NCBI RefSeq assembly: GCF_016858305.2
Contig: NZ_CP074436.1
Span: forward strand, 2,066,001-2,130,000
Direction: 5' to 3'
DNA from: Polaribacter sp. Q13
Lineage (GTDB): Bacteria; Bacteroidota; Bacteroidia; Flavobacteriales; Flavobacteriaceae
Length of the DNA: 64,000 nt
Positions 1-64,000 of this stretch are shown piece after piece. The translations under genes and the position numbers were made by a program. The notes beneath the pieces are model-generated. The model searched no databases, was not told where the DNA came from, and worked only from the letters and a program-made list of their open reading frames with translations. Numbering within the stretch: position 1 is the first letter of the stretch; every line of letters begins with the position of its first letter.

Positions 1-1333
1 TTTGCAAAGCAACTACAAAAGGTGAATCTAACGAAGAATTTGTAAACTCAATCTCCCCTAATTCTTTCGCTATTAACTTTATTCGAGAAGGAAGAGAAAC
101 TCCCATTTTTCTCGGATATGGAGGAAGTATAAACATAGAATTTGTTCTTTCTGAAACATCTATTTGATCTAAAACACCCTCATCTTCTACCCCAACTAGG
201 GAGATTGATTGTTTACAATTTAAATCTTTAAATTGTAACACATTTTTTATACCTGCATGTATTAAACAAAAATCATCATTTGATTCTGCATATTTTACAA
301 TAGCTTCTTTATGCGAATAAACGGATTTCCCTCCACCTAAAATAATCGCTGTTTTAAAGCTTTTTTCTTTAGCTAAAACTGGTAACTTAATATTATCTTC
401 TACGGTTAATTTTTTATTATTTAAAGCATTTAATATTGAACTTAGGGAATACCTATTCATACCTACCCATTCCATTACATCTTTTTGAGGTAAAGAATGA
501 GCTCCAGAGAACATATAAGGTAAACTTGTACCCCAATTACCATATTCTTTTTTCAATTCCTCGAAACTAGCTACAACACCCCCTAATAAATCAAAATCAA
601 AATTAACTTTATTCTGACTTTTTAAATAAGTTAATAATAACTCGGTTTTTAAATTCCCAGCTCCTCTTCCCATTCCTGTAATTGTTGCATCAACAATATC
701 ACACCCTTGTTCTAAAGCTGTAATGGTATTAATAAGCCCCATATTAAGATTATCATGTCCATGAAAACCTAGACTTACCTTTGTTTTAGATTTTACTAAT
801 TGTATGATTTCTTTTACTTCATTTGGTAAAACACCTCCAAAAGAATCAACCATATAGAAATAATCTAATGTTTCATCTAATCCTTCTAGTAAGTCTAAAA
901 AAGATGGATCTTGTTTCCAGTTAGACATATACATCACGTTAAAAGCAACCTCAAAACCTAAAGCTTTTACTGCTTTTGCTAATTTAATAGCCCGTTCGAA
1001 GTTTTTAGGATCTACAGCCATTCTAATTAAGGTTATGTAAGGTTTTATTGGAGTCAATAATACTTCTAAATGTTCTGGTCTAATGTCTTTCTCATTTAGA
1101 ATAATCACTAATTTTTTAGAAGGCATTAATCTTTTTAATTCATCTAAAACATATATTGGACAGTAAAAATACTTTCCTAGATACCCTTTTAAAAGTATAC
1201 TTCTATAACCAACTTCAATATACTCTATAGGAAGCTCTTCCATAGATTTACAATATTCAGTTATCAAACTTTGATCAAAGTCCCAATTTGTGTAATACCC
1301 ACCGTCCCTTATAGTACAGTCAAGAATTTTCAT
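1..1333 (-). CDS. HMGL-like aldolase (4-hydroxy-2-oxovalerate aldolase type), partial
   Basis: The frame is open from an ATG at 1333 to the window edge (444 codons), so the C-terminus is missing. It starts MKILDCTIRDGGYYTNW, the HMGL/DRE-TIM metallolyase signature (T-[IL]-R-D-G), and carries GFHGHDNLNMGL and DATITGMGRGAGN at about residues 185-225, the metal-binding HGH(D/N) and glycine-rich loops of this fold. Family members cleave or condense 2-oxo acids. Copies inside O-antigen or capsule loci have no settled role and may make or attach an acyl or sugar acid. After about residue 270 the chain continues into a second domain I do not recognise. It is the last gene of the sugar cluster seen here, 85 bases downstream of gmd on the same strand. 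The class is sure; the substrate is unknown. Confidence 0.8.
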   Translation of the reverse strand, partial: MKILDCTIRDGGYYTNWDFDQSLITEYCKSMEELPIEYIEVGYRSILLKGYLGKYFYCPIYVLDELKRLMPSKKLVIILNEKDIRPEHLEVLLTPIKPYITLIRMAVDPKNFERAIKLAKAVKALGFEVAFNVMYMSNWKQDPSFLDLLEGLDETLDYFYMVDSFGGVLPNEVKEIIQLVKSKTKVSLGFHGHDNLNMGLINTITALEQGCDIVDATITGMGRGAGNLKTELLLTYLKSQNKVNFDFDLLGGVVASFEELKKEYGNWGTSLPYMFSGAHSLPQKDVMEWVGMNRYSLSSILNALNNKKLTVEDNIKLPVLAKEKSFKTAIILGGGKSVYSHKEAIVKYAESNDDFCLIHAGIKNVLQFKDLNCKQSISLVGVEDEGVLDQIDVSERTNSMFILPPYPRKMGVSLPSRIKLIAKELGEIEFTNSSLDSPFVVALQ

Positions 1334-1418
1334 AATTATTTATTTTTTACTACTAAAAATGGAAAAACCACCTTAATTAAAATATTTTAACACACAATAA
1401 ACCTATACTAAAACCCTA

Positions 1419-2546
1419 TTACTCCGCCTGCTTCAAAATTTCATGACCCGCTTTTAACAGAACAACATCTTTTTTCATGATTTCCACATCACCTTTCATC
1501 ATATCTTTTACCAAAGAAGCTAAATCATGCTCTGGCACCCATCCTAATTTGTTTTTCGCTTTAGAAGGATCTCCAATTAATAAATCTACTTCTGTTGGAC
1601 GGAAATAAGAAGGATCTACAGACAACACTTCTTTCCCTATTGCTACTTGAAATTCTTTATTATTACATGCAACAACGTATGCTTTCTCTGCTACGCCTTC
1701 TCCTTTAAATTCAACGTCAATACCTACTTCACTAAATGCCATACGTACAAAATCACGCACTGTGGTAGTTACACCCGTAGCAATAACCCAATCTTCTGGT
1801 GCATCTGCTTGTAAAATCATCCACATCATGCGAACATAGTCTTTTGCATGTCCCCAATCACGTTTTGCTTCTAAGTTTCCTAAAAACACTTTTTCTTGCA
1901 AGCCTAAAGCTATTTTTGCTACGGCACGCGTAATTTTTCTAGTTACAAAAGTTTCCCCTCTTCTTGGTGATTCATGGTTAAATAAAATACCATTACACGC
2001 AAACATATTATACGCTTCACGGTAGTTTTTAGTTATCCAAAAGCCATATATTTTAGCTACTCCATAAGGAGAACGAGGATAAAAAGGAGACAATTCATCA
2101 TAGAAACCTCTTTCATTTTTATTCTCTGGCATCCCTCCATATAATTCTGAAGTAGAAGCTTGGTAAATTCTTGTTTTCTTTTCTAATCCTAAAATACGTA
2201 CTGCTTCTAAAATTCTTAAAGTTCCTAATCCATCAACATTACCTACGTATTCTGGAGTATCAAAAGAAACAGCAACGTGAGACATTGCCCCTAAGTTATA
2301 AATTTCATCTGGTTGACATTCTTGAATGATACGCGTTAAATTCATCGCATCTGTTAAATCTCCATAATGCAATTTTAATCTTTGATTTGGATCATGTGGA
2401 TCTTGGTATAAATGATCAATTCTGTTGGTATTAAAAAGAGAAGATCTTCTTTTAATACCATGTACTTCATATCCTTTTTCTAATAATAACTCAGCTAAAT
2501 ATGAGCCATCCTGTCCTGTAATTCCTGTGATTAATGCTACTTTCAT
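1419..2546 (-). CDS. gmd: GDP-mannose 4,6-dehydratase
   Basis: Converts GDP-D-mannose to GDP-4-keto-6-deoxymannose in the cytosol, the first step to GDP-L-fucose. The 375-residue extended SDR has the NAD(P) loop GITGQDGSY at residues 8-16, STSELYG at 131-137 and the catalytic Y161-x3-K165 (YGVAK). The RRSSLFNT stretch after the Rossmann fold is typical of Gmd. Length is normal for the family. Its partner GDP-fucose synthase lies upstream on the same strand, but the two are separated by a four-helix-bundle gene embedded in repeats. The base just 5' of the ATG already belongs to the TTCG-word repeat, so its leader and ribosome-binding region are made of repeat DNA. Confidence 0.96.
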
Positions 2547-2667
2547 ATCGTTTTTCGTTGTTCGTTGTTCGTGGTTCGTTGTTCGTTGTTTGTGGTTCGT
2601 GGTTCGTGGTTCGATTTTCGATGACCGTGTTTCGTTACTCGTTGGACGATAAACGATGGACGATTTT
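2547..2667. repeat. TTCG-word repeat, left flank of the four-helix-bundle gene
   Basis: The whole spacer between gmd and the next gene is built from short words ending in TCG (GTTCG, GGTTCG, TTTTCG) in irregular succession. It contains CGTGTTTCGTTACTCGTTG at 2626-2644, found identically at 3043-3061. A 28-base unit at 2641-2668 recurs at 3121-3148 with two mismatches. It touches both the gmd start and the stop of the four-helix-bundle gene. It looks like quasi-tandem repeat DNA rather than a fixed-period array. Confidence 0.9.
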
Positions 2668-3012
2668 TCACTTTAGTGATTTTATTAATTTATACAGCAT
2701 CATCTTAATTCTTGTACAAAGATCTAATAATTTCGTATACTCATCATTAGAAATATACCCTAAATCTTTTGCCAAAAATAATTGATAATTAGCTTCTTCT
2801 AAAGAGCCTTTCGCAATATATAAAAATTGAATAAACTCCTTTTTATACTGCCTCCCTTGCCCTTCTATTATATTTGTTGGAACACTACTAGAACTTCTTC
2901 TTACTTGATTGGTTAACCCAAATTTTTCTGAGGAAGGAAAGTTATTTGAAACCTGGTATACATCAAGAGTTAATTGATGCGCTAGTTTCCAAACTTGTAG
3001 TTTACATTCCAT
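2668..3012 (-). CDS. Four-helix-bundle protein (23S rRNA intervening-sequence / Avd-like family)
   Basis: 114 residues, matching the TIGR02436-type family by [13 protein letters not shown] at residues 7-19, [18 protein letters not shown] around 31-48, EGQGRQ, and [15 protein letters not shown] near 84-98. The family includes the S23 protein encoded in the 23S rRNA intervening sequence of Leptospira and is related to Avd, the accessory protein of diversity-generating retroelements. Biochemical function of the stand-alone forms is unknown; they form basic helical bundles that may bind nucleic acid. It interrupts the gmd-fcl pair, lies on the same strand, and both its borders are TTCG-word repeat DNA. 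No reverse transcriptase or variable repeat pair is present, so this is not a DGR. The family call is strong; the role is open. Confidence 0.9.
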
Positions 3013-3146
3013 TTTTTTGTTCGATTTTCGTTGTTCGTTGGTCGTGTTTCGTTACTCGTTGTTCGTTGTTCGATGGACGGTAAACGGCAAACGATAGACG
3101 ATTTTCGTTACTCGATTTTCGTTGGTCGATAAACGATAGACGATTT
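3013..3146. repeat. TTCG-word repeat, right flank of the four-helix-bundle gene
   Basis: Repeat DNA fills the spacer between the four-helix-bundle start and the fcl stop. In the same order and orientation as the left flank it holds TCGATTTTCG (3021-3030; also 2611-2620), CGTGTTTCGTTACTCGTTG (3043-3061) and the 28-base unit at 3121-3148 that ends at the fcl stop codon. The two flanks are therefore direct, diverged copies. Confidence 0.9.
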
Positions 3147-4097
3147 TTAAAGCTTGACTTCTTTAAAGTTTTCTATATTCTCTAAAAACCAAGTATAGGT
3201 TTTTTCTATTCCATCTTCCAATTCTGTAGAATATTGCCACCCTATCTCTTTCATTTTCGAGACATCCATCAATTTTCTTGGCGTTCCATCTGGTTTTTCA
3301 GAATCCCAAACAATTTGTCCCTGATGTCCTATTACTTTTTGAATGGTCTCTGCTAATGCTTTAATGGTAATGTCTTTTCCTGAACCAATATTGTATAAAT
3401 ATTCTGGCAATTCATTTTCTAAAGCATACACCACAGCTTCCGCCATATCATCTACAAATAAAAATTCGCGCATTGGCGTTCCAGTTCCCCATAAAACAAC
3501 ATCCGAATTATTATTTTTAGCATCATGAAATTTACGAATCATAGCAGGCAACACATGTGATGATTTTAAATCAAAATTATCATGTGTTCCATATAAATTG
3601 GTAGGCATTAAGCTTACATAATCTTTCTGAAATTGCTTTCTAATTGCTTGACATGCTTTTACACCTGTTATTTTTGCAATCGCATACCCTTCATTTGTTG
3701 GTTCTAAAGAACTTGTCAACAAATGCTCTTCTTTTAAAGGTTGCGGAGCAAACTTAGGGTAAATACAAGAACTCCCTAAAAATATAAATTTCTCAATACC
3801 CGACTTTAAAGCACTATCAATTAAATTGTTTTGAATTTGCATATTTTCCATCAAAAATTGATACGGAAAATCGTTATTTGCTAATATTCCACCAACTTTT
3901 GCAGCTGCATCAATTACAACTTCAGGTTTCTCCTTTTTATAAAAATCAAGAACTGCTTCTTGTTTTTTTAAGTCTAACTCTTTACTCGTTTTACCAATTA
4001 GGTTAGTGTACCCTTTTTTTTCTAATGTTCTCCATACTGCAGAACCCACCATACCTCTATGGCCTGCAATATAAATTTTAGTATCTTTTTTCATCAT
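3147..4097 (-). CDS. fcl: GDP-L-fucose synthase
   Basis: Epimerises and reduces GDP-4-keto-6-deoxymannose to GDP-L-fucose using NADPH, directly after Gmd in the pathway. The 316-residue SDR shows the nucleotide loop GHRGMVGSA at residues 12-20, GSSCIYP at 108-114 and the catalytic Y138-x3-K142 (YAIAK). GTGTPMREFLFVDD further on is a family hallmark. The start could be the first or second Met of MMKKD. Genes on both sides are separated from it by TTCG-word repeat spacers rather than by the short gaps normal in this operon. Confidence 0.95.
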   Translation of the reverse strand: MMKKDTKIYIAGHRGMVGSAVWRTLEKKGYTNLIGKTSKELDLKKQEAVLDFYKKEKPEVVIDAAAKVGGILANNDFPYQFLMENMQIQNNLIDSALKSGIEKFIFLGSSCIYPKFAPQPLKEEHLLTSSLEPTNEGYAIAKITGVKACQAIRKQFQKDYVSLMPTNLYGTHDNFDLKSSHVLPAMIRKFHDAKNNNSDVVLWGTGTPMREFLFVDDMAEAVVYALENELPEYLYNIGSGKDITIKALAETIQKVIGHQGQIVWDSEKPDGTPRKLMDVSKMKEIGWQYSTELEDGIEKTYTWFLENIENFKEVKL

Positions 4098-4119
4098 TTT
4101 TTTTCTTATCTGATGTCTC

Positions 4120-4205
4120 GTTGTTCGATGTTCGTTTTTCGTTTTTCGTTTTTCGTTTTTCGTTTTTCGATATTCGTTTAAGCGGTAAACGAATATCGAA
4201 CATCG
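4120..4205. repeat. TTCG-word repeat with 5 x CGTTTTT microsatellite and perfect hairpin
   Basis: Five exact 7-base units CGTTTTT run from 4133 to 4167. They are followed by CGATATTCGTTTA (4168-4180), a five-base loop, and its exact reverse complement (4186-4198). An outer pair, CGATGTTCG at 4126-4134 and CGAACATCG at 4197-4205, can close an alternative larger structure around the microsatellite. It fills the spacer between fcl and ugd. Confidence 0.9.
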
Positions 4206-4215
4206 GAAATCGGTT

Positions 4216-5538
4216 TTATTTCCCTATTTGAAAATACTCAAATCCTTTTTCTTCTAAATTAAAAGCATTATATTGATTTCTACCATCAAAAATAATAGGA
4301 TTCTTTAACTGCTGTTTGATTTCCACAAAATCTGGAGAACGAAATTCTTTCCATTCCGTTAATAATATTAATGCATCCGCATCTTGTAAGACTTCATACT
4401 TAGAAGTACAATACGTAACATTTTTAGCCTCTTTTAAATAAAACTCTTTTGCTTCTTCTACTGCTTTAGGGTCATATGCTTTTACTTTTGCGCCTCTTTT
4501 CTCTAATTCTTTTACAATATAAATAGCTGGTGCTTCTCTCATATCATCTGTACCTGGTTTAAAAGCCAATCCCCATAAACCAAAAGTCATTCCAGATAAA
4601 TCTTCTCCAAAACGTTTTACAATTTTATTGGCAATCACCAATTTCTGAGCATCATTTACATTCTCTACAGATTCAATTAAATTTGCTTTATACCCGTTTT
4701 CTTCGGCTATTTTCTTTAAAGCTTTTACATCTTTAGGAAAACAAGAACCACCATAACCCGCACCTGGATAAATAAAACTATACCCAATTCTTTTATCAGA
4801 ACCAATTCCTATACGTACCATATTAGCATCTGCACCTACTCTTTCACAAATATTTGCAATCTCATTCATAAATGAAATTTTTGTAGCCAACATAGTATTA
4901 GCCGCATATTTGGTCATTTCCGCAGAACGGATGTCCATAGTAATAAAACGATCATGCGTTCTAAAGAAAGGCGAATATAATTGCTTCATTAACTCAAATG
5001 CATATTCAGAATCTGCACCAATAACAACTCTATCCGGTTTCATAAAATCGTCTATCGCAGCACCTTCTTTTAAAAATTCAGGATTAGAGACAACACTAAA
5101 CTCAATCTCTTCACCTCTTTTATCTAATTCTGCTTGAATAGTAGCTTTTACCTTATCTGCTGTACCAATTGGCACAGTAGATTTATCTACTACAATCAAT
5201 CTTTTCTGCATGGTTTCTCCAATAGACTTCGCTACCGCTAAAACATATTGTAAATCGGCAGAACCATCATCTCCCATTGGTGTCCCAACAGCTATAAAAA
5301 CAATTTCTGCATCGCTGATAGCTTCTCCTAAATTCGTTGTAAAAAGTAAATTTTTATTTTTTACATTCTTTAAAACCATTTGTTCTAAGCCAGGTTCAAA
5401 AATCGGTAAAATTCCTTCTTCTAATTTTTGAATTTTCTTCTGATCGATATCTACACAAGTTACCTTATTTCCCATTTCGGCGAAACAAGTTCCAGACACT
5501 AAACCAACATAACCAGACCCAATTACAGCAATATTCAT
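4216..5538 (-). CDS. ugd: UDP-glucose 6-dehydrogenase
   Basis: Oxidises UDP-glucose to UDP-glucuronate with two NAD+ in the cytosol, supplying uronic acids for capsule or exopolysaccharide. The 440-residue chain has the N-terminal NAD loop GSGYVGLVSG at residues 7-16 and the active-site GGSCFPKD with nucleophile Cys266. The central and C-terminal UDP-binding domains follow (FKPGTDDMREAP). A second nucleotide-sugar dehydrogenase at 7706-8989 is related but of the UDP-HexNAc type, so the two are not redundant. Confidence 0.95.
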   Translation of the reverse strand: MNIAVIGSGYVGLVSGTCFAEMGNKVTCVDIDQKKIQKLEEGILPIFEPGLEQMVLKNVKNKNLLFTTNLGEAISDAEIVFIAVGTPMGDDGSADLQYVLAVAKSIGETMQKRLIVVDKSTVPIGTADKVKATIQAELDKRGEEIEFSVVSNPEFLKEGAAIDDFMKPDRVVIGADSEYAFELMKQLYSPFFRTHDRFITMDIRSAEMTKYAANTMLATKISFMNEIANICERVGADANMVRIGIGSDKRIGYSFIYPGAGYGGSCFPKDVKALKKIAEENGYKANLIESVENVNDAQKLVIANKIVKRFGEDLSGMTFGLWGLAFKPGTDDMREAPAIYIVKELEKRGAKVKAYDPKAVEEAKEFYLKEAKNVTYCTSKYEVLQDADALILLTEWKEFRSPDFVEIKQQLKNPIIFDGRNQYNAFNLEEKGFEYFQIGK

Positions 5539-5621
5539 AATTCTTTTTAATTTTTAATTTTCTATTTTTTTTTAAAGATATCGCAATAAAAAAACACTTA
5601 AAATAAGTGCTTATTTAAAAC

Positions 5622-6044
5622 TTAATTATTTTTCAACAACCAAGATGATGATTGTATTTTATCACCCAAACCATCAATCAAATCAATATTTAATTCTTGA
5701 CAAACCGGTGCTTCTGGAATTGAGTTATTATCTTGATCACCTCCATTGGCAAAACCTATTTGATACTCTTTGCCATACTTTTCATAAATAGCACGTATAG
5801 AAGCACAAACAGTTCTGTCTTTATCAACAGAAATCATTGCTTTATCTACAGATTTAATATTTTCTACAATAAACAAACGTTCTTCTTCTTTTTGAAATTC
5901 TTTAGAACCTTTTAAACCTCTTTGAAGATCGCTATTCACAATAACAAACAATTCATCTGCCAATGCTTTTGCATTGTTAAAATATTCAAGGTGTCCTTTG
6001 TGAATTGGGTTGAAATATCCTGATACTATAATTAGTTTCTTCAT
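5622..6044 (-). CDS. Adenylyl/cytidylyltransferase family protein (RfaE2-like)
   Basis: 140 residues with the HxGH nucleotidyltransferase motif NPIHKGHLEYF at about residues 12-22, followed by VIVNSD. These enzymes move a nucleotide monophosphate onto a phosphorylated alcohol or sugar, as the cytidylyltransferase half of HldE does for heptose-1-phosphate. The FANGGDQDNN segment lies where family members bind the nucleotide. It sits in the sugar operon between ugd and a second small nucleotidyltransferase, so a polyol- or sugar-phosphate activated for a surface glycan is the likely substrate. Which one cannot be read from the sequence. Confidence 0.8.
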   Translation of the reverse strand: MKKLIIVSGYFNPIHKGHLEYFNNAKALADELFVIVNSDLQRGLKGSKEFQKEEERLFIVENIKSVDKAMISVDKDRTVCASIRAIYEKYGKEYQIGFANGGDQDNNSIPEAPVCQELNIDLIDGLGDKIQSSSWLLKNN

Positions 6045-6154
6045 ATATTCTTTTTTTGACTAATATGTAATTAATTCTTCCATAGAAAAAAAGTGGTTTC
6101 CTTAAAAATAATCTACAAACAACAAAGTGTTCATAGATTATTATAGACGCCCCT

Positions 6155-6586
6155 TTATTTCTCTTTCTTTTTTAAATTCTCTTTTTCATGAACTTCTTTA
6201 CGTAAGCCACTGCTAGAAAAACGGTGTTCTCTTTTATTGAAGTATAGGTCAATACCTTTTTCTTCACAATACTTTCTGCCTGTAAATTGCTTACTAGCAT
6301 ATTCATCCCCTATAATTCTAACATCAACTTTAAAAGATCTTAAAATATCTTCTAAATCTTGTTCTGTTGCATAAGGAACAATCTCATCTACATGCTTACA
6401 TCCTTTTAGTTGAATGTATCTTTCAACGACAGATTGCACTGGCATATTTTTTTCTGGACGATCTAAGGTTGGATTTGTTTGCAATCCACAAATTAAATAA
6501 TCACATTCTAGTTTAGCTTCTTCTAACATTTTTACATGACCTGCATGAAATAAATCAAAAGAACTAAAGGTAATTCCTACTTTCAT
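6155..6586 (-). CDS. Glycerol-3-phosphate cytidylyltransferase-like nucleotidyltransferase
   Basis: From the ATG at 6586 (MKVGITFSSFDLFHAGH) the protein has 143 residues; an upstream ATG at 6604 would add six unconserved residues and is less likely. HAGHVKML is the HxGH nucleotide-binding motif and HRFSSSGLR near the C-terminus replaces the usual RTxGIST(S) motif of the TagD family. It would activate a phosphorylated polyol with CTP for a surface polymer. It is 110 bases upstream of a second, dissimilar nucleotidyltransferase on the same strand, an uncommon pairing. Substrate is not determined. Confidence 0.8.
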   Translation of the reverse strand: MKVGITFSSFDLFHAGHVKMLEEAKLECDYLICGLQTNPTLDRPEKNMPVQSVVERYIQLKGCKHVDEIVPYATEQDLEDILRSFKVDVRIIGDEYASKQFTGRKYCEEKGIDLYFNKREHRFSSSGLRKEVHEKENLKKKEK

Positions 6587-6769
6587 AAATTTCTTTTTTA
6601 GCAAATATATATTAAATTTTTAATAAACAAAGACACTGTTCCTTCTACGCTTCGCTCAAACCTATCTAAAGTTATAATAATAATAATAAAAAATCAAGAG
6701 AATCTCGCTAAAACAAAAGCAACAACATTAATTAGATCAACCTTTTTTAAGCCTCTAAAAAAACAACTA

Positions 6770-7705
<936 letters not shown>

Positions 7706-8989
7706 TTATAGTGATTTATCTACATGCTTAGAATCTAAAAAATTCTTAACATCATATACAATTGATTTTTCTTTTTTAATTTCTACAAAATTCAAGTCTT
7801 GAAATTCTTTATGCGCTACCACTAAAATAACGGCATCGAATTTCTTTTTAGGTAAAACGGTACTCGAATCTAACTGGTATTCTTTTTGAACTTCGTTTGC
7901 ATTTGCATATGGATCAAAAATGGTTACGTTTGCTCCATATTCTTGTAACTCATAAATAAGATCTACCGCTTTTGTGTTTCTAACATCCGGACAGTTCTCT
8001 TTAAAAGTAATTCCTAAAACCAATATTTCAGCTCCTTTTACTTCAATATCACGCTGAATCATCAATTTAGCAACTTCAGAAGCTACATATTTGCCCATAC
8101 CATCATTTACACGCCTACCTGCCAAAATAATTTCTGGATGATACCCATATTCCTGTGCTTTTTGAGCCAAATAATAAGGATCTACTCCAATACAATGCCC
8201 ACCAACCAAACCTGGTTTAAATGGTAAAAAATTCCATTTTGTTCCCGCAGCTTCTAAAACATCTTGCGTATTGATACCCATCAACCCAAATATCTTAGCC
8301 AATTCATTTACAAAGGCAATATTGATATCTCTTTGAGAATTTTCAATCACTTTTGCAGCTTCAGCAACTTTAATTGTAGGAGCCAAATGAGTCCCTGCAA
8401 TAATTACAGATGCATACAAGTTATTCACTTTTTCTCCTACTTCTTTGGTTGAACCAGAAGTAACTTTTAATATTTTTTCTACGGTATGTTTTTTATCACC
8501 TGGATTAATTCTTTCCGGAGAATACCCTACAAAAAAGTCTTTATTAAATGTTAAACCTGAAACTCTTTCTAAAATAGGCACACAATCTTCTTCTGTAGCT
8601 CCAGGATAAACCGTAGATTCATAAATTACGATATCTCCTTTTTTAATAACACTACCAACGGTTTCGCTTGCCTTTATTAAAGGAGTTAAAACGGGTCTGT
8701 TATTTTTATCTACTGGCGTAGGCACTGTAATTACAAAATAATTACAATCTTTTAACTCTTCTAAATTAGATGCAAAAAACAATCCTTTTTCTCCAGAATT
8801 CTCTTCAACTATTACATCTAGTAATAAATCTTTAGAAACCTCTCTAGTTTTGTCTTGTCCTAATTTTAATTCTTCTATTCTAGGCTGATTGATATCAAAA
8901 CCAACAACAGCATACTTTGTTGCAAAAAGTCTTGCTAATGGCAAACCCACATATCCTAAACCAATAATACCTATTTTAATTTTACTCAT
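7706..8989 (-). CDS. UDP-N-acetyl-hexosamine 6-dehydrogenase (WbpA/TviB type)
   Basis: Oxidises C6 of a UDP-N-acetylhexosamine to the uronic acid with NAD+. The 427-residue chain has GLGYVGLPLA at residues 11-20, the ESTVYPGATE loop, and GGHCIGVDPYYL with catalytic Cys266. This last motif separates the UDP-HexNAc group (WbpA, TviB, WecC) from UDP-glucose dehydrogenases, which read GGSCFPKD as in the other dehydrogenase at 4216-5538. Its start overlaps the end of the epimerase gene by eight bases, so the two are probably translationally coupled. Confidence 0.92.
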   Translation of the reverse strand: MSKIKIGIIGLGYVGLPLARLFATKYAVVGFDINQPRIEELKLGQDKTREVSKDLLLDVIVEENSGEKGLFFASNLEELKDCNYFVITVPTPVDKNNRPVLTPLIKASETVGSVIKKGDIVIYESTVYPGATEEDCVPILERVSGLTFNKDFFVGYSPERINPGDKKHTVEKILKVTSGSTKEVGEKVNNLYASVIIAGTHLAPTIKVAEAAKVIENSQRDINIAFVNELAKIFGLMGINTQDVLEAAGTKWNFLPFKPGLVGGHCIGVDPYYLAQKAQEYGYHPEIILAGRRVNDGMGKYVASEVAKLMIQRDIEVKGAEILVLGITFKENCPDVRNTKAVDLIYELQEYGANVTIFDPYANANEVQKEYQLDSSTVLPKKKFDAVILVVAHKEFQDLNFVEIKKEKSIVYDVKNFLDSKHVDKSL

Positions 8990-9971
8990 TCTTTAAGTTT
9001 TTCCAATACCAATTTATAGACTCCTTTAACCCTTCTTTTAATGAAAACTCCGGATTATAATTTAATAACTTTCTAGCCTTTGATATATCTGCATGAGAAT
9101 GTGGAATGTCTCCAATTCTATTTGGCCCAAAAACTACGGATACATCATTAATTTTGGAATTGTATTTCGACAAATACTCCTTTAAATAATCACACAAATC
9201 TACTAAGGTATTTCGATCTCCAAAAGCTACATTATATATTTCATTTGCCGCTTCTTTATCTGCAATTAGACTCAACAAATTTGCTTGAATCACATTATCG
9301 ATATAGGTAAAATCTCTAGAATAAGTTCCATCTCCATTAACCACAGGAGACTCTAAACTCATAAATTGATTTACAAATTTAGGAATTACAGCTGCATACG
9401 CTCCATTTGCATCTTGCTTTCTACCAAAAACATTAAAATACCTTAAACCAATTGTTTCTAAACCATACGTTTTCCCAAAAACATCTGCATACAATTCATT
9501 TACATATTTAGTTACTGCGTAGGGTGATAACGGTTTACCGATTACATCTTCTACTTTAGGTAACGATTCAGAATCGCCATACGTAGAAGAACTCGCAGCA
9601 TATACAAATCTTTTTACATTGCTGTCTCTTGCTGCTACTAACATATTAAGAAAACCCGCAACATTTACATCATTTGTTGTAATAGGATCTTTAATAGATC
9701 TTGGCACAGAACCTAATGCAGCTTGATGCAAAATATAATCTACACCAGAAGCGGCCAACATACAATCTTCTAGATTTCTTATATCTCCTTCTATTAATGT
9801 AAAGTTCGTATTATCTATAAGCGCGGCAATATTTTCTCTTTTACCTGTAGAGAAATTATCTAAACAGATTACTGTATTTTTTTTTGCGAGTAAAGCCTCA
9901 CACAGATTAGAACCGATAAAACCAGCACCTCCTGTAACAAGAACCTTTTTTCCCGACAATTTAATATCCAT
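8982..9971 (-). CDS. UDP-N-acetylglucosamine 4-epimerase-like SDR (TviC/WbpP type)
   Basis: 329-residue extended SDR with GGAGFIGSN at residues 14-22, SSSTYGDS near 127-134 and the catalytic Y151-x3-K155 (YAVTK). The S-S-S-T-Y-G motif and the pairing with a TviB/WbpA-like dehydrogenase indicate interconversion of UDP-GlcNAc and UDP-GalNAc, or of their uronic acids. It is the first gene of the minus-strand sugar operon and overlaps the next gene. A TATATTTG -7 box lies 34 bases upstream of its ATG. Confidence 0.88.
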   Translation of the reverse strand: MDIKLSGKKVLVTGGAGFIGSNLCEALLAKKNTVICLDNFSTGKRENIAALIDNTNFTLIEGDIRNLEDCMLAASGVDYILHQAALGSVPRSIKDPITTNDVNVAGFLNMLVAARDSNVKRFVYAASSSTYGDSESLPKVEDVIGKPLSPYAVTKYVNELYADVFGKTYGLETIGLRYFNVFGRKQDANGAYAAVIPKFVNQFMSLESPVVNGDGTYSRDFTYIDNVIQANLLSLIADKEAANEIYNVAFGDRNTLVDLCDYLKEYLSKYNSKINDVSVVFGPNRIGDIPHSHADISKARKLLNYNPEFSLKEGLKESINWYWKNLKNE

Positions 9972-10004
9972 TAAGAAATAATTTTAGGTATTTTTTTAAA
10001 GAAA

Positions 10005-10012
10005 CAAATATA
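10005..10012 (-). promoter_or_regulatory. -7 box candidate for the sugar-nucleotide operon
   Basis: The minus strand reads TATATTTG, a full match to the Bacteroidota -7 consensus TAnnTTTG, 34 bases upstream of the first gene of the operon. No TTG lies at the usual 19-base distance, so the upstream half is not supported. Confidence 0.45.
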
Positions 10013-10055
10013 ATAAAAGAATCATTGGCCTCTTTACCAAAAACCATTAAAAACA

Positions 10056-10086
10056 AAAAATCCTTCACAAAATGTGAAGGATTTTT
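10056..10086 (-). terminator. Terminator of first tRNA-Val gene
   Basis: A perfect 14-base stem, AAAAATCCTTCACA and its complement, with a three-base loop and A/T runs on both sides lies directly downstream of the minus-strand tRNA-Val. It can act in both directions and also ends no plus-strand gene. Confidence 0.85.
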
Positions 10087-10090
10087 ACTT

Positions 10091-10168
10091 TGGTGGGCAA
10101 TGAGGGATTCGAACCCCCGACCCTCTCGGTGTAAACGAGATGCTCTGAACCAACTGAGCTAATTGCCC
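10091..10168 (-). tRNA. tRNA-Val (anticodon TAC), copy 1
   Basis: On the minus strand, acceptor GGGCAAT pairs with ATTGCCC, followed by discriminator A and an encoded CCA. The anticodon stem TCTCG/CGAGA encloses TTTACAC, giving anticodon TAC. The T arm has GGTTCGAATCC. A second identical-looking gene follows about 200 bases away. Confidence 0.97.
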
Positions 10169-10178
10169 TAAGCGGCTG

Positions 10179-10208
10179 CAAATATATAATCTTTTTTAGA
10201 TATACCAA
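10179..10208 (-). promoter_or_regulatory. Promoter of tRNA-Val copy 1
   Basis: The minus strand shows TTG, exactly 19 bases, then TATATTTG, ending ten bases upstream of the mature tRNA. This fits the Bacteroidota primary sigma factor pattern. Confidence 0.85.
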
Positions 10209-10257
10209 ATAAAAACATAAATAATTTTATTTTTAAATTAAAAAAGATCTAAAACAA

Positions 10258-10287
10258 AAAATCCTTCACAAAATTGTGAAGGATTTT
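10258..10287 (-). terminator. Terminator of second tRNA-Val gene
   Basis: A 14-base perfect stem with a two-base loop, nearly the same sequence as the terminator at 10056-10086, lies directly downstream of tRNA-Val copy 2. Confidence 0.85.
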
Positions 10288-10291
10288 ACTT

Positions 10292-10369
10292 TGGTGGGCA
10301 ATGAGGGATTCGAACCCCCGACCCTCTCGGTGTAAACGAGATGCTCTGAACCAACTGAGCTAATTGCCC
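10292..10369 (-). tRNA. tRNA-Val (anticodon TAC), copy 2
   Basis: Same cloverleaf, anticodon and encoded CCA as the copy at 10091-10168. Gene, promoter and terminator are all repeated with a spacing near 201 bases, so the unit arose by tandem duplication. Confidence 0.97.
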
Positions 10370-10380
10370 TAAAGCGGTTG

Positions 10381-10410
10381 CAAATATAACACTTATTTTA
10401 GTTCTACCAA
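10381..10410 (-). promoter_or_regulatory. Promoter of tRNA-Val copy 2
   Basis: Minus-strand TTG, 19 bases, TATATTTG, located just upstream of the tRNA; same geometry as copy 1. Confidence 0.85.
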
Positions 10411-10428
10411 GTAAAAATGAAATTTTCT

Positions 10429-11637
10429 TTAGATAATTTCTGCTACAACAAAAGTACTTCCTCCTACATAAATGATATCTTCCTGATTTGCAAAAAGTAA
10501 CGCAGCATCAAAAGCTTCTTTTACTGAAGAATATTTTTCCCCAAGCAAACCAAACTCTTTTGCTTTTTCTTGTAAAATTGCTTCAGACATACCTCTTGGA
10601 ATATTGGGTTTGCAAAAATAATAAGATGCCTCTTTTGGAAATAGTGGTAAAACCTCTTCTAATTTCTTATCAGAAACAACTCCTAAAACAAAATAAATCT
10701 TTTTAAATGGTACTGTTTCTAATTGTTGCAACACAATACTTAAACCATCTTTATTATGAGCAGTATCGCAAATTACTTTTGGTTGCTCTTGTAAAACTTG
10801 CCACCTACCTTTAAGGTTTGTATTGTTTACTACATTCAGCAATCCTATTTCTATGTTTTTTGTTGCTATTTTAAAGCCCGTTAATTTTTTAATTGCCGCT
10901 ACAGCTGTTTTGGTATTTTTCTTTTGATAATCTCCCAACATATCTGTTTGGTAACTTTTATCATCATCCGAAGCAAAAGAAATAGGCGCTTTGCATTCTT
11001 CCGCTTTCGCGATAAAAACCCCTTTAACCTCTACTTGCTCTTCTCCGATTACAACAGGAATATTATTCTTAATAATCCCTGCTTTCTCAAAAGCAATTTC
11101 AGGTAAGGTTTCTCCTAAAAACTGCGTATGATCTAAACTGATATTTGTAATTACAGAAACTTCTGGTGTAATTATGTTGGTAGAATCTAATCTTCCTCCT
11201 AAACCGACTTCAATAATAGCAATGTCTACTTTTTCTTCTGCAAAATAATCAAAAGCCAAACCTACCGTCATTTCAAAAAAAGACAGCTTTTGTTTTTCTA
11301 AAAAATTTTTATGTTGTTTGATAAAAGATGAAACCTTTGTTTCTGGAATTTCAGCTCCATTAATTCTAATTCTTTCTGTAAAATTTTTTAAGTGAGGAGA
11401 TGTATACAACCCAACTTTATAACCCGCTTCTTGTAAAATTGAAGCTAACATATGACTGGTAGAACCTTTTCCGTTGGTACCACCAACATGAATTGATTTA
11501 AACTTTTTTTCTGGAAAACCCAATTCTTCTGAAAGCGCTAAAGTATTGGTTAAATCTTTTTTGAATGCTGTTTTACCTTCTCTTTGGTACATCGGTAATT
11601 GTGCAAACATCCAATCTAATGTTTGTTGATAATTCAT
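10429..11637 (-). CDS. folC: Bifunctional folylpolyglutamate / dihydrofolate synthase
   Basis: Adds glutamate to dihydropteroate and to folates in an ATP-dependent ligase reaction in the cytosol. The 402-residue Mur-ligase-like protein has the P-loop GGTNGKGSTSHML at about residues 52-64, FFEMTVGLAFDYFA and the EVGLGGRLDSTN loop near 143-154. Length and motifs are normal. It lies on the minus strand 17 bases downstream of the tonB stop and may be read through from it. Confidence 0.95.
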   Translation of the reverse strand: MNYQQTLDWMFAQLPMYQREGKTAFKKDLTNTLALSEELGFPEKKFKSIHVGGTNGKGSTSHMLASILQEAGYKVGLYTSPHLKNFTERIRINGAEIPETKVSSFIKQHKNFLEKQKLSFFEMTVGLAFDYFAEEKVDIAIIEVGLGGRLDSTNIITPEVSVITNISLDHTQFLGETLPEIAFEKAGIIKNNIPVVIGEEQVEVKGVFIAKAEECKAPISFASDDDKSYQTDMLGDYQKKNTKTAVAAIKKLTGFKIATKNIEIGLLNVVNNTNLKGRWQVLQEQPKVICDTAHNKDGLSIVLQQLETVPFKKIYFVLGVVSDKKLEEVLPLFPKEASYYFCKPNIPRGMSEAILQEKAKEFGLLGEKYSSVKEAFDAALLFANQEDIIYVGGSTFVVAEII

Positions 11638-11654
11638 ACGACAAAAATACGTGA

Positions 11655-12518
11655 TTATTTAGACAAAGAAAATTTATAAATAATAGTTCCTACCTGATTT
11701 GCAGGCGCTTTTTCATCAGAATTCCATTTTGTTCTTAACGCCGCTTCTTTTGCTGCTTTTAGTAAACAAGAAGCTGTATTTGTACTCCCTTTATAGCCTG
11801 GTTTTGCAAAAACTACTTTCCCATTTTTATCTACTTGAATTTGCACCACAACAGTACCTTCTTCTTGACAATCTGGTTGTACTTTGGGTTTAGAAAGCGC
11901 TTTTCTACCCTTCAAATCATAACCATCTCCATCACCACTGCCTGTATTTCCATAGTATTTAGAAGAAGTCGGATCTCCATTTTCTTTTCCTTTTACACCT
12001 GGCTTATCATCATCTCCTTCTCCTTGAGGTTTTCCGTCAGAAGAATTTCCGTTTAATAAACTATTTAAAGCGTCTTGGTTTGCTTTTGATGGTTTAGGTT
12101 TTGGTTTTTCTTTAGGAACTTCTTTTTTAACAACTTCCTTAACTTCTTTTTTCTTTTCTACAACCTTTTTAACGGGCTCTTTCTTTACTTCTTTAACTTT
12201 TTCTACTACAGGCACCTCTTTCGTAGTCTCTTCTGTAATAATATCTTCTTTAACAATTTCTTTAGGCGTTTCTTTTACAACTTCTTCTTCAACAACCTTT
12301 TGCTCTTCTACTACTTTTGGTGCAGCAATTTTCTTTGTATTTTCAACAGGCACTCCACTTCCAACTTCTGATGTTCCAAAGTTTATAGCAACTCCATATT
12401 CTTCTGGAGGATCTAAATAATGCATTCCGTAATTAAAAATCCCGAAGATTAAAAGCATCAGAATAACCGCTGTAATTACAGCTGATTTACGCTTATATGT
12501 TGTGTTTAAGATTTGCAT
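11655..12518 (-). CDS. Energy transducer TonB family protein
   Basis: 287 residues: a short cytosolic start, one membrane anchor at about residues 14-33 (AVITAVILMLLIFGIFNYG), a long K/E/V/P-rich periplasmic linker (about 75-150), a G/D-rich segment, and a TonB/TolA-like C-terminal domain (EGTVVVQIQVDKNGKV) with two cysteines. It couples proton-motive force to outer-membrane receptors. The exbD and exbB genes directly upstream on the same strand complete the motor. The linker is charged rather than proline-repeat based, as is usual in this phylum. Confidence 0.9.
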   Translation of the reverse strand: MQILNTTYKRKSAVITAVILMLLIFGIFNYGMHYLDPPEEYGVAINFGTSEVGSGVPVENTKKIAAPKVVEEQKVVEEEVVKETPKEIVKEDIITEETTKEVPVVEKVKEVKKEPVKKVVEKKKEVKEVVKKEVPKEKPKPKPSKANQDALNSLLNGNSSDGKPQGEGDDDKPGVKGKENGDPTSSKYYGNTGSGDGDGYDLKGRKALSKPKVQPDCQEEGTVVVQIQVDKNGKVVFAKPGYKGSTNTASCLLKAAKEAALRTKWNSDEKAPANQVGTIIYKFSLSK

Positions 12519-12562
12519 TCTTATATATTCTACTAAAGAAATTTTAAATTCCGATAAGAAAC

Positions 12563-12955
12563 TTATTTGCCTTTTACAGCTAAAATCATTTTCAGTTTAT
12601 TCTTATTTGCGATATCAATTACTTTCATCACATTTTTGTAAGGCGCATCTTTATCACCTCTTATAATAATGGTTTTCTTTTTATCTGCTCCAACACTTTT
12701 CAGTATTTCACTTTCTAAACGAGATGCACTCACTTTTGTTTTATCAATATAAAATAAGGATTCATTTGTTATTGATACTGCTACCGATTTATTATTTTCT
12801 GTTTTACCTCCTGCTTTTGGTAATAAAACATCAATAGCACTAACCGTTACTAAGGTTGATGTTAGCATGAAAAATATCAACAATAAAAAAACAATATCTG
12901 TCATTGACGACATATTGAATGTTGGATCTACTTTATTTCTTCCACGTAAATTCAT
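12563..12955 (-). CDS. exbD: ExbD/TolR biopolymer transport protein
   Basis: 130 residues with an N-terminal membrane helix at about residues 17-38 beginning MSSMTDIVFLLLIFFML; the Asp in MTDIVF is the proton-path residue of ExbD/TolR. The rest is a small periplasmic domain (IIIRGDKDAPY). It lies between exbB (19 bases upstream) and tonB (44 bases downstream). Confidence 0.92.
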   Translation of the reverse strand: MNLRGRNKVDPTFNMSSMTDIVFLLLIFFMLTSTLVTVSAIDVLLPKAGGKTENNKSVAVSITNESLFYIDKTKVSASRLESEILKSVGADKKKTIIIRGDKDAPYKNVMKVIDIANKNKLKMILAVKGK

Positions 12956-12974
12956 ACAAATAATTTTGAATTCT

Positions 12975-13664
12975 TTATACTGGTTCGTTTAATAAATCTA
13001 AAAACTCAACAGATTTTGCTTCCATTTGATAAATTACTTTATCAGTTCTTACTACTAAATGATTATAGGTTACGTATGCAATAATACCTACAATTAAACC
13101 AGCAACCGTAGTTGTCATTGCTGTATACAAACCATCTGAAAGTAGCTTTATATCTATTTGACCACCTGCATTTGCAATTTCATGAATTGCTACAATCATA
13201 CCAATTACAGTTCCTAAAAAACCAATCATAGGTGCTGCACCAGCAATCGTTGCTAAAACACTCACGTTTTTTTCTAGTTGATAAACCTCTAACTTTCCTG
13301 CGGTTTCAATTGCCGTATTTATATCATCTAAAGGTTTCCCTATTCTAGAGATTCCTTTACTAATTAATCTTGCAGTTGGGGTATTTTTACTTTTACACAA
13401 AGCATCTGCAGCTTCTAATTTTCCGTTTGAAACAAAATCTTTAATTTGATTCATAAAGTTTTCATCTATTTTCGATGCTGCTTTTATAGCAAAGAAACGC
13501 TCAAAATAAATATACAAACCCACTGCTAACAACACAAAAAGCAACGCTATAATTATTTGCCCGCCTAAACCACCATCCATAATTAATTTATAGATAGAGA
13601 GTGTTTTTTCTTCTGAAACAACTCCTTCTAAAACCTCTTTATTCTCTTGAAAAAATGACAACAT
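12975..13664 (-). CDS. exbB: MotA/TolQ/ExbB proton channel protein
   Basis: 229 residues with three membrane segments, near residues 33-53, 133-158 and 178-205. ATIAGAAPMIGFLGTVIGMI and YTAMTTTVAGLIVGIIAY are the conserved TolQ/ExbB helix motifs. It forms the stator with ExbD and drives TonB. First gene of the exbB-exbD-tonB set. Confidence 0.93.
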   Translation of the reverse strand: MLSFFQENKEVLEGVVSEEKTLSIYKLIMDGGLGGQIIIALLFVLLAVGLYIYFERFFAIKAASKIDENFMNQIKDFVSNGKLEAADALCKSKNTPTARLISKGISRIGKPLDDINTAIETAGKLEVYQLEKNVSVLATIAGAAPMIGFLGTVIGMIVAIHEIANAGGQIDIKLLSDGLYTAMTTTVAGLIVGIIAYVTYNHLVVRTDKVIYQMEAKSVEFLDLLNEPV

Positions 13665-13754
13665 TTTATTCTATTTTTAAGTTCTAATTAAGTAACGACC
13701 ATTCTTTTTTTAAATTGTTTCAACCAAAAAGAATTGGCATAATTTTATATCAAA

Positions 13755-13798
13755 AAAAATGCCATTTTAAGAAAAAACTCAAAATGACATTTTTATAT
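13755..13798 (-). terminator. Hairpin between nhaD and exbB
   Basis: AAAAATGCCATTTT at 13755-13768 pairs with AAAATGACATTTTT at 13781-13794 with one mismatch, with A/T runs outside. It follows the nhaD stop on the minus strand, so it probably ends or attenuates that transcript. Confidence 0.6.
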
Positions 13799-13812
13799 TT
13801 ATTATTTAACCA

Positions 13813-15180
13813 CTAAAACAAGTTTTCTGTAGCTACAAAAACCGCACAACCTATTAAAAAACCAATAGCAGCTAACCAAGCAATATTTTTTAAATACCAC
13901 ATAAAGTTTATTTTTTCCATTCCCATTGCAACCACACCTGCTGCAGAACCAATAATCAACATACTTCCTCCTGTACCTGCAGAAAAAGCAATAAAATGCC
14001 AAACTGGTGCATTTTGTGGATCTTGAAACATACCCATACTTGCTGCTACCAATGGCACATTATCTACCACCGCAGAACCAAATCCTAATAACATCACTAC
14101 AATGTCTTCATTAGGTATAATTTCTGCCAAAGCTTCTGACCCAATAAATAACAAACCTAAAGATTCTAAGGCAGCGACTGCCATTAAAATTCCGAAGAAA
14201 AACAAAACACTTGGCATTTCAATTTTTGATAAGGACGAATGTACCGGACTATGAAACCCTTCTGAATCGTCGCCACTTTCATCAATAACATGAGAAACAC
14301 TGAATTTTGATCTACTATAAATTTCAGCAAAAATTCCGACCACAGAAAGAGAAAGCATCATACCCACATAAGGCGGTAAATGCGTAATGGTTTTAAAAAA
14401 AGGAACAAACAAAATAGCTGCCAATCCAATATATAACATTCTTGCAGAATACTCATTAACTTCTTCTTTATCCGCATCAAGCTCCACATCAATTTCACCC
14501 TGAAATACTTTTTTTCTAGAAGCTATAATCGTTGGAATTACAGCACATAAAATAGATGGTATTAGTAAATGTTCTATTAATTTATCTGCGGTTACTTTAC
14601 CACCAATCCATAACATGGTAGTTGTAACATCTCCAATAGGAGAAAACGCCCCACCTGCATTCGCCGAAATAATAATTAAACCAGCAAACCATAAACGTGT
14701 ATTTCTGTCTTTTATAATTTTTTGAAGTATCGAAATCAATACAATTGTAGCTGTTAAGTTATCTATAACCGCTGACAAGAAAAATGCTAAACCAACAAAA
14801 ATCCATAAAAGTGTTTTCTTCTTTTTAGTTTTTATATACCCTTTAAAAGTTGCAAAACCATCAAAATAGTCTATCATTTCTACAATTGTCATTGCACCTA
14901 ATAAAAAGAATAGTATTTCTGCCGTTTTACCTAAATGATGTAATAAAGTTTCTTCTAATAAATGATGTTTTTCTTCACCAGTAAAATTAGCAAACCCTTC
15001 TATTAATTTATGCGCACTAGAATCAAACCAATTAGGAAAAGCATCTATACCAAATGCTACTAACGCCCAAAGAATTGCCATCATTGCCAATGCTGGTATT
15101 AGTTTATCTAGCTTTAAATTGTGCTCTAACGCAATAGCTAAATAACCAACTATAAAAATTAAAATAATAAGAGTTTCCAT
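13813..15180 (-). CDS. nhaD: Sodium:proton antiporter, NhaD type
   Basis: 455 residues with about 11-12 membrane segments in the ion-transporter superfamily fold. VIDNLTATIVLISIL, FSPIGDVTTTMLWIGG and GFGSAVVDNVPLVAASMGMF are the conserved half-helix motifs of NhaD-like Na+/H+ antiporters. It exports sodium from the cytosol, as expected in a marine bacterium. It stands alone, with a 750-base spacer upstream. Confidence 0.92.
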   Translation of the reverse strand: METLIILIFIVGYLAIALEHNLKLDKLIPALAMMAILWALVAFGIDAFPNWFDSSAHKLIEGFANFTGEEKHHLLEETLLHHLGKTAEILFFLLGAMTIVEMIDYFDGFATFKGYIKTKKKKTLLWIFVGLAFFLSAVIDNLTATIVLISILQKIIKDRNTRLWFAGLIIISANAGGAFSPIGDVTTTMLWIGGKVTADKLIEHLLIPSILCAVIPTIIASRKKVFQGEIDVELDADKEEVNEYSARMLYIGLAAILFVPFFKTITHLPPYVGMMLSLSVVGIFAEIYSRSKFSVSHVIDESGDDSEGFHSPVHSSLSKIEMPSVLFFFGILMAVAALESLGLLFIGSEALAEIIPNEDIVVMLLGFGSAVVDNVPLVAASMGMFQDPQNAPVWHFIAFSAGTGGSMLIIGSAAGVVAMGMEKINFMWYLKNIAWLAAIGFLIGCAVFVATENLF

Positions 15181-15929
15181 AATTTACTTTTGTTTTACAT
15201 TACTTTTTTGGCTTAGAAAATGCCTGTTTACAAATATCAATTAAAATTAGGCATTAAAAAAACTTAATCTAAACTGATTCCTTTTAATTTACATTTATTC
15301 TTTTAGCGCTATCTCAAACGCTGTTTCACTTATTTTAGTTTTTAATACACTTTTAACAAACATTCTTTAAAGTACTTTTTTTATGGTATTAAATATTTTT
15401 TAAAATAACTTCACCTATTATTCTTACAATTCCTTTCATAAAACAAGCAAAAACTATTACCATTTTACAACCAGAAATAAAATATAGAGTTCTACTTACT
15501 CTTTACTTGTGTCTTACATAATAGATTAAAAAAAAATCTTTAGAAACAAAAGACACATTTGCTCCGAAAGAAGTTACTTTTAAAGTCACTTATATACTAC
15601 CATAAAATTTTCCGAAATATCAGAAAAATAATTGCTGTTTTTTATGACTTTTATCACTCTATACCTTAAATTATTTCATCTAAAATTTTTAAATAAATTA
15701 AATTTCCTTTTTGCTTTTTAGGTAATTTTAATTTTCCAATAAAAATTGCCCAAAGGAAAAAAGTTAAAGTTGATTCATTTTAAAAAAAATATAATATTAT
15801 TATTTTAGTTGATACCTTACAAACTTACAGTAAAAAAATGAGTGTTCAAATTTTTTTTATTCTAAAAGAATTTATTCAAATTCTAATTCCTTTTTTACAG
15901 AAATCAAACATTCTAATAAAACCTAAAAA
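15181..15929. other. Long intergenic spacer without recognisable gene
   Basis: A very A+T-rich stretch of 749 bases between nhaD and anmK, both on the minus strand. I find no tRNA, no convincing coding frame and no long repeat. The minus strand has GATATTTG near 15235, one mismatch from the -7 consensus, which could serve nhaD. Otherwise I see nothing that can be named. Confidence 0.5.
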
Positions 15930-16994
15930 CTAAAACTTCGGATAAAAAATATCGCCAGACGAATGATCTCTACTCGCACCAGTTACAGAACTTAAACAAT
16001 TTATCTTATCTTCATTTCTTAACAAGCCCAAAAAAGCAAAAATAAGCGCTTCTTTAAAGTTGATTAACTTATGATCTGGAATAACAAGGTTCACCTTTTT
16101 CTGTCGTTGTATCTCGCAAATTAAATACGCATTAAAAGCACCGCCACCTGTAACCAAAACCTTCGCATTTTTAGGCAATACTTTTGCAATTGCCCATGCA
16201 ATATGATCTGTAAATGTTCTCAATAAATCTTCTGGTTTTCTTTTTGACGATTCCAATCTTGGAAAAATTTCTTTTTGAACCCATTCTAACCCTAAAGATT
16301 TTGGAGGTTTTTGTTGATAATAATCCAACGCCCTTAAATCTGCTTCTAATTGTATTAAAGAAGTTCCGTTCGCTGCAATTTGCCCTTTATCATCATACTC
16401 AAAACCCAATTCTTTCGCATACTTGTTTAAAACAATATTTACCGGACAAATATCATACGCAATTCTTTTTCCTTCCTTATTGTAGGAAATATTAGAAAAA
16501 CCTCCCAAATTTAAACAGTAATCGTAATCTGCAAACAACAATTCATCTCCAATTGGTACTAAAGGCGCTCCTTGCCCGCCCAACTTAACATCTTGTGTTC
16601 TAAAATCGCAAATAACTTTTTGATGTGTACTATTTGCAATTGTTTGGCCATCTCCCACCTGAAGCGTAATGCTATTATGTGGTTGATGTAAAACCGTATG
16701 ACCATGAGATGCAATAAAATCGATGTTTTGAATCTGAAATTTATCAATAAAATCATTAATCACTTCTCCTAATAGAATACCATAATTAAGATTCAACTCT
16801 TTTAAAACATCCGAAGAAAAATGGATAGCTTCCTGTAAAGTTGACTTCCATTTTTTCGAATACGAAACTGTCTCCGAGTGTAAAATATCGAATTCTTGAT
16901 AGTTATTTTTATCAAACTTAACATACACCAAATCTATTCCATCTAAAGACGTCCCAGACATTAAACCAATCGCAAAAACTTCACTTTTATTCAT
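15930..16994 (-). CDS. anmK: Anhydro-N-acetylmuramic acid kinase
   Basis: Phosphorylates and opens 1,6-anhydro-MurNAc recovered from peptidoglycan turnover. The 354-residue protein has LMSGTSLDGIDLV at about residues 12-24, GQGAPLVPIGDELLF in the middle and VTGGGAFNAY near 281-290, the ATP- and sugar-site motifs of AnmK. It is transcribed divergently from the acyl-CoA dehydrogenase gene. Confidence 0.95.
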   Translation of the reverse strand: MNKSEVFAIGLMSGTSLDGIDLVYVKFDKNNYQEFDILHSETVSYSKKWKSTLQEAIHFSSDVLKELNLNYGILLGEVINDFIDKFQIQNIDFIASHGHTVLHQPHNSITLQVGDGQTIANSTHQKVICDFRTQDVKLGGQGAPLVPIGDELLFADYDYCLNLGGFSNISYNKEGKRIAYDICPVNIVLNKYAKELGFEYDDKGQIAANGTSLIQLEADLRALDYYQQKPPKSLGLEWVQKEIFPRLESSKRKPEDLLRTFTDHIAWAIAKVLPKNAKVLVTGGGAFNAYLICEIQRQKKVNLVIPDHKLINFKEALIFAFLGLLRNEDKINCLSSVTGASRDHSSGDIFYPKF

Positions 16995-17018
16995 ATCTGT
17001 AAAATTAACAAAACTCTA

Positions 17019-17049
17019 TTGATAATATGTTACGAAATCGATATCTTTG
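17019..17049 (+). promoter_or_regulatory. Promoter of the acyl-CoA dehydrogenase gene
   Basis: TTG at 17019-17021, 20 bases, then TATCTTTG at 17042-17049, matching the Bacteroidota pattern, 37 bases before the ATG at 17087. Confidence 0.65.
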
Positions 17050-17086
17050 AGTTCAAATTTTACGAATATAACAAATACATATACAG

Positions 17087-18229
17087 ATGGATTTTAGTTT
17101 AACAGAAGAACACATCATGATTCGCGATGCTGCAAGAGACTTTGCGCAAACAGAATTACTACCTGGAGTTATAGAAAGAGACAATAAGCAAGAATTCCCA
17201 AATGAATTAGTAAAAAAAATGGGAGATTTAGGCTTTTTAGGCATTATGGTAGACCCAAAATACGGAGGAAGTGGAATGGATACTATCTCTTACATACTAA
17301 TTATGGAAGAACTTTCTAAAATTGATGCTTCCGCCTCTGTTATTGTTTCTGTAAATAACTCTTTAGTTTGTTACGGATTAGAATCCTACGCATCTGAAGA
17401 GCAAAAACAAAAATATTTAACCAAATTAGCAACAGGAGAATATATAGGCGCTTTCTGTTTAAGCGAGCCAGAAGCAGGCTCTGACGCAACATCGCAAGCA
17501 ACTACTGCAGAAGACAAAGGAGACCATTATATAATTAACGGTACTAAAAACTGGATTACCAGCGGTGGACGTGCAGACGTTTATTTGGTAATTGCACAAA
17601 CACATAGAGAAAAAGGTCACAGAGGTATCAATGCTTTTATCGTAGAAAAAGGAACTGAAGGTTTTCACGTAGGCCCAAAAGAAGATAAATTAGGAATTAG
17701 AGGTTCAGACACCCATACATTACAATTTAACGATGTAAAAGTGCCCAAAGAAAATAGAATTGGAGAAGATGGTTTTGGGTTTAAGTTTGCCATGAAAACA
17801 CTTTCTGGCGGAAGAATAGGTATTGCCGCACAAGCTTTAGGTATTGCAGCAGGCGCTTATGAATTGGCTTTAAAATACGCCAAACAACGTAAAGCATTTG
17901 GTACCGAGATTTGCAATCATCAAGCAATTGCGTTTAAATTAGCAGACATGCATACAGAAATAGAAGCAGCAAGAATGCTAGTAACAAAAGCCGCATGGGA
18001 CAAAGACCAAGGTAACAATTACGACATGTCTAGCGCAATGGCTAAACTCTATGCAAGCAAGGTTGCCATGGAACACACTGTAGAAGCAGTGCAAATTCAT
18101 GGAGGAAACGGTTTTGTGAAAGATTACCACGTAGAACGCTTAATGCGAGATGCAAAAATTACACAAATCTACGAAGGCACTTCAGAGATTCAAAAAATAG
18201 TAATTTCACGCGGAATCATCAAAGGATAA
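17087..18229 (+). CDS. Acyl-CoA dehydrogenase (short/butyryl-CoA type)
   Basis: FAD flavoprotein that oxidises acyl-CoA to the enoyl-CoA in beta-oxidation or branched amino acid breakdown. The 380-residue chain has CLSEPEAGSDATS (about 125-137), NWITSGGRADVYLV, and IYEGTSEIQ with catalytic Glu363, the position used by short-chain members. QIHGGNGFVKDYHVERLMRD is the C-terminal signature. It is a single-gene unit with its own promoter and a terminator at 18267. Confidence 0.92.
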   Translation: MDFSLTEEHIMIRDAARDFAQTELLPGVIERDNKQEFPNELVKKMGDLGFLGIMVDPKYGGSGMDTISYILIMEELSKIDASASVIVSVNNSLVCYGLESYASEEQKQKYLTKLATGEYIGAFCLSEPEAGSDATSQATTAEDKGDHYIINGTKNWITSGGRADVYLVIAQTHREKGHRGINAFIVEKGTEGFHVGPKEDKLGIRGSDTHTLQFNDVKVPKENRIGEDGFGFKFAMKTLSGGRIGIAAQALGIAAGAYELALKYAKQRKAFGTEICNHQAIAFKLADMHTEIEAARMLVTKAAWDKDQGNNYDMSSAMAKLYASKVAMEHTVEAVQIHGGNGFVKDYHVERLMRDAKITQIYEGTSEIQKIVISRGIIKG

Positions 18230-18266
18230 TACACTCCTTATATATAAGGTATAAAAACTCATCTTT

Positions 18267-18304
18267 CCTGCAAGGTTTCTAACACCTTGTAGGATTTTTT
18301 TTGG
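18267..18304 (+). terminator. Terminator after acyl-CoA dehydrogenase; CCTGCAAGGT palindrome
   Basis: CCTGCAAGGT at 18267-18276 pairs with ACCTTGTAGG at 18284-18293 (one G-U pair), then a run of T. The same palindrome core recurs at 59025-59055 and 59078-59103. Confidence 0.75.
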
Positions 18305-18420
18305 ACGTATTTTGGTAAAAAACAAAAACCGCGCTTTCCACTATATCTTTTTGCATAAAAAGCAAAAAGGATAAAGCCTGTCTTGAGCGCAGTCGAAAGG
18401 TATCAATCGCTCACGCAAGC
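18302..18420 (+). repeat. Structured intergenic element, copy A
   Basis: A TTGGACGT head at 18301-18308 is followed by GCGCTTTCCACTATATC, an internal hairpin (CTTTTTGC/GCAAAAAG), then GGATAAAGCC and a tail TATCAATCGCTCACGCAAG. The order head, GCTWTCCAYTA, variable hairpin and TCACGCAA tail is shared with the element at 30277-30407. It also contains the dispersed motif TCTTGAGCGCAGTCGAAAGG at 18381-18400. No coding frame. Confidence 0.6.
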
Positions 18421-18720
18421 CCACTGATACCAAATAAATTTTATAATGATTGATGATAAATTTTATTTTTTTTTTAATATAAAATAGAAAACCCAATCAT
18501 AGCCTTAGCTATAGTTCCATTTTATATAAAAAAAAACGAATTTAATCCATCTTTTTGATGTTTCCCTTTTATTAACAGCTAATTACTTTCTTTTAAAATG
18601 TATTTAACTCTTAAGTCACCCCTCAAAAAGATTTAAAATCTCTACAGTTCGGCTAAAGCCATTTTCTACCTCATTAACTATAACACAGACTAAAGTCTGT
18701 ACCAATTCAAAAAAAACTAT

Positions 18721-18783
18721 GCTTTCTATGTTGCTATATGGTTTAAACTTTTAACCCAAAATCATACAATTCCAAACCAGAGA
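18721..18783 (-). repeat. Degenerate duplicate of the truA 3' end
   Basis: The minus strand reads SGLELYDFGLKV and a stop, closely matching the real TruA C-terminus SGLQLYDIELDL at 18839-18875. The similarity continues past the stop into the 3' flank (ATGTTGCTATATGG versus ATGTTACCATATTG). The copy lies about 98 bases downstream of the gene end and lacks the rest of truA. Confidence 0.75.
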
Positions 18784-18838
18784 AATAAGTCAATTCAACA
18801 AAACAAACAAAAGTTTATGCTCCATGTTACCATATTGT

Positions 18839-19621
18839 TTATAAATCCAACTCAATATCATACAATTGCAAACCAGAAGATGGCGCATTGTTTCTCATAT
18901 ACTTTCTATCGTTATCTTCTTTTAAAGAAGCTTCAATAAACTGCAAATCTAGATTTCCTTTACCAACTTCAAATAAAGTTGCCATCATCAATCGAATCTG
19001 ATATCGTAAAAAACCTTTCCCCCTCACTTTTAATATATAGGACTTCTCTGGAAAAAAATTAGCCGTTAAAATATTATTTTCTACAATTTCGCAAGAATCA
19101 ATGATTCGTTTAAAAATAGTTTTCTCTGAAGGTCTGGTACAATACTTATGAAAATAATGTTCACCCTTAAACAACTTCGCTGCTTGCTGCATGGTTTCTA
19201 AACCAAGTATTTCATCAACATTTACAATAAAAGGCGCAGCAAAAGGGTGATTCTTCTCTCCAAAAGAAAAATAATAATGATACTCTTTAATCTTTGGTGA
19301 ATTAATAACATTAAAACCTCTTTCTACCTGTTGTATAGAAATTGCTTTAAAATCTGGCGAAAAATTAGCATTTAAAGAATCTATAAAAGAATCTTCATCA
19401 ACCAACACATCTGTAAACATTTGAATATAGTACGTATTTGCAGAAACCTTAGCATCTGTTCTACCTACTCCAATCGTTTTATAGTGAACATCCTCAAAAA
19501 CAAAAGACAAGGTTTTATCTACCATATCATGCAATGTTTTAGCATTTGTTTGTTTTTGCCATCCAGAAAACCGAAAACCGAGAAATTGTAACCTAACTAT
19601 ATAAGAAAATGAATATTTCAT
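18839..19621 (-). CDS. truA: tRNA pseudouridine(38-40) synthase
   Basis: Isomerises uridines 38-40 in the anticodon arm of many tRNAs. The 260-residue protein has the RNA-contacting QFLGFRFSGWQKQ near residues 12-24 and the catalytic GRTDAKVSA with Asp56. The usual motif is RTDAGVHA; here Lys58 replaces the Gly. Length and C-terminal FLRYQIRLMMATLFEVG are normal, so I expect an active enzyme. A decayed copy of its last codons lies immediately downstream. Confidence 0.93.
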   Translation of the reverse strand: MKYSFSYIVRLQFLGFRFSGWQKQTNAKTLHDMVDKTLSFVFEDVHYKTIGVGRTDAKVSANTYYIQMFTDVLVDEDSFIDSLNANFSPDFKAISIQQVERGFNVINSPKIKEYHYYFSFGEKNHPFAAPFIVNVDEILGLETMQQAAKLFKGEHYFHKYCTRPSEKTIFKRIIDSCEIVENNILTANFFPEKSYILKVRGKGFLRYQIRLMMATLFEVGKGNLDLQFIEASLKEDNDRKYMRNNAPSSGLQLYDIELDL

Positions 19622-19816
19622 AGGTGCAAATGTACAATAATTACATTTTTTTTTACAAAAGGTGCATTTTTATGGATATCCTAAAATTACGATACCCATT
19701 TTTACATACCCACCATTTTGCACCCTTCAAAAACTAAAAAATGAATTAATCTTAAATTAAACCCTATTTTTTTGAGGGTTTACCTTTTAAAAAGGCTGTT
19801 TTTAAAAATACACCCC

Positions 19817-19846
19817 TTGCCAGTTTCAATTTAATATTTACTTTTG
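19817..19846 (+). promoter_or_regulatory. Promoter of the nitrogen-assimilation block
   Basis: TTG at 19817-19819, 19 bases, then TACTTTTG at 19839-19846, an exact match to the Bacteroidota arrangement, 49 bases before the porin ATG. Upstream lie two small inverted repeats (AAACCCT/AGGGTTT and CCTTTT/AAAAGG, 19757-19796) that could bind a regulator; this part is guesswork. Confidence 0.75.
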
Positions 19847-19895
19847 ACCCAGTTCAATTAATATAAAATCATTAAACACTAAAAGAACAAACATT

Positions 19896-20888
19896 ATGAA
19901 AAAAGTAATTTTTACATTATTATTAGCAACTAGCTTAATAGCTACAGCTCAAGAAAAAGACGAAAAAGGAACTTTTACATTAAGCGGAACAGTAGATGTA
20001 TATGGTACTGCTAATTTTGCAGACGGATCAGGAACTCCTGGAATATTAATTGCAGCTCCAGAAAACGCAAACGGATTTGGATTAGGTTCTGCTAATACAG
20101 TTTTTGCTTACGAAAAAGGAAAAGCGGGTGTTGTAGCAGATATTGCTTTTGGACCAAGAGCAGACGATGCTAACATGGCAGGTGCAATCAATCAATTATA
20201 TGCTTACTATAATTTAAATGATAAAGTAACTTTTACAGCAGGACAGTTTAATACTTTTTTAGGATATGAAGTTATCAATCCTTCAGTAAACTTCAACTAC
20301 ACAGTTTCTTATTTATTTAACGCAGGTCCTTTCTCTCATACAGGTATAAAAATGGATTATGCTGCTTCAGAAGATTTATCTTTTATGTTAGCACTTACAA
20401 ATTCACACGGTATATCTAGTTCAGACGGTAATACAAGTGGTGAAATGCAAATTGGTGGTCAAGTAGGTTACAAAGGTCAATATTTAAATTTAATCTACGG
20501 AGGAGTTGATGGAAGTGGTATTACTGACAACATTTTTATTGATTACACAGGAGGCTTTGATTTATCTGACACTTTTTTCTTAGGTATAAATGCTGCTTAC
20601 GCAAACTCATCGGATGCTGATGCTGGTTACCAAGGTGTTGCATTATACTTACAAAATTCTTTTTCAGATACTTTTGCTTTAGGTTTAAGACCTGAATTTT
20701 TTCAAGCAAACGGATCTTCTGATGCTTCTGTAACTGCATTTACATTAACAGCTAACACATCTTTAACTGACAACTTAAAATTAATCACAGATTTAAGATT
20801 TGACAATTCTGATGATTATATTATCGAAGCTTTTCCAACTGAAAAAAGTGTATCTACATTAACAATAGCTGCAGTATACTCTTTCTAA
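19896..20888 (+). CDS. Outer-membrane beta-barrel porin next to ammonium transporters
   Basis: 330 residues with a signal peptide (MKKVIFTLLLATSLIATAQ) and alternating amphipathic strands ending in an aromatic residue (IAAVYSF), the outer-membrane barrel sorting signal. FTAGQFNTFLGYEVINP resembles the Gram-negative porin family often called BBP2/OmpL-like. It lies 61 bases before the first amt and behind a strong promoter, so I infer a diffusion channel made under nitrogen limitation. What it passes is not known. No frame damage. Confidence 0.8.
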   Translation: MKKVIFTLLLATSLIATAQEKDEKGTFTLSGTVDVYGTANFADGSGTPGILIAAPENANGFGLGSANTVFAYEKGKAGVVADIAFGPRADDANMAGAINQLYAYYNLNDKVTFTAGQFNTFLGYEVINPSVNFNYTVSYLFNAGPFSHTGIKMDYAASEDLSFMLALTNSHGISSSDGNTSGEMQIGGQVGYKGQYLNLIYGGVDGSGITDNIFIDYTGGFDLSDTFFLGINAAYANSSDADAGYQGVALYLQNSFSDTFALGLRPEFFQANGSSDASVTAFTLTANTSLTDNLKLITDLRFDNSDDYIIEAFPTEKSVSTLTIAAVYSF

Positions 20889-20949
20889 GAAAAAGAAAGA
20901 AACAAGAAAAGAGAAACAAAACATTAGTACTAACTAAAACTTTATATAC

Positions 20950-22239
20950 ATGAGTTTATTTTTAACATTATTTCAAGATACTCCAGCAACAGAAGTTACA
21001 GCAGCTGTTGAACAAATAAATGGAGATATGGGAATGCTATGGATGCTGATTGCAGGTATCTTAGTATTCTTAATGCAAGCAGGATTCACCTTAGTAGAAT
21101 CTGGTATGACAAGATCTAAAAATGCAGTTAACATTGCAATGAAAAACTTACTAGATATTTGTGTAGGGTCTTTAATTTTTTGGTTAGTAGGTTATTCGTT
21201 AATGTACGGAGACACTTCTAATGGATGGTTTTTCTGGGGCGGCTTATTTAAAGGTGATGGAGCAGATTTATTTTTCCAAACCATGTTTGCTGCAACCGCT
21301 GCAACAATTGTATCTGGAGCAATAGCAGGAAGAACAAAATATACAACATATATTATTTTCTCTATTGTAATGACAGCAATTATTTACCCAATTGCAGGTG
21401 GATGGCAATGGCAAGGTGAAGGATGGTTAACCAAATTAGGTTTCATCGACTTTGCTGGATCTTCTATTGTACACTCTGTTGGTGGATGGGCTGCTTTAGT
21501 TGGTGCATTTATGGTAGGACCTAGAATTGGAAAATATGTTGACGGTAAAGTTTTACCGATCGCTGGTCATAACCAAGTATTAGCAACTTTAGGGGTTTTT
21601 ATCCTTTGGTTTGGATGGTTTGGTTTTAACGGTGGATCTCAACTAGCTTGGGGTGGAGCCGATTCTATCGCAGCTTCAAGTGCTGTTTTAGTTACAAATT
21701 TAGCAGCTGCTGCTGGTGGACTTGGAGCTTTAATTACAACTTGGATCTGGTATGGTAAACCAAACTTAGGACAAACATTAAACGGAACATTAGCTGGTTT
21801 AGTAAGTATTACTGCAGGTTGTGGAAACATGACTACTGAAGGAGCTGTTTTAACCGGATTAATAGGAGGTATTTTAGTAGTATTCTCTATTGAATTTATT
21901 GAAAAGAAATTAAAAATTGATGATGCCGTTGGTGCAGCGTCTGTACACGGAGTAGCAGGTGCTTTTGGTACTTTAGCTATTGGTTTATGGGGTGTAGATG
22001 GAGATACTGCTATTGGATTATTTAATGGTGGAGGAGCATCTCAACTAGGTGTGCAAGCAACTGGAGTTTTAGCATACGCAGTATGGTCTATCAGTTTATC
22101 ATTTATTGTCTTTACAATCTTAAAAAAGACTATGGGATTACGTGTTTCTAAAGAAATAGAAATCGAAGGATTAGACGTACACGAACATGGTTCTATTGCT
22201 TACCCTGGTGTAAGACAAAGAGAATTTGACGATAAATAA
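20950..22239 (+). CDS. amt: Ammonium transporter (Amt), first copy
   Basis: 429 residues and 11 expected membrane segments; an N-terminal segment of about 25 residues precedes the first helix. The twin pore histidines are in SSIVHSVGGWAAL and AASVHGVAGAFGTL, and the phenylalanine gate lies in FFQTMFAATAATIVSGA. ILWFGWFGFNGGS is the Amt signature. It moves ammonium into the cytosol. The PII gene and a second Amt follow on the same strand. It shares motifs with the second copy but differs in loops and N-terminus, so the pair is an old duplication. Confidence 0.95.
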   Translation: MSLFLTLFQDTPATEVTAAVEQINGDMGMLWMLIAGILVFLMQAGFTLVESGMTRSKNAVNIAMKNLLDICVGSLIFWLVGYSLMYGDTSNGWFFWGGLFKGDGADLFFQTMFAATAATIVSGAIAGRTKYTTYIIFSIVMTAIIYPIAGGWQWQGEGWLTKLGFIDFAGSSIVHSVGGWAALVGAFMVGPRIGKYVDGKVLPIAGHNQVLATLGVFILWFGWFGFNGGSQLAWGGADSIAASSAVLVTNLAAAAGGLGALITTWIWYGKPNLGQTLNGTLAGLVSITAGCGNMTTEGAVLTGLIGGILVVFSIEFIEKKLKIDDAVGAASVHGVAGAFGTLAIGLWGVDGDTAIGLFNGGGASQLGVQATGVLAYAVWSISLSFIVFTILKKTMGLRVSKEIEIEGLDVHEHGSIAYPGVRQREFDDK

Positions 22240-22276
22240 AATATCAAAAAAGTTTAGTTATTATTCTTTTTAAAAA

Positions 22277-22314
22277 AAAATCACATAACTTACTAACCTA
22301 AGTTGTGTGATTTT
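22277..22314 (+). terminator. Hairpin between amt and PII gene
   Basis: AAAATCACATAACTTA at 22277-22292 pairs with TAAGTTGTGTGATTTT at 22299-22314 with one G-U pair. It has an A run before but only TTTT after, so it may attenuate rather than stop transcription and set a lower level for PII and the second amt. Confidence 0.65.
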
Positions 22315-22365
22315 CACATGAAATAAATAAAAACAAACAATTAACAATTAACAATTCATTTTATC

Positions 22366-22716
22366 ATGAAAAAAATAGAAGCAATTATCAGAAAATCTAA
22401 ATTCAGTGCCGTAAAAGAAGCATTACAGGCAGTTGACGTAAATTTTTTCTCTTATTGGGATGTTACCGGTATAGGTAACGAAAAAGAAGGACACGTGTAC
22501 AGAGGCATAAGCTACAGTACAAGTGATATACAACGTAGACATTTATCAATATTAGTAAATGATGATTTTGAAAAAATCACCATAGATGCATTACTTAAAT
22601 CGGCTGTTACAGGAGATGTTGGTGATGGTAAAATTTTCGTATCAGACATAACCGAAGTATACAGAATACGAACAGGAGAAAAAGGCGGTGAAACTTTAAA
22701 GAAAAAATCTAAATAA
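22366..22716 (+). CDS. glnK: PII nitrogen regulatory protein (GlnB/GlnK family)
   Basis: 116 residues. MKKIEAIIRKSKFSAVKEAL, TGDVGDGKIFV and YRIRTGE match the PII fold and its nucleotide-binding loops. The T-loop (GNEKEGHVYRGISYS) keeps two tyrosines; Tyr50 aligns with the uridylylated Tyr51 of E. coli GlnB. After the T-loop TSDIQRRHLSILV replaces the usual VDFLPKVKIEIVV. It lies between two amt genes, seven bases before the second, so Amt blocking in the GlnK manner is the likely role. The glnK rather than glnB name rests on context only. Confidence 0.92.
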   Translation: MKKIEAIIRKSKFSAVKEALQAVDVNFFSYWDVTGIGNEKEGHVYRGISYSTSDIQRRHLSILVNDDFEKITIDALLKSAVTGDVGDGKIFVSDITEVYRIRTGEKGGETLKKKSK

Positions 22717-22722
22717 AAAAAC

Positions 22723-23964
22723 ATGGAATTATTAACAATTAACAATGTATGGATGATGATCTGTACAGCACTAGTTTTCTTTATGCATACAGGTTTTGCA
22801 TTTTTAGAAATTGGTTTAACAAGACAAAAAAATACACTTAACATATTATTTAAAAATATATTTATCGTTACTATCGGACTATTGTTATATGCTTTAGTTG
22901 GTTTTAACTTAATGTACCCTGGTTTTGCAGATGGATCATCTGGAATTTTTGGTTTTGCTGGGTTTGGATTATCATCTCCATTAACTGCTGAAGGTACTTT
23001 AGATTTAGCCTACAACCAAGGCTACACCTATTGGACAGATTTCTTATTTCAAGGAATGTTTGCTGCAACTGCTGCAACCATTGTATCTGGTGCTGTTGCC
23101 GAAAGAATGAAAATTCTTCCGTTTATGATATTTGCAGTGATCTACGTTGGGTTTGTATACCCAATTGCTGGTTCTTGGAAATGGGGTGGTGGATTTTTAC
23201 AAACCCTAGAAACTCCTTTCTATGATTTTGCAGGTTCTACTTTAGTACACTCTGTTGGTGGATGGGCAGCTCTTGTTGCTGTTTGCCTTTTAGGAGCCAG
23301 AATAGGAAAATTCAAAAATGGAAAAATACAAGCAATACCTGGTCACAACATACCATTTGCAACTGCTGGTGTTTTAATTTTATGGTTAGGATGGTTTGGT
23401 TTTAACGGAGGTTCTGTTTTATCTGCAGACCCAGAATTAACCTCACTTACATTAGTAACCACTTGTTTATCTGCTGCTGCAGGTGGAGTTGTTGCTGCAA
23501 TTGTTTCTACAATAATGTATAAAAACTTAGATTTAACAATGTTCTTAAATGGAATTTTAGGAGGATTAGTTGGTATTACTGCAGGAGCAGATCAAATGTC
23601 TCCTACAGACGCTATTATAATTGGTGCAATTGCAGGTGCAGTTATTGTATTTGCAGTTAGCCTAATTGATAAATTAAAATTAGACGACCCTGTTGGTGCT
23701 ATTGCAGTACACCTTGTGTGCGGTATCTGGGGAACTTTAGCTGTTGGTTTATTTGGTAACCTTGCAGGTGTAGATCAATTTATTAGCCAATTAATAGGTG
23801 TTGCCGCTTATGCAGTTTTTTGTATAGTAACTTCATTTATTATCATATACACACTAAAGAAAACAATGGGTATAAGAGTTAGTGAAAAAGAAGAAATAGA
23901 AGGCCTAGACGTACATGAACACGGTATGGATGCTTATCCAGACTTTCGTTTAAACGAGCACTAA
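22723..23964 (+). CDS. amt: Ammonium transporter (Amt), second copy
   Basis: 413 residues with 11 expected membrane segments. Pore histidines are in GSTLVHSVGGWAAL and IAVHLVCGIWGTL, and FQGMFAATAATIVSGAVAERMK holds the gate phenylalanine. ILWLGWFGFNGGS is the family signature. It starts seven bases after the PII stop, the classical glnK-amt order. Its C-terminal tail (GLDVHEHGMDAYPDF) resembles that of the first copy, consistent with both being PII targets. Confidence 0.95.
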   Translation: MELLTINNVWMMICTALVFFMHTGFAFLEIGLTRQKNTLNILFKNIFIVTIGLLLYALVGFNLMYPGFADGSSGIFGFAGFGLSSPLTAEGTLDLAYNQGYTYWTDFLFQGMFAATAATIVSGAVAERMKILPFMIFAVIYVGFVYPIAGSWKWGGGFLQTLETPFYDFAGSTLVHSVGGWAALVAVCLLGARIGKFKNGKIQAIPGHNIPFATAGVLILWLGWFGFNGGSVLSADPELTSLTLVTTCLSAAAGGVVAAIVSTIMYKNLDLTMFLNGILGGLVGITAGADQMSPTDAIIIGAIAGAVIVFAVSLIDKLKLDDPVGAIAVHLVCGIWGTLAVGLFGNLAGVDQFISQLIGVAAYAVFCIVTSFIIIYTLKKTMGIRVSEKEEIEGLDVHEHGMDAYPDFRLNEH

Positions 23965-23985
23965 AAATTTTAATTCAGTGATTTT

Positions 23986-24021
23986 AAAGTCTGTAAATTT
24001 AAATATTTACAGACTTTTTTT
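23986..24021 (+). terminator. Terminator after second amt
   Basis: A perfect 13-base stem, AAAGTCTGTAAAT and its complement, with a six-base loop and a T run, 21 bases after the stop codon. Confidence 0.9.
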
Positions 24022-24150
24022 GTTTTTATGAATATGGCAATAAAAATCCATTAGATTGCCATAAGCATCATTTTTACACCTTTTTATTGGTTTCATCATA
24101 AAAATCACATTAAAAGAGTAAGAATACTGAGTCCTTTTCAATAAAATACA

Positions 24151-24158
24151 TAGATTTG
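24151..24158 (+). promoter_or_regulatory. -7 box candidate upstream of gltB
   Basis: TAGATTTG matches TAnnTTTG 22 bases before the gltB start and after the upstream terminator. No TTG stands 19 bases further up, so regulation by an activator is possible. Confidence 0.45.
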
Positions 24159-24178
24159 TATATATAATTGAATACAAT

Positions 24179-27100
24179 ATGGAGAAACAAGGATTATACT
24201 TACCAGAGTTTGAACACGAAAATTGCGGTGCCGGTTTTATCTGTAATTTGAATGGAGAAAAAACGAATCAAATTATACATGATGCCCTAGAAATTCTAGA
24301 AAAACTAGAACATAGAGGGGGTGTTAGTGCAGATGGAAAAACAGGAGATGGCGCCGGAATATTGATAGACATCCCTCATGATTACTTTAAAAGAGTGTGT
24401 GATTTTCCTATTCCAGAACAGAGAGAATATGCTGTTGGAATGGTGTTTCTTCCAAAAGTTACCAATCAATATGACTTTTGTAAAACTACATTTGAAAACG
24501 AAATAAAAGAACAAGGCCTTGAAATCTTAGGATGGAGAGAAGTACCTGTAGATTCTTTTCAATTAGGAGAAATTGCGTTAGCATCTGAACCAAATATAGA
24601 ACAACTCTTTATTGGTAAAACAGAAGAAATTAACGAAGCTACCTTCAAAGCAAAACTATATGCTGCAAGAAAAATAGCAGAACATGCTATCAGAAAATCT
24701 AAAATTTCTGAAAGCAAATATTTTTACATTCCTAGTTTATCTTTAACTACTATTATCTATAAAGGTATTATTATGCCAGAAGATATTGGACCTTATTATA
24801 AAGATTTACAAGAAATAGACTTAGTTACACGTTTGGCTTTAGTACACCAACGTTTTTCTACCAACACGATGCCAACTTGGGAGTTAGCACAACCTTTTAG
24901 ACACATGTGTCAGAATGGTGAAATTAACACGTTACGTGGTAATGTTAGTAGAATGCGTGTACGAGAAGAAATCATGAAAAGTGATGTATTCGGTCCACAA
25001 ATAGACAAATTATTCCCAATTATATTACCAGGAAAATCAGATTCTGCTTCTATGGATATGGTGGTTGAGCTATTAACTCACACCGGTCGTTCATTACCAG
25101 AAATTATGATGATGATGATACCAGAAGCCTGGGAAAAACATGCAACAATGTCTAAAGAGCGCAAAGCTTTTTATGAATACAATGGTTGTATCATGGAACC
25201 TTGGGATGGACCTGCATCTGTACCTTTTACAGACGGAGATTATATCGGTGCCTTATTAGATAGAAACGGATTAAGACCTTCTAGATATACTATTACCAAA
25301 AGTGGTAGTTTAATTATGTCATCTGAAATTGGTGTGGTAGATGTTGCGCCAGAAGACGTAAAAGAACATGGTAGATTAGAACCAGGAAAAATGTTCTTGG
25401 TAGACATGAATGAAGGTAGAATTATTGAGGATGAAGAAATAAAAAGTAAAATTGTTTCTGAAAGACCTTACCAAGAATGGTTAGATAACTCTCGTTTACA
25501 CTTAAAAGATGTTCCTTACAATGGCGAAACTTGCCCTATAGAATCTATTGATATAAAAACGCGCTTAAGTTTATTTAATTACACTTTTGAAGATATTCAA
25601 GAAGTAATTACTCCAATGGCAATTGTTGGTAAAGAAGCGCTAGGATCGATGGGAATTGACACACCTCTAGCTGTTTTATCAGACAGACCTCAATTAATTT
25701 CTAATTACTTTAAACAATTATTTGCCCAGGTTACAAACCCTCCTTTAGATGGAATTCGTGAAGAAATTGTAACAGATATCAGTTTAAATTTAGGAAAAGA
25801 TAGAAATATTTTTAGCATTACAGACAGACAGTGTAGAAAACTAAGAATTCAAAACCCTGTTATCTCTAATGCAGATTTAGAAAAAATTAGAAATATAGAT
25901 ATTGAAAGCTTCAAAGCAGAAACTATTCAAATGCTATATCCAAAAGCACAAGGTTTAAACGGTTTAGAAGACGCTTTAGATGCTATTGTTGTTAAAATTG
26001 AAAAAGCATTAGACAAAAAGAATAACATTATTATTCTTTCCGATAGAGGTGTAAACAAAGAGCTTGCTCCTATACCTGCTTTATTAGCTTGTTCTTTTGT
26101 AAATCATCAATTAAATCGTTTACGTAAGCGTTCTCATTTCGATATTATTATTGAATCTGCAGAACCTCGTGAACCACATCATTTTGCAACTTTATTTGGT
26201 TATGGCGCAAGTGCCGTAAACCCATATATGGTTAACGAAATTATTAGAATGCAAGTTAAAGAAGGTTTCATTACTGGTATGGATGAACAAGGAGCGGTTG
26301 ATAACTTCAACAAAGCTATTGGAAAAGGTATCTTAAAAGTAATGAACAAAATTGGTATCTCTACATTACATTCTTATAGAGGTTCTCAAATTTTCGAAAT
26401 TGTAGGTTTTAACTCACAATTTGTACAAAAATACTTCCCTTATACTGCGTCAAGAATTGAAGGTATTGGCTTATATGAAGTTGAAAAAGAAATTGATCAA
26501 CGCTACAAACAAGCATATCCAGAAAAACATATTGATAAAAACTTAGCGTTAAATGTTGGAGGAGATTATAGATGGAGAAGAAACGGAGAACGCCACTTAT
26601 TTAATCCAACGACAGTTGCAAAATTACAACAAGCAGTAAGATTAAGTGATCAAAAAAGTTACGATGTTTATGCTAAAACTATAAACGAACAATCAGAAAG
26701 CTTAATGACCATCCGTGGTTTATTTCAGTTTGATAACCTAGATCCAATTCCATTAGAAGAAGTAGAAGACTGGACAGAAATTGTAAAGCGTTTTAAAACA
26801 GGTGCAATGTCTTATGGATCTATCTCTAGAGAAGCACATGAAAATTTAGCGATTGCCATGAATAGAATTGGAGGAAAATCTAATTCTGGTGAAGGTGGTG
26901 AAGACAGAAAACGTTTTCAAAAAGATATTAATGGAGACAGTAGAAACTCTGCCATTAAACAAGTAGCATCTGGTAGATTTGGAGTAACTTCTCATTACCT
27001 ATCAAGCGCAAAAGAAATACAAATTAAAATGGCTCAAGGAGCCAAACCTGGTGAAGGTGGTCAATTACCTGGTGCAAAGGTTTTACCTTGGATAGCAGCA

Positions 27101-28690
27101 GCAAGAAACTCAACTCCTTTTGTTGGATTGATTTCCCCTCCTCCACATCACGATATTTATTCAATTGAAGATTTAGCACAATTAATCTACGATTTAAAAA
27201 ACGCAAACAGAGAAGCTAGAATTAATGTAAAATTAGTTTCTGAAGTTGGTGTAGGTACAATTGCTGCTGGTGTTGCTAAAGCAAAAGCAGATGTTGTTTT
27301 AATATCTGGTTATGATGGTGGTACAGGAGCCTCTCCTCTTACATCATTAAAGCACGCAGGCTTACCCTGGGAACTTGGCTTAGCCGAAGCTCAGCAAACT
27401 TTGGTAATGAATGATTTAAGAAGTAGAATTGTTGTAGAATGTGATGGTCAATTAAAAACTGGTCGTGATGTTGCTATTGCAGCTTTATTGGGTGCAGAAG
27501 AATTTGGTTTCGCAACCGCTCCTTTAGTAGCTTCTGGTTGTATTATGATGCGTAAGTGTCACTTAAATACATGTCCGGTTGGTATTGCAACTCAAGATAA
27601 AGAGTTGCGTAAAAACTTTAAAGGAACACCAGAACACGTAATTAATTTCTTCTTTTATATTGCTGAAGAATTAAGAGGAATTATGGCACAACTTGGTTTT
27701 AGAACCTTAGCAGAAATGGTTGGTCAAACTCATAAAATTAATGCAAATCATGCTATTAAACATTACAAAGCAAAAGGGTTAGATTTATCTAGTATTTTAC
27801 ACAGACCAACTGCCTACAGAAGCATGATTGTTAAAAATACAGAAAAACAAGACCATAATTTAGAAGGAGTTTTAGACTTTACTATATTAAAAGATTCTCA
27901 CAGAGCTTTATATAGAAAAGAAAAAATGAACTTAGCATATCCAATCAAAAATACAAACCGTACTGTTGGAGCTATTGTGAGTAATGAAATTTCTAAAATT
28001 TACGGACACTTAGGTTTACCAGAAGACACGCTAAACATTAACTTTACAGGTTCTGCAGGTCAAAGTTTTGGCGCATTTGCTGCACACGGACTAACATTTA
28101 TTTTAGATGGTAATACTAATGATTATTTAGGTAAAGGCTTATCTGGCGCAAAATTGATTGTTAAAAAACCAGCGAAAGCAGACTTCTTAGCAGAAAACAA
28201 CATCATTGTTGGTAACGTTTGTATGTTTGGTGCCGTAGCCGGTGAAGCATATATAAACGGAATTGCTGGTGAGCGTTTTGCAGTTCGTAACTCTGGTGCA
28301 ACAGCAGTTGTAGAAGGTGTTGGAGATCACTGTTGTGAATACATGACAGGTGGAAAAGTAGTAGTATTAGGTAGAACAGGAAGAAATTTTGCCGCAGGTA
28401 TGAGTGGTGGTATTGCTTATGTATACGACCCAGAAAACAAATTTATAAACGGACTCTGTAATACTGAAACTATAGAATTCGAAGATATTTCTGAAGAAGT
28501 TGCTGCAGAATTAAAAGCATCTATAGAAAAACACGTTTTATACACTAATAGTAGCAGAGGTGCTGCATTGTTAGCAGATTGGGATACAAGTTTAAAAAAC
28601 TTTGTAAAAGTAATGCCAACTGAATACAAAAAAGCTTTAAAGCGTTTAGAAACAGAAGAACCAATGTTCGAAGAACTAACAATAGCATAA
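24179..28690 (+). CDS. gltB: Glutamate synthase large subunit
   Basis: 1503 residues with the full domain order: class II glutamine amidotransferase (mature Cys16 in ENCGAGF after a short propeptide), central domain, FMN-binding synthase domain ([13 protein letters not shown] near 960) with the 3Fe-4S motif [13 protein letters not shown], and the C-terminal GXGXG beta-helix ([19 protein letters not shown]). It transfers the glutamine amide to 2-oxoglutarate, giving two glutamates. The small subunit follows four bases later. It completes the ammonium uptake and assimilation set; glutamine synthetase is not in the window. Confidence 0.97.
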
Positions 28691-28694
28691 TGTC

Positions 28695-30158
28695 ATGGGA
28701 AAAATAACAGGATTTAAAGAATTTGAAAGACAAGATGAAACATATACTTCTGTAAAAGATCGTGTAAAAAATTATAAAGAATTTACAGTTCCTCTTTCAG
28801 AAGAAGAAAAAACAAAACAGGGTTCACGTTGTATGGATTGTGGTATTCCTTTTTGTCACAGTGGTTGCCCATTAGGAAATCTAATTCCAGATTTCAATCA
28901 CATGGTACATCAAGGTGAATGGCAAAAAGCATCATGGATACTACATTCTACAAATAATTTTCCAGAATTTACAGGTCGCTTATGCCCTGCTCCATGCGAA
29001 CAAGCATGTGTATTAGGTATTATAGAAGACCCTATTGCTATTGAAAATATTGAAAAAAACATTGTAGAACGTGCTTTTAAAGAAGGCTGGATAAAACCAC
29101 AACCTCCAAAAAGTAGAACTGGAAAAACGATTGCCATTGTTGGTTCTGGACCAGCTGGTTTAGCAACAGCTCAACAATTAAACAGAGCCGGTCATACCGT
29201 TACTGTATTTGAAAGAGATGATGAAGTTGGTGGTTTATTACGTTACGGAATTCCTAATTTTAAAATGGAAAAAGGAGTTATCGATAGAAGAGTTGCCATC
29301 CTAAAAGCTGAAGGAATTATTTTTAAAACAAACGTAAATGTTGGGGTTAATTATGATGTAAAAGACCTTAAAGCTTTTGATAGTATTGTTCTTTGTGGAG
29401 GAGCAACAGAAAGACGTAGCTTACCAACACCTGGTATTGATGCCGATGGTGTTGTACAAGCAATGGATTTCTTAACACAACAAACAAAAGTAGTACTTGG
29501 TAAAGAAGTAAAAGACCAAATATTAGCTACCGATAAAGATGTTATTGTAATTGGTGGTGGAGATACAGGTTCAGATTGTATTGGTACTTCAAACAGACAC
29601 GGAGCAAAATCTGTGGTAAACTTTGAAATTATGCCAAAACCTCCAGGACACCGTTCCCCAACAACTCCATGGCCTTTCTGGCCTTTACAATTAAAAACCT
29701 CTTCTTCTCATAAAGAAGGTGTAGAACGTAATTGGCTAATTAACACCAAAGAATTTGTTAAAGACGAAAACGGGAAATTAATTGCTTTAAAAACAATTAA
29801 TGTAGAATGGAAAATGGTACCAGGAGAAAGACCTCAATTAATTGAAATAGCAGGTACAGAAAAAACTTGGCCATGTAATTTAGCTTTATTAGCTTTAGGT
29901 TTTACAGGACCAGAAAGCACTTTAGCAGACAAATTAGGTCTAGAGAAAGATGGACGATCTAACTACAAAGCAGCATACGGTAAATATCAAACCAATGTGA
30001 AAAACATCTTTACTGCCGGAGATATGCGTCGTGGACAATCTTTAATTGTTTGGGCAATATCAGAAGGTAGAGAAGCTGCAAGACAAGTAGATTTATTTTT
30101 AATGGGTAAAACAGAATTACCTACAAAAGATGTTTCTGGCGATTTAGTTGCCATGTAA
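28695..30158 (+). CDS. gltD: Glutamate synthase small subunit
   Basis: 487-residue NAD(P)H-dependent FAD protein that feeds electrons to GltB. N-terminal 4Fe-4S cysteines are in CMDCGIPFCHSGCPLGN and CPAPCEQACVLG; then the FAD loop VGSGPAGLATAQQL at about 149-162 and the NAD(P)H loop VIGGGDTGSDCIGT near 286-299. Only four bases separate it from gltB, so the two are cotranscribed and probably coupled. Confidence 0.96.
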   Translation: MGKITGFKEFERQDETYTSVKDRVKNYKEFTVPLSEEEKTKQGSRCMDCGIPFCHSGCPLGNLIPDFNHMVHQGEWQKASWILHSTNNFPEFTGRLCPAPCEQACVLGIIEDPIAIENIEKNIVERAFKEGWIKPQPPKSRTGKTIAIVGSGPAGLATAQQLNRAGHTVTVFERDDEVGGLLRYGIPNFKMEKGVIDRRVAILKAEGIIFKTNVNVGVNYDVKDLKAFDSIVLCGGATERRSLPTPGIDADGVVQAMDFLTQQTKVVLGKEVKDQILATDKDVIVIGGGDTGSDCIGTSNRHGAKSVVNFEIMPKPPGHRSPTTPWPFWPLQLKTSSSHKEGVERNWLINTKEFVKDENGKLIALKTINVEWKMVPGERPQLIEIAGTEKTWPCNLALLALGFTGPESTLADKLGLEKDGRSNYKAAYGKYQTNVKNIFTAGDMRRGQSLIVWAISEGREAARQVDLFLMGKTELPTKDVSGDLVAM

Positions 30159-30220
30159 TTTATTCAAACTTTCAGTTCGAGTAATTCCGTTTTTTTTCGG
30201 AATTGTATCGAGAACATATA

Positions 30221-30256
30221 AAAACTCATCAATTTAATTATTGATGAGTTTTTTTT
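30221..30256 (+). terminator. Terminator after gltD
   Basis: AAAACTCATCAAT at 30221-30233 pairs exactly with 30240-30252 and is followed by T residues. A smaller hairpin, AATTCCG/CGGAATT with a T-run loop, lies at 30183-30204. Confidence 0.9.
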
Positions 30257-30276
30257 ACCCTAAAAATCTTTATCAT

Positions 30277-30407
30277 TTGGGCGTGCCCATTTTTTAAAAA
30301 CATCATTTAAAACAATAACCATTTAGATTAAAAATGGTCAGGCTATCCATTACAAGTCCTCGTTCGTACCTCACTGTGGGCTTTTCATTACTATCCTTCA
30401 CGCAAAG
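30277..30407 (+). repeat. Structured intergenic element, copy B
   Basis: Starts TTGGGCGTGCCC, has a hairpin (ACCATTT at 30318-30324 with AAATGGT at 30332-30338), then CAGGCTATCCATTACAAG, a second stem (AAGTCC with GGGCTT), and ends CATTACTATCCTTCACGCAA. It shares this architecture with 18302-18420. It occupies the non-coding space between gltD and the minus-strand small membrane gene. Confidence 0.65.
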
Positions 30408-30541
30408 ATGATACTCTATAAAATAAAGTAAATAAAAGTAATTGAATTAAATACAAACGAACTCTATAGAAAAACGAATAAGACTCCACTACAGAAACTA
30501 GCAATTATTAATATAAATCGCCTTCTTTAACAGCACTCCTT

Positions 30542-30877
30542 TTACGCTTCAGTCCCTTTTTTAAATTTACCAAAACTATCAGTCGGATTCAACCATTTGT
30601 TTTTAGTTGGTGTATCTATTTTTACCAAAACATCTTCTACTTCTACCTCAATATCTCTTATATACATATTATCTAACGGTATATTATATTTCTCTTCTAA
30701 CACTTCACAAGTCCTTATTACAGCATGCTTAGCTTGATCTTCATCAACTTCTAGTTCTTTTGGTTTTACAGAGCACCTTCTTATAACCAACATACATAAA
30801 AGAACAAATACTATAAAACAAAAAATAGTTACCATTACAAATTGTATCAGTTTAACACCAACAGGAAGCACAATCAT
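30542..30877 (-). CDS. Small membrane-anchored protein, unknown
   Basis: 111 residues. One membrane segment spans about residues 10-33 (IQFVMVTIFCFIVFVLLCMLV), followed by an acidic soluble part ending in a GKFKKGTEA tail. I do not recognise the family. It sits just downstream of the tRNA-Asn genes on the same strand. The terminator after tRNA-Asn makes an independent transcript likely. The reading frame has normal codon use, and the hydrophobic and soluble parts are well divided, so I take it as real. Confidence 0.55.
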   Translation of the reverse strand: MIVLPVGVKLIQFVMVTIFCFIVFVLLCMLVIRRCSVKPKELEVDEDQAKHAVIRTCEVLEEKYNIPLDNMYIRDIEVEVEDVLVKIDTPTKNKWLNPTDSFGKFKKGTEA

Positions 30878-30928
30878 CTAACTCCTAAACAGCCTACAAT
30901 TTAACAAATAAATCATATCCATAAAAAA

Positions 30929-30954
30929 AAGCCTTATCAATTAAGATAAGACTT
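30929..30954 (-). terminator. Terminator of tRNA-Asn copy 1
   Basis: AAGCCTTATC and GATAAGACTT form a stem with one mismatch and a six-base loop, flanked by A and T runs, just after the tRNA 3' end on the minus strand. Confidence 0.8.
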
Positions 30955-30960
30955 TTTTTG

Positions 30961-31034
30961 CTCCCTCTCTAGGACTCGAACCTAGGACCCTCTGATTAAC
31001 AGTCAGATGCTCTAACCAACTGAGCTAAGAAGGA
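30961..31034 (-). tRNA. tRNA-Asn (anticodon GTT), copy 1
   Basis: Minus-strand acceptor TCCTTCT pairs with AGAGGGA, discriminator G, no encoded CCA. The anticodon loop CTGTTAA between TCTGA and TCAGA gives GTT. T arm CTAGG-TTCGAGT-CCTAG. Confidence 0.97.
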
Positions 31035-31066
31035 GTTTGCGACACATAAAATGTGTTTTGCGAGTG

Positions 31067-31096
31067 CAAATATACATTTTTTTATAACCTATGCAA
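31067..31096 (-). promoter_or_regulatory. Promoter of tRNA-Asn copy 1
   Basis: Minus-strand TTG, 19 bases, TATATTTG, about 33 bases upstream of the mature tRNA. Confidence 0.85.
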
Positions 31097-31284
31097 CTTT
31101 TTTTTACAAGAAAGACGAGCACTATTCTAAAGCACTAATAATCAACAACCAAAAATTTAAAACCTAATTAAAAAAACACATAACTTTTGGACTTGATCCC
31201 TTGATCCTTAAAAAAACACATAACTTTTTGTATTAAACTAGAATCAATAATTTATAGAACCAAATAATTTTTAGTCATAAAAAA

Positions 31285-31310
31285 AAGCCTTATCAATTAA
31301 GATAAGACTT
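31285..31310 (-). terminator. Terminator of tRNA-Asn copy 2
   Basis: Same stem sequence as at 30929-30954, placed directly downstream of the second tRNA-Asn. Confidence 0.8.
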
Positions 31311-31316
31311 TTTTTG

Positions 31317-31390
31317 CTCCCTCTCTAGGACTCGAACCTAGGACCCTCTGATTAACAGTCAGATGCTCTAACCAACTGAGCTAAGAAGGA
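31317..31390 (-). tRNA. tRNA-Asn (anticodon GTT), copy 2
   Basis: Same 74-base cloverleaf and anticodon as copy 1, 356 bases away. Flanking promoter and terminator are duplicated too. Confidence 0.97.
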
Positions 31391-31421
31391 GTTTGCGACA
31401 CATAAATGCGTTTTGCGAGTG

Positions 31422-31451
31422 CAAATATACACCCTTTTTTAACTTCTCCAA
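31422..31451 (-). promoter_or_regulatory. Promoter of tRNA-Asn copy 2
   Basis: Minus-strand TTG, 19 bases, TATATTTG, same geometry as the other tRNA promoters. Confidence 0.85.
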
Positions 31452-31586
31452 ACATTTTTAAAAAAAAGATTAAAAAAAAACAAGAAAAAGTATTTTGTAT
31501 TATTATTGTTAAATAAATACACGTTTAATACAAAATTTGTATTTTTGATTCTGCATTACATACTTTAAAAAAGTAGAAACTATAAT

Positions 31587-34325
31587 ATGGATAAATTTTC
31601 GTTTTTAAACGCAGCACACACAGGCTTTATAGCTGATTTATATGATAAGTATTTAATAAACCCAGATGCCGTAGAACCAAGCTGGAGAAGCTTCTTTCAG
31701 GGATATGATTTAGCTAATGAGAATTATTCTTTAAAAGAGGAAGAAGAAGAAGTTTCATCAGAAATACCTCAAGAAGTTCGTAAAGAATTCTTTGTTGTAG
31801 ATTTAATTAATGGCTACAGAACACGTGGTCACTTATTTACAAAAACAAATCCGGTTAGAGACAGAAGACAATATTCACCTACTTTAGATATCGAAAATTT
31901 TGGACTTTCCGAAATCGATTTAGAGACAGAGTTCTCTGCTGGTGAAGTTTTAGGCTTGGGTAAAGCAACACTTTCTGAAATTATAAAAAACTTACAACGT
32001 ATTTATTGTAATTCTATTGGTGTAGAATACATGTATATGCGTAACCCTGAAAAATTAAAATGGTGGCATGAACGTTTTAACAAAAACGACAACCACCCAA
32101 GCTATTCTATAGAGGCTAAAAAATATATTTTAGGTAAATTAAACCAAGCAGTAACGTTTGAGAGTTTTTTACAAACTAAATACGTAGGTCAAAAACGCTT
32201 TTCTTTAGAAGGAGGAGAAACCTTAATTCCGGGAATGAGCGTTATCTTAAGAGATGCCGCGGAAATATACGGCGTAAAGGAATGTGTGATAGGAATGGCG
32301 CATAGAGGTCGTTTAAACACCTTAGTAAATATCTTTAAAAAACCTGTTAGAGATTTATTTAGTGAATTTGAAGGGAAAGATTTCGAAGATGAAGATATCG
32401 ATGGAGATGTAAAATACCATTTAGGTTTAACTTTAAGTAAAACCTATAGAGATGGTAACGAAATTAAAATGAATCTAGTTCCTAATCCATCTCACTTAGA
32501 AACGGTAGCCGCCGTAGCAGAGGGAATTACAAGAGCTAAGATTGATAGAAAGTACGATGGTGATGAAAGTAAAATATTGCCAATTATAATTCACGGTGAT
32601 GCTGCAATTGCAGGTCAAGGTATTGCGTATGAGGTAACTCAAATGGCAAAATTAAATGGTTATAAAACAGGTGGAACAATCCATATTGTTGTAAATAACC
32701 AAATTGGTTTTACAACCAATTATTTAGATGCACGTTCTAGTACATACTGTACAGATGTTGCAAAAGTAACTTTATCACCAGTATTACATGTGAATGCAGA
32801 TGATACAGAAGCTGTTTGTCATGCAATGGAAATGGCATTAGAGTTTAGAATGAAGTTTAAACAAGATATTTTTATCGACTTATTAGGCTACAGAAAATAT
32901 GGCCATAATGAAGGTGACGAACCTCGTTTTACACAACCAAAACTATATAAAGCAATCTCTAAACATAAAAATCCAAAAGATATTTATGCAGCACAATTGC
33001 TAGCTGAAGGTACAATAGATAATTCTTATTTAAAAGAAATTACTACTGAGTTTAAACAAATGCTTGAAAGAGAATTTGATGAAGCTAAAAAAGTAGAAAA
33101 ATCTATTGTTAGAGAATTTATGCAATCTACCTGGGAAGGGTTTGAACGCCAAGATTTATCTGCAATGTTACTTACGGATGATACAAAATATGACGAAGTA
33201 AAATTAAAAGAAATTGCAAAAGTAGTTTCTACAGTTCCGGAAGGAGCAAACTTTGTTAGAAAAGCTGAACGTATTTTAGCTGGAAGAGCTAAAATGGCTT
33301 TTGAAACTAATAAATTAGACTGGGGAATGGCAGAAACGCTTGCCTACGGAACTTTAATGGAAGAAGGATATAACGTAAGAATTTCTGGACAAGATGTAGA
33401 AAGAGGTACATTTTCTCACAGACACGCTATCTTACGTGATGAAATTACAGAAGAACGTATCAACTTACTAAATACAAACCCAAATAATAAAGGACAGATG
33501 ACGATTTACAACTCGTTATTATCTGAATACGGTGTGCTTGGTTTTGATTATGGTTATGCCATGGCTAACCCAAACTGCTTAACTATCTGGGAAGCGCAGT
33601 TTGGAGATTTCTCTAATGGAGCACAAATAATGTTTGACCAGTATATTTCTGCTGCCGAAGATAAATGGAAATTACAAAACGGAATTGTTGTTTTATTACC
33701 TCATGGTTATGAAGGACAAGGTTCTGAACATTCATCAGCAAGGATAGAACGTTACTTACAATTATGTGCTATAGATAATATGACTGTTGCCAATTGTACA
33801 ACTCCTGCAAATTTCTACCATTTATTACGTAGACACATGAAACGTACGTATAGAAAACCTTTAGTTGTATTTACACCTAAAAGTTTATTACGTCACCCAA
33901 AAGCAGTGAGTACTATTCAAGAATTGGCAACTAATGATTTTCAAGAGGTAATAGATGATACAATAAACCCTAAAAAAGTAAAGAAATTAGTTTTCTGTAT
34001 GGGTAAATTCTATTATGATTTATTGGAAGAAAGAGAAAATTTAGATAGAGATGATATTGCTTTGGTAAGGATTGAGCAGTTGTTTCCTTTACATTTAGAG
34101 AAAATTCAGAAAGTAATTGATAGATACCCTAATATTGAAGAATATATTTGGGCACAAGAAGAACCTAGAAACATGGGAGCATGGAGTTATATGTTAGAAC
34201 GTTTTGAGTTAGTCAAATTAACAGTTCGTTCTCGTAAATACTATGCAGTGCCTGCTGCTGGTTCTAGTACAAGATTTAAAAAACGTCATAAAGCTGTTAT
34301 AGACAGTGTTTTTGATACTGAGTAA
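31587..34325 (+). CDS. sucA: 2-oxoglutarate dehydrogenase E1 component
   Basis: Thiamine diphosphate enzyme that decarboxylates 2-oxoglutarate and passes the succinyl group to E2 in the TCA cycle. The 912-residue chain has the N-terminal E1 segment (FIADLYDKYLINPDAVEPSW), GMAHRGRLNTLVNIFKKP near residues 235-252, the ThDP region HGDAAIAGQGIAYE with the downstream VNNQIGFTT, and the C-terminal LLPHGYEGQGSEHSSAR. Length is typical. It is followed by sucB after 155 bases; E3 is not here. Confidence 0.96.
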   Translation: MDKFSFLNAAHTGFIADLYDKYLINPDAVEPSWRSFFQGYDLANENYSLKEEEEEVSSEIPQEVRKEFFVVDLINGYRTRGHLFTKTNPVRDRRQYSPTLDIENFGLSEIDLETEFSAGEVLGLGKATLSEIIKNLQRIYCNSIGVEYMYMRNPEKLKWWHERFNKNDNHPSYSIEAKKYILGKLNQAVTFESFLQTKYVGQKRFSLEGGETLIPGMSVILRDAAEIYGVKECVIGMAHRGRLNTLVNIFKKPVRDLFSEFEGKDFEDEDIDGDVKYHLGLTLSKTYRDGNEIKMNLVPNPSHLETVAAVAEGITRAKIDRKYDGDESKILPIIIHGDAAIAGQGIAYEVTQMAKLNGYKTGGTIHIVVNNQIGFTTNYLDARSSTYCTDVAKVTLSPVLHVNADDTEAVCHAMEMALEFRMKFKQDIFIDLLGYRKYGHNEGDEPRFTQPKLYKAISKHKNPKDIYAAQLLAEGTIDNSYLKEITTEFKQMLEREFDEAKKVEKSIVREFMQSTWEGFERQDLSAMLLTDDTKYDEVKLKEIAKVVSTVPEGANFVRKAERILAGRAKMAFETNKLDWGMAETLAYGTLMEEGYNVRISGQDVERGTFSHRHAILRDEITEERINLLNTNPNNKGQMTIYNSLLSEYGVLGFDYGYAMANPNCLTIWEAQFGDFSNGAQIMFDQYISAAEDKWKLQNGIVVLLPHGYEGQGSEHSSARIERYLQLCAIDNMTVANCTTPANFYHLLRRHMKRTYRKPLVVFTPKSLLRHPKAVSTIQELATNDFQEVIDDTINPKKVKKLVFCMGKFYYDLLEERENLDRDDIALVRIEQLFPLHLEKIQKVIDRYPNIEEYIWAQEEPRNMGAWSYMLERFELVKLTVRSRKYYAVPAAGSSTRFKKRHKAVIDSVFDTE

Positions 34326-34480
34326 GTCGCGTTAAGGATTGAAATGACATCCTTTTTATTTTGACTGTAAAGGAAAAATAAAAAGATATAATGGAAAGCC
34401 TGTTAAAACGCCAAAATAAATATAAAAAAATAATTAAATAGCGTACCGTATTAAGTTTGGTATTAATAAATTAAGAAAGC

Positions 34481-35692
<1,212 letters not shown>

Positions 35693-35747
35693 GTTCCTTT
35701 TGAAACAAGATGAAATAAAGTCGAGCCATTTGACTTATTAGATATGG

Positions 35748-35779
35748 AAAACCTTTTTGAGAAATCAGAAAGGTTTTTT
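35748..35779 (+). terminator. Terminator after sucB
   Basis: AAAACCTTT at 35748-35756 pairs with AAAGGTTTT at 35769-35777, followed by T residues, 56 bases after the sucB stop. The rest of the spacer to 36025 shows nothing I can name. Confidence 0.75.
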
Positions 35780-36025
35780 ATTTAAAATAGTTTTCTATAA
35801 TTGCCCTACTTCTATTAAAAAACATCTCTTTAAAGTTGTTATACAAAACAACTGTTTTAGGACATATAAAATAACTTATCAAACCCAAACTACATAGTAA
35901 CACTAGAACAGCACCAACCTTACGTAAACCACCTATTTAAGCCATGTTATTATCTTAAATATAATGTTCTAAAGCTATTTTTGGTATAATATAGTTATGT
36001 GAACATAAAGTCTTTATATAACAAA

Positions 36026-36055
36026 AAAATCCGTTCAAAAATTTGAACGGATTTT
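36026..36055 (-). terminator. Terminator of the ppiD-like gene
   Basis: Perfect 14-base stem, AAAATCCGTTCAAA and its complement with a two-base loop, with A and T runs on both sides, 22 bases after the minus-strand stop. Confidence 0.88.
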
Positions 36056-36076
36056 ATATTTTATATAAAAGGAAAC

Positions 36077-38167
36077 TTAGTTACCTACGTATAGGTTTGA
36101 TCTGTTATCCTCTACATCAGAAGCTTTTTTAAGAGCCTCGTACATTGTAAAAGTTTTTGCTTTTCTTGCCTCTGCAATACTTTTTCTAGCAACTTCATAA
36201 TTAGGTAAAGTAGTTGGCAACTGTTTATTAATTACTGCAAAAGCATACACACCTTTATTACCTTCAATGTTTTTGTATACTTTGTTTAATTCTGCATTAA
36301 ACATTGCTCCTACTACTTTAGGCTCAGAACCTGCACCTGATAAAGTTGGACTTTTTAAATTAATACCGCTTGCATTTCTAACGTTTGTATTATTCTCTTT
36401 AGCAATATCCGCTAAAGTACTTCCATTAAATTTGTCTGCAATTAATTTTGCTTTCTTTTGGTTTATCAAAATAGGCTTAACAGTGTTTGTTGCCTTAGCA
36501 GCAGACATTAATCCTTTTTCTGTTTTAGCAGTAACAAAAGCAACTACATGACTTCCTTCTAAATCAAAACGTTTAAAATCTCCAGGTTTTGTATCCTTAC
36601 CAAAAGCCCAAGAAATAATTTGTCTTTGATTACCTAAACCAGGTACATTCTCATCTAAAACTTTTAAACCAATAGCAGGTCTTGTTATATATTTATTTTC
36701 TTTGGCTATTTCAAAAAACTTTTTATCTTTTGATGTTGCTAAAGCAAACTGTTCTGCTTTTTGAAAAATCTCATTTTCAGTAGCTTCAGAAGCAATTATT
36801 TGTCTACTATAAGTTGCTAATTTTAATGCTTTCTGATTATTTTTTTGACCATCAATTCTAATAACATGGAAACCAAATGGTGTTTCTACAACTCCAATAT
36901 CTCCTTTACTCCCTTCAAAAACAAAATCTCTAAATTTAGGAGTCATTCTATTATAAGTAAACCAACCTAAATCTCCTTCTTTTGCTCCTGAACCGATATC
37001 TGAAGATAAGGTTTTAGCTAAATCTGCAAATTTATTTTTATTCCTTTTTACTACCGTTAAAATACTATCTGCTAAAATTTTAGCTTCGTCTTGAGTTCTT
37101 GTAACATTTGGCGCAACTCTTTGAGCTCCAATAAATGGAATTAAAATATGACTTGCTCTAGCCGAGTCTGGCATATTAGTAACAGCAGTAATTTTTGATA
37201 TTTTAAAATATCCTTGTTCTTTATATGGACCAAAAACATCTCCTTTTGTTCCTTTAAAAATTTCTGAAGCTACTGTTGCATTAATCTCTTTTTGAAATTT
37301 AAAATTATTATCAATACTTGTATCAGAATCATTTTCACTTAAAAACTCAGTATCATTTGTAGCGCTTTTAAAATCTTCAATTAATTCGGCAACACTAGCT
37401 TTAATATTGTTTTCATCTTCTAATGAAGCAGTAATATCAAACTTTACGTAAGATATATCTCTAGATTCATCTACTTTAAAGTTATTTGCATTTGCTTTGA
37501 TATAAGATTCTATTTCTCCTTTAGATACGTTAATTAAACTATCTGCAATTGATGTATAAGGTACAAATACAAACTGAGAAGATAATTTTGTATTGTCTAC
37601 AAAATACTGAGCTTCTCCTTCTTTTAAAGAAGCACCAAGACCTGCAGTAACTAAATTATTATATGTATTTCTCTCTCCATTATCTCTAATTTGAGTCATA
37701 TAATTAGACCAAGCTCTCCACATATCTGGATTATTCTCTTTTGTGTCTGCTAAAAATTGCTTGAATTTTGCTTCATCAAATAAGCCTGCTGCATTTTGAA
37801 ATTGAGGGTTATCTTTAACTGAAGGAGCATTAATTACTTCATTCCACACATCTGCTTCACCAACCGTAATTCCTGCTTCTGATAATTGATTTTGATAGAT
37901 TTTTTTTCTAACAATATTATCCCAAACATTTTTAGATGCTTGCATTTCTGTAACACCATTTCCTACTTGTTGTTTATACGCTTCTAATTCTGCAGAAAAC
38001 TCTTGTCTAGAGATAGACTCTCCATTTATTTCACCTACTTTATTTACTTTACTTGAATTGAAAAAATCACCTAAAGTAGATGGATCTAATACAAAAGCAA
38101 AAAGTGCTAAACCAATTATAATGATTAAGAACATTGAACGTTCTCTAATTTTTGATAAAATTGCCAT
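36077..38167 (-). CDS. Membrane-anchored peptidyl-prolyl isomerase (PpiD/SurA-like)
   Basis: 696 residues: one N-terminal membrane anchor at about residues 12-32 (MFLIIIIGLALFAFVL), a SurA/PpiD N-terminal chaperone region, and a parvulin-type rotamase domain around 335-445 (ARASHILIPF, GDLGWFTYNRMTPKF, TPFGFHVIRI). It should assist folding of secreted and outer-membrane proteins in the periplasm. It heads a minus-strand envelope block with the CNNM protein and LptC. Confidence 0.92.
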   Translation of the reverse strand: MAILSKIRERSMFLIIIIGLALFAFVLDPSTLGDFFNSSKVNKVGEINGESISRQEFSAELEAYKQQVGNGVTEMQASKNVWDNIVRKKIYQNQLSEAGITVGEADVWNEVINAPSVKDNPQFQNAAGLFDEAKFKQFLADTKENNPDMWRAWSNYMTQIRDNGERNTYNNLVTAGLGASLKEGEAQYFVDNTKLSSQFVFVPYTSIADSLINVSKGEIESYIKANANNFKVDESRDISYVKFDITASLEDENNIKASVAELIEDFKSATNDTEFLSENDSDTSIDNNFKFQKEINATVASEIFKGTKGDVFGPYKEQGYFKISKITAVTNMPDSARASHILIPFIGAQRVAPNVTRTQDEAKILADSILTVVKRNKNKFADLAKTLSSDIGSGAKEGDLGWFTYNRMTPKFRDFVFEGSKGDIGVVETPFGFHVIRIDGQKNNQKALKLATYSRQIIASEATENEIFQKAEQFALATSKDKKFFEIAKENKYITRPAIGLKVLDENVPGLGNQRQIISWAFGKDTKPGDFKRFDLEGSHVVAFVTAKTEKGLMSAAKATNTVKPILINQKKAKLIADKFNGSTLADIAKENNTNVRNASGINLKSPTLSGAGSEPKVVGAMFNAELNKVYKNIEGNKGVYAFAVINKQLPTTLPNYEVARKSIAEARKAKTFTMYEALKKASDVEDNRSNLYVGN

Positions 38168-38276
38168 ACGAATTTATTTAATTTCAGTTTGCGAATATAC
38201 GATTTGGGTTTTAATATTGCAACCGATTTTATACTTATTAGTAGTAACTAAATAGTTCTAAAAATAAAGAGACATT

Positions 38277-39545
38277 CTAAGCATCTTCATCTACTTTTTT
38301 TAAACGAACTTCTTCTATTTTAGCACTGCTCATTTTTAAGATTTTAATCTCAAAATCTTCAATATCAACCACTTCATTTTCGGTAGGAATATTTTCTGTT
38401 TGTTCTATAATAAAACCTCCTAAAGTTTCATAAGCCTCAGATTTTGGTATATTTAAATTATATTCTTCATTTAAATAATCTACCTCTAATCTTGCCGAAA
38501 AGTTAAATTCAGTTTCAGATATTTTCTTTTCTAAAAATTCCTGACTATCATGTTCGTCTTCAATTTCCCCAAATAATTCTTCTACAATATCTTCTACAGT
38601 TATCATTCCAGATGTCCCACCATATTCATCAACCACAACAGCAACACTTTTTCGTTTTTTCATTAAACTATTTAAAATATTGTTGATCATCATAGATTCT
38701 GGCACAATCTCTACAGGTAATAAAATAGATTTAATAGTTTTTGGTTTTTTAAAGAGTTCAAAGGCATTTATATACCCTATTACATCATCTAAAGATGTTT
38801 TATAAACTAATACTTTAGACAAACCAGAATCTATAAAAATGTTTTTTAAATTGCTTACTTTTTCGTGTAATTCTACAGCAACAATTTCGGTTCTAGGAAC
38901 CATAACCTCTCTTGCTTTTACATTATGAAAATCGAGTGCATTTTGAAAAATTTGAATTTCAGAATCTACTTCATCATCATTATTACCCGTTTCTAATTGT
39001 TCGGTAATATAATACCCTAATTCTTCTTTACTAAACTCCGTTTGCTGTTCTTCTGCATTTGTTTTAAAAAAAACACGAAGGAAAAAATCTGATATCAAAG
39101 TAATCACTTCAGAAAAGAAGTGAAATAAAACATAAAAAATATAAGCTGGTAAAGCAAAGATCTTTAATACTTCATTTGCATAAATTCTAAAAATTGCTTT
39201 TGGTAAAAATTCTGCCGTAATTAATATGATTATTGTGGAAATAATAGTTTGTATAAGAAGGGTAGAAAATTCATTAAAAATATCATTAGGTAGAATGCTA
39301 ATTAAGACTTCCCCCATGTAGTAACTATAAATTACTAAAGAAATATTATTACCAACTAGCATGGTAGTAATAAATTTTGATGGCTTTTGGGTAATTTTGT
39401 TAAGAAGTCTAGGAATAAAACCTTCTCTTTTTTTTTCTAACTCTATATGTAGTTTATTGGCGGATACAAATGCAATCTCCATTCCCGAAAAGAATGCGGA
39501 AAGAATAATTGAGATTAGTATAATTATGACTTCAATTTCCATCAA
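38277..39545 (-). CDS. CNNM/CBS-domain membrane protein (hemolysin C/CorC family)
   Basis: 422 residues: CNNM transmembrane domain (about 1-190, four hydrophobic segments), a CBS pair near 205-335 (AREVMVPRTEIVAVE, VVDEYGGTSGMITVEDIVEEL) and a C-terminal CorC_HlyC domain. The family is linked to divalent-cation export or homeostasis; the old hemolysin name is misleading. GldE of gliding bacteria is a relative, but its usual neighbours gldD and ssb are absent. It lies 13 bases after a small membrane protein gene, in a run with lptC. Confidence 0.9.
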   Translation of the reverse strand: MMEIEVIIILISIILSAFFSGMEIAFVSANKLHIELEKKREGFIPRLLNKITQKPSKFITTMLVGNNISLVIYSYYMGEVLISILPNDIFNEFSTLLIQTIISTIIILITAEFLPKAIFRIYANEVLKIFALPAYIFYVLFHFFSEVITLISDFFLRVFFKTNAEEQQTEFSKEELGYYITEQLETGNNDDEVDSEIQIFQNALDFHNVKAREVMVPRTEIVAVELHEKVSNLKNIFIDSGLSKVLVYKTSLDDVIGYINAFELFKKPKTIKSILLPVEIVPESMMINNILNSLMKKRKSVAVVVDEYGGTSGMITVEDIVEELFGEIEDEHDSQEFLEKKISETEFNFSARLEVDYLNEEYNLNIPKSEAYETLGGFIIEQTENIPTENEVVDIEDFEIKILKMSSAKIEEVRLKKVDEDA

Positions 39546-39557
39546 GAAATTTATAAT

Positions 39558-39758
39558 CTATTGGTTTTGGTTATTTCTTGTTTCTACTTTTTTTCTAAAA
39601 TGTCTTTTAAAGAAAAAAACTAAGGTAATAAAAATAGAAGCTCCAAGAAACAAATATGCTTTTTCTCTTTCCTCACTCCATCTAACAATGCCTTCTATTA
39701 AACATATTATAGCTACTACTAAATAGCCATATTGAAATATTTTCCAAACTGTATTCAT
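39558..39758 (-). CDS. Small two-helix membrane protein, unknown
   Basis: 66 residues with two hydrophobic segments at about 9-25 and 34-50 and a basic C-terminal tail (KRHFRKKVETRNNQ). No function is known to me. The gene begins one base after the lptC stop and ends 13 bases before the CNNM gene, which places it in the same operon and supports it being expressed. Confidence 0.75.
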   Translation of the reverse strand: MNTVWKIFQYGYLVVAIICLIEGIVRWSEEREKAYLFLGASIFITLVFFFKRHFRKKVETRNNQNQ

Positions 39759-39759
39759 T

Positions 39760-40323
39760 TTATTCTTTTTCTGAAGTTACTAACCTTCCTGTTGTTTTCT
39801 TAGCTAAATATTTGCTTAAATTTTCTTTACATTCAAAACCAACACCATAAATAGTATCTTTTAAAGTAGTTAATGTAAATGCTTTTTCAGAAAAAAAGTA
39901 ATTGGTCTTTTGATCCCAAAACAATTGCTCTGTTTTTAATTTAGAGTGTTCTTTAGGGTTTACAACAACCACATTGCCCTTAATTTCAGAGATTAGCGTC
40001 TTTGAATATGACAAAGCATAATCGCCTGTAATGGTAACAGAATCCTTTCCTTCAAAATTTACAATTTCTATTCCTTTCGGAAATTCATTATAAGGGTGTT
40101 GTTTTCTATTACTAAAATCGTACAATAAAGGTGTTATTAATTTTGAAGTAATTCTACCTGAATCTTTATATACATGAAATGCATTTTTTGCGATACTAAC
40201 TGGTAAGTTTTTAGATGCCAAAAAATCTCTAACTTCTTTGGTGTTGTTAGAGCAAGAAAAAAGCATTACTGTAACAAATAGTACAGCAATGCTTTTATAT
40301 AATATTTTTTTATAATTATTCAC
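39760..40323 (-). CDS. lptC: LPS export periplasmic protein LptC
   Basis: 187 residues with a lipoprotein-type N-terminus (AVLFVTVMLFSCSNN, Cys at 24) instead of the plain anchor of E. coli LptC. The LptC beta-jellyroll region includes YNEFPKGIEIVNFEGKDSVTI and AEQLFWDQKTNYFFSE-like stretches (here TEQLFWDQKTNYFFSE). It bridges LPS from the inner-membrane transporter to LptA. It lies six bases after the TPR protein gene. Confidence 0.88.
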   Translation of the reverse strand: MNNYKKILYKSIAVLFVTVMLFSCSNNTKEVRDFLASKNLPVSIAKNAFHVYKDSGRITSKLITPLLYDFSNRKQHPYNEFPKGIEIVNFEGKDSVTITGDYALSYSKTLISEIKGNVVVVNPKEHSKLKTEQLFWDQKTNYFFSEKAFTLTTLKDTIYGVGFECKENLSKYLAKKTTGRLVTSEKE

Positions 40324-40329
40324 AAAAGA

Positions 40330-41661
40330 TTAATTAGGAACTCTTACAGTTTCTCCTATCCAACACTTTATTGTATAACTACTACCTGGATTTACACCTG
40401 CAGTAAAAATAACTTTTTTACTTGGTACATTTCCTCTATAACTTCTAATATATGAACTTGCTGTTGATGAAATACTTGGATCTACAGAGGCAGCTCTTTG
40501 CACTTGGTTTAAAGCAGCAACATATACCATTCTTTTTTCAAATTCATCACTACCACAATTATTTACACTAGAAGCATATAAACTTCCAATAAATAAATAT
40601 GCTTTACCTAAATTAGGATTATAACTTAAAGCCTCTCTAGCTAAACTTCTAGCTTTACTTAACTGTCCTCTAGATTTAGCTGCATGTGCAAACTTTAATT
40701 TATATTTTGCTTTCTTTAAAGGGTCTGTTTCTAAATTAAATGATTTTTCTCTCATTGAATTTGCTCCAGTTGTATCTCCATTATCTTCTAAAACACTCGC
40801 TAAGAATGAATATGCTTCAGGAGAAGGAGATGCTTCTGCATAAGCTCTTACTAACTCTTGATACAAAGGATCTGATTCACAACCTTTGTTAAACATTCTA
40901 GAAACTGATCTTTTTAACCAAACAGCATTAGATCTATTTGCTTCAAAATCTCTTCTGTATAATGGCACTAATCTTTCACAGGTAGCAATTTCAGAAATAA
41001 TAGCATCTAAACCACCTTCTACAGTACCCAATGCTTTAGAGTTAATTGTATAAGCTCTTTTTAAACTTTTATCTCTTTTATCTAAAACTTGTGTAGTATC
41101 TTGGTATTTTACTAATTTCTTAGCATAAACTTCTAATTTTTCACTTACAGATTCTAAAACATCATCATAAGTATCAAATACTTTTTGAGGGTTTGTATCT
41201 TTATTTCTATCTGTAACTCCCTGAAAATAAATATATAAGTTCTTTACGCCCATTTTAGTAGGATCTATACTATATCCTTTTTCTAAAATTGCAAAAACCT
41301 CATCATCAGAAGCTAATTTATTATCTAACAAATAAGTAGCATAATCACTATGTACTTTTGCAGGATTATCTGTTGGGTAATACTGAAGCCTTTGTTCGTA
41401 AACTCTTTTTGCTAACACAGGATCTTTTCTAACATCTTCTGCTAAAGTTGATCCAAATTTATAAATGTTTACCGATAAATCTTTACAGTTATCCATTAAA
41501 TAAGACCAATCTTTAAAAGCTTCTTCATACTTTTTTGATTGGAAATCTCCTTTAAAAAGATTGTATTTAATTGTACATTCTCTTTTTGCATCGTCTTGCG
41601 CATTTGTTTTTGCTGATGCTAATAATAACATTGCAGCTAGTAAAAACGTAATTTTCTTCAT
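40330..41661 (-). CDS. Secreted tetratricopeptide-type protein
   Basis: 443 residues with a signal peptide (MKKITFLLAAMLLLASAKTNAQ). Helical repeat region with TPR-like units, clearest near 285-375 (SFLASVLEDNGD, ARSLAREALSYNPNLGKAYL). Two cysteines near the N-terminus and several later could form periplasmic disulfides. The pathway is unknown; position between an outer-membrane protein gene and lptC suggests an envelope scaffold. TPR by pattern, no closer name. Confidence 0.75.
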   Translation of the reverse strand: MKKITFLLAAMLLLASAKTNAQDDAKRECTIKYNLFKGDFQSKKYEEAFKDWSYLMDNCKDLSVNIYKFGSTLAEDVRKDPVLAKRVYEQRLQYYPTDNPAKVHSDYATYLLDNKLASDDEVFAILEKGYSIDPTKMGVKNLYIYFQGVTDRNKDTNPQKVFDTYDDVLESVSEKLEVYAKKLVKYQDTTQVLDKRDKSLKRAYTINSKALGTVEGGLDAIISEIATCERLVPLYRRDFEANRSNAVWLKRSVSRMFNKGCESDPLYQELVRAYAEASPSPEAYSFLASVLEDNGDTTGANSMREKSFNLETDPLKKAKYKLKFAHAAKSRGQLSKARSLAREALSYNPNLGKAYLFIGSLYASSVNNCGSDEFEKRMVYVAALNQVQRAASVDPSISSTASSYIRSYRGNVPSKKVIFTAGVNPGSSYTIKCWIGETVRVPN

Positions 41662-41676
41662 TTTGTTAGTTTTTTG

Positions 41677-42966
41677 TTAATCTATTTTTCTTTTCTGAAA
41701 CCAATTAGTGTCTGTCAAAGATAAACTTAATCTAAAATTAAAATAATTTTCTTTAATTAAATTATTACTGGTTGTTCCTCTTTTACCAAATTCAAACCCC
41801 ATATTTAGAGAGGATAATTGTTTCAATGGTAAACCTAAACCAAAAGATATGCCAAAGTCATCTACAGACGTATAATTTGTATGAGGAGAAGAACCATCCA
41901 CCAATAAACCAGTCTTTTTAAAACGAACACCACCTCTATACGTAACTCTTTCCCAATAACTAGAAATCGAATTTATTTTAGGCAAATAATAACCACCTAA
42001 AGAAACTCTATTTGATTTACCATATTTATAAGCATTATTAGGTGTATTTAAAAAACCAGTAGTTTCTATTGCATCTTGATTTTCGTATTCTAAACCAACA
42101 TACCATTTATCATCTTTCCCTAAACCTGCTCCCAAAATTGTTTTTAAAGGCAACTTATAATTTCCAGTTATACCATTTTGAGAAATAGTATCTCTACCAA
42201 ATTCTGAACCAGAACCTGTAAAAGTAAGAGAGTATAAATAATCATCTCCAGTAACTTTTAAATCATTCCCCATTTTTAGAGTAGCTCCACCACTTAGAAT
42301 CATCTTATTTTTAAGAGCCTTTTTATATTGTGCTCCAAGAGTTACAGAACCACCTCTAACAACGGTAGCTTCTTTATATTTAGTTGCTAAAGAAACACCT
42401 AACCTTTGACTCGTAATACTCTTATCTATACTTCCAAATTTATAATCTACTTCTATACCTAAAGATAATTCTTTATATACTTTTATACCGAAGCTAGAGT
42501 AAACTCTACTTACACCACCATCCCCAGAAAAAGCTGTATTCTCTATAATTACACCACTATCATCTAAAATAGAATTAGATAAAGAGTACCCTACAGAAGA
42601 AATCGGTTGTATACCAAAAGACATACCTGCTTTATGACCAAGAGGAAATGCCAATGTAAAATAACTTAAACTTGTAGAATTAGAAGACTGTGTTTCTCCT
42701 TTATTATCTATCGATAACTTATTATTTAACAAACCAAAAGAATACGTTGTATACCTTAAACTAGCATACGAAGCGGGATTTGTAAAGTTTAAATACTTAT
42801 AATGGCTAAAGGCAACTCCAATGCCTCCCATTGCACTTTGTTCTACTGTAATTGGGTTAAATTCATCACCTATACCAAAAAAAGAATATGGCGAAGATCC
42901 TGTTCTTTGAGCCGTAATAGTTAAAGAACTTATTAGTAAAAAAACTAATAATATATGTCTAATCAT
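41677..42966 (-). CDS. Outer-membrane beta-barrel protein, FadL/PorV-like
   Basis: 429 residues with a signal peptide (MIRHILLVFLLISSLTITAQ) and a long run of amphipathic strands. SSPYSFFGIGDE and SAMGGIGVAF in the N-terminal part are features of FadL/OmpP1-like and PorV-like barrels of Bacteroidota; the chain ends NFRLSLSLTDTNWF plus a short basic tail. The start overlaps the coaX end by four bases, so both are in one transcript. Substrate unknown. Confidence 0.75.
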   Translation of the reverse strand: MIRHILLVFLLISSLTITAQRTGSSPYSFFGIGDEFNPITVEQSAMGGIGVAFSHYKYLNFTNPASYASLRYTTYSFGLLNNKLSIDNKGETQSSNSTSLSYFTLAFPLGHKAGMSFGIQPISSVGYSLSNSILDDSGVIIENTAFSGDGGVSRVYSSFGIKVYKELSLGIEVDYKFGSIDKSITSQRLGVSLATKYKEATVVRGGSVTLGAQYKKALKNKMILSGGATLKMGNDLKVTGDDYLYSLTFTGSGSEFGRDTISQNGITGNYKLPLKTILGAGLGKDDKWYVGLEYENQDAIETTGFLNTPNNAYKYGKSNRVSLGGYYLPKINSISSYWERVTYRGGVRFKKTGLLVDGSSPHTNYTSVDDFGISFGLGLPLKQLSSLNMGFEFGKRGTTSNNLIKENYFNFRLSLSLTDTNWFQKRKID

Positions 42967-43691
42967 TTGTCTATATTAAATATCAATATTCTATTTAATC
43001 CTTGAAGAAGAAAATTTTGATTGGCAAATATGCTACTTTTTAATTGCTTTGACAAGAATTTTGTGTCTCCTCCTGTTAAAACCACTGTTAAATCCATATA
43101 TTTTTTTTTATATTGATTAATTATGCCTTCAATTTCTTGAATTACTCCATTTACAACTCCAGAATTCATACTCTCTTTTGTGTTGCGCCCTATAACGTTA
43201 CTCATTTCTTCTTTTTCTAATAAAGGTAAGTTGGCTGTAAAATGATTCAACGAAAGAAACCTCATTTTTATTCCGGGAGAGATTGCACCTCCTAAATATT
43301 CCGATTGCTTATTAACAAAATCGAATGTAATACAAGTTCCTGCATCTATAATTAGTATATTTTTATTAGGAAATTCATTTACCGCACCAGCCACCAAAGC
43401 AATTCTATCAACTCCTAAAGTATTTGGCGTTTTATATAAATTAACAAAAGGAACATTTGTAGATGATGATAAAACCATTAAATGGACTAAATTTTGTAGT
43501 TTTTCTATCGTTGTTTCTGATATAAAACTCACGGAAGACAAAATTCCATGGCTAATTTTATATTTTTTTAAAATTTTTTTTATTTCTGATAAAATTTTTT
43601 TTCTATCAACAACAACCATATCAAAAATTGTATCATTCTCAAAAACAGCTACTTTTATCCTTGTATTGCCTGCATCAATTATTAAGTTCAT
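42963..43691 (-). CDS. coaX: Type III pantothenate kinase
   Basis: Phosphorylates pantothenate in the first step of coenzyme A synthesis. I choose the ATG at 43691 (MNLIIDAGNTRIKVAVF, 242 residues), because the phosphate loop DAGNT must lie near the N-terminus; an in-frame ATG at 43751 would add 20 unrelated residues. GVDRIALVAGA and IDAGTCITFDF, GGAISPG are CoaX motifs. The gene ends by overlapping the outer-membrane protein gene. Confidence 0.93.
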   Translation of the reverse strand: MNLIIDAGNTRIKVAVFENDTIFDMVVVDRKKILSEIKKILKKYKISHGILSSVSFISETTIEKLQNLVHLMVLSSSTNVPFVNLYKTPNTLGVDRIALVAGAVNEFPNKNILIIDAGTCITFDFVNKQSEYLGGAISPGIKMRFLSLNHFTANLPLLEKEEMSNVIGRNTKESMNSGVVNGVIQEIEGIINQYKKKYMDLTVVLTGGDTKFLSKQLKSSIFANQNFLLQGLNRILIFNIDK

Positions 43692-43743
43692 CTTTAATTT
43701 TATATGAAAATCAAAAATACAATAGATTTTTTTAATTTTATAC

Positions 43744-43773
43744 TTGCACAACTTAAAAAAGGTTGTATATTTG
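43744..43773 (+). promoter_or_regulatory. Promoter of tRNA-Phe
   Basis: TTG at 43744-43746, 19 bases, TATATTTG at 43766-43773, 42 bases upstream of the mature tRNA. Confidence 0.85.
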
Positions 43774-43815
43774 CCACCGCTAAGGCAAAGATGTTAATTT
43801 AACTTCTAAACCAAT

Positions 43816-43888
43816 GGTACCTTAGCTCAGTTGGTAGAGCAAAGGACTGAAAATCCTTGTGTCCCTGGTTCGATTCCTGGAGGTACCA
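43816..43888 (+). tRNA. tRNA-Phe (anticodon GAA)
   Basis: Acceptor GGTACCT pairs with AGGTACC, discriminator A, no encoded CCA. Loop CTGAAAA between AAGGA and TCCTT gives anticodon GAA. T arm CCTGG-TTCGATT-CCTGG. Confidence 0.97.
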
Positions 43889-43891
43889 CTT

Positions 43892-43926
43892 AAAAACCCT
43901 ATAAACGTATTGTTTATAGGGTTTTT
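43892..43926 (+). terminator. Terminator of tRNA-Phe
   Basis: Perfect 15-base stem AAAAACCCTATAAAC with its complement, five-base loop, then T-rich sequence. Confidence 0.92.
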
Positions 43927-44181
43927 TCTTTTTAGAACACTAAATAAAGTGCTAATAAAAAACATTTACTTGTTTAAAAACGATCAAGGAAAAATGTAGT
44001 TTTAAAAACAACCATAAAAGAACTAATTTAATTTGTTTCTAAATCTTTAAAAAACTATTTTCGTTAACTTCTGATATAAAAGATTGAAACGATTTAATAC
44101 CGTTAGAGTTAGCTTTAATGCAGTTAATAGAAAAAAAAGAGTTTATAAATGAAAAGAAATTAAATCAATAAAATAATTGCT

Positions 44182-44580
44182 ATGTATTTTTCAGTTAAAC
44201 CGTATTTTAATGGAATGAAATACTTAACTCAAAACATTAATATTCTATTTGAAAATTTAAATTCTTTTTTAATTTTTACAGGATTAGCAATTAGCTTTTC
44301 AACACTTCAAGACACAACTAAAACATCTCTTAATTTCGAGAAGAAAATATGGGAAAACCCAAGAAAGGGAAAAATTATAATAATTACGATTTCCTTGACT
44401 ACTTTTTAGATATTAGCCTATGGGATTTTTGGTTTATTCATAATAAGTAATGAAAATCTTAAGGAATTATCTTTTGGAGCTATAACTTTAGGAATTGGAC
44501 TTATTGGATTTTTGAAAACTGAAGTTGAAATTTTTGACAATCATAGAAAGGATCAAAATACGACAGACAAAAATGTATAA
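44182..44580 (+). pseudogene. Small membrane protein interrupted by an in-frame TAG
   Basis: From the ATG at 44182 the frame runs 75 codons to TAG at 44407-44409, then continues in the same frame for 56 further codons to TAA at 44580. The part after TAG keeps clear protein character: LAYGIFGLFI, then ELSFGAITLGIGLIGFL and a basic tail, matching the second half of a membrane protein whose first part has two hydrophobic segments (FLIFTGLAISF and KIIIITISLTTF). A single T-to-A change from TTG would create the stop. I call it a recent pseudogene. A better start may be the ATG at 44215 (MKYLTQNI). Confidence 0.7.
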
Positions 44581-44620
44581 CAATTTTATTTAATACCAAA
44601 ACGAAATCTAAAATTAACTT

Positions 44621-44887
44621 ATGGGAAAAAATAATATTTCTGAATTAACCAACGAACAACTATTAATTGAAAAAAAGAAATTAAAAAAGTCTGAATTTAT
44701 AAGTGCTTTAATGATAGGATTTCTTGCCAGTATAGTCGTGATAGGAATTGTTTCATCTATTATTTCAAATAATATTATAGTGATCATTCCTTTACTATTT
44801 CCTATCTATTTTATTTATAAATTAATAAGTAATTCAAAAAAGAATAACGAGCTTAAAATAATATTAAAAGAACGAAATCTGAACTAA
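44621..44887 (+). CDS. Small membrane protein, unknown
   Basis: 88 residues: an N-terminal charged helix (ELTNEQLLIEKKKLKKSE), two hydrophobic segments at about 28-50 and 52-69 (ALMIGFLASIVVIGIVSS, IVIIPLLFPIYFIYKLI), and a charged tail. Forty bases downstream of the interrupted membrane gene. I do not recognise a function. The N-terminal pattern followed by two helices is seen in small flavobacterial hypothetical proteins, so I believe it is real. Confidence 0.65.
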   Translation: MGKNNISELTNEQLLIEKKKLKKSEFISALMIGFLASIVVIGIVSSIISNNIIVIIPLLFPIYFIYKLISNSKKNNELKIILKERNLN

Positions 44888-45067
44888 AATTACAAACCGA
44901 TTTGATTGAAAAGCACTAAAAGCCAACAATGTCTAAAAATTGCTTAATTCAATAAATTAGAATGTTTCTAAAACAAAATAATATTAAATTTAAACATCGG
45001 AAAATTACGGTTTCAAAACCGCAACTTTGGTTATTATACCCAGTTAACGAAACCAATAATCACAAAA

Positions 45068-45095
45068 AAAAACGAACTCTCACAAGTTCGTTTTT
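45068..45095 (-). terminator. Terminator of fabD
   Basis: Eleven-base core stem AAAAACGAACT with AGTTCGTTTTT, six-base loop, extended by A and T runs, about 26 bases after the minus-strand fabD stop. Confidence 0.85.
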
Positions 45096-45120
45096 TTAAT
45101 ATAAAATATTTCGTTAAAAT

Positions 45121-46008
45121 CTACTCAGCCAAAGCCGCTCCAGAAGCAGCCACAGATCTATCAATTTTACGCATTAAACCCTGTAACACTTTACCAGGTC
45201 CAACTTCAATAAATTCCGTTCCACCATCAGCAATCATTGCTTGTATACATTGCGTCCATTTTACTGGCGCCGTTAACTGTGCAATTAAGTTTTCTTTAAT
45301 TTCATCCGGACTCGTAACCGCCTTCGCAACCACATTTTGGTATACAGCACAAGTAGGTTTGCTAAATACAGTCGCTTCAATTGCCGCAGCTAATTCTGCT
45401 CTTGCAGGCTCCATCATTGGCGAATGAAATGCACCCCCAACAGGTAATAACAACGCTCTTCTTGCTCCTTTTTCCGTTAAAACTTCACAAGCTTTTTGTA
45501 CTGCAGCAACTTCTCCAGAAATTACTAACTGTCCTGGGCAATTGTAATTTGCTGCCACCACTACTCCATCAATTTCTGCACAGGTGTCTTCAACTACATC
45601 ATCTGCCAATCCTAAAACTGCCGCCATGGTACTTGGGGCTGCTTCACATGCTTTTTGCATTGCCAAAGCACGTTTAGAAACCAATTTTAAACCATCTTCA
45701 AAAGTTAAAACTCCGTTTGCAACCAAGGCAGATAATTCTCCCAAAGAATGTCCTGCAACCATTTCTGGCTGAAAAGAATCGCCTAAAACTTTTGCTAAAA
45801 TTACCGAGTGTAAAAAGATTGCCGGCTGCGTAACTTTCGTTTCTTTCAACTGTTCCGCCGTTCCTTCAAACATAATATCTGTAATCGAGAACCCTAAAAT
45901 CTTGTTTGCTTTTTCAAAGTATTCTTGCGCCAATGCAGACTTTTCGTATAAATCCAATCCCATTCCTGTAAATTGCGCTCCTTGACCCGGAAAAATATAT
46001 GCTTTCAT
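45121..46008 (-). CDS. fabD: Malonyl-CoA:ACP transacylase
   Basis: Loads malonyl groups on acyl carrier protein for fatty acid synthesis. I take the ATG at 46008 (MKAYIFPGQGAQ, 295 residues), since FPGQGAQ opens the domain; the ATG at 46053 adds 15 unrelated residues. Active-site Ser88 is in GHSLGELSAL, and GAFHSPMMEPA holds the catalytic His. Stands alone with its own terminator. Confidence 0.95.
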   Translation of the reverse strand: MKAYIFPGQGAQFTGMGLDLYEKSALAQEYFEKANKILGFSITDIMFEGTAEQLKETKVTQPAIFLHSVILAKVLGDSFQPEMVAGHSLGELSALVANGVLTFEDGLKLVSKRALAMQKACEAAPSTMAAVLGLADDVVEDTCAEIDGVVVAANYNCPGQLVISGEVAAVQKACEVLTEKGARRALLLPVGGAFHSPMMEPARAELAAAIEATVFSKPTCAVYQNVVAKAVTSPDEIKENLIAQLTAPVKWTQCIQAMIADGGTEFIEVGPGKVLQGLMRKIDRSVAASGAALAE

Positions 46009-46095
46009 AAATTGTATTTTTGTGTAGTTGTTTATTCGTTTAATTGTTTGCAAAAATAATCATTTTTATTAGAAGCTAATCCCGCTAGGAGTTTA

Positions 46096-46190
46096 TCTTG
46101 AGCGCCGTCGAAAGGCACTCGCTTTTTTTATTCAGAAACAGCATAAAAAAGAGCTCAAACATTAGTTTATACTGAGCGTAGTCGAAGTAC
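46096..46190. repeat. Two copies of a dispersed TGAGCG-GTCGAA motif
   Basis: TCTTGAGCGCCGTCGAAAGG at 46096-46115 and ATACTGAGCGTAGTCGAAGT at 46169-46188 share TGAGCGnnGTCGAA. A third copy, TCTTGAGCGCAGTCGAAAGG, is at 18381-18400, and a more divergent one on the minus strand near 6641-6662. The spacer upstream of fabD and the DUF547 gene holds nothing else I can name. Confidence 0.7.
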
Positions 46191-46352
46191 TGCAATCGGG
46201 GCTAAACTTGTATGCAAACTATTTGTATTTAAAAGGTAGCAAATAAGTATTAAGAAAATATCTTAAAAGCAATACCAAATAACCAAATTTTCAGTTATTA
46301 TTTGTAATCAACTTAAAAAAAATTCGTCTATATATTTAGAAAACACAAAACA

Positions 46353-47063
46353 ATGAAAAAAATTCTTTTAGTAATAGTTACTCTTTTTACATTATCCAAT
46401 ACAAATGCGCAAACATCAATATTTAACGATTTATTGCAAAAAAATGTTACCAAAAACGGAATTGTAGATTACAAATCTCTGAAACAAAATTCATCAGAAT
46501 TAAACAATTATCTCTCTTATTTAGAAAAAACGACTCCAGATAATTCATGGTCAAAAAACAAACAAAAAGCCTTTTGGATTAATGCCTACAATGCCTATAC
46601 TATTAAAATAATTTTAGACAATTATCCTTTAAAAAGTATTACAGACATCAAACAAAACGGGCTCATAGCTTGGAAAATTCCGTTTGCTAAAGTTGGCGGA
46701 AAAACCTACACTTTAGATCATATAGAACATACCATTTTAAGAAAACAATTCTCAGATCCAAAAATACATGTTGGTGTAAATTGTGCTTCTGGTTCTTGTC
46801 CAAAATTAGGGAACAAAGCATTTACAGAACAAAATGTAGAAGCAGAATTAACGCTTTTAATGAAAGGTTTTGTAAACGATACTTCGAGAAATAAAATTAC
46901 AGAAAACAACATTCAAATATCTTCTATTTTCAATTGGTTTAAAGAAGATTTTATAAAAAACGGTTCAATTATCGATTTTTTAAATACGTATTCAGAAACT
47001 AAAATCAGCCCAAAAGCTAAAATTAGTTATTTAAAATATGATTGGACTTTAAACGGAAAATAG
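46353..47063 (+). CDS. Secreted DUF547-domain protein
   Basis: 236 residues with signal peptide (MKKILLVIVTLFTLSNTNAQ). The DUF547 core has KAFWINAYNAYTIK near 70-83, HIEHTILRK and the conserved cysteine motif HVGVNCASGSCPKLGNKAF around 146-164. The biochemical role of the domain is not established. It is often found near rhodanese and TIGR04282 genes in arsenosugar-type clusters, and both follow here. Confidence 0.88.
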   Translation: MKKILLVIVTLFTLSNTNAQTSIFNDLLQKNVTKNGIVDYKSLKQNSSELNNYLSYLEKTTPDNSWSKNKQKAFWINAYNAYTIKIILDNYPLKSITDIKQNGLIAWKIPFAKVGGKTYTLDHIEHTILRKQFSDPKIHVGVNCASGSCPKLGNKAFTEQNVEAELTLLMKGFVNDTSRNKITENNIQISSIFNWFKEDFIKNGSIIDFLNTYSETKISPKAKISYLKYDWTLNGK

Positions 47064-47087
47064 TATTTTTATTTTTCATAAAAAACA

Positions 47088-47139
47088 TTATAACACGCAA
47101 CAAAGAACTTGTTCTCAAGTTCTTTGTTGCGTGTTATAA
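47088..47139. terminator. 24-bp perfect hairpin after the DUF547 gene
   Basis: TTATAACACGCAACAAAGAA plus CTTG (47088-47111) is the exact complement of 47116-47139, with a four-base loop. It starts 25 bases after the DUF547 stop. A-rich sequence rather than a T run follows on the plus strand, so it may be a processed or inherited hairpin rather than a standard terminator. Confidence 0.7.
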
Positions 47140-47283
47140 AAAAGATTTTACAATTGTATAAAATAAAAAAACTTTAACTTTATAAATTAATACAAGCTGC
47201 TTACCTTTTCAGAAAACTCTAAAAAAAATAGCTCTAGAAATTAAATTCAAATAACATCTACCAAAGGAACAAATAAGTATAAA

Positions 47284-47772
47284 ATGAAGAAAATTTTAAT
47301 TCTTTTTCTACTGATAACATCAACATTATCTGCACAAAAGAAGTTGGATAAATTATTGAACAAATTCAACAAAAACAATGTTCCTTATATTTCTGTAGAT
47401 ACATTAGCAACTAGAAATGCTATTCTTTTAGATGCTAGAGAAGAAAAAGAATATAAAGTCAGTCATTTAAAAAACGCTATTCTTGTAGGTTTTAATCATT
47501 TTAATATCCATAAAACTTTAGAAAAACTACCAGAAGACAAAAGCGCAAAAATTGTAGTGTATTGTTCATTAGGTATCCGTTCTGAAATTATTGCACATCA
47601 ATTAATTGAAAAAGGGTATACAAACGTTTTTAATTTATATGGCGGAATTTTTGAGTGGAAAAACAATAATTATCAGGTCCTTGATACTTTAGGGAATACC
47701 ACAGAGAAAATCCATACTTTTAATAAAAAATGGAGCAAATGGCTTTTTAAAGGAGAAAAGGTTTATGAATAA
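47284..47772 (+). CDS. Secreted rhodanese-like protein
   Basis: 162 residues with signal peptide (MKKILILFLLITSTLSAQ) and one rhodanese domain. The active-site loop is VVYCSLGIRSE with Cys94, and LLDAREEKEYKVSHL opens the domain. It would act on sulfane sulfur or related anions in the periplasm. It lies between the DUF547 gene and the TIGR04282 glycosyltransferase. Its stop codon falls inside the first 48-base repeat described next. Confidence 0.88.
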   Translation: MKKILILFLLITSTLSAQKKLDKLLNKFNKNNVPYISVDTLATRNAILLDAREEKEYKVSHLKNAILVGFNHFNIHKTLEKLPEDKSAKIVVYCSLGIRSEIIAHQLIEKGYTNVFNLYGGIFEWKNNNYQVLDTLGNTTEKIHTFNKKWSKWLFKGEKVYE

Positions 47773-47869
47773 GTCTGCAGTAGACAGTTGCAGTTTTCAG
47801 TGATCACTGTTGTGTATTTTAAATAAGTTTGCAGTGTACAGTAACAGTTTTCAGTGATCACTCTTGTGT
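47768..47869. repeat. CAGT-word tandem repeat, 2 x 48 bases
   Basis: Two 48-base copies (47768-47815 and 47822-47869) match at 42 positions and are six bases apart. Inside, CAGT words follow each other at irregular steps, and the first copy holds the perfect palindrome CAGTGATCACTG. It begins at the rhodanese stop codon, as the TTCG repeats begin at gene ends. Confidence 0.85.
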
Positions 47870-47961
47870 TAACAACACTATAAAAAATTCTTATCACATA
47901 GAAACATAGGATAAGTAATTCTGTGGTAATTTTTCAACGACAATATTATCTTTATTTAATC

Positions 47962-48579
47962 ATGTTAAAAAAATCAAATAGTGAAAATTTATTATTAATC
48001 TTCACCAGAAATCCGGAGTTAGGCAAAGCAAAAACACGTTTAGCTAAAATAGTTGGTGATAAAACTGCCTTAGAAATCTATAAATTCTTATTAGATAAAA
48101 CGAAAGAAGTAACTTCTAAAGTAACATCAGATAAAGCGGTTTATTATTCTGTAAAAATTAGAGAAAACGATATTTGGGATGCAAATAGCTATCAAAAACA
48201 CCAACAAGTTGGAGAAGATTTAGGCATTAGAATGTTAAATGCTTTTAAAAATAGTTTTGATGCTGGTTATAAAAAAGTAATGATTATTGGCAGCGATTTA
48301 TATGATATAACATCAGAAAACATAGAAAATGCATTCGACCAACTAAACTCTAATGATGTGGTTTTAGGACCTGCAGAAGATGGTGGTTATTATCTTTTAG
48401 GTATGAATGCTTTGCAAGAAAACATCTTTAAAAACAAAGATTGGGGGACGGCTTCAGTTAGAAAAGATACCTTAGCAGATTTACAAGATAAAGCAGTATT
48501 TTTGTTACCAACATTAAATGATGTTGATGTTTTTGAAGACATCGAGCATCATCCTGCATTTGCACAATTTTTAAAATAA
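47962..48579 (+). CDS. TIGR04282 family glycosyltransferase (DUF2064)
   Basis: I take the ATG at 47962 (MLKKSNSENLLLIFTRNPELGKAKTRL, 205 residues); the ATG at 47923 adds 13 residues of no family likeness. FTRNPELGKAKTRLA is the nucleotide-sugar loop of this GT-A-type family; GSDLYDI and GPAEDGGYYLLG follow. Members are tied to arsenosugar or selenodomain-associated radical SAM genes. The nucleoside phosphorylase gene downstream fits that context, but neither ArsM nor the radical SAM protein is in the window. Confidence 0.87.
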   Translation: MLKKSNSENLLLIFTRNPELGKAKTRLAKIVGDKTALEIYKFLLDKTKEVTSKVTSDKAVYYSVKIRENDIWDANSYQKHQQVGEDLGIRMLNAFKNSFDAGYKKVMIIGSDLYDITSENIENAFDQLNSNDVVLGPAEDGGYYLLGMNALQENIFKNKDWGTASVRKDTLADLQDKAVFLLPTLNDVDVFEDIEHHPAFAQFLK

Positions 48580-48672
48580 CAAAATTTCCCTCGAGTGCGG
48601 GCGAGAGGTAACATTATTCAGTTCTCTACTACACTCGACCAGACAACAGATACTGAACTAAATTCAGCATAA

Positions 48673-49488
48673 ATGAAAAAACAACAATTACAAGAAACCA
48701 TCGATTTTTTAAAATCAAACGGAATTACAAATCCAGAAATAGGAATTGTTTTAGGAACAGGATTAGGAAAACTAGTGGACGAAATTTCAATAGAAAAAGA
48801 AATTTCGTATTCCGATATTCCAAATTTTCCGGTAGCCACTGTAGAGTCTCATTCTGGTAAATTAATTTACGGAGAATTATCTGGTAAAAAGGTACTTGTA
48901 ATGGCAGGACGTTTTCATTTATACGAAGGTTATAATCCGTGGGAAGTAACTTACGGAATTAGAACCATGCACGGTTTAGGCATTCAAAACCTACTAATAT
49001 CTAACGCTGCAGGAGCAATAAACCTCAACTATAAAAGAGGAGATTTAATGCTGATTGAAGATCACATTAATTTACAAGGAAGCTCTCCTTTAGCTTTTCA
49101 AAGAGCCAATACTTTTGGTAACATTTTTGCAGATATGTTAGAGCCATACTCAAAAGATATTAATGCCAAAATTAGTGCCATTGCTAAAGAACAAAACATT
49201 TTACTACATCAAGGAGTTTATACAAGTTTATTAGGTCCGCAATTAGAAACGAGAGCCGAATACAGAATGTTACAAATTTTAGAAACGGATGCTGTTGGCA
49301 TGAGTACTGTGCCAGAAGTAATTGTTGCAAAACAACTGAACTTGCCTTGTGCAGCTATTTCTGTGTTAACGGATGAGTGCGACCCTAAAAATTTACAACC
49401 TGTAGATATTGAAGAAATTATAGCGATTGCCGGTAAAGCAGAACCTAAAATGATTGCATTGTTTAAGGAAGTTATTAAAGAACTTTAA
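48673..49488 (+). CDS. punA: Purine-nucleoside phosphorylase
   Basis: Trimeric PNP type: 271 residues with GIVLGTGLGKLVDEI (phosphate loop, about 25-39), GRFHLYEGY, ISNAAGAINLNYKRGD with the substrate-binding Asn, and GMSTVPEVIVAKQL near 217-230. It splits purine nucleosides with phosphate. In arsenosugar-type clusters a nucleoside phosphorylase removes adenine from the arsenical adenosine intermediate; whether this copy does so is inference from its neighbour. Confidence 0.93.
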   Translation: MKKQQLQETIDFLKSNGITNPEIGIVLGTGLGKLVDEISIEKEISYSDIPNFPVATVESHSGKLIYGELSGKKVLVMAGRFHLYEGYNPWEVTYGIRTMHGLGIQNLLISNAAGAINLNYKRGDLMLIEDHINLQGSSPLAFQRANTFGNIFADMLEPYSKDINAKISAIAKEQNILLHQGVYTSLLGPQLETRAEYRMLQILETDAVGMSTVPEVIVAKQLNLPCAAISVLTDECDPKNLQPVDIEEIIAIAGKAEPKMIALFKEVIKEL

Positions 49489-49511
49489 CTTCTATGTTAT
49501 ATAAAAGCAGG

Positions 49512-49832
49512 CTACATAAATTGTCTAGAATCTAAAACCTTCCAGGTAGTTTCATGTAAGTCTGCGTTTAGAAAAATTTGACATGCCAAACGCGTATTAA
49601 AATATTCTGGGTATTTGTTTAATATAGTCTGCTCATCCCCTATTTTATTGATTTTACAAGCACCTTTTAATTGCTGTACCATACAAGTACCGCACCAAGC
49701 TCTTCCTCTACAATCGCCAATATCTTCTGCCAAAGCATCCACAATAAAGACCATTAAATTTTGTGTTTCGTTGGGTTCAAAAGTCAATGTACTTAAAACT
49801 CCAGAACTGTCTTCTATATGTATGTTATACAT
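49512..49832 (-). CDS. 2Fe-2S ferredoxin, adrenodoxin type
   Basis: 106 residues. The cluster ligands are C-x5-C-x2-C in DCRGRAWCGTCMVQ and a fourth Cys in TRLACQI, the adrenodoxin/Isc-ferredoxin spacing rather than the plant type (C-x4-C-x2-C). It carries electrons in the cytosol; its partner is not obvious. It is a single gene facing punA. Confidence 0.9.
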   Translation of the reverse strand: MYNIHIEDSSGVLSTLTFEPNETQNLMVFIVDALAEDIGDCRGRAWCGTCMVQQLKGACKINKIGDEQTILNKYPEYFNTRLACQIFLNADLHETTWKVLDSRQFM

Positions 49833-50089
49833 GGGGTTATTGCTTTATTTTGTCTTAAGACTTACTATATTCTTTTTTTCTTTATTACAAAATACCTAAC
49901 TTAGTTGAGTATTTTTGCCTTGTTATAAATAACATTTTTTGCTGTTTATTATAATAAAAAAAGGCCATCAAACTTAAATCTAACTGAAATTTTATCTTTG
50001 TAAAGATAACGTTTAACTGTAAGTATTAATATTAATTCATGACCAACCCATTCAGATTTAAAAGCCTGAAAAATCTTTATCTCTAACAA

Positions 50090-50974
50090 ATGAACAAATA
50101 CCTAGACATCATAAAAAACTCTTATTCCGATTATTGGAATTACGTAAAACAATCTGTTTTAATGGAACTCAACTGGGAGAACTATTTCTATGGATTGATT
50201 ATTATTTCATTGGTTGTTTGGGGTTTAGAAATTATTTTTCCTTGGCGAAAAAATCAGTCTATTTTTAGAAAAGACTTTTGGCTGGATACCTTTTACATGT
50301 TTTTCAATTTCTTTTTATTGAATTTGATTGTATTGATTGCACTATCTAACTCTGCAGCACAATTGTTTGATGATCTTTTAGGAATTGTAGGTTTGTCTAT
50401 TACCAATTTTCAATTGATAGAAATTAACAACCTTCCATTTTGGGCTAGAATTTTTATCTTTTTTATTGTGGTAGATTTTGTACAATGGTGGACGCACAGA
50501 CTATTACATACTTTTGAGTTTCTTTGGAATTTCCATAAAGTGCATCACTCTGTAAAAGAAATGGGCTTTGCGGCACACTTACGTTATCATTGGATGGAGC
50601 CTGTGGTTTACAATTCTTTAAAATACATTCCGTTGGCTATTATTGGAGGATTTTCTGCTCAAGATGTTGTTTTTGTTCATTTTTTTAATATTACCATAGG
50701 GCATTTAAATCATGCAAATATTAATTGGGATTACGGTTGGTTAAAATATATTTTAAACAACCCGAAAATGCATATTTGGCATCATGTAAAAGAACTACCA
50801 GAAGACAGAAAAAACGGTGTTAACTTCGGAATTACATTAAGTATTTGGGATTACATTTTTAAAACAAATTACATTCCGTATTCTGGTAGAGATATCGAAT
50901 TAGGCTTTGATGATGAAAACCAATTTCCTGAAGATTTTATACATCAAGAAATATATCCTCTAGGTAAAAAGTAA
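50090..50974 (+). CDS. Sterol desaturase / fatty acid hydroxylase family protein
   Basis: 294-residue membrane protein with hydrophobic segments near 30-50, 68-90 and 122-140. The histidine clusters of the di-iron site are HRLLHTFEFLWNFHKVHHS (about 143-161), HLNHANINWDYGW and HIWHHVKE. Members hydroxylate or desaturate lipid chains or terpenoids with O2. The substrate cannot be told. In flavobacteria such enzymes often act on ornithine lipids or carotenoids, but no linked gene supports either here. Confidence 0.88.
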   Translation: MNKYLDIIKNSYSDYWNYVKQSVLMELNWENYFYGLIIISLVVWGLEIIFPWRKNQSIFRKDFWLDTFYMFFNFFLLNLIVLIALSNSAAQLFDDLLGIVGLSITNFQLIEINNLPFWARIFIFFIVVDFVQWWTHRLLHTFEFLWNFHKVHHSVKEMGFAAHLRYHWMEPVVYNSLKYIPLAIIGGFSAQDVVFVHFFNITIGHLNHANINWDYGWLKYILNNPKMHIWHHVKELPEDRKNGVNFGITLSIWDYIFKTNYIPYSGRDIELGFDDENQFPEDFIHQEIYPLGKK

Positions 50975-51012
50975 CCCTTTTTGTATCTTTATCGTTCTTA
51001 ATTTTTATCAAT

Positions 51013-53106
51013 ATGAAATATATTAAAATACTGTTTTTATTCCTATTTGTACAAGTTTCTGCACAACAAGGAGGTATGTGGATTCCGTCTCTTTTAGAAG
51101 GAATGAATGAGCAAGAAATGACTTCTTTAGGAAGTAAATTAACAGCAAAAGACATTTACGACGTCAACAATTCTAGTTTAAAAGATGCTATTGGGCATTT
51201 TAATGGAGGTTGTACTAGTGAAATTATTTCTCCAAAAGGTTTAGTTTTAACCAATCATCATTGTGGTTTTGGGCAAATTCAAGCGCATTCTACTTTAGAA
51301 AATGATTATTTAAAAGATGGTTTTTGGGCGATGAATTTAGAAGAAGAATTACCAAACCCAGGTTTATATATTGAGTTTATTGTTAAAATTGAAGACGTAA
51401 CAGATACTGTTCTCCAAGGTATTAATGATTCGTTAACGGAAAAAGAAAAACAAGCTATCATCACAAAAAATGGCAATGCTTTACAAAAGACAATTACCAA
51501 AGAGCCTTGGCAACATACCAAAATAAAATCATTCTTTAAAGGAAATCAATTCTTTTTGTTTGTCACAGAACGTTTTAACGATATTCGTTTAGTAGGTGCA
51601 CCTCCAACAAGTATCGGTAAATTTGGTAGCGACACAGATAATTGGGTTTTCCCTAGACATACTGGTGATTTTTCGATGTTCAGAATTTATGCTGATGCAA
51701 ATAATCATCCTGCAAAATATAGCAAAGATAATGTGCCATACAAACCAAAACACTTTTTACCCGTTTCTTTAGACGGTGTAGAAGAAGGAGATTTTACCTT
51801 AGTATTTGGTTTTCCTGGTAGTACAGATGAATATTTACCTGCTGTTGCCGTTAAGCATATTACACAAGAATACAACCCAACAAATATTGCCATTAGAGAA
51901 GCTGCTTTAAAAGTAATTGACGCAAAAATGAAAACGAGTGATGAAATTCGTATCAAATATGCTTCTAAACAAGCTAGAATAGCAAATTATTGGAAAAAAT
52001 GGATTGGAGAAAATTTAGGAATTCAAAAAAGTAATGCCGTAGAAAAAAGACAAGACTTTGAAGCTACATTTACAAAAGCGTTGGCAGAAAAAAACTTAAC
52101 TGAAAAGTATGGTAATATTCTCCCTGAATTTGATCGTTTGTATAAAGATTTTGGGCCTATAAATATTAAAAGAAGAAACTTTATTGAGGTCTTTTTAGTT
52201 ACCAATGAATTAATGTCAATGACCTTTAGAGCGTATCAATTTGAACAAGCTGTTAAAAAAGATCCTACTTCTTTTGACAAAGCTAAAGTTGCCATAGAAA
52301 ACACTTTAAAAAGGATTCATAAAAATTATGATGTTGGCGTAGATAAAGGTGTTTTTAAAAATGTGATGCCTTTTTACAACAAAAATGTTGATGCTAGTAT
52401 TTATGAAAAAACGGCTTTCACAAACTTAGATACTTCTTTAAAATTGTTTGATGGAAATGCCAAAAAGGTGCTTAAAAAATTAAATAAAGATGCTGCTTAT
52501 CAATATGCAAAACCAATGATTGAAGCATTTTACAATGCTATTAACAAAGAGTATCAACAAAAAAATGAACCCATTTTAGCCTTGCAAAAAACCTATATGA
52601 AAGCATTGATGGAAGCGTTGCCAAACGCACGCTATTTTCCGGATGCAAACAGTACTTTACGTGTAACGTACGGACAAGTTAGAGGCTACGCTCCAAGAGA
52701 TGCGGTGTACTACAATCCGGTGAGTTATTTAGATGGAGTTATAGAAAAATATATTCCTGGAGATTATGAGTTTGATGTTCCAAAGAAATTACGTGAATTA
52801 TACAAAACGAAAGATTACGGACAGTATGCAGATAAAAAAGGTAAAGTTCCCGTTTGTTTTTTAGGTACAAATCACACCACAGGTGGAAACTCTGGAAGCC
52901 CTGCAATAGATGCGGAAGGAAACTTAATTGGTTTAAATTTTGACAGAGTTTGGGAAGGAACCATGAGTGATATGAACTACGATCCTGAGATTTGTAGAAA
53001 CATCATGGTAGATGTGAGATATGTATTATTTATTGTTGATAAATATGCCGGAGCAACTCATTTAATTGATGAAATGACATTAGTACATCCGAAGAAAAAT
53101 AAATAA
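51013..53106 (+). CDS. S46 family dipeptidyl peptidase, DPP11-like
   Basis: 697 residues with signal peptide (cleavage after VSAQ). The trypsin-like triad is visible: His83 in TNHHCGFGQ, Asp in RHTGDFSMFR (about 219), Ser627 in GGNSGSPAID. Arg645, exactly 18 residues after the serine, matches Arg673 of Porphyromonas DPP11 (Ser655), which selects Asp/Glu at P1; DPP7 has Gly there. So I infer an Asp/Glu-specific periplasmic dipeptidyl peptidase for protein use as food. Terminated by a strong hairpin. Confidence 0.93.
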   Translation: MKYIKILFLFLFVQVSAQQGGMWIPSLLEGMNEQEMTSLGSKLTAKDIYDVNNSSLKDAIGHFNGGCTSEIISPKGLVLTNHHCGFGQIQAHSTLENDYLKDGFWAMNLEEELPNPGLYIEFIVKIEDVTDTVLQGINDSLTEKEKQAIITKNGNALQKTITKEPWQHTKIKSFFKGNQFFLFVTERFNDIRLVGAPPTSIGKFGSDTDNWVFPRHTGDFSMFRIYADANNHPAKYSKDNVPYKPKHFLPVSLDGVEEGDFTLVFGFPGSTDEYLPAVAVKHITQEYNPTNIAIREAALKVIDAKMKTSDEIRIKYASKQARIANYWKKWIGENLGIQKSNAVEKRQDFEATFTKALAEKNLTEKYGNILPEFDRLYKDFGPINIKRRNFIEVFLVTNELMSMTFRAYQFEQAVKKDPTSFDKAKVAIENTLKRIHKNYDVGVDKGVFKNVMPFYNKNVDASIYEKTAFTNLDTSLKLFDGNAKKVLKKLNKDAAYQYAKPMIEAFYNAINKEYQQKNEPILALQKTYMKALMEALPNARYFPDANSTLRVTYGQVRGYAPRDAVYYNPVSYLDGVIEKYIPGDYEFDVPKKLRELYKTKDYGQYADKKGKVPVCFLGTNHTTGGNSGSPAIDAEGNLIGLNFDRVWEGTMSDMNYDPEICRNIMVDVRYVLFIVDKYAGATHLIDEMTLVHPKKNK

Positions 53107-53127
53107 TTAAAGTATATATTAAGTATT

Positions 53128-53177
53128 AAAAAAGGTTTAAGAAACATGAAAATGAATGTTTCTTAAACCTTTTTTTG
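53128..53177 (+). terminator. Terminator after the S46 peptidase
   Basis: Perfect 20-base stem (53128-53147 with 53156-53175), eight-base loop, ending in a T run, 22 bases after the stop. Confidence 0.93.
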
Positions 53178-53284
53178 TGTTGAAAAATCAGTGTATTCTT
53201 GTTACTAAATAACAATACCAAATAAAGGATTTCAAAGTCGTTCCTCATTCGGAAGGACAAGCTAAACCACAAGCAACATAAAAA

Positions 53285-54016
53285 TTACTTATTCCTACCT
53301 TTTTCATTAGGGTACAAACTTGGCAAATCATCACTTTGTACAAACTCTTTGGTATCAATATTTAAACCAGTCACTTTTCCTTTAAAAGCAGCACCGGTAT
53401 CAATATTCCAAACATTTGCAATGTTTATTGGGTTTGACTCATTATAGTTTGTGGTAGGTGTATGACCTATGTAAATTTCCTTATAATGTTGTATTCTTTT
53501 AGGATAAAATAAAGAATTTTTCTCTATTCTAGAATCTAAGGCTAAAAGCATCTCCCACAAAGATCTATCTAAATAAAACAGCTCTTGAAACTGCTCTTTT
53601 TCTACACCGTGTAAAGAAGTAAAACCGGCATGTAAAAACAATCTATTTTCTGTATCTATATGATATAATGGTAAATTCTCGAAAAAAGTTAAGTGTTGTT
53701 TTTTTTCTTCGGATGAAAAATCGGCATAACTTTCCATGGTTTCTTTACCTCCGTGTAAAAACCAAGTAGGATTTACATCCTTCTCATTTTTTAACCAATT
53801 CTGGCACCAAACATCATGATTTCCTTTGATAAAAACACACTCGAATTTTTGAGCTAATTCTAATAATAGCTGTACAACTTGTGCAGATTGACTCCAACCA
53901 TCTACATAATCTCCCATGAAAATGATTTTATCACCATCTTTTAATTCAAGTTTATTTAATACCTGAATTAATGCTTTTAAGCCTCCATGAATATCTCCAA
54001 TTGCAAAAGTTCTCAT
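53285..54016 (-). CDS. Metallophosphoesterase (serine/threonine phosphatase type)
   Basis: 243 residues with all metal-binding motifs in order: IGDIHGG at 6-12, GDYVDGWS near 35-42, KGNHDVW near 64-70 and IGHTPTT around 190. This is the PPP-like bacterial group that includes PrpA/ApaH-like enzymes, acting on phosphoproteins or dinucleoside polyphosphates. The substrate is not fixed by the sequence. Single gene facing the S46 peptidase. Confidence 0.9.
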   Translation of the reverse strand: MRTFAIGDIHGGLKALIQVLNKLELKDGDKIIFMGDYVDGWSQSAQVVQLLLELAQKFECVFIKGNHDVWCQNWLKNEKDVNPTWFLHGGKETMESYADFSSEEKKQHLTFFENLPLYHIDTENRLFLHAGFTSLHGVEKEQFQELFYLDRSLWEMLLALDSRIEKNSLFYPKRIQHYKEIYIGHTPTTNYNESNPINIANVWNIDTGAAFKGKVTGLNIDTKEFVQSDDLPSLYPNEKGRNK

Positions 54017-54128
54017 CTTAATTTTGTTTTTGGCAAAACTAAGTGTTTTTATAAAAAAACAAGAATTGTTAGATTAAATTTAGATTACTATTTATCAATC
54101 TTAACTTTTAGAAATCTTTTAAACTCAA

Positions 54129-55532
54129 CTATTCTGCAGTAAAGTTTTCTTGAATCATCAAATTCACCCAAAAATCATCACTTAAACCCATTACAGTAAT
54201 TTTATAATCTTCATTTAAAATTAATGCCGCTGGAGTCTCTAAATTTATTTTTGAAGTTACATTAGAAGTATCATAATACTGAAACATTTTATCTTCTGTA
54301 AAAGTACCTGATAAAAGATCACTATCAGAATCTGTAACTATTTCTAAATATTGAACATTTTCTTTATAAGATCCATCTGCCCATGTAAATTTCGGCATTA
54401 ATGATTCCGAAGCATCTATGGTAAGATCCGTAAACCATTCTGTAGGCCTATTTTGATTTTTAATTTTTACTGGATTAGAAATATGCAATGTTTCACCAAT
54501 AACATACGTAATAATACACCAACTTTCTGCATCATCTGTTCTATTGTACCTTCTTAGTTTTCCTCCATAAACAGCTTCATCTTTCAGCATTTTTCTTCTA
54601 TAATTAGAAAAATCATTTTTACCTACCAAGGTATTGTCTGTTTCATAATATCTCATGGCAGAAGAACCTGTTAAGAAATCATAATAAATATAAGAAAGAC
54701 TTTTAGAACCACTACTACTAGCCGCAAAAGCCAATGCACTTTCAATTGTTTTTGATGAATTTAAAGCTACATATTCTTCTAAATTTCTTGGTACAAATGT
54801 TTCTAAAATTACGGTATTTACCCAATAATCATCACTAATTGCCATCATTGTAAAAAGATACTCAGTATCTTCTACCAAATCATCCGGAGTTTTAGAAGTA
54901 TTTAGAGAGCTCTCTACATTAGAAGTATCAAAATACTGAAACGTTTTATCTAAAGTATATGTACCTGACACAAAAGTATCATCATCTACTTCAGAAATTG
55001 ATTCAAAATAAATTGTATTGTCATCCACTCCAAAATCTGACCAAGTGAATTTTGGATTTAATGTAGTTGGAAATTCAATAGAAACTTCATCCGTCCAACT
55101 TGTTGGGTTTGTTACATTTTTTAAACGAATTGGATTCGATTTATGCAATTCACCATCTAACATATAGGTAACTAAGCACCATTTTTCTTCGGAATCTGAT
55201 CTTGTAAAACGCTTCAATTCTCCTTCAAAAACATCCTTTGCAGTTAGGTTCTGTCTTCTGTAATTAGAAAGGTCTGGTTGACCTACCTCTGGGATATCTG
55301 CCTCATAATATCTAATATCTGTGGCACCTGTTTCTGGTGCTGTATAAATATAAGTAGTACTTGTGCTACCGCTAGCACTTGCCGCATATGCAAAAAAGTC
55401 TCCTGAATCTGTATTTGACGCGGCCTCTATATATTCCTGTAAATTTCTTGGAACAGTAATGTCATTATCTTCTGTACATGAAAAGAGAAAAAAGGGAATA
55501 AAAACTGTAATCAGGAAATTTTTAATGGTCAT
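54129..55532 (-). CDS. Lipoprotein with two copies of an unrecognised domain
   Basis: 467 residues. The lipobox is IPFFLFSCTED with Cys19. Two halves, about 28-245 and 247-464, share the same motifs in the same order: VPRNLQEYI / VPRNLEEYV, AYAASASGS / AFAASSSGS, DIRYYE / AMRYYE, SNYRRQNL / SNYRRKML, EKWCLVTYM / ESWCIITYV, LHKSNPIRLKN / LHISNPVKIKN, PKFTWSD / PKFTWAD, FQYFDTSNV / FQYYDTSNV, and SDDYWVN / SDDFWVN. Each keeps a single Cys-containing WC motif. I do not recognise the domain. It is probably on the cell surface or the periplasmic face. The Usp gene follows seven bases upstream on the same strand. Confidence 0.85.
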   Translation of the reverse strand: MTIKNFLITVFIPFFLFSCTEDNDITVPRNLQEYIEAASNTDSGDFFAYAASASGSTSTTYIYTAPETGATDIRYYEADIPEVGQPDLSNYRRQNLTAKDVFEGELKRFTRSDSEEKWCLVTYMLDGELHKSNPIRLKNVTNPTSWTDEVSIEFPTTLNPKFTWSDFGVDDNTIYFESISEVDDDTFVSGTYTLDKTFQYFDTSNVESSLNTSKTPDDLVEDTEYLFTMMAISDDYWVNTVILETFVPRNLEEYVALNSSKTIESALAFAASSSGSKSLSYIYYDFLTGSSAMRYYETDNTLVGKNDFSNYRRKMLKDEAVYGGKLRRYNRTDDAESWCIITYVIGETLHISNPVKIKNQNRPTEWFTDLTIDASESLMPKFTWADGSYKENVQYLEIVTDSDSDLLSGTFTEDKMFQYYDTSNVTSKINLETPAALILNEDYKITVMGLSDDFWVNLMIQENFTAE

Positions 55533-55538
55533 CTATAT

Positions 55539-56372
55539 TTAAATTTTAATAGTAATAATTGGCAAGGTAGAATGATTTGCAACATCCTCGGCAACACTTC
55601 CTGCAAAAATATGCGATAATCCTTGTCTACCATGTGTAATTACAGAAATTAAATCTGCACCTACAGCATTCGAAAAACTAAGAATTCCTTTTTCAATAGT
55701 TCTATCGCAAACATAGTTTACATTAATCATTCTATGCACATCTCCTTCTGCTTTTAGTAAAAAATTATTTGCCATTCTTTCCATTTCTGTAGTTGTTTTA
55801 AACTCTTCATTTGGCAAATTCACGTATAAGATATGTTTTTGAGCATTTAAAAAATCTAATGCTTTTAGCATTCTATTAAATGCAGGTATACTTTCTTCAG
55901 AGAAATCTGTTGCCACAACAATATCAGAAAAATCGGCATTTACCATTTCATTTTTAATCACCAAAACCGGCAAATTAGAAAATCTTACCACTTTTTCTGT
56001 ATTAGAACCTATAAAAAATCCTTTTACCCCTCCAGTACCCTGAGAGCCCATAATAATAAGATCTGCTTTTATTTCTTCTGCTATTTCATTTATCTCACTA
56101 AATACTTTAAAATGTTTTATAATAGGAATAATTTTTATTCCTTCTAAATAATCTTTTTTAAGAAAATCTTTAAACTTTTTTTCTGCTAATTTTAAGAAAA
56201 ATATGGCTTTTTCTTGTTGATTGTCTTCACTTTCTGTTAAAGAAACCTCTTGCATATCTAACATGTGCATTGCATACACAGTTGCATTGTATTTTTTAGC
56301 TAGTAATGCTGCTGTTTTTAAAGCAAACTCAGAATATTTAGAAAAATCTATGGGTACAATTATTTTTTTCAT
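55539..56372 (-). CDS. Universal stress protein, tandem Usp domains
   Basis: 277 residues made of two Usp domains (about 1-145 and 150-277). The first carries MGSQGTGGVKGFFIGSNTEK, the G-x2-G-x9-G-S ATP-binding pattern; the second has ITHGRQGLSHIFAGSVAED. IVPIDFSKYSEFALK opens the first domain. ATP-binding Usp proteins modulate stress tolerance; the target is unknown. It is six bases upstream of the duplicated-domain lipoprotein gene, so the two may be cotranscribed. Confidence 0.92.
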   Translation of the reverse strand: MKKIIVPIDFSKYSEFALKTAALLAKKYNATVYAMHMLDMQEVSLTESEDNQQEKAIFFLKLAEKKFKDFLKKDYLEGIKIIPIIKHFKVFSEINEIAEEIKADLIIMGSQGTGGVKGFFIGSNTEKVVRFSNLPVLVIKNEMVNADFSDIVVATDFSEESIPAFNRMLKALDFLNAQKHILYVNLPNEEFKTTTEMERMANNFLLKAEGDVHRMINVNYVCDRTIEKGILSFSNAVGADLISVITHGRQGLSHIFAGSVAEDVANHSTLPIITIKI

Positions 56373-56456
56373 GATAGTGGTGGATATATCGGTTAAAAAT
56401 ACAAATTTAACAACTAATTAAAGAATTATATAAGATATTGGTCATGTTTTAAAATT

Positions 56457-57461
56457 CTATTTTTGTTGATATAGTTTTCTAAGAACAGCTTGTGCTGGTT
56501 TATTTTGAGGTGTAAATCTATTATCTTTTTCTCCTCCCACTTTATCATAAGCGTGAAACCATTTCCAAACAAAACCACCAGCAAACCAATCTTCTTTCCA
56601 AAACTCATTATGTATTGCTTGCAAACCGTTTACTTGTGCATCTAAATTTACCTGCCCCTCTACTCTATTTGCATCCCAAGGTTCTTTCCCTGTAAAATCT
56701 ACACTTCTATACCCAAATTCTGTAAATAAAACGGGGATATTAAATTGCTTTTGAACCTGTGAAATTTCTTTTTTATGAGGTTCCCAACCTATTTCGAAAT
56801 CTTTAATAGAAGGTGTTTTTTTATCGCTTAAAGGAAAATAGGCATCTATACCAATAAAGTCTAAATCTTTCCAGATATCAATATGTTTATATTCGTCCCA
56901 ATTTGCAGCATAGGTTAATTTACCTGTATAAATTTTTCTTATTTCTTTAATAAGTTTTCTCCAATATTCTGGCCTGTTTATTACAAACTTACCTAATTCT
57001 GTACCAATACAAAGTATTCCTGCATTAATTTGTTGTGCAGATTTTGCATACGCTAATATAAATTCTGAATATGATTTTTCTAAAATAGTCCATTTTTCTT
57101 CAGAATTCATTTCTATATGTCCCGTAAATTGTCCACGACCAACCCAAAGCTGGGGTTTCACCATCACCTTTACATTTTTCTTTTTAAATTCATTTGCATA
57201 TTGTAACAAGCCATTTTTAGTTTCTCCAAACCATTGTCTGCTTGTATTGTGAATTACTTCTGGTGATGATAAATCTCTTATAAAACCAAAAGGCATCAAT
57301 GCAACATAATTGCTTTGTGCTTTTAAAACAGAATTAGTATGTGTTGTATCTATCTGATCTCTTGATGCAACAAAACTTAATCCGTTTATTTTTTTTTGCT
57401 GACTATTACAAGATAGCTGAATAAATATCAGCAATAAAAAAAGGAATTTATATGTTTTCAT
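56457..57461 (-). CDS. Glycoside hydrolase, GH113-like lipoprotein
   Basis: 334 residues with a lipobox (FIQLSCNSQ, Cys18) and a TIM-barrel glycosidase domain. Expected catalytic acids are Glu155 in CIGTELGKF and Glu248 in VLFTEFGYRS, with FIGIDAYFPLS before the second. This resembles GH113, whose known members act on beta-mannan. It is anchored to a membrane lipid and probably faces the periplasm. No SusC/SusD pair or regulator is near, so it is not in a polysaccharide utilisation locus. Confidence 0.82.
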   Translation of the reverse strand: MKTYKFLFLLLIFIQLSCNSQQKKINGLSFVASRDQIDTTHTNSVLKAQSNYVALMPFGFIRDLSSPEVIHNTSRQWFGETKNGLLQYANEFKKKNVKVMVKPQLWVGRGQFTGHIEMNSEEKWTILEKSYSEFILAYAKSAQQINAGILCIGTELGKFVINRPEYWRKLIKEIRKIYTGKLTYAANWDEYKHIDIWKDLDFIGIDAYFPLSDKKTPSIKDFEIGWEPHKKEISQVQKQFNIPVLFTEFGYRSVDFTGKEPWDANRVEGQVNLDAQVNGLQAIHNEFWKEDWFAGGFVWKWFHAYDKVGGEKDNRFTPQNKPAQAVLRKLYQQK

Positions 57462-57665
57462 AAAGCCCCGAAAATAGTTTTTTATAAAAACAATGCTCTT
57501 AAACCAATGTTAAAACTTTGTATAAAGTATGTTTCCATTCTCTCTTAAAAATCATGATGTTTTTTTGTAAACCTTAAAAAACTTATTTATATCCATTCTA
57601 AATTAATCTTTCTATTTAAGTTCTTAACTTTAGCTTCGACTTAACCCCCAAGAATTAATCATCCT

Positions 57666-59015
57666 ATGAAACATATTGTAATAATTGGTAACGGAATTTC
57701 TGGAGTTACTGCAGCAAGACACATCAGAAAAAACTCTGACAATAAAATAACTATTGTTTCTGCAGAAACAAAATATTTCTTTTCTAGAACAGCACTAATG
57801 TATGTGTATATGGGACACATGAAGTTTGAACACACACAACCTTATGAAAATTGGTTTTGGAAAAAAAACAGAATTGAACTTAGAGAAGGTTTCGTTAGTA
57901 AGGTAGATACTGATAAAAAAGAATTGGAATTTAAAGATTCTTCTACTCTTTCTTACGATCAATTAATTATTGCAACGGGCTCTAAACCAAATAAGTTTGG
58001 ATGGCCTGGTCAAGATCTAGATGGCACATTGGGTATGTACCATAAACAAGATTTAGAAAAATTAGAAAAATATGCTCCCGATAATAAAACGTGTAAACGT
58101 GCTGTAATTGTTGGTGGAGGATTAATTGGTATTGAATTGGCAGAAATGCTAAGAAGCAGAAAAATACCTGTTACTTTTTTAGTAAGAGAAGATAGTTTTT
58201 GGAACGGTGTTTTACCTGCACAAGAATCTGAAATGATTAACAAGCACATTAAAGAACATCATATAGATTTGCGCTTAAGCACCAATTTAAAAGAAATTAA
58301 ATCGGATGAAAACGGACGTGTAAAATCTATTATTATTGAAGAAACGGGTGAAGAAATTCCTTGTAACGTAGTGGGATTAACCGCTGGGGTTACACCTAAT
58401 ATCGATTTACTAAAAGAATCTGGAATAGAATTAGGAAGAGGTGTAAAAGTAAATCGTTTTTTAGAAACCAATATAAAAGACATTTATGCCATAGGCGATT
58501 GTGCAGAACAGCACGAAGCAATAGGACAACGTAGAAATATTGAAGCCGTTTGGTATACAGGAAGAATGATGGGAGAAACTTTAGCACAAACCATCTGTAA
58601 TAATAAAACAGCCTATAAACCAGGACATTGGTTTAACTCTGCAAAGTTTTTAGACATCGAATATCAAACCTACGGTTGGGTTTTTAGTGAAAAAGGGAAA
58701 CAAGAAAACGAAGCGTATTTTCAATGGCAACATCCTACAGAAAATAAATGTATTACCATTTCTTTTGATAAAAACACTAATAACTTTTTAGGCATCAATA
58801 CCTTCGGAATTAGAATGCGTCATGAAATTTTTGACAAATGGTTAACCGAAAACAAATCTATAGAACATGTATTAGAGTTTTTAGCCGATGCTAATTTTGA
58901 TCCTGAATTTTTTAAACTACATGAAGCTGAAATTTTAGCCAAATTCAACAACGAAAATAACACCAATATTCAACTAAAAAAGAAAAGTTGGAAACGTATT
59001 TTCGCTAAAGTTTAA
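57666..59015 (+). CDS. NAD(P)/FAD-dependent oxidoreductase
   Basis: 449 residues of the class I pyridine-nucleotide oxidoreductase fold (NirB/rubredoxin-reductase side): FAD loop IGNGISGVTAARHI at 6-19, IATGSKPNKFG near 102, NAD loop VGGGLIGIELAEML at about 150-163, and IYAIGDCAEQ near 276. No redox-active Cys pair is seen. A C-terminal extension of about 130 residues follows. The membrane iron-sulfur protein 102 bases downstream is its likely electron partner. Confidence 0.85.
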   Translation: MKHIVIIGNGISGVTAARHIRKNSDNKITIVSAETKYFFSRTALMYVYMGHMKFEHTQPYENWFWKKNRIELREGFVSKVDTDKKELEFKDSSTLSYDQLIIATGSKPNKFGWPGQDLDGTLGMYHKQDLEKLEKYAPDNKTCKRAVIVGGGLIGIELAEMLRSRKIPVTFLVREDSFWNGVLPAQESEMINKHIKEHHIDLRLSTNLKEIKSDENGRVKSIIIEETGEEIPCNVVGLTAGVTPNIDLLKESGIELGRGVKVNRFLETNIKDIYAIGDCAEQHEAIGQRRNIEAVWYTGRMMGETLAQTICNNKTAYKPGHWFNSAKFLDIEYQTYGWVFSEKGKQENEAYFQWQHPTENKCITISFDKNTNNFLGINTFGIRMRHEIFDKWLTENKSIEHVLEFLADANFDPEFFKLHEAEILAKFNNENNTNIQLKKKSWKRIFAKV

Positions 59016-59024
59016 ACACATCAA

Positions 59025-59103
59025 CCTGCAAGGTTTTTAAAACTTTGTAATTTTCTAAAGCACAATAATAACTAATACTACAAGGTCTTTGAAACCTTGC
59101 GGG
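59025..59103. repeat. Two CCTGCAAGGT-type palindromic repeats
   Basis: CCTGCAAGGTTTT-TAAAACTTTGTA at 59025-59049 and the reverse-oriented CTACAAGGTC-TTT-GAAACCTTGCGGG at 59078-59103 share the core found at 18267-18293. They occupy the spacer between the FAD oxidoreductase and the iron-sulfur gene. Confidence 0.75.
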
Positions 59104-59117
59104 AAACACAAAACTAA

Positions 59118-60740
59118 ATGAAACTCATAAAACAATCTGGTTTAATTATCTTCTTAGCAGGATTAACCTTCTTTATAGCTACCGTTTTTACTGGCTCTTT
59201 TAATACAACACAAACAGAATTAGATACCTTTATTAAAGAAAAAGGTTATAAAAGCGAAATTATAAAAGACGAACTTTCTAAAGCTATTGTTACTGAAGAC
59301 AACTTAAACATTTTCGAATTTTCTAGTGGTGTTATAAATGCTATTGAAACCTCTAACAACCATTATGATGCATTGATTGCAAAATTTGATGCAGCAAAAA
59401 ATTGGGACGAAAAAGGAAAACAATTTCAATATAAAATCTTTGGAAAACCACATAGTATCAGTTTTGAACTCGCTAAAAGGTCTGGAAAAGGTTTTGCCGC
59501 AGATAATACAGGATTGGCTTGGTTTCTAACATTTGGTTTAGGTATTATCGGTGCTCTGCTATTTATTGTTCCTGATGTTATTTTACTAGGAAAACCAGGT
59601 ATCAAAAATGATGGAATCTTCTTAAATGCAGCGACCAACCGCGGTTGGATTGGTTGGTTTACGTTTATCTTTTTAGTAACTTTTTATATTCTACTTTATT
59701 TTTATCCAGATTTTATTGTAAACTGGGTGTATTTAGTAGATCCAATTAGTAAATCTCTTAGTGGAAATCCTGCGGGTCAATGGTTTTTATATGGTTATTT
59801 ATACTGTGTGGTTATGACTGTGATGGCTGTAAGAATGTATATAAAATATCGTCATAATAAATACCAAATATTAAGAACTACTTCTGTTTTATTTTTTCAA
59901 ATTGTGTTTGCTTTTTTAATTCCGGAAATTTTAGTCCGTTTCGAAAAACCTTGGTACGATTTTAAAAATGCGTTTCCATTAGATTACGATTTCTTCTTTA
60001 AATGGAACTTAGACGAACTGCTTGCTAGTGGAGGTTTTGGTTTATTTATTCTAGTTTGGGGAGTAGTATTAACTATTGTAGTTGTGCCTGTAATGGTTTA
60101 TTTCTTCGGAAAAAGATGGTACTGTTCTTGGGTTTGTGGCTGTGGTGGTTTGGCAGAAACATTAGGAGATCCTTACAGACAAAACTCTAGTAAAACACTG
60201 CTTTCTTGGAGAGCAGAACGTATTATTATTCATTCTGTTTTAGTTTTTGTTTTAGTGATGACTGGTTTTGCTTTGTACACCTTTTTCTCTGGTGCAGACA
60301 CTGTTTTAGGAATTAAAACACAAACTATTCAAGATATTTATGGCTTTTTAATCGGTGCTATTTTTGCGGGTGTAATTGGTACTGGCTTCTATCCTATTTT
60401 CGGTAACAGAGTTTGGTGTCGTTTTGGTTGTCCTTTAGCAGCATATTTAGGTTTTATTCAACGTTTTAAATCGAGATTTAGAATTACCACAAATGGTGGA
60501 CAATGTATTTCTTGTGGAAACTGCTCTACCTATTGTGAACAAGGAATTGATGTTAGATCTTATGCGCAAAAAGGAGAAAACATTGTCCGTTCTAGTTGTG
60601 TAGGTTGTGGAGTTTGTTCTGCAGTTTGTCCAAGAGGCGTTCTAAAATTAGAAAACGGACCAGAAGACGGTAGAATTAATCCGACAGAAATTTTATTAGG
60701 TAATGATGTTGATTTAATGGATTTAGTGAATCAAAAATAA
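59118..60740 (+). CDS. Polytopic membrane iron-sulfur protein (NapH/NosR-like)
   Basis: 540 residues with about six membrane segments (two near 8-25 and 135-155, others around 175, 210, 305 and 375). Cysteine motifs in order: WCSWVCGCGG at about 334-343, WCRFGCP near 433-439, then two 4Fe-4S clusters, CISCGNCSTYC near 463 and CVGCGVCSAVCP near 494. These match NapH/CcoG/NosR-type electron-transfer proteins. A periplasmic loop of about 110 residues follows the first helix. It should move electrons across the membrane, probably from the FAD enzyme next door. The acceptor is not known. Confidence 0.85.
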   Translation: MKLIKQSGLIIFLAGLTFFIATVFTGSFNTTQTELDTFIKEKGYKSEIIKDELSKAIVTEDNLNIFEFSSGVINAIETSNNHYDALIAKFDAAKNWDEKGKQFQYKIFGKPHSISFELAKRSGKGFAADNTGLAWFLTFGLGIIGALLFIVPDVILLGKPGIKNDGIFLNAATNRGWIGWFTFIFLVTFYILLYFYPDFIVNWVYLVDPISKSLSGNPAGQWFLYGYLYCVVMTVMAVRMYIKYRHNKYQILRTTSVLFFQIVFAFLIPEILVRFEKPWYDFKNAFPLDYDFFFKWNLDELLASGGFGLFILVWGVVLTIVVVPVMVYFFGKRWYCSWVCGCGGLAETLGDPYRQNSSKTLLSWRAERIIIHSVLVFVLVMTGFALYTFFSGADTVLGIKTQTIQDIYGFLIGAIFAGVIGTGFYPIFGNRVWCRFGCPLAAYLGFIQRFKSRFRITTNGGQCISCGNCSTYCEQGIDVRSYAQKGENIVRSSCVGCGVCSAVCPRGVLKLENGPEDGRINPTEILLGNDVDLMDLVNQK

Positions 60741-60826
60741 GTAGTCCGTAAAAACAGTATTCAGTTGGTAATCTCAGTTTACATTAACCAATTCATCATT
60801 TTTTTTAATCGATATAACTCTGTGAA

Positions 60827-60869
60827 TCTCTGAGAAAACTCCGCGAATCTCTGCGCAATAACTTAACAA
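60827..60869. repeat. CTCTGTGAAT-word quasi-tandem repeat
   Basis: Four units, CTCTGTGAAT, CTCTGAGAAAA, CTCCGCGAAT and CTCTGCGCAAT, follow each other just before the gene at 60871. Step and sequence vary slightly, as in the TTCG- and CAGT-word repeats. Confidence 0.75.
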
Positions 60870-60870
60870 A

Positions 60871-61347
60871 ATGAAAAATTTACCTATTCTTTCTTTTCTC
60901 TTTTTTTCGTTGATGCTTTTTGGTCAGAAAAAATATATGAAAGAATATTTCAAAAACGGAATACTAAAAGAAGAAGGTTGGGTTTTAAATGATCAAAAAA
61001 CTGCCTTTTGGAAATTTTATTATAAAAACGGAAATATCAAGAAAGAAGGGCATTTTACTAATAATTTAGAAACCAATTATTGGTATTTTTACAGCGAAAA
61101 TTTATCAAAAGAAAAAGAAGGACATTTTACAAAAGGAATTAAAAACGATTGGTGGTTATTTTACGATAAAAAAGGACAAATAAACCATAAATGTCAACTT
61201 AAAAATAATCAAAAAAACGGTTTTTGTTTGATCTATAAAAATCGAAAACTGATAAAAGCATCAAAGTACAAAAACAATAAAAAAATAAAAGAATGGACAG
61301 ACTTTTCATCCTTTAGGAATGAAAACAGTCTCAATGATTTAAGATGA
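60871..61347 (+). CDS. Secreted YwqK/MORN-type repeat protein
   Basis: 158 residues with signal peptide (MKNLPILSFLFFSLMLFGQ) and about four repeats of 22-24 residues of the form FYYKNGNIKKEGHF, YFYSENLSKEKEGHF, LFYDKKGQINHKCQL. This is the MORN-variant repeat named after YwqK. The unit makes short beta hairpins; a function is not known. Its end overlaps the next gene by four bases (ATGA), so it is cotranscribed with the glycosyltransferases. Confidence 0.82.
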   Translation: MKNLPILSFLFFSLMLFGQKKYMKEYFKNGILKEEGWVLNDQKTAFWKFYYKNGNIKKEGHFTNNLETNYWYFYSENLSKEKEGHFTKGIKNDWWLFYDKKGQINHKCQLKNNQKNGFCLIYKNRKLIKASKYKNNKKIKEWTDFSSFRNENSLNDLR

Positions 61348-62039
61348 TAAAACCTATAATAAAAGTTATTATTCCTGCTTATAACGAGCAAGATTCTATA
61401 GTAAATGTTATTAACGACATACCTAAAATAGTAGATGAGGTTATTGTTATTAGTAACAATTCTACAGATAATACAGAAATAAATGCAAAAAATGCAGGAG
61501 CTACTGTTTTAACTGAAAACAGAAAAGGATACGGCTATGCCTGTTTAAAAGGAATGGAATATATTCATCAACAAAAAACAACACCAGAAATTATTGTTTT
61601 TTTAGACGGAGATTATTCCGATTACCCAGCACAATTAACAGAAATTATTTACCCTATTGTAAATGACAATATCGATTTTGTAATTGGTTCTCGGGTTAAA
61701 GAATTAAGAGAACATGGTTCTATGACGCCTCAACAAATTTTTGGTAATTGGTTGGCTACTTTTTTAATGAAGTTATTTTTCGGTGCAAAATTTACAGATT
61801 TAGGTCCTTTTAGAGCTATTAAATATGATAAATTATTGGCTTTAAACATGGAAGATAAAACTTATGGATGGACCGTTGAAATGCAGTTAAAAGCATTAAA
61901 ACAAAAATTAAGTTATGTAGAAATTCCTGTTAAATATAGAAACAGAATAGGCATTTCTAAAGTATCTGGTACGGTAAAAGGAAGTATCTTTGCAGGAGTA
62001 AAAATATTAGGTTGGATTTTTAAATACAGTTTTAAATAG
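61344..62039 (+). CDS. Glycosyltransferase family 2 (dolichyl-phosphate sugar synthase-like)
   Basis: 231 residues. VIIPAYNEQDSIVNVI at 7-22 is the GT2 nucleotide-sugar loop and FLDGDYSDYP (about 91-100) the DxD-like metal motif. The shape resembles polyprenyl-phosphate sugar synthases that load a lipid carrier for a GT-C enzyme. It overlaps the genes on both sides, by four bases upstream and one base downstream. A GT-C gene lies two genes later, which fits such a role. Confidence 0.88.
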   Translation: MIKPIIKVIIPAYNEQDSIVNVINDIPKIVDEVIVISNNSTDNTEINAKNAGATVLTENRKGYGYACLKGMEYIHQQKTTPEIIVFLDGDYSDYPAQLTEIIYPIVNDNIDFVIGSRVKELREHGSMTPQQIFGNWLATFLMKLFFGAKFTDLGPFRAIKYDKLLALNMEDKTYGWTVEMQLKALKQKLSYVEIPVKYRNRIGISKVSGTVKGSIFAGVKILGWIFKYSFK

Positions 62040-63529
62040 TGGTTATAGAATACATAATTATAGTGATTTATTCAATTTCGTTATTGCTTATTTTCATGTA
62101 CGCTTTAGCGCAATTAAACCTGCTGTTTAACTACTTAAAAGCTAGAAAAAAAGAAGATAGTTCAGAAAAATTCGACTTTTCAAATTCAAAAGAAATTCCG
62201 TTTATAACCATACAATTGCCCGTTTATAACGAATTGTATGTAATGGATCGATTGTTAAAAAACATTGCAAAAATAGAGTATCCAAGAGAAAAGCTAGAAA
62301 TTCAAGTTTTAGATGATTCTACAGATGAATCTGTAGAAATTACCGCAAAACTAATCAAAGAAATTCAAGCACAAGGATTAGATATTCAGCATATCAAAAG
62401 AACCAATAGACAAGGTTTTAAAGCAGGCGCCTTAAAAGAAGGTTTAAAAATTGCCAAAGGAGAATTCATCGCTATTTTTGATGCAGATTTTTTACCACAA
62501 CCAGATTGGTTATACCAAACGGTTCCGTATTTTAAAGACCCAAAAATTGGAGTGGTTCAAACTCGTTGGGGTCATATCAACAGAAATTATTCTACACTTA
62601 CAAAAATTCAAGCTTTTGCTTTAGATGCACACTTTACCTTAGAGCAAGTGGGTAGAAATAGTCAAGGTCATTTTATCAACTTTAACGGTACAGCTGGCGT
62701 ATGGAGAAAAGAGTGTATTTACGATGCTGGTAATTGGCAGGGAGACACGCTTACAGAAGACTTAGATTTAAGCTACAGAGCACAACTAAAAAATTGGAAA
62801 TTTAAATACTTAGAAAATGTAGTTACACCTGCAGAGTTACCGGTAGTTATTAGTGCTGCAAGGTCTCAACAATTTAGATGGAACAAAGGTGGCGCAGAGA
62901 ATTTTCAGAAAATGATGAAACGTGTTATTAAAAGCAAAAACGTTTCTTTTAAAACTAAAATTCATAGTTTATTGCATTTATTAAACAGCTCTATGTTTAC
63001 GTGTATTTTTTTGGTTGCTGTTTTAAGCGTACCAATGTTGTACATAAAAAATGAATATGAACACTTAAAGGTTTATTTCTATGTAATGAGCTTTTTTGTA
63101 ATAAGCTCTTTAATCTTTTTTGTTTGCTATTGGTTTATGTTCAAAGCTATTTATGGCGGAGGATTTGTCAAATTTATAAAATACATTGGATCATTCTTCA
63201 CTTTCTTTTCTGTTGCAATGGGATTTTCATTACACAATACAATTGCTGTTTTAGAAGGTCATTTAGGTAAAAAAAGTGAATTTATAAGAACTCCAAAATT
63301 CAATATTGGTGGAATAAAAGGAGAATGGAAAAGCAATAAATACATTTCTAAAAAACCCTCTTTCCATGTTATTTTAGAAGGTTTATTAGCAATTTATTTT
63401 GTCTTTGGTATGTACAGTGCATTTGTTGTTGGAAACCAAGGTGGAGATTTTGGTTTATTTCCTTTTCATTTTATGCTTTTTATAGGTTTTAGTTACGTCT
63501 TTTTTAAATCTATATTTTCTAAAGCTTAA
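62039..63529 (+). CDS. Processive-type GT2 glycosyltransferase (cellulose synthase-like)
   Basis: 496 residues starting with GTG that shares its first base with the stop of the previous gene (TAGTG). One membrane segment at about 4-28, a GT2 domain with LDDSTDES and AIFDADFLP (D,D motifs), TEDLDLSYRA, and the QxxRW motif QQFRW near 282; then four more membrane segments. Together these are the D,D,D,QxxRW features of CESA-like enzymes. No PilZ domain is seen. The polymer is not known; similar flavobacterial proteins make a lipid- or cell-wall-linked glycan. Confidence 0.88.
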   Translation: MVIEYIIIVIYSISLLLIFMYALAQLNLLFNYLKARKKEDSSEKFDFSNSKEIPFITIQLPVYNELYVMDRLLKNIAKIEYPREKLEIQVLDDSTDESVEITAKLIKEIQAQGLDIQHIKRTNRQGFKAGALKEGLKIAKGEFIAIFDADFLPQPDWLYQTVPYFKDPKIGVVQTRWGHINRNYSTLTKIQAFALDAHFTLEQVGRNSQGHFINFNGTAGVWRKECIYDAGNWQGDTLTEDLDLSYRAQLKNWKFKYLENVVTPAELPVVISAARSQQFRWNKGGAENFQKMMKRVIKSKNVSFKTKIHSLLHLLNSSMFTCIFLVAVLSVPMLYIKNEYEHLKVYFYVMSFFVISSLIFFVCYWFMFKAIYGGGFVKFIKYIGSFFTFFSVAMGFSLHNTIAVLEGHLGKKSEFIRTPKFNIGGIKGEWKSNKYISKKPSFHVILEGLLAIYFVFGMYSAFVVGNQGGDFGLFPFHFMLFIGFSYVFFKSIFSKA

Positions 63530-64000
63530 TGTCGTTTTTTACAAAATACAAAGATGTTTTACTAATTTTAATTAGCGCACTATTATATTTTATTTTTGCC
63601 TATTTTTTAGAAAGAACAGCATTTAACAACCTTCTCTTTTTATGGTTTTCTCTTTTTGGATGTTCTTACTTATTGATAAAAAGCAAAACCATAAACACCT
63701 CAACTTTAATTGGATTAGTTATTCTTTTTAGGTTGATTTTCCTCTTCGCTATCCCTAATTTATCTCAAGATTTTTATCGTTTTATTTGGGATGGACGCAT
63801 GATTCTAGAAGGTTTTAATCCCTATTTATCCTTACCCGAAACGTATATTCAACAAGGCCTTCATCCTATAGCAGAAACAACTAACTTATATGCTGGAATG
63901 GGAGAAATGAACGGAGGTCATTACACCAATTATCCTCCAATAAATCAGCTTTGTTTTTTAATTGCTGCATTATTTGCTAATAAAAGTATATTTGGTTCTG
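63529..64000 (+). CDS. GT-C type membrane glycosyltransferase, partial
   Basis: The ATG at 63529 shares one base with the upstream stop (TAATG). The frame is open to the window end (157 codons). Several hydrophobic segments, and the conserved loop SQDFYRFIWDGRMI followed by FNPYLSLP, match the polyprenyl-phosphate-dependent mannosyltransferase-like GT-C family (DUF2029/GT87-like). It is the fourth gene of an overlapping chain. It probably uses the lipid-linked sugar made by the GT2 enzyme at 61344-62039. Confidence 0.82.
   Translation, partial: MSFFTKYKDVLLILISALLYFIFAYFLERTAFNNLLFLWFSLFGCSYLLIKSKTINTSTLIGLVILFRLIFLFAIPNLSQDFYRFIWDGRMILEGFNPYLSLPETYIQQGLHPIAETTNLYAGMGEMNGGHYTNYPPINQLCFLIAALFANKSIFGS

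Follow-up and report, generated by a model that had tools for sequence, protein, structure and literature searches.

What is a four-helix-bundle gene doing between fcl and gmd in Polaribacter sp. Q13, with copies of the same word-repeat DNA on either side? A sequence-only reading of the 64,000-nucleotide stretch analysed here (the window) had proposed a small mobile cassette whose protein acts on the repeats. By profile, the open reading frame is of the S23p type: it matches TIGR02436 in NCBIfam (137.4 bits, cut-off 24) and PF05635 in Pfam (139.7 bits, cut-off 33.8), and its protein matches 2gsc by sequence (E 2e-16). A Padloc search gave no match. The genome holds 10 TIGR02436 matches at nine loci, one gene being in two pieces, and the site in the window lies between fcl and gmd rather than in a 23S rRNA helix. 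The features of the locus are as follows.

1419..2546, minus strand: gmd, the host gene downstream of the element (TIGR01472, above cut-off)
2547..2667, minus strand: array of seven-nucleotide TCG/ACGA words, period 7, from the stop of the four-helix-bundle gene to the gmd start codon
2626..2644, no strand assigned: 19-mer identical to 3043-3061
2641..2668, no strand assigned: 28-base unit with two mismatches to 3121-3148, reaching the stop codon of the four-helix-bundle gene
2668..3012, minus strand: four-helix-bundle gene, TIGR02436 / PF05635 by profile match, 114 aa, MECKLQVWK... subfamily
3013..3146, minus strand: TCG/ACGA word array from the fcl stop to the start codon of the four-helix-bundle gene, a direct copy of 2547-2667
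3043..3061, no strand assigned: 19-mer identical to 2626-2644
3121..3148, no strand assigned: 28-base unit with two mismatches to 2641-2668, reaching the fcl stop codon
3147..4097, minus strand: fcl, the host gene upstream of the element, GDP-L-fucose synthase-like (NF047922, 467.6 bits, below the cut-off of 500)
4098..4215, minus strand: third array copy, gene-less, at the fcl/ugd junction, folding back on itself (RNA z -4.3)
7703..7705, no strand assigned: empty site, where the window has a gap of 3 bp; in relative G051 (L017) this site holds the same gene subfamily with TCG arrays
8982..8989, no strand assigned: empty site, two open reading frames overlapping by 8 bp in the window; the matching site in relatives G009 (L013) and G043 (L011) holds another four-helix-bundle gene with TTAGGG-type words

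The repeats noted in the sequence-only reading are confirmed in the window: blocks shared in the same order and orientation, among them the identical 19-mer and the 28-base unit with two mismatches that ends at a stop codon on each side. TCGATTTTCG occurs at 2611, 3021 and 3112, and the 19-mer has no further copy on either strand of the 64 kb. The two arrays align directly over their full length (local score 61 direct and 12 inverted, shuffled maximum 29.5), and the 100-bp flanks of the gene have 28 8-mers in common; against the other 136 downstream flanks the mean is 1.05, and none reaches 28. TCG/CGA pairs at a spacing of 7 form arrays at three places only in the window, these two and the third direct copy, which fills the next junction, where fcl meets a gene for a nucleotide sugar dehydrogenase (ugd). 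At that junction relative G050 (L015) has the gene together with arrays, where the window has the array alone. RNA folding, evaluated for four stretches, is mixed, with z 0.16 for 2547-2667 and -0.54 for 3013-3146 beside the value of -4.3 for 4098-4215; not every array folds when taken singly.

Word-flanking extends far beyond this locus. We counted canonical 8-mers common to the upstream and downstream 100-bp flanks, with flanks swapped between loci as the null. In the genus, own flanks of TIGR02436 loci share 5.50 against 1.28 when permuted (n=137), whereas control genes give 1.83 and 1.85 (n=289). The corresponding values are 4.56 and 0.50 across about 20 phyla (78 of 80 loci), 5.68 and 0.71 in Gammaproteobacteria (28 of 32 TIGR02436 rows), and 4.55 and 0.64 with one locus per neighbourhood (n=51). 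Flank sharing of TIGR02436 (PF05635) genes is 4 to 9 times that of mismatched flanks in the genus, phyla and gammaproteobacterial sets (z 14-27). These genes are word-flanked far more than other genes, and the lack of enrichment that would have spoken against the sequence-only reading did not occur. At 100 bp no excess was found for bAvd genes (z 0.7, 13 usable of 16 loci) or for small ORFs (z 0.3, n=51); control genes were flat at 60-100 bp, and three of 12 settings, with flanks of 150-250 bp, gave them higher values (z 2.2 once and about 2 twice). Dinucleotide shuffles, tried as a null (z>3 at 19 of 137 loci and 2 of 287 controls), proved weak because they preserve the low complexity of the arrays, and flank swapping replaced them. 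Individually, 23 of 51 neighbourhoods lie above the 95th percentile, and about half of the loci are not significant alone. Of the eight loci tested in Q13, four are clear cases (L001, L003, L004 and L008), three give a weak signal (L002, L005 and L007) and one, L006, gives none.

Since 7-nt repeats can expand by slippage, such arrays might be older than the genes, as ordinary unstable DNA repeats in which four-helix-bundle genes merely land or survive. Gene-less arrays exist, and control DNA contains strong period-7/8 arrays, all in stretches without a four-helix gene. These amount to only four in 400 kb, however; the one control stretch with such a gene (L150) works against the contrast. Beside the genes, too, strong arrays are uncommon: only 24 of 274 genus flanks reach the array-strength threshold, a point against the mobile-element reading favoured below.

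The 7-nt period does not depend on the word (4-mer self-match 4.9-8.4% against 1.3%), and the elements follow the direction of transcription. Both neighbours are co-directional at 135 of 135 genus, 29 of 29 family and 67 of 76 phyla TIGR02436 loci; the figure for control genes is 142 of 270. Two cyanobacterial loci, L190 and L192, are exceptions in having neighbours on the opposite strand. As regards flanks that might pair across the ORF, as in a 23S rRNA intervening sequence, inverted sharing exceeds direct sharing at 72 versus 43 genus, 13 versus 7 family and 39 versus 13 phyla loci, although the family mean is higher for direct sharing (3.43 against 2.10) and the window arrays are direct copies. 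A sense orientation between co-directional genes, with arrays occupying stop-to-start gaps, would suit a host regulatory cassette in which protein and intercistronic arrays set how well the downstream cistron is translated or how stable its mRNA is, the presence and absence of the cassette reflecting ordinary gain and loss; translational regulation through TAACTGA heptamers was proposed by MacGregor in 2015 (PMC4679880). Against this, there is no functional tie among the occupied junctions, which separate gmd from fcl, groES from groEL, one part of metH from another, sufB from an iron-sulfur assembly gene, cas6 from cas4, and genes for ribonucleotide reductase.

Comparison of the fcl-gmd junction in 21 genomes, Q13 included, also speaks against regulation. 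Nine sites are empty, four carry gene-less arrays and eight carry a gene, four of these eight belonging to other subfamilies with other words. With no gene at this junction in 13 of 21 genomes and a changing occupant in the rest, we regard the regulatory explanation as unlikely. The suggestion that relatives would have empty or repeat-only sites was borne out by the nine empty junctions and by G034 and G040, whose gmd is 96% and 95% identical and which keep a TCG array here without a gene of the window's subfamily. Words have also entered a coding sequence: three of the seven genomes with this subfamily carry in-frame word inserts in one protein loop of gmd (G050, G051 and, in degenerate form, G009), which the window gmd lacks. 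By eye, no target-site duplication was seen at fcl-gmd, and the compared sites revealed no transposition event or donor-target pair. The presence/absence pattern by itself would also allow loss. The proposal of a small mobile cassette is nevertheless well supported, because flank words are enriched and relatives have empty and array-only sites; transposition itself was not seen, and it is from comparison that we infer mobility as a process.

The words also go with the protein. All 7 genomes with the window's subfamily have TCG arrays, against 6 of the 50 without it (p=6.5e-6). In the gene-bearing genomes, matches to the strict TCG pattern stay within some 10 kb of the gene rather than scattering, which counts against a mobile element. 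The reversed TCG pattern, intended as a control, is itself an AGC-type word and hence had matches in 11 of 57 genomes; it shows no tie to the subfamily (2 of 7 against 9 of 50 others). Among non-syntenic loci, word similarity climbs with protein identity above about 55-60% and is at background below about 50%; the overall correlation is slightly negative (Spearman -0.04) because sharing is confined to pairs above about 55% identity. The claim is carried by the binned and nearest-partner results, in which about half of the closest pairs belong to the window's own subfamily. By eye, L024 and L198 differ by a concerted switch of word on both sides of an apparently orthologous site. Adenine mutagenesis, judged by eye as a possible origin of the differing words, was not retained. 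Together with the rarity of arrays in control DNA, the tracking of subfamily by TCG arrays, the passage of words with the protein across sites among close relatives and the concerted change at L024 and L198 leave the unstable-repeat explanation disfavoured, and we hold it to be quite improbable. Action of the protein on the repeats, as originally suggested, gains only indirect support, because words track close protein relatedness and array presence tracks gene presence.

Two systems that would supply an enzyme in trans were weighed. An Avd-like protein of a retroelement related to diversity-generating retroelements (DGRs) might work with a reverse transcriptase, as the sense orientation in transcripts and a distant kinship would permit (PHROG 3206, E 6e-12); the published structures 4DWL and 2GSC are alike (PMC10053308). 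The kinship with DGR proteins that the sequence-only reading had pointed out is present, but the DGR link is remote, because the protein scores 28.4 bits against bAvd, below the cut-off of 40, the true bAvd genes (13 loci) have no word flanks, and many gene-bearing genomes lack RVT_1 matches. Such matches are missing from 23 of 45 good genus genomes, 15 of which carry 3 to 13 TIGR02436 matches, and from G009, G050 and G051 with their gmd inserts; we consider a retroelement very unlikely. Least probable of all, to our minds, is a RAYT/REPIN-like system driven by Y1 transposases. Such a system likewise pairs a gene with repeats of its own on both sides (PMC3116915), and TIGR02436 matches average 6.9 in genomes with PF01797 and 2.9 in those without. 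Yet 7 of 18 good genomes without PF01797 still have at least three TIGR02436 matches (up to 11), and G004, G017, G020, G021 and G029 have 3 to 11 despite lacking both Y1 and RVT_1 matches.

REPINs remain instructive as a comparison. There, too, a gene has cognate repeats around it, with gene-less hairpin copies and a repeat-protein co-evolution thought likely (PMC3116915). Here, by contrast, the gene is PF05635 and not a Y1 (HUH) transposase, the repeats are degenerate runs of 7-nt words instead of one palindrome, and copies are found near the gene (gene-less TCG arrays; strict pattern within about 10 kb). The intervening sequences (IVS) of 23S rRNA in Leptospira and Coxiella, whose S23p ORF belongs to the same family PF05635, have been called selfish elements, with mention of inverted repeats (PMC4990558). 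An IVS lies inside 23S rRNA and is cut out by RNase III, whereas the element here separates protein-coding genes of diverse kinds, its words differ from lineage to lineage, and copies without the gene exist. In cas loci, 18 23S_rRNA_IVP genes, often adjoining Cas4/Cas6, have been counted among CRISPR-Cas-associated functions (PMC3936711); we also see the order cas6/four-helix/cas4, which to us looks like landing between cas genes.

The arrays themselves resemble tandem heptamers, degenerate direct intergenic repeats with the same 7-nt period, to which the STRR of cyanobacteria also belong. Words such as TAACTGA and GGGAATC have been described in intergenic DNA of Beggiatoaceae, Bacteroidetes, Xanthomonas and cyanobacteria (PMC4679880; PMC4692102). 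For the transfer of TAACTGA "no mechanism is evident" (PMC4679880), heptamer repeats are mostly without association to mobile elements (PMC4692102), and the available text of both papers names no partner gene. The likeness is of kind and not of word, because the published TAACTGA, GGGAATC, GGGGAYT and GACAGAT are nearly absent from the sampled TIGR02436 flanks: TAACTGA occurs at least twice at 3 of 279 loci, and GGGAATC and GGGGAYT at none of the 279. Nor was GGGAATC found beside XCC0516-like genes, in a sample without XCC0516's own locus.

On balance, we favour reading the TIGR02436 gene and its surrounding arrays of 7-nt (sometimes 8-nt) words as one two-part mobile element, in which ring-word binding and copying would do the work. 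The array would be its non-autonomous unit, a degenerate word run often in both orientations; the full element would be the four-helix-bundle gene between arrays, lying in the sense direction and spanning the gap from the stop codon of one co-directional neighbour to the start codon of the next, with gene-less arrays at nearby sites and sometimes in frame within a gene. The protein is predicted to form a homopentameric ring, as solved for its relative XCC0516. By analogy with TRAP, a ring protein that reads spaced repeats, we infer that a single 7-nt word of the sense strand, as single-stranded RNA or DNA, may be read by each protomer. Bound protein would draw the array arms together, and host replication or repair could then place a copy of the unit at a new junction and make the two arrays alike, so that every protein lineage would retain its own word for a while. 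Judged from sequence comparison, the element is probably a more general version of the 23S rRNA intervening sequence, with a predicted pentameric protein that would bind the words. A bolder version, which we advance tentatively and would not yet bet on, is a new class of mobile element that would move with no transposase, recombinase or reverse transcriptase involved: its pentameric ring protein would read 7-nt words on single-stranded intercistronic sequence, drive array copying into neighbouring stop-start junctions and evolve a private word per lineage, the 23S rRNA intervening sequences being its rRNA-borne form.

Our results point to a widespread, largely unrecognised mobile element across many bacterial groups. 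The 23S rRNA intervening sequences, unexplained so far, would join a wider class of elements, and heptamer arrays, known for decades without a mechanism, would gain a possible partner in this kind of protein, even if their published words are nearly absent beside the sampled genes. The element also offers a reason why genes annotated as "23S rRNA intervening sequence" or "four helix bundle" lie within pairs of cas, groESL, metH, suf and polysaccharide genes, a setting that may have made them pass for functional partners. The pairing of word and protein poses a clean, testable question of specificity.

The TIGR02436/PF05635 four-helix-bundle gene of Polaribacter sp. Q13 lies between fcl and gmd, all three on the minus strand, and the gap on either side of it is filled by seven-base words (TCGTYTA, ACGAACA and similar).

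1419-2546, minus strand: gmd (profile), one neighbour of the four-helix-bundle gene
2547-2667: word array, from the four-helix-bundle stop codon to the gmd start codon
2668-3012, minus strand: TIGR02436/PF05635 four-helix-bundle gene (profile matches)
3013-3146: word array, from the fcl stop codon to the four-helix-bundle start codon
3147-4097, minus strand: fcl (profile), the other neighbour
4098-4215: third direct copy of the array, gene-less, occupying the next junction along

The repeat blocks that a sequence-only reading had placed around this gene were exact in position and sequence on recheck, and the two flanking arrays are direct copies of each other over their full length. An array scan of the 64-kb window returned no TCG arrays of this kind beyond the three.

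TIGR02436 matches were found in 48 of 58 genus genomes, and 139 loci were taken from the matches listed, leaving out lower-scoring and unlisted ones; an HMM located the gene in all but the two pieces of a split gene, leaving 137. We counted the canonical 8-mers common to the 100 bp before and the 100 bp after each gene. Own flanks at the 137 loci had 5.50 in common against 1.28 (sd 0.16) with flanks swapped among loci, and control genes of the same genus (289 genes, twenty 20-kb stretches) had 1.83 against 1.85, bearing out the expectation that TIGR02436 genes are flanked by word repeats more than other genes. Under other settings controls reached z of at most 2.2 and the TIGR02436 set at least 13; the test is conservative because orthologous sites have words in common, which lifts the swapped background. 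With the 243 loci of the genus, family and phyla sets grouped by single linkage into 51 neighbourhoods (largest, 113), one locus per neighbourhood gave 4.55 against 0.64 mismatched (sd 0.21), and 23 of 51 neighbourhoods lay above the 95th percentile of mismatched flanks: sharing is large on average, and about half of the loci are non-significant individually. No excess sharing was seen at true bAvd genes (E<1e-15, 13 of 16 usable; 0.46 against 0.33, z 0.7) or small ORFs of 80-160 aa (n=51, z 0.3). Period-7/8 arrays at a set threshold numbered four in 400 kb of control DNA, all in stretches without a four-helix gene, and 24 of 274 TIGR02436 flanks reached the same threshold.

The arrangement is general beyond the window. 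A genome-collection scan gave 80 loci from about 20 phyla by record titles, many of them Bacteroidota, of which 78 were usable (L255, an archaeal locus, and L261 were dropped, their flanks being too short); own flanks had 4.56 8-mers in common against 0.50 mismatched, with at least three at 43 of the 78 loci against 5.3% of mismatched pairs. Gammaproteobacterial rows, queried with a piece of XCC0516, gave 5.68 against 0.71 (28 of 32 rows, one gene being counted in two). Plasmids matched in 46 records, and words of the same kind were seen by eye in most of the 10 inspected, nine of them cyanobacterial; in Nostoc edaphicum, AGTAGGGAGTAGGG precedes the gene and CCCTACTCCCTACTCCC comes after it. 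The period of 7 is constant regardless of the word: the rate of 4-mer self-matches spaced by 7 is 4.9% in the genus set, 8.4% in the family set and 7.2% in the phyla set, compared with 1.3% for control flanks. The signal recurs at 14 and 21, and the genus and phyla sets have a lesser peak at 8 and 16. Downstream of L163 (G439), TCG words pass into a longer unit, CTGAGCTTGTCGAAGTAGAGTCGAGAT, another repeat type, and at G324:C1:563385-564507 (L165 region) the four-helix-bundle gene stands three times in tandem, spaced by 398 bp.

The genome of Q13 (one contig, 4.42 Mb) holds 10 TIGR02436 matches at nine loci, most with their own words on both sides by eye, for example TCG/ACGA at the window's locus (L001), GCGAAAAGC at L003, GTGTAATCG at L004 and GAAGAATGAAG at L008. 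These four stand out among the eight loci covered by the flank test (L001 to L008), each being equalled by no more than 1 of 136 foreign flanks; the signal is weak at L002, L005 and L007 and absent at L006. Two copies are decaying, L005 (G000:C1:54300-54623) through two in-frame TAG codons and L009/L010 (G000:C1:2182113-2182428) through a break that divides it between two frames; by eye, both keep weak flanking words.

The proposal of a small mobile cassette is well supported by the states of a single junction compared across genomes. Directly upstream of gmd, fcl is found in 21 of 30 genus gmd loci, including the window's. Nine of these junctions are empty, eight of them with gaps of 5-19 bp and the ninth with a word-free gap of 46 bp. 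At four there is an array and no gene (by eye, three TCG and one other word). A gene is present at the remaining eight: four of these genes belong to the window's subfamily and have TCG words, the other four to different subfamilies with different words. Both the empty sites and the close relatives keeping a repeat without the gene that this proposal called for thus exist: G034 and G040, with gmd 96% and 95% identical to the window's, have a TCG array alone at fcl-gmd, and the window's subfamily is absent from both genomes. By eye, fcl ends in a few extra codons (e.g. KEVKLEAN) at most tight empty sites against KEVKL at array sites, with exceptions at L295 and at L299, a wider empty site; no target duplication was seen at fcl-gmd sites. 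With neighbours paired by BLAST (68-87% identity), the window's closed junction at 7703-7705 (3-bp gap) carries gene and arrays in L017, that at 8982-8989 (8-bp overlap) does so in L011 and L013, and the gene-less array 4098-4215 corresponds to gene and arrays in L015.

Arrays and gene also go together across genomes. A strict four-word TCG pattern occurs in all seven of 57 genus genomes with the window's subfamily and in 6 of the 50 without it (1-3 hits each; Fisher p=6.5e-6). All ten hits in the window's genome fall inside 1.7 kb, at the gene and adjoining junction, and those in other gene-bearing genomes are confined to about 10 kb. A loop of gmd, readable by a pattern in 19 of 30 genes and lacking an insert in 15, contains extra in-frame residues from TCG words in G050 (about 36; L304), G051 (13; L289) and G009 (16, degenerate; L307), each of which also carries the cognate gene. 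In L294 (G042) the same loop has an in-frame insert with ATTTCGACCAGGGTGGAGAAATC, another repeat.

For 252 loci, we compared words with proteins in pairs without a common neighbouring gene. Mean word cosine was 0.025-0.047 below 50% protein identity, 0.049 at 50-55%, 0.074 at 55-60%, 0.166 at 60-70% (n=129) and 0.325 above 70% (n=29, about half from the window's own subfamily); the nearest such relative lay 0.090 above average against 0.000 (sd 0.007, max 0.025) in 500 permutations. Cross-phylum pairs include Adhaeribacter L200 and Pseudanabaena L191 (67% identity, cosine 0.40) and cyanobacterial L216 and Methylobacillus L206 (64%, 0.63), with L216 and L190 (67%, -0.01) as a counter-example. 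Taken over all pairs, rank correlation is slightly negative, and the link is therefore limited to close relatives; it fits either a unit travelling together or a drifting word set by the protein.

Both neighbours are co-directional with the gene at 135 of 135 genus, 29 of 29 family and 67 of 76 phyla loci with both callable (permissive caller, allowing ORFs cut by locus ends; loci not independent), compared with 142 of 270 among control genes. Under a stricter caller the figure was 120 of 126, the downstream neighbour being opposed in six, and 45 of 50 neighbourhoods agree; L190 and L192 are exceptions. Such strong sense orientation is compatible with an RNA step, or with a need for transcription from a host promoter. 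The host junctions are functionally unrelated: fcl/gmd, groES/groEL (L168), an iron-sulfur assembly gene/sufB (L024), cas6/cas4, and, in L174, two parts of methionine synthase, which the reference profile treats as a single gene (one part matches it up to residues 320-337, the other from residues 316-336). L176, L179, L182, L184 and L189 apparently have the gene at the same split, neighbours being profile-named for L174 only. At L191 and L196, two loci on cyanobacterial plasmids, the gene stands between cas6 and cas4 with long word arrays.

PF05635 proteins are not known to be catalytic. Profile searches make the family distantly akin to Avd, which serves diversity-generating retroelements (DGRs) as an accessory protein. 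Gene presence does not require a recognisable resident reverse transcriptase or Y1 transposase: 15 of 23 good genus genomes without an RVT_1 match carry 3 to 13 TIGR02436 matches, 7 of 18 good genomes without a Y1 match still hold at least three, and five genomes with 3 to 11 have neither. XCC0516, a relative with a solved structure (2gsc), is a homopentamer of four-helix bundles in the available text of PMC4990558. Taken together, the lack of known catalysis, the pentamer and the presence without RVT_1 or Y1 lead us to favour a ring whose protomers would each read a 7-nt word on single-stranded sequence, with copying left to host replication or repair; that the protein acts on the repeats is plausible. 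RNA folding of single arrays is not strong throughout, and pairing of one array with another may therefore count for more than a single neat hairpin.

Assignment to REPIN/RAYT was rejected for want of a Y1 transposase, to DGRs because gene presence needs no reverse transcriptase, and to the 23S rRNA intervening sequence (IVS) because the element lies outside 23S rRNA. It works like both IVS and REPIN/RAYT. Heptamer arrays are described with no partner gene named in the accessible text of PMC4679880 and PMC4692102, and those published words are nearly absent next to the TIGR02436 genes sampled; the portion of PMC3936711 at hand notes 23S_rRNA_IVP genes in cas loci. The open-access papers searched, as far as their accessible text goes, link this family to word arrays only in Coxiella (subscription papers and preprints lie outside that search). 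We consider it fairly probable that the TIGR02436 gene and its surrounding arrays form a two-part mobile element; that this is a new class moving without transposase, recombinase or reverse transcriptase is a more tentative proposal, to which we give about one chance in three. Our confidence in both is somewhat lower for two reasons: the search beside the genes did not turn up the published heptamers, and only four of the eight loci in the Q13 genome pass the flank test. The closest system in the literature is the IVS, a selfish element whose ORF belongs to the same family and whose mobility is an older proposal; that of Coxiella has tandem heptamers (GACAGAT) of variable number directly 5′ of the start codon (all from the same partial text, PMC4990558), apparently the same architecture but within an rRNA gene. 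The IVS may be a special case of the element described here.
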